DNA from: an uncultured delta proteobacterium
GTDB taxonomy: Bacteria > RBG-13-61-14 > DRUE01
Assembly: GCA_903930515.1 (NCBI GenBank)
Contig: CAIYYW010000285.1
Coordinates: 1-9,352, forward strand
Direction of reading: 5' to 3'
DNA length: 9,352 nucleotides
This document shows, piece by piece, positions 1 to 9,352 of the stretch. Position 1 is the stretch's first letter. Every line of letters begins with the position of its first letter. Made by a program: the position numbers and the translations under genes. The notes under the pieces were generated by a model, which saw only the letters and a program-made list of their open reading frames with translations, did not search any database and was not told the origin of the DNA.

Positions 1-2771
1 AAAGAAAGCTTGACCGTCTTGATTTCAAAATGCCCCACCGAAATGGTAACAGAGTTTGCAGCCGCGTTCAAAGGCTTCGGGTTAAGCTCAAGCAGGTCCG
101 TCTCGGCCGCGGCCACAATCTTGAGCGCCGGATTGACTTGCAGGGTGGCGCTGATGTCCCTGCCCTCCCCCTCCACAATCCGGATGATGATGGAACCGTC
201 GTCTTCCGCCTTCTTCACCTGCGCGATATAGGCGCTGTCGCTCTCAAGCGAGAACCAACCGGCCTGGGCCGGGAGTTTGCCCGAATGAGGAGACGTAAAA
301 ACCGCGGCCGCGGGCGTGTTGTAATTATAGGCGGCTTGAGACACTTTCCCCTCTCGCCATCCGCCCTGGTGGGGATAGAGCGCGAGATGGGCCCAATGCT
401 CGCCGGCGTCGGTCTGGGGGAAGGCGATGATTTTTTCCAGCGGGTTCACCTCCCGGGCTGCCCCTGCCGCGGCAGGGTATTTGGCGTTCTTGATGATGCT
501 CATCCTGAATCCTTTGCCATCCTCGGTCAGGCTCAATCCGTGTTTGCCGAAGTTGAGCAGGGCCACTCCGAAATCGTTATTGGAAAGGTCCGCCCATTTT
601 CCCACCGGCATTTCCGTGCGCGCTTTGTCCCAGGGTATGGTCGGATGGGTTGACCGCTCAATCACGGCGTAAGGGATTTCCGCGGCGACCTTGTCGGTCA
701 CGACCGTGGTATTGAACTCCAGCTTGACCAGGGTTTCCTTCCAGCGCAGATCGGTCCAGGTCAAAAATTCCACCAGGGGCGACCCGGCTGAGACCGTGAT
801 CCACTGCTTGAAGCTGCTCGGCCCGGCCCGGCGTTCCACCAGGACGCGGCTGAAAACCGGGCCTTGGCTGTCAATTTTCACGGAGCAGGATTCCGGGACC
901 GGGACCGGATGGGCCTGGTAATCCGCGGCGAGGTTCCAGGCGGAATATTTTTCAGGCCGGTCCTGGAAGGCAAGAATCCGGTTGCTCGGTTTTGAGATTA
1001 ATTCCCGGTCCGAGCTTTTGTCATAGAGCGAAATCAGCAGCCCGTTTTTTTTGCTCACCGCGATTCTCACCAGCTCGTTTTCCAAAGTGACCGCGTCTGC
1101 GGATTCGCTCGCCAGAGGCCCCTGAAGACGGCTGGACTGGCCGCGCTTGACCAAAAAGATTTTCCAGCCCAGGGCCGGCAGGGTATCCGGAATGAACGAT
1201 AAAAAAGTCCCCCCTTCAGGGCTGGTTGAAACCTGGCTCGCCAACTCCGCTCCCTGCGGATTGAAAACCTGAAATTCACCCGGAGTGACTTTCATTCCGA
1301 CCGGGTCTCTCCGCTCCCATCCGAGCGGGTTGAAAACCAGGATCGGCTCTGCGCCCGGGAGGCTGGTCCGGCTCTCAACATTATCGGCGAGATAAACGAG
1401 CGAGGAATTGAGAGCGGCCTCGGTTAATCCCTGGATTTGCCGATACTGAACCCGGGCGTCCGCGTAAACCTCGGGAATGCTGGACCCGGGAAGGATGTCG
1501 TGGAACTGGTTGAAGAGGGCGAGCTTCCAGGCCCGGACCAGGTCGCTCATCGGGTATCGGCCTCCCAAGAGGAAAGCCAGACTGGAGGCGGCCTCCGCGG
1601 TCCTCAGGTTTGCCTCGGCCTTGCGGTTGGCGCGCTTGATCCATTCCTCGGTGGTCAGAACCCCCTGATGGAAATCCAGATACAGTTCATCGTTCCAGGT
1701 CGGGAGCCGGTCGGAATATTGGTCAAAAGCCGCGAACAACCGGGGCGCAGTGGCCAATTTGCCGAACCCCAACTCCTGCAGGGCCAGTTGCCGTTCAATC
1801 TCAAAATCTTTCGGGCCGTTGCCCCCGTCTCCGGCTCCGTAAAAAGTCCCCATCACCGGGATCAGGTCTTGGCTGAGTTTATCGCTGATTTGTTCCGGCG
1901 CGGTCAGATAGCCCGCAACCAACCGCTCGCCCGGTTTCAAGAGCAGACGGGTGTCGCGGAATCCCTTGCCCACCCTTTGGCTCAAATCCCCGAGCGGGGC
2001 GAGCAAATAATCTTTGCGCCGGGGAGGCCGGAACTCGGAGTCTTTAAAATAGTTTTTCTTGCCGGGAGTGGGACAGATATAAGTCTGGATCCGGGAACCG
2101 TCCGGTGCCTGCCAGAAGAAAATATGGAACGGGAAGATATTGTAGTCGTTGAGGGCCGGCTTGTAAGTCCAGAGATATTTCTGTCCGGCTTTGGCCAGGA
2201 ATTGAGGCAGGTTCCAGTTGAAGCCGAAGGAATCTGGAATCCAGGCCACATCGCTGATATGCCCGAAGTTCTGAAGAAAAAACCTCTGGCCGTAAAGCTG
2301 CTGCCGGACCAGGGATTCCCCTTCCGGCATATTGCAGTCCGGCTCCACCCACATCCCTCCCACCAGGACCCACCGGCCGTCTTTTTCCGCTTCCTGGATC
2401 TCGCGGAAAAGATCGGGCCGGGTGTCCTTGATCCATTGGTAATATTGCGGAGAACTCTGATGGAAGCTGAAGCCCGGAAAGCGCCTGCTGTTTTTCAGGG
2501 CGTTGGCAAAAGTTTTCGGGCACTTGTAATCGCGGGTCTGGCGCCAGCGCCAGAGCCAGGCCGCGTCTATATGCGACTGGCCGACGGAATAGATCAAGAG
2601 TTGTTCCGGCTTAAGCCCCACTTTCTTGAGCTCGCGGGTATAGTCGTTTTTTATCCACTGGACCAGCTTCGGGCTGATTTTTCCAGGATTTTCTTCCCGG
2701 CAATTGAACAGGGACAGGCCGAGAATAAAGGCCAGGGTTAAAGCCAGGGAAATTTTAAATGGCTTTTTCAT
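1..2771 (-). CDS. Exported GH38 alpha-mannosidase, downstream copy (3' end cut by window edge)
   Basis: Reading leftward from ATG 2771-2769, 923 codons are open to the window edge without a stop. The last residues, FEIKTVKLS, align with FEIRTLKLK near the end of the neighbouring paralogue, so only a handful of codons are missing. GH38 enzymes are retaining, zinc-dependent alpha-mannosidases. Visible here are the HxD zinc motif in QSHIDAAW (H67, D69), the nucleophile motif PDSFGFNWNLPQ (D180), a GAGDGGNGP loop (D315, candidate acid/base by family position), WNDELYLDFHQG, and the zinc histidine H424 in NQFHDILPGSS. The N-terminus is a signal sequence (MKKPFKISLAL...) ending in LSLFNC. C24 could be a lipidation site, but N at -1 is not a standard lipobox residue. 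Identity to the upstream copy is about 60% by hand count over the N-terminal 200 residues and about 70% over the last 240. The SD is weak (only GGGA-like purines before the ATG), unlike most upstream genes. The family is near certain; the natural substrate is unknown. Confidence 0.94.
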   Translation of the reverse strand, partial: MKKPFKISLALTLAFILGLSLFNCREENPGKISPKLVQWIKNDYTRELKKVGLKPEQLLIYSVGQSHIDAAWLWRWRQTRDYKCPKTFANALKNSRRFPGFSFHQSSPQYYQWIKDTRPDLFREIQEAEKDGRWVLVGGMWVEPDCNMPEGESLVRQQLYGQRFFLQNFGHISDVAWIPDSFGFNWNLPQFLAKAGQKYLWTYKPALNDYNIFPFHIFFWQAPDGSRIQTYICPTPGKKNYFKDSEFRPPRRKDYLLAPLGDLSQRVGKGFRDTRLLLKPGERLVAGYLTAPEQISDKLSQDLIPVMGTFYGAGDGGNGPKDFEIERQLALQELGFGKLATAPRLFAAFDQYSDRLPTWNDELYLDFHQGVLTTEEWIKRANRKAEANLRTAEAASSLAFLLGGRYPMSDLVRAWKLALFNQFHDILPGSSIPEVYADARVQYRQIQGLTEAALNSSLVYLADNVESRTSLPGAEPILVFNPLGWERRDPVGMKVTPGEFQVFNPQGAELASQVSTSPEGGTFLSFIPDTLPALGWKIFLVKRGQSSRLQGPLASESADAVTLENELVRIAVSKKNGLLISLYDKSSDRELISKPSNRILAFQDRPEKYSAWNLAADYQAHPVPVPESCSVKIDSQGPVFSRVLVERRAGPSSFKQWITVSAGSPLVEFLTWTDLRWKETLVKLEFNTTVVTDKVAAEIPYAVIERSTHPTIPWDKARTEMPVGKWADLSNNDFGVALLNFGKHGLSLTEDGKGFRMSIIKNAKYPAAAGAAREVNPLEKIIAFPQTDAGEHWAHLALYPHQGGWREGKVSQAAYNYNTPAAAVFTSPHSGKLPAQAGWFSLESDSAYIAQVKKAEDDGSIIIRIVEGEGRDISATLQVNPALKIVAAAETDLLELNPKPLNAAANSVTISVGHFEIKTVKLS

Positions 2772-2786
2772 TCCCGATTTTCCCAA

Positions 2787-2862
2787 GGGGATATTCCCCG
2801 ACCCCAGCCGAAGGATTTCCGGCCGGGCGATCCCTCCCGCCCGAAAAATATCCCGCGGCCGG
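2787..2862 (-). other. Structured intercistronic spacer between the two mannosidase genes
   Basis: The 96 bases between the stop of the upstream mannosidase (2868) and the start of the downstream one (2771) hold several inverted repeats. CGGGCG 2824-2829 pairs with CGCCCG 2838-2843 across an 8-nt loop. CCGGCC 2819-2824 can pair with GGCCGG 2857-2862 outside it. GGGGA 2787-2791 pairs with TCCCC 2795-2799 across a 3-nt loop, ending 15 nt before the downstream ATG. None is followed by a clean U-run in the minus direction, so a strong intrinsic terminator is not supported. An mRNA structure that separates expression of the two copies is an inference. Confidence 0.5.
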
Positions 2863-2867
2863 TTTGC

Positions 2868-5660
2868 TCACTTCTCCGTGATCTTTAGTTTCAGGGTCCT
2901 GATTTCAAAATGGCCGACCAAAAGGGTCAGGGAGTCTCCGCTCGATTTCAAGGGTTTGGGATTCAGCTCCAGTAAATCGGTTTCCTGCGCAGAGCCGATC
3001 TTAAGCATCGGGTTCACTTTCAAGGTCGCGCTGGTGTCCTTACCCTCTCCCTCCACGATCCGGATGATGATGGAATCGTCATCCTCCGCCTTCTTCACCT
3101 GCGCGATGTAGGCGCTGTCGCTGCTCAGCGAGAACAGGCCGGCCTCGGCCGGAAGCGTTCCGGAATGTGCCTTGGCGGAAACGACCACTGCCGGCGTGTT
3201 GTATTCATACGCGGCCCGGTAAACCTTTCCCTGCTGCCAGCCGCCCTTATGCGGATAGAGCGCGAGATGCGCCCAGTGCTCGCCCTGGTCGGTATGGGGG
3301 TTGGGGATGGCGAGGGAAGACATATTGACATTCTTGGCTTCCGGCGCCGGGGTCGGGTAGCGCGCGGCCTTGATGATGCTCATCCTCCAGCCGGTCCCGT
3401 CCTGGTTCAGGCTGAAACCGTATTTGCCGAAATTGATCAGGGCCAGTCCGAAATCCTGGTTGGACAGGTCGGTCCATTTTTCCACCGGCATTTCCGTGCG
3501 CGCCTTGTCCCAGGCCACTTTCGGATGGGTGGACCGCTCAATCACGGCGTAGGGTATTTCCGCGGCAACCTTGTCGGTCTCAATGACGGTATTGAATTCC
3601 ACCTTGACCAAAGTTTCCTTCCAGCCCATATCCGCGCGGGTGATGATGTTGAGCAGGGGCGAGCCCATAGAGATGGTGAGCCATTGTTTGAAATCGGTCG
3701 GGAACCCCTTCCGCTCAATCAGGACGCGGACGAACAGGGGCCCCTGCGATTCCACTTTCAGCGCGGTAACTTCCGGCACGGCCACCGGGTTGCTCAGGTA
3801 ATTTTCCGAGATATTCCAGGCCGAATATTCCTTGGGCTGATCCTTGTAAGCCAGGATTTTATTGCTCGGCCTTTTCAATAGTTCCTTGGCCAGCCGCTTG
3901 TCATAGAACGAATTGAGCAGGCCGGATTTCCTGTCCACCGTGAAGCTGACCAGATCGTTCTCAACCTTGATTACGCTCTTGCCGTCATTGACTTGCGGAC
4001 CGGAGAGCGCGCACGCCGCCCCGGCCTTCAGATAAAAAGTCTTCCAGCCCAGGGCCGGGAGCGAGCCGGGCGCGAAATATAAAAAATCGCCGCCCTCTTC
4101 CGCGGCCGCGGTTTGGCTGGGCAGTTCTTTTCCGGACCGGTCAAAGACCTGGAATTTTTCTCCGGCCTTGACCGGGTATTTCACCGGATCGCTTCTTTCC
4201 CATCCCAGCGGGTTAAAGACCAGGATCGGTTCCAGGCCTGCTTGCAAAGGCTGGGTATTGATTTTGGCTTCCAGGCCGCCGAGTTCGGACTGGATGATCT
4301 CGTTGCCGTCCTTTTGAATCTGGTTGTGCTGCTCCCGCGCGTCCTGGTAAACCTCCGCAATGGACGAGCCGGGGAGGATGTCGTGGAACTGGTTTAAGAG
4401 GATCACCTTCCAGATCGCGGTGATCCTGGCCAGCGGGTAATCAATCCCGAACAAAAACCCGGCGCTGGACACGGCCTCAGCTGTGCGCATCAGGGCCTCG
4501 GCCTTGCGGTTGGCGCGCTTGATCCATTCCTGGGTGGTCATCACCCCCTGGTGATACTCCAGATACATCTCGTCGTTCCAGGTGGCGACCCGGCCGGAAT
4601 ATTTTTCCAGCGCGGAGTAAAGCTGGTCCGCGGTTCCGATTTTTCCGTAGCCGAGTTCCTGGAGCGCAAGTTGTTTTTCAATCTCCATCGGGAGCGGTCC
4701 GTGTCCGCCGTCCCCGAGCCCGTAGAACGCTCCCACCACCGGCATAATTTCATTGCTCAGGTTTTCCTCAATCGCCTGCGGAGTGGTCAGGTAATTTGCG
4801 GTCAGTTTTGATCCCGGCTTGAGCAACAATCTGGTCTCGCGGAAGTTCGCGGCCAACTGCATTCCGCCCACTCCCCCGCCCGGTTTGAGCAGGTAGTCTT
4901 TTCCGGAAAAGGGCTTCAGCTCCTGGAAGGGAAACCAGGTCGGGAGCGGCACAATCGGGCAGATGTGGGTCAGGACCTGGGAGCCGTCCGGGGCCTGCCA
5001 TTGAAAAAGGTGGAAGGGAAAGATGGTGTCCTTGTTCCAGGTCAGCTTGGAGGTCCACATATATTTGCAGCCGCTTCTCGCCGCGAACTGGGGCAGGTTC
5101 CAGTTGTATCCGAACGAATCCAACAGCCAGGCGATGTCCGTGGTATGCCCGAATTTCTGCAGGAAATATCTCTGGCCGTAAAGGAATTGCCGGACAAAGG
5201 ATTCCCCCTCCGGCAAATTGCAATCCGGCTCCACCCACATCCCCCCGACCGCTTCCCATCTTCCCTGCTTCTCATACTGGACGATCTTTTGGAAAATCGC
5301 CGGGTCATACTGTTCAATCCACTCGTAATATTGAGGGGCGCTCTGGTGGAAATTAAAGGACGGGTAGGTCTCAATGTTCTGGATCGCCATTCCGAAGGTG
5401 ATCTTGGTTTTGGACTCCGCGGTCTGGCGCCAGCGCCATCTCCAGGCCGCGTCAATATGGGACTGGCCGATGGAAAAAACCTGAAGGTCCTCGGGCTTCA
5501 AGCCCGTGCCCTTCAAGCCGGAAAGGTATTGCGCCTTGGTGGTCCGGATGGTTGACTCGCTGACCTTTCCCTTTTCCTGCTGCTCTTCCGCCCGCGCAAA
5601 CAGCCCAAGCGTGAAGACCAAGACCAAACCCGACAGAACCAGCTTTTTTCTCCAGTTCAT
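2868..5660 (-). CDS. Exported GH38 alpha-mannosidase, complete upstream copy (930 aa)
   Basis: This is a complete zinc-dependent retaining alpha-mannosidase of family GH38, predicted to release terminal alpha-mannose in the periplasm or outside the cell. Residues 1-24 form a Sec signal peptide (MNWRKKLVLSGLVLVF... ending ARA before EEQQ). The N-terminal catalytic domain, roughly 58-340, carries GQSHIDAAW (zinc ligands H68 and D70), the nucleophile motif LDSFGYNWNLPQ (D181) and GLGDGGHGP (D317, probable acid/base). The middle helical part, about 360-445, has WNDEMYLEYHQG, KRANRKAEA and the zinc histidine H426 in NQFHDILPGSS. A long beta-rich C-terminal domain follows, about 480-925. Length is normal for bacterial members. 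The start is fixed by AGGAGGT (5667-5673), 7 nt before the ATG, and by a 4-base ATGA overlap with the 77-aa gene upstream, which implies translational coupling. All expected catalytic and metal residues are present, so the enzyme is probably active. The exact glycan (N-glycan, mannan or other) cannot be read from the sequence. Confidence 0.96.
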   Translation of the reverse strand: MNWRKKLVLSGLVLVFTLGLFARAEEQQEKGKVSESTIRTTKAQYLSGLKGTGLKPEDLQVFSIGQSHIDAAWRWRWRQTAESKTKITFGMAIQNIETYPSFNFHQSAPQYYEWIEQYDPAIFQKIVQYEKQGRWEAVGGMWVEPDCNLPEGESFVRQFLYGQRYFLQKFGHTTDIAWLLDSFGYNWNLPQFAARSGCKYMWTSKLTWNKDTIFPFHLFQWQAPDGSQVLTHICPIVPLPTWFPFQELKPFSGKDYLLKPGGGVGGMQLAANFRETRLLLKPGSKLTANYLTTPQAIEENLSNEIMPVVGAFYGLGDGGHGPLPMEIEKQLALQELGYGKIGTADQLYSALEKYSGRVATWNDEMYLEYHQGVMTTQEWIKRANRKAEALMRTAEAVSSAGFLFGIDYPLARITAIWKVILLNQFHDILPGSSIAEVYQDAREQHNQIQKDGNEIIQSELGGLEAKINTQPLQAGLEPILVFNPLGWERSDPVKYPVKAGEKFQVFDRSGKELPSQTAAAEEGGDFLYFAPGSLPALGWKTFYLKAGAACALSGPQVNDGKSVIKVENDLVSFTVDRKSGLLNSFYDKRLAKELLKRPSNKILAYKDQPKEYSAWNISENYLSNPVAVPEVTALKVESQGPLFVRVLIERKGFPTDFKQWLTISMGSPLLNIITRADMGWKETLVKVEFNTVIETDKVAAEIPYAVIERSTHPKVAWDKARTEMPVEKWTDLSNQDFGLALINFGKYGFSLNQDGTGWRMSIIKAARYPTPAPEAKNVNMSSLAIPNPHTDQGEHWAHLALYPHKGGWQQGKVYRAAYEYNTPAVVVSAKAHSGTLPAEAGLFSLSSDSAYIAQVKKAEDDDSIIIRIVEGEGKDTSATLKVNPMLKIGSAQETDLLELNPKPLKSSGDSLTLLVGHFEIRTLKLKITEK

Positions 5661-5890
5661 TTGGAAACCTCCTGCTCCAGATTCTGATTTATTTTCAGGG
5701 AACGCCGATACGCGGTATAGGCCGCGCTCAAATGACAGATCCAGCCCAAAGTTCCCCCGGACCCGATCCAGAAACCGGGGGTGATGATCAGCCAGAAAAT
5801 GCCGCGCCAGATGTCGTGGTTATAAAACTGGCCCACGCCCGGAATGATCAGGCTGAAGACCGTGGATGTGGTCGGGTTTCGCTTTTCCAT
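5657..5890 (-). CDS. Small TM2-like membrane protein (77 aa)
   Basis: The 77-residue protein has a short basic N-terminus and a hydrophobic stretch at about 10-38 containing SLIIPGVGQFYNHDIWRG, which resembles the PGxGQFYxG signature of TM2-domain and related small membrane proteins. A second hydrophobic segment spans about 40-60 (WIGSGGTLGWICHLSAAY), and a short charged tail (RRSLKINQNLEQEVSK) follows. The predicted topology is a two-helix hairpin in the inner membrane. Its TGA overlaps the ATG of the downstream mannosidase (ATGA). Its own ATG lies 7 nt after the TAA of the 39-aa gene, and the bases before it (TAATCCTTGA) have no recognisable SD, so translation probably depends on ribosomes finishing the previous gene. 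The function is unknown. The TM2 resemblance is by motif only. Confidence 0.82.
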   Translation of the reverse strand: MEKRNPTTSTVFSLIIPGVGQFYNHDIWRGIFWLIITPGFWIGSGGTLGWICHLSAAYTAYRRSLKINQNLEQEVSK

Positions 5891-5897
5891 TCAAGGA

Positions 5898-6017
5898 TTA
5901 TTTATCTTGAGAGTGTAGCTTGCTGAAATGCAAATACAGGGCGTAAGTGATGATAAAAGAAAAAATGAACACCCCGGCCGGGATGATGATCCCGAAAATA
6001 ATCGTGCTCCGACTCAT
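5898..6017 (-). CDS. Tiny single-pass membrane protein (39 aa), candidate transporter accessory subunit
   Basis: The ATG at 6017-6015 opens a 39-codon frame ending in TAA 5900-5898. The product starts MSRSTIIFGIIIPAGVF and is one long hydrophobic helix (about residues 5-29) with a short polar tail ending KLHSQDK. It is convincing despite its length: AAGGAGG sits 7 nt before the ATG, and the ATG overlaps the TGA of the preceding 53-aa gene by ATGA. Very short one-helix partners are known for other sodium-coupled transporters, such as MetS in the MetP/MetS pair, and the operon position after a symporter suggests a comparable role. There is no sequence proof of that; the alternative is an unrelated small membrane protein. 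Confidence 0.8.
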   Translation of the reverse strand: MSRSTIIFGIIIPAGVFIFSFIITYALYLHFSKLHSQDK

Positions 6018-6175
6018 TTGCCCGCCTCCTTAGCTTTTTTGATCTGCTCCCGTTTTTTATAGTTATACCAGGCAAAGATCAATCCCATGAACGAGGCGAT
6101 ATACGCCAGACTCATCCCGATCAGCTTGCCTCCCCCGGACTGCACGAAATTCATCCAGACATTTTGATCGCTCAT
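6014..6175 (-). CDS. Small single-pass membrane protein (53 aa)
   Basis: The frame runs from ATG 6175-6173 to TGA 6016-6014 and gives 53 residues beginning MSDQNVWMNFVQSGGGKLIG. One membrane segment (about 18-38, LIGMSLAYIASFMGLIFAW) is followed by a strongly basic tail (YNYKKREQIKKAKEAGK), which by the positive-inside rule puts the C-terminus in the cytoplasm. A GGAGG-type SD lies 7 nt before the ATG. Both ends overlap neighbours by ATGA: the start with the 95-aa gene, the stop with the 39-aa gene. The organisation (one helix plus basic tail) resembles small scaffold subunits such as CcmD, but no haem-export genes are nearby, so that assignment is not made. An accessory subunit of the co-transcribed symporter is the favoured inference. 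Confidence 0.82.
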   Translation of the reverse strand: MSDQNVWMNFVQSGGGKLIGMSLAYIASFMGLIFAWYNYKKREQIKKAKEAGK

Positions 6176-6459
6176 TTCCGTTCCTCCCATTTGGACACGC
6201 TTTCCACCTGCTTCAGGAACTCCGCCTGTCTCCGCTCGTATTCGTCGGACACCGCCCTCAGTTTCGGGTCAATCACGAAATACATCACCAGGGTGGCGGC
6301 GATCCCTCCGATCAGATACACCCACCCGATCGGTCTCTCCAAAAGCACCAGCACCAGTCCGAGCGAGACGAAGATATAAGAAACCGGCGACATAATGCAG
6401 GCCACCAATTCCTCCCATCCCCATTTCTCAGCGCTTTCCGGCGTATAGGTCTTTGCCAT
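6172..6459 (-). CDS. Two-helix membrane protein with charged C-terminal helix (95 aa)
   Basis: The 95-residue protein has a polar N-terminus (MAKTYTPESAEKWGWEEL), two adjacent membrane segments at about 20-40 (CIMSPVSYIFVSLGLVLVLL) and 44-63 (IGWVYLIGGIAATLVMYFVI), and a highly charged, probably helical tail (DEYERRQAEFLKQVESVSKWEERK) that could form a coiled coil. AAGGAGG precedes the ATG with about 5 nt spacing after GGAGG. The TGA overlaps the next gene's ATG. It is the first gene after the symporter, 86 bases downstream. Several SSS symporters pair with about 100-aa two-helix partners (YjcH with ActP, YhdT with PanF, DUF4212 proteins), so topology and position fit an accessory role. I see no clear sequence match to those families. 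Confidence 0.87.
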   Translation of the reverse strand: MAKTYTPESAEKWGWEELVACIMSPVSYIFVSLGLVLVLLERPIGWVYLIGGIAATLVMYFVIDPKLRAVSDEYERRQAEFLKQVESVSKWEERK

Positions 6460-6482
6460 CTTCTCCTCCTTATCTTGCTCGC

Positions 6483-6535
6483 GATCCTGCTTTGCAGGAT
6501 CACTCGTGGCGCAGACACTCTTGTCCGCGCGCCGC
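6483..6535. repeat. Two back-to-back palindromes between symporter and small-protein genes
   Basis: The first is a perfect 8-bp inverted repeat, GATCCTGC 6483-6490 and GCAGGATC 6494-6501, with a TTT loop. The second is imperfect: arm 6506-6516 (GTGGCGCAGAC) and arm 6523-6535 (GTCCGCGCGCCGC) flank ACTCTT. It pairs as 3 bp, one mismatch, then 4 bp. Both lie in the 86-base gap between the symporter stop and the 95-aa gene. No U-run follows in the minus direction, so a processing or stabilising mRNA element, or a dispersed palindromic (REP-like) repeat, is more likely than a terminator. Confidence 0.6.
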
Positions 6536-6545
6536 TTTTATCTTC

Positions 6546-8132
6546 TTACTCCTTGATCAGTCCCATTGCCAGGGCTTTCTTATGGATCGGTCCCCACCAC
6601 CCGATTGGACGGGTCATCACATAATATTTGACCAGATGCGCCTCATCGTCCGGCTTGGTGAAGAGGGTAACCAGAATATAAATCGGGAAGGTCAGCACCA
6701 TCAGGATCCAGAACTGCTGATAGTCGGGCATATCTTTGGGAAGGATGTTGAACGCCGGAAGCACCCAGACGATCAGCCAGGAGATGCCGAGGTTGGCGAT
6801 CCAGGATGCCAGGTATCCCCAGGCGTTGAACCTCCACCAGACCACTTGCAGGATGCTGGGGAGCCAGATCCCCGCGGCCTGGAGCCAGAGCGCGAAGATC
6901 AGCCAGGAGGTGATGTCCTTCATCAGGGAGCCCATAAAGAAGGACCCGATCAGGAGGATGAAGGTTGAGAGCCGCGCGATCCAGATCAGCTTTTGCTCGG
7001 TCGCCATGGGGTTGATGTAATGATGATAGAGGTCTCGGGTGAAATAGGACGCGCCCAGGTTCAAGTGCGATGAGATGGTTGAGAAATGGATTGCGAGCAC
7101 CGCGGCGAAGAAGAAGCCGACCATTCCCATCGGGAGTTTTTCAAAGGCCATCTGGTACCATCCCATCTCGTATCTGCTCACATCCGTGATGTTCGGGTTA
7201 AGCACGAAGAAGGCCAAAATCGCCACGGCCCAGAGGGCGTTTCTGGTCAGGACCAAAAACCCTCCGGCCCAGATGGAATAGGCCGCGTCGCGCACGGTCC
7301 TCGCGGACTGGATCCGTTGCGCCTCCGGGTACCAGTCAATGAAATTCCCCATTCCCAATCCGCCCACCGCGGCCATCACCAGCATGGTAATAAACCATAG
7401 GATGGGAAAATCCCCGCTGGTCCAGCCGGTGAAGGCGAACGGGTTCAGCCGCCAGGCCTGATCCATTTGATTGAGCTTGTCTATGATCGCGTGCGGTCCC
7501 CCGGCGTACATCATCGCCCAGACGGACACGATGATGATCACCAGGAACGCGATCACTCCCTGCTGGAAGTCGGTCATAATCACGCCCCAGTATCCCGCGG
7601 AAAGAACATAAATCGCGCACACGGATGAGAAAACGACTAATCCGATCCATTCATCCCAGCCGAACACCAAATGGCAGACCTTGCCCATCGCCATCCCGAC
7701 CCAGCCGAGCACGAACATATTCATAAACACCTGCCAGCCGGCCAGCCAGCCGCGCAGCATTTCCGAGCCTAGCCCGGAATAGCGCAGGCTCTGCCATTCC
7801 GCCATACTCATCGCCAGCGAGCGCCGGAAGATCCTGGTGGAAACGAACGCGCTGATCGCGCACCACAACGAGAAGAAGGTGTACCAGAGGCCGCGTAATC
7901 CCTGCTTGTAGATCACCCCCCCGATCCACATCGGGGTGTCCGTGGCCGTGTGCGTGGCGTAAACCGAGGTGGCCGGAAGCCACCAGGGAAGACCCCTCCC
8001 GGCCAGGAAGAAGTCGGATTCGCTGCGCTTGCCCAGGTTGTAAAACAACATCCCGCAGCCGATCATCAAGATCAGGTAGGCGACGGTCCAGAACCAATCC
8101 AAAAACTGAAAAGTAACCTTAAACTCCTCCAT
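6546..8132 (-). CDS. Sodium:solute symporter, SSS family (528 aa)
   Basis: This is an inner-membrane secondary transporter of the SSS family (TC 2.A.21, LeuT fold) that couples solute uptake to the sodium gradient. The protein is hydrophobic throughout, with about a dozen membrane segments, and has a normal length for the family. Diagnostic segments are SESDFFLAGRGLPWWLPATS (residues 37-56), typical of SSS TM1-TM2, and FFAAVLAIHFSTISSHLN (about 341-358), followed by YFTRDLYHHYINP, matching the conserved helix with the second sodium site (S351/T352 by position). The chosen start is ATG 8132-8130 with GGGAGG (8138-8143) 5 nt upstream. The frame extends to 8222, but that part has no SD, lies across the promoter and reads as non-membrane filler. 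The substrate is unknown. Co-transcription with two exported mannosidases makes a released sugar plausible, but SSS members also carry amino acids, vitamins and organic acids. Confidence 0.94.
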   Translation of the reverse strand: MEEFKVTFQFLDWFWTVAYLILMIGCGMLFYNLGKRSESDFFLAGRGLPWWLPATSVYATHTATDTPMWIGGVIYKQGLRGLWYTFFSLWCAISAFVSTRIFRRSLAMSMAEWQSLRYSGLGSEMLRGWLAGWQVFMNMFVLGWVGMAMGKVCHLVFGWDEWIGLVVFSSVCAIYVLSAGYWGVIMTDFQQGVIAFLVIIIVSVWAMMYAGGPHAIIDKLNQMDQAWRLNPFAFTGWTSGDFPILWFITMLVMAAVGGLGMGNFIDWYPEAQRIQSARTVRDAAYSIWAGGFLVLTRNALWAVAILAFFVLNPNITDVSRYEMGWYQMAFEKLPMGMVGFFFAAVLAIHFSTISSHLNLGASYFTRDLYHHYINPMATEQKLIWIARLSTFILLIGSFFMGSLMKDITSWLIFALWLQAAGIWLPSILQVVWWRFNAWGYLASWIANLGISWLIVWVLPAFNILPKDMPDYQQFWILMVLTFPIYILVTLFTKPDDEAHLVKYYVMTRPIGWWGPIHKKALAMGLIKE

Positions 8133-8160
8133 CTCTGCCTCCCGAGATTTTAATGACCTA

Positions 8161-8189
8161 AACTTAGCAAAGACCAAAAGGGTTGTCAA
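8161..8189 (-). promoter_or_regulatory. Sigma70-like promoter of the symporter-mannosidase unit
   Basis: On the minus strand a perfect -35 TTGACA (8189-8184) is followed, after exactly 17 bases, by TAAGTT (8166-8161). The -10 keeps the first, second and last consensus positions. Transcription would begin near 8154, giving a leader of about 20 nt that contains the GGGAGG SD of the symporter. Nothing comparable was noticed further down the unit. Confidence 0.65.
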
Positions 8190-8220
8190 GGAATGAACCG
8201 GGGGAGCGGAGAATTCGGTC

Positions 8221-8238
8221 AAATTGGTGAAATTGGTG
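8221..8238. repeat. Tandem 9-bp direct repeat
   Basis: AAATTGGTG occurs twice head to tail (8221-8229 and 8230-8238) in the divergent intergenic region, upstream of both the symporter promoter and the response-regulator gene. It could be a pair of protein-binding half sites or a slippage product; two copies are not enough to decide. Confidence 0.5.
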
Positions 8239-8256
8239 GAGAGTAATCGTTTGAAA

Positions 8257-8282
8257 GCCGGTTTGCTTTGACCGGCCTTTTT
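8257..8282 (+). terminator. Terminator-like hairpin before the response regulator
   Basis: GCCGGT (8257-8262) pairs with ACCGGC (8271-8276) across an 8-nt loop, followed by C and five T (8278-8282). The shape is that of a rho-independent terminator in the plus direction. It is misplaced as an ordinary one, because no plus-strand gene lies upstream inside the window, and it stands only 27 nt before the response-regulator ATG. It could stop antisense transcripts, act as an attenuator, or be a chance structure. Confidence 0.45.
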
Positions 8283-8309
8283 GATTTATAATAGTTGGAA
8301 GGGGAAACG

Positions 8310-8672
8310 ATGAGCAAAAAAGTATTGATGGTGGATGACAGTCCGACCGTAGTGGAAGCCGCGTATGACGAGCTGAATGAAAAAGGATACGAGGTGGAGA
8401 TCGCATATAACGGTATGGAAGCTTTGGAGATGCTGGAGCTGTTTATCCCGGACATCATCATTATGGACATTGAGATGCCCAAGCTGAAAGGGTATGAGGC
8501 TGCGGAACAAATCCGGAAAAATCCCAAGCTGTGCAAAATCCCCCTGATCGCTCTCACCGGGGTGTCTCCCCAAACCCTGGGGGACAAGGCCAAATATTTT
8601 GACGCCTACCTGGTCAAGCCCTTCGGCTTTGAGGAAATGATCCAACTGGTGGATAAACTGCTGAACCGATAA
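8310..8672 (+). CDS. Stand-alone response-regulator receiver domain (120 aa, CheY/DivK-like)
   Basis: This is a single receiver domain with no output domain. It is phosphorylated by a histidine kinase and signals through protein contacts in the cytoplasm. All key residues are visible: the acidic pair D9-D10 (VLMVDDSP), the phospho-acceptor D53 (IIIMDIEMP), T83 (IALTG) and K103-P104 (LVKPF). The protein ends soon after alpha-5 (DKLLNR), so it is complete. The start is ATG 8310, with AAGGGG (8299-8304) 5 nt upstream. A TTG five codons earlier is in frame but would place the SD inside the gene. A TATAAT at 8287-8292 is present but sits too close to the SD to be a convincing promoter. No histidine kinase is in the window. 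The gene is divergent from the symporter unit, and whether it controls that unit is unknown. Confidence 0.95.
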   Translation: MSKKVLMVDDSPTVVEAAYDELNEKGYEVEIAYNGMEALEMLELFIPDIIIMDIEMPKLKGYEAAEQIRKNPKLCKIPLIALTGVSPQTLGDKAKYFDAYLVKPFGFEEMIQLVDKLLNR

Positions 8673-8727
8673 GCGGATTCAGTCAAAGGGGTCAATGGGG
8701 CATTATAATGAAAAAGTTTAAGCGGCT

Positions 8728-9201
8728 TTGGGTAATCGGTTTTTTTGCTTAACCGCAATTTTTATCCTTTCCTTTTCAGCCAACGCGCAACAACATCTGC
8801 CGGGCGCGAATTTCTGGGGAGACTCGGACAATGCCCTGATTGACAACCCGGATATGGGCGCGATGGAATTGGGACTGGCCTTCCAGGACCCGGGATACTG
8901 GCTTGTTACGGACAACCAGGCTCCGGGCGGGGTTCGCTCCCGGACCACCCTCTGGCAGGACCTGGATGGAAACGGGCTTTTAGATGGCCCGGATTACGGC
9001 ATTATCCAGGGCTGGCTGATCGGAGATTTCAGCGACCTGTCCGGCGATCCCATTTCCCTGGATGCGGAATTTTACGCCTTGACCGTGGATTCGGGAGATT
9101 CAGTAACTGTCCAGGCCAATGGCCTGTCCGGCTACGGTAATTTGCGGCCGGGATGTCTTGGACGGAACGGTTTCGGGTTATTACTCGGATATGGCCTATG
9201 A
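8728..9201 (+). CDS. Exported protein with dockerin-like calcium-loop repeats, reading frame disrupted
   Basis: The frame opens at TTG 8728 and gives a signal peptide (FFCLTAIFILSFSANA before QQHLPG), so the product is probably secreted. Two related segments follow. WGDSDNALIDNPDMG (residues 30-44) and WQDLDGNGLLDGPDYG (76-91) resemble dockerin or EF-hand calcium loops. In the second, D78, D80, N82, D86 and D89 fill loop positions 1, 3, 5, 9 and 12; the first loop is one residue short. A segment like a bacterial Ig-type strand (SVTVQANGLSGYGNLRPG) comes next, then the frame ends in an atypical tail (CLGRNGFGLLLGYGL) while coding sense continues in another frame. An ATG at 8708, with GGGG 7 nt upstream, starts MKKFKRLWVIGFF and hits a stop at 8750; one extra T in the T7 tract 8740-8746 would join it to this frame. 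Possible explanations are sequencing error, pseudogene or a real TTG start. Confidence 0.6.
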   Translation: MGNRFFCLTAIFILSFSANAQQHLPGANFWGDSDNALIDNPDMGAMELGLAFQDPGYWLVTDNQAPGGVRSRTTLWQDLDGNGLLDGPDYGIIQGWLIGDFSDLSGDPISLDAEFYALTVDSGDSVTVQANGLSGYGNLRPGCLGRNGFGLLLGYGL

Positions 9202-9352
9202 ATATACTGCAGAGCCGATAGACGGGGGCTGGGCGCCGGTCCGGGTGGTTGCCCCGCCGACCTGCTCCGTGGGCCAAGAAATAGATGTTGACGTTTATAT
9301 CCCGGATGATTTTCAATTCGGGCTTTTTAATACCCGGTTTCCGACCCGGTTG
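9107..9352 (+). CDS. Continuation of the dockerin-like exported protein in a shifted frame (partial)
   Basis: The frame beginning with codon 9107 is open to the right edge, and from about 9152 it reads as sensible extracellular protein: DVLDGTVSGYYSDMAYEYTA, then a proline-rich joint (VRVVAPPTCSVG) and QEIDVDVYIPDDFQFGLF, which looks like the first strands of a beta-sandwich (Ig-like or cohesin-like) domain. It lacks its own plausible start and follows directly on the sense of the upstream frame, so it is taken as the rest of the same gene after a one-base shift somewhere in 9107-9198, perhaps at GCGGCCGGG 9144-9152. The gene is also cut by the window edge. Confidence 0.55.
   Translation, partial: MSRPMACPATVICGRDVLDGTVSGYYSDMAYEYTAEPIDGGWAPVRVVAPPTCSVGQEIDVDVYIPDDFQFGLFNTRFPTRL

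Follow-up and report, generated by a model that had tools for sequence, protein, structure and literature searches.

An SSS symporter gene conserved with three genes for tiny membrane proteins: a probable multi-subunit transporter associated with alpha-mannosidases

On the minus strand of the window, by which we mean the whole stretch of DNA analyzed (9,352 nucleotides of contig CAIYYW010000285.1), an SSS symporter gene is followed by genes for four small membrane proteins, the first three of which are called sm95, sm53 and sm39 below, and by two alpha-mannosidase genes (Table 1). A sequence-only reading of this DNA had pointed to ATGA overlaps joining the 95- to the 53-aa gene, the 53- to the 39-aa gene and the 77-aa gene to the mannosidase gene, and to strong Shine-Dalgarno sequences ahead of the first three small genes. 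The overlaps are present in the sequence, and the Shine-Dalgarno runs were confirmed as aaggaggag (sm95), gggagga (sm53) and aaggagg (sm39), with gggagg preceding the symporter gene; no such run was found before the 77-aa gene. Compared with the nearest relative, pN/pS was 0.30 for sm95, 0.33 for sm53 and 0.25 for sm39. Because of this purifying selection (pN/pS 0.25-0.33) and of conservation across phyla, the three frames are real genes. The same gene set was found in 3 of 3 genomes of the window's phylum. The two alpha-mannosidases of the window cluster together; as tandem GH38 paralogues (positions 1-5660), they have a signal-peptide-like N-terminus in one case and a lipobox-like N-terminus in the other.

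Table 1. Genes on contig CAIYYW010000285.1 considered in this analysis.
Feature	Coordinates	Strand	Basis
SSS symporter core, 528 aa	6546..8132	-	Pfam SSF match, 13 predicted TM helices
sm95, 95-aa two-helix membrane protein	6172..6459	-	HMM matches beside symporter; fusions; fold overlay
sm53, 53-aa single-helix membrane protein	6014..6175	-	ATGA overlap with 95-aa gene; conserved across loci
sm39, 39-aa single-helix membrane protein	5898..6017	-	ATGA overlap with 53-aa gene; conserved across loci
77-aa DUF5683/TM2-like membrane protein	5657..5890	-	DUF5683 E 7.5e-9
Secreted GH38 alpha-mannosidase	2868..5660	-	Pfam GH38N E 4e-63; N-terminal signal-like sequence; ATGA-coupled to 77-aa gene
Second, paralogous GH38 alpha-mannosidase, lipobox-like N-terminus	1..2771	-	Sequence reading; contig end cuts gene

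The symporter matched PF00474 (SSF) with an E value of 4.2e-26 (92 bits against a cut-off of 22.8). The core fold predicted for the symporter alone matched SGLT2 (Z 30), vSGLT (Z 29) and NIS (Z 27), and in this model the protein has the LeuT-type fold of SGLT/NIS/SiaT. Residues S351 and T352 are invariant among orthologues and align with S364/S365 of vSGLT, which we take to be the Na2-site hydroxyl residues in TM8. By its SSF domain, its fold and its Na2-site hydroxyls, the protein is a member of the SSS family (TC 2.A.21), and its transport is probably coupled to Na+. vSGLT, the Na+/galactose symporter of Vibrio, resembles it in fold and in the Ser/Thr pair of the Na2 site but is a single chain of 14 helices; moreover, the sodium-site residues are kept in the window family, whereas the galactose ligands of vSGLT (e.g. 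Q69 and E88) are replaced. Paralogues of the symporter in the window's own genome (25-33% identity) had none of the small proteins alongside. Symporters of KSB1/Calditrichota (L084:6013-7941, L083, L085-L088 and similar loci) have some 100 additional residues in the loop that follows TM5; this insert has a sandwich-like motif, VEYSTDNGATW, and may be an extracellular domain close to where the substrate enters.

Scanning of genome contigs yielded 80 symporter loci with 62-88% identity to the window symporter, labelled Aminicenantes, Ignavibacteria, Calditrichota/KSB1, Neomarinimicrobiota, Rhodothermales, Gemmatimonadota, Krumholzibacteriota, Latescibacterota and others. Together with further genome searches, this gave 128 non-redundant symporter loci (98% level), beside which the small proteins were sought by tblastn and family HMMs. 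A complete contiguous trio in the order 95-53-39 was present in 114 of the 128 loci, from many phyla, and the order was the same in the 15 loci where the trio lies before the symporter. The observation that the sequence-only reading had named as fatal to its proposal, namely small genes absent or unordered beside close homologues, was not what the survey returned. In many lineages the genes of the set are joined by tight translational overlaps, and the linkage of symporter and trio stays across many phyla while the flanking genes vary.

The remaining loci fall into three groups. Nine of the 128 are interrupted by a contig end, region end or N gap, and the apparently partnerless symporters among them were rejected as exceptions: L074 and L075 are broken off by N gaps, and L012, L025, L038, L055, L069, L073 and L146 lie at or close to contig ends. 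In another four (L037/L186, L054, L072 and L184), the 53-39 pair is found nearby on the opposite strand. Only one locus, L076 from Glassbacteria, is a true exception, with a symporter without the set. In the same Glassbacteria genome, L140:3868-4407 encodes a larger, apparently multi-helix membrane protein containing an sm53-like domain, with no symporter nearby.

The search was also run in the reverse direction. Employing the sm53 family alone, we obtained clear matches, usually one per genome, and the symporter lay beside sm53 in 76 of 77 strong loci, part of these genomes being shared with the first set. In a fresh batch of Bacteroidota, the symporter was beside sm53 in 13 of 13 cases, all arranged SSS-95-53-39. 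Weak sm53 matches in three genomes (G306, G465 and G500), with no symporter nearby, were dismissed as chance. Among 80 genomes of the Gemmatimonadota group, symporter and sm53 co-occurred with a Fisher p of 6e-19. There were three mismatches (G037, G043 and G075); in G043 and G075 the symporter is present as a fragment only, at or near contig ends or truncated. The count stays at one per symporter, two copies of sm53 being present in a genome with two symporter loci.

Natural fusions indicated how the set is divided. In 31 loci, sm95 continues in frame from the C-terminus of the symporter (...RYYVMTRPLGWWGPVHREAVRRGLI...RRTWTPEQADEWTREDW...). In four loci, sm53 and sm39 form one chain (L137-L139 and, from the order to which the window belongs, L133), with an added hydrophobic stretch that would serve as an extra helix keeping both parts N-out/C-in. 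In the window's own order (L133), the fusions thus reduce the operon to two genes, SSS-95 and 53-39. In the four split loci, SSS+95 and 53+39 each stay whole. Fusions and split loci taken together divide the set into two modules, SSS+95 and 53+39. No fusion of sm53 or sm39 to the symporter was found among the surveyed loci, so the link of these two proteins to the symporter is one of neighbourhood and co-occurrence only.

These data bear on two other explanations of the gene set. The small genes might form a conserved operon of unrelated membrane function that is co-transcribed with the symporter by convenience, as could be argued from the lack of a family shared with known symporter partners. 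We regard this as highly improbable, since many species have sm95 as part of the symporter chain, co-occurrence over 80 genomes is near-perfect, and the linkage is kept over many phyla despite varying flanks. Alternatively, sm95 alone could be a permanent subunit and 53+39 a separate complex (a regulator, assembly chaperone or protease adaptor) controlling the level or activity of the symporter. The division into two modules by the fusions, the Aminicenantes-type loci that hold the 53-39 pair apart on the opposite strand and the sm53-like domain of a larger Glassbacteria protein encoded apart from the symporter are all in keeping with such a separate complex. However, the count of one per symporter, including two sm53 copies with two symporter loci, the tight translational overlaps in many lineages and the close packing suggested by the conserved helix faces argue against it, and we think it unlikely.

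The helix faces are seen in the conserved positions of the small proteins. sm95 has a conserved cytoplasmic tail motif, IDPKL..S..YE..Q, sm53 the motif GMSxAYxxSxxGxxxAW and sm39 the motif GIxIPxxxFxxSFxxTxxLYRHFS. Conserved residues occupy one face of the helix in sm53 (M21, A24, S28, L32, A35 and Y39; p 0.006) and in sm39 (G9, P13, F17, S20, T24, L27 and F31; p 0.0002), a one-sidedness that would be expected for helices packed against a partner. According to the positive-inside rule, sm53 is predicted to be N-out/C-in in 71 of 71 sequences and sm39 in 63 of 67, and for sm95 a hairpin, both ends inside, is predicted in 54 of 56. Mutual information with APC over 114 paired sets (Neff 57) gave top pairs scattered over many helices and dominated by phylogeny, and was uninformative on contacts between the proteins.

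The position of sm95 was approached by structure prediction. Using AlphaFold2 with a 70-row alignment, we modelled the natural symporter-sm95 fusion of locus L059. The model had a pLDDT of 83 and a pTM of 0.86, and both sm95 helices, with pLDDT 93-97, were among its most confident parts. Based on VIA-align, it matched vSGLT and SGLT1/2 with Z 23-27. Most of the alignments end at model residues 565-583, within the first sm95 helix (549-573) or shortly beyond it, and they extend to residues 659-672 of SGLT1/2, that is, their last helix, and to 545-558 of vSGLT; those with NIS, SiaT, CHT1 and SMCT1 go no further than about 487-508. The window symporter alone, taken as a control, gave alignments ending at about 550-571 of SGLT and at 516-519 of vSGLT. 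The fusion reaches the last SGLT helix and the core alone does not; sm95 thus adds, in these models, a helix that SGLTs carry in-chain. Judging from the alignment ranges, the first helix of sm95 would fill the place of TM13 of SGLT/vSGLT.

In SGLT2, TM13 interacts with the single helix of the auxiliary protein MAP17, which supports folding and activity and is considered to belong to the transporter's fixed scaffold (PMC10803289). The likeness of the window system to human SGLT2-MAP17 (PDZK1IP1) lies in the SSS-fold symporter, probably for a sugar in the window system too, and in the alignment of the core+sm95 model to SGLT1/2 through TM13. It differs in having three putative small subunits rather than one, in the location of TM13, which is in-chain in SGLT2, and in the small proteins themselves: the sm95, sm53 and sm39 profiles gave no match to MAP17 in searches of all PDB chains with E up to 1, and sequence searches of the three proteins against PDB returned nothing relevant.

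Two bacterial pairs offer a further parallel. In E. coli, the gene of the SSS symporter ActP overlaps that of YjcH (DUF485), a small membrane protein of two helices, although yjcH precedes actP and is a single partner; the gene of PanF, likewise an SSS symporter, overlaps that of the small membrane protein YhdT (DUF997), again a single partner. YjcH and YhdT had been named beforehand as comparable partners, but the small proteins are not recognizable members of either family in hmmscan or hhalign. Of the model scans, none found a covering Pfam or NCBIfam family for sm95, sm53 or sm39. When 63 + 61 + 59 small-protein members were scanned with hmmscan, DUF485 was matched by only 4 of 59 sm39 members (best E 0.0046), DUF997 was not among the families listed, and DUF4212 and DUF3311, two families of small proteins linked to symporters, were not among the best 25 families per scan, more families than these being matched by sm95 and sm53. 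In hhalign, YjcH scored at most 4% probability against the three profiles, and YhdT 6.5% against sm95 and 0.3% against sm53; homology of sm95, sm53 and sm39 to YjcH, or of sm95 and sm53 to YhdT, was rejected as not significant.

SSS transporters are usually presented as single-chain proteins. In the literature searched, from which subscription literature was mostly absent, we came upon no account of an SSS system with several subunits, and the terms accessory, auxiliary, subunit and YjcH were not found in the text of a 2021 review of prokaryotic SSS transporters (PMC7918813). A symporter with one small partner is already known; to judge from this search, a symporter with three conserved partners and natural fusions has apparently not been described.

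The neighbourhood of the symporter points to its substrate. The commonest Pfam families among same-strand neighbour genes were GH92 and GH38, which are exo-alpha-mannosidase families unrelated to each other, and each is the commonest neighbour in different lineages. One or the other was present in 35 of the 128 loci, the other 93 being without either in the stretch examined, where most flanks are short. In the Gemmatimonadota group, GH92 was found in 33 of 34 symporter-positive genomes versus 7 of 46 negative ones (p 3e-14), and it lies less than 10 kb from the symporter in 26 of the 34, mostly 0.8-1.6 kb away. GH38 was rejected as a phylum-wide marker in this group, its association with the symporter being negative. 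From the mannosidase linkage, the substrate is likely mannose or a small mannoside. Mannose has also been proposed as the substrate of another SSS protein, the putative Na+/mannose symporter ManP-II of Shewanella, a role biochemically untested according to the review (PMC7918813). It is possible, though we doubt it, that the complex is as described and imports another product of glycan breakdown, the mannosidases belonging to a broader glycan operon. In favour of this reading, the neighbours also include sulfatases, ROK kinases, GH2 and peptidases, the substrate pocket differs from that of vSGLT, and 93 of the loci show no mannosidase. Weighing against a non-mannose substrate are the prevalence of two unrelated exo-alpha-mannosidase families in different lineages and the strong co-occurrence with GH92.

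With a probability of roughly three in four, we propose that the system is a multi-subunit member of SSS, made up of a core+sm95 module and an sm53+sm39 module and importing mannose or a mannoside with Na+. The 528-aa protein would be the 13-helix transport core, with the first helix of sm95 replacing the TM13 that is in-chain in SGLTs and vSGLT, so that core and sm95 form one module. sm53 and sm39, with one N-out/C-in helix each, would be the second module, packing on the first, probably near the TM13-like helix. By analogy, they may be placed like MAP17 on TM13 of SGLT2 and may stabilize a scaffold around the moving helices. Periplasmic exo-alpha-mannosidases of GH38 or GH92 would release mannose or a small mannoside for import with Na+. 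The most specific form of this proposal, to which we give about even odds, is a heterotetramer of core, 95, 53 and 39, with the counterpart of the SGLT C-terminal helix encoded separately and with two MAP17-like single-helix subunits, serving as a mannose importer across many phyla and representing a bacterial counterpart of SGLT-MAP17 built from unrelated parts. Three as yet unnamed families of very small membrane proteins would thereby gain a likely partner, and many uncultured phyla a likely sodium-driven mannose importer. Dissection of the bacterial complex could reveal the roles of C-terminal and auxiliary helices, with bearing on the drug target SGLT2-MAP17.

The 77-aa gene is not counted as a subunit. 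The initial proposal had been a symporter with up to four small partners; gene order, co-occurrence and natural fusions strongly support it for 95, 53 and 39, and it fails for 77, which is confined to the nearest relatives. This gene encodes a DUF5683 member (Pfam, E 7.5e-9) and comes after the transporter genes in the nearest relatives of the window, its start being visible in locus L091. It was absent from all other symporter loci searched, which ruled it out as a fourth subunit; judged by this distribution, it is a lineage-specific passenger of the operon.

At the other end of the operon, a divergent gene (window 8310-8672) adjoins it and encodes a stand-alone CheY-like receiver protein. 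Beyond it, positions 8709-9352 encode a secreted protein with a dockerin/EF-hand-like repeat (DLDGNGLLDGPDYG), the frame of which is apparently broken near its start, at a seven-T run, and again near 9150.
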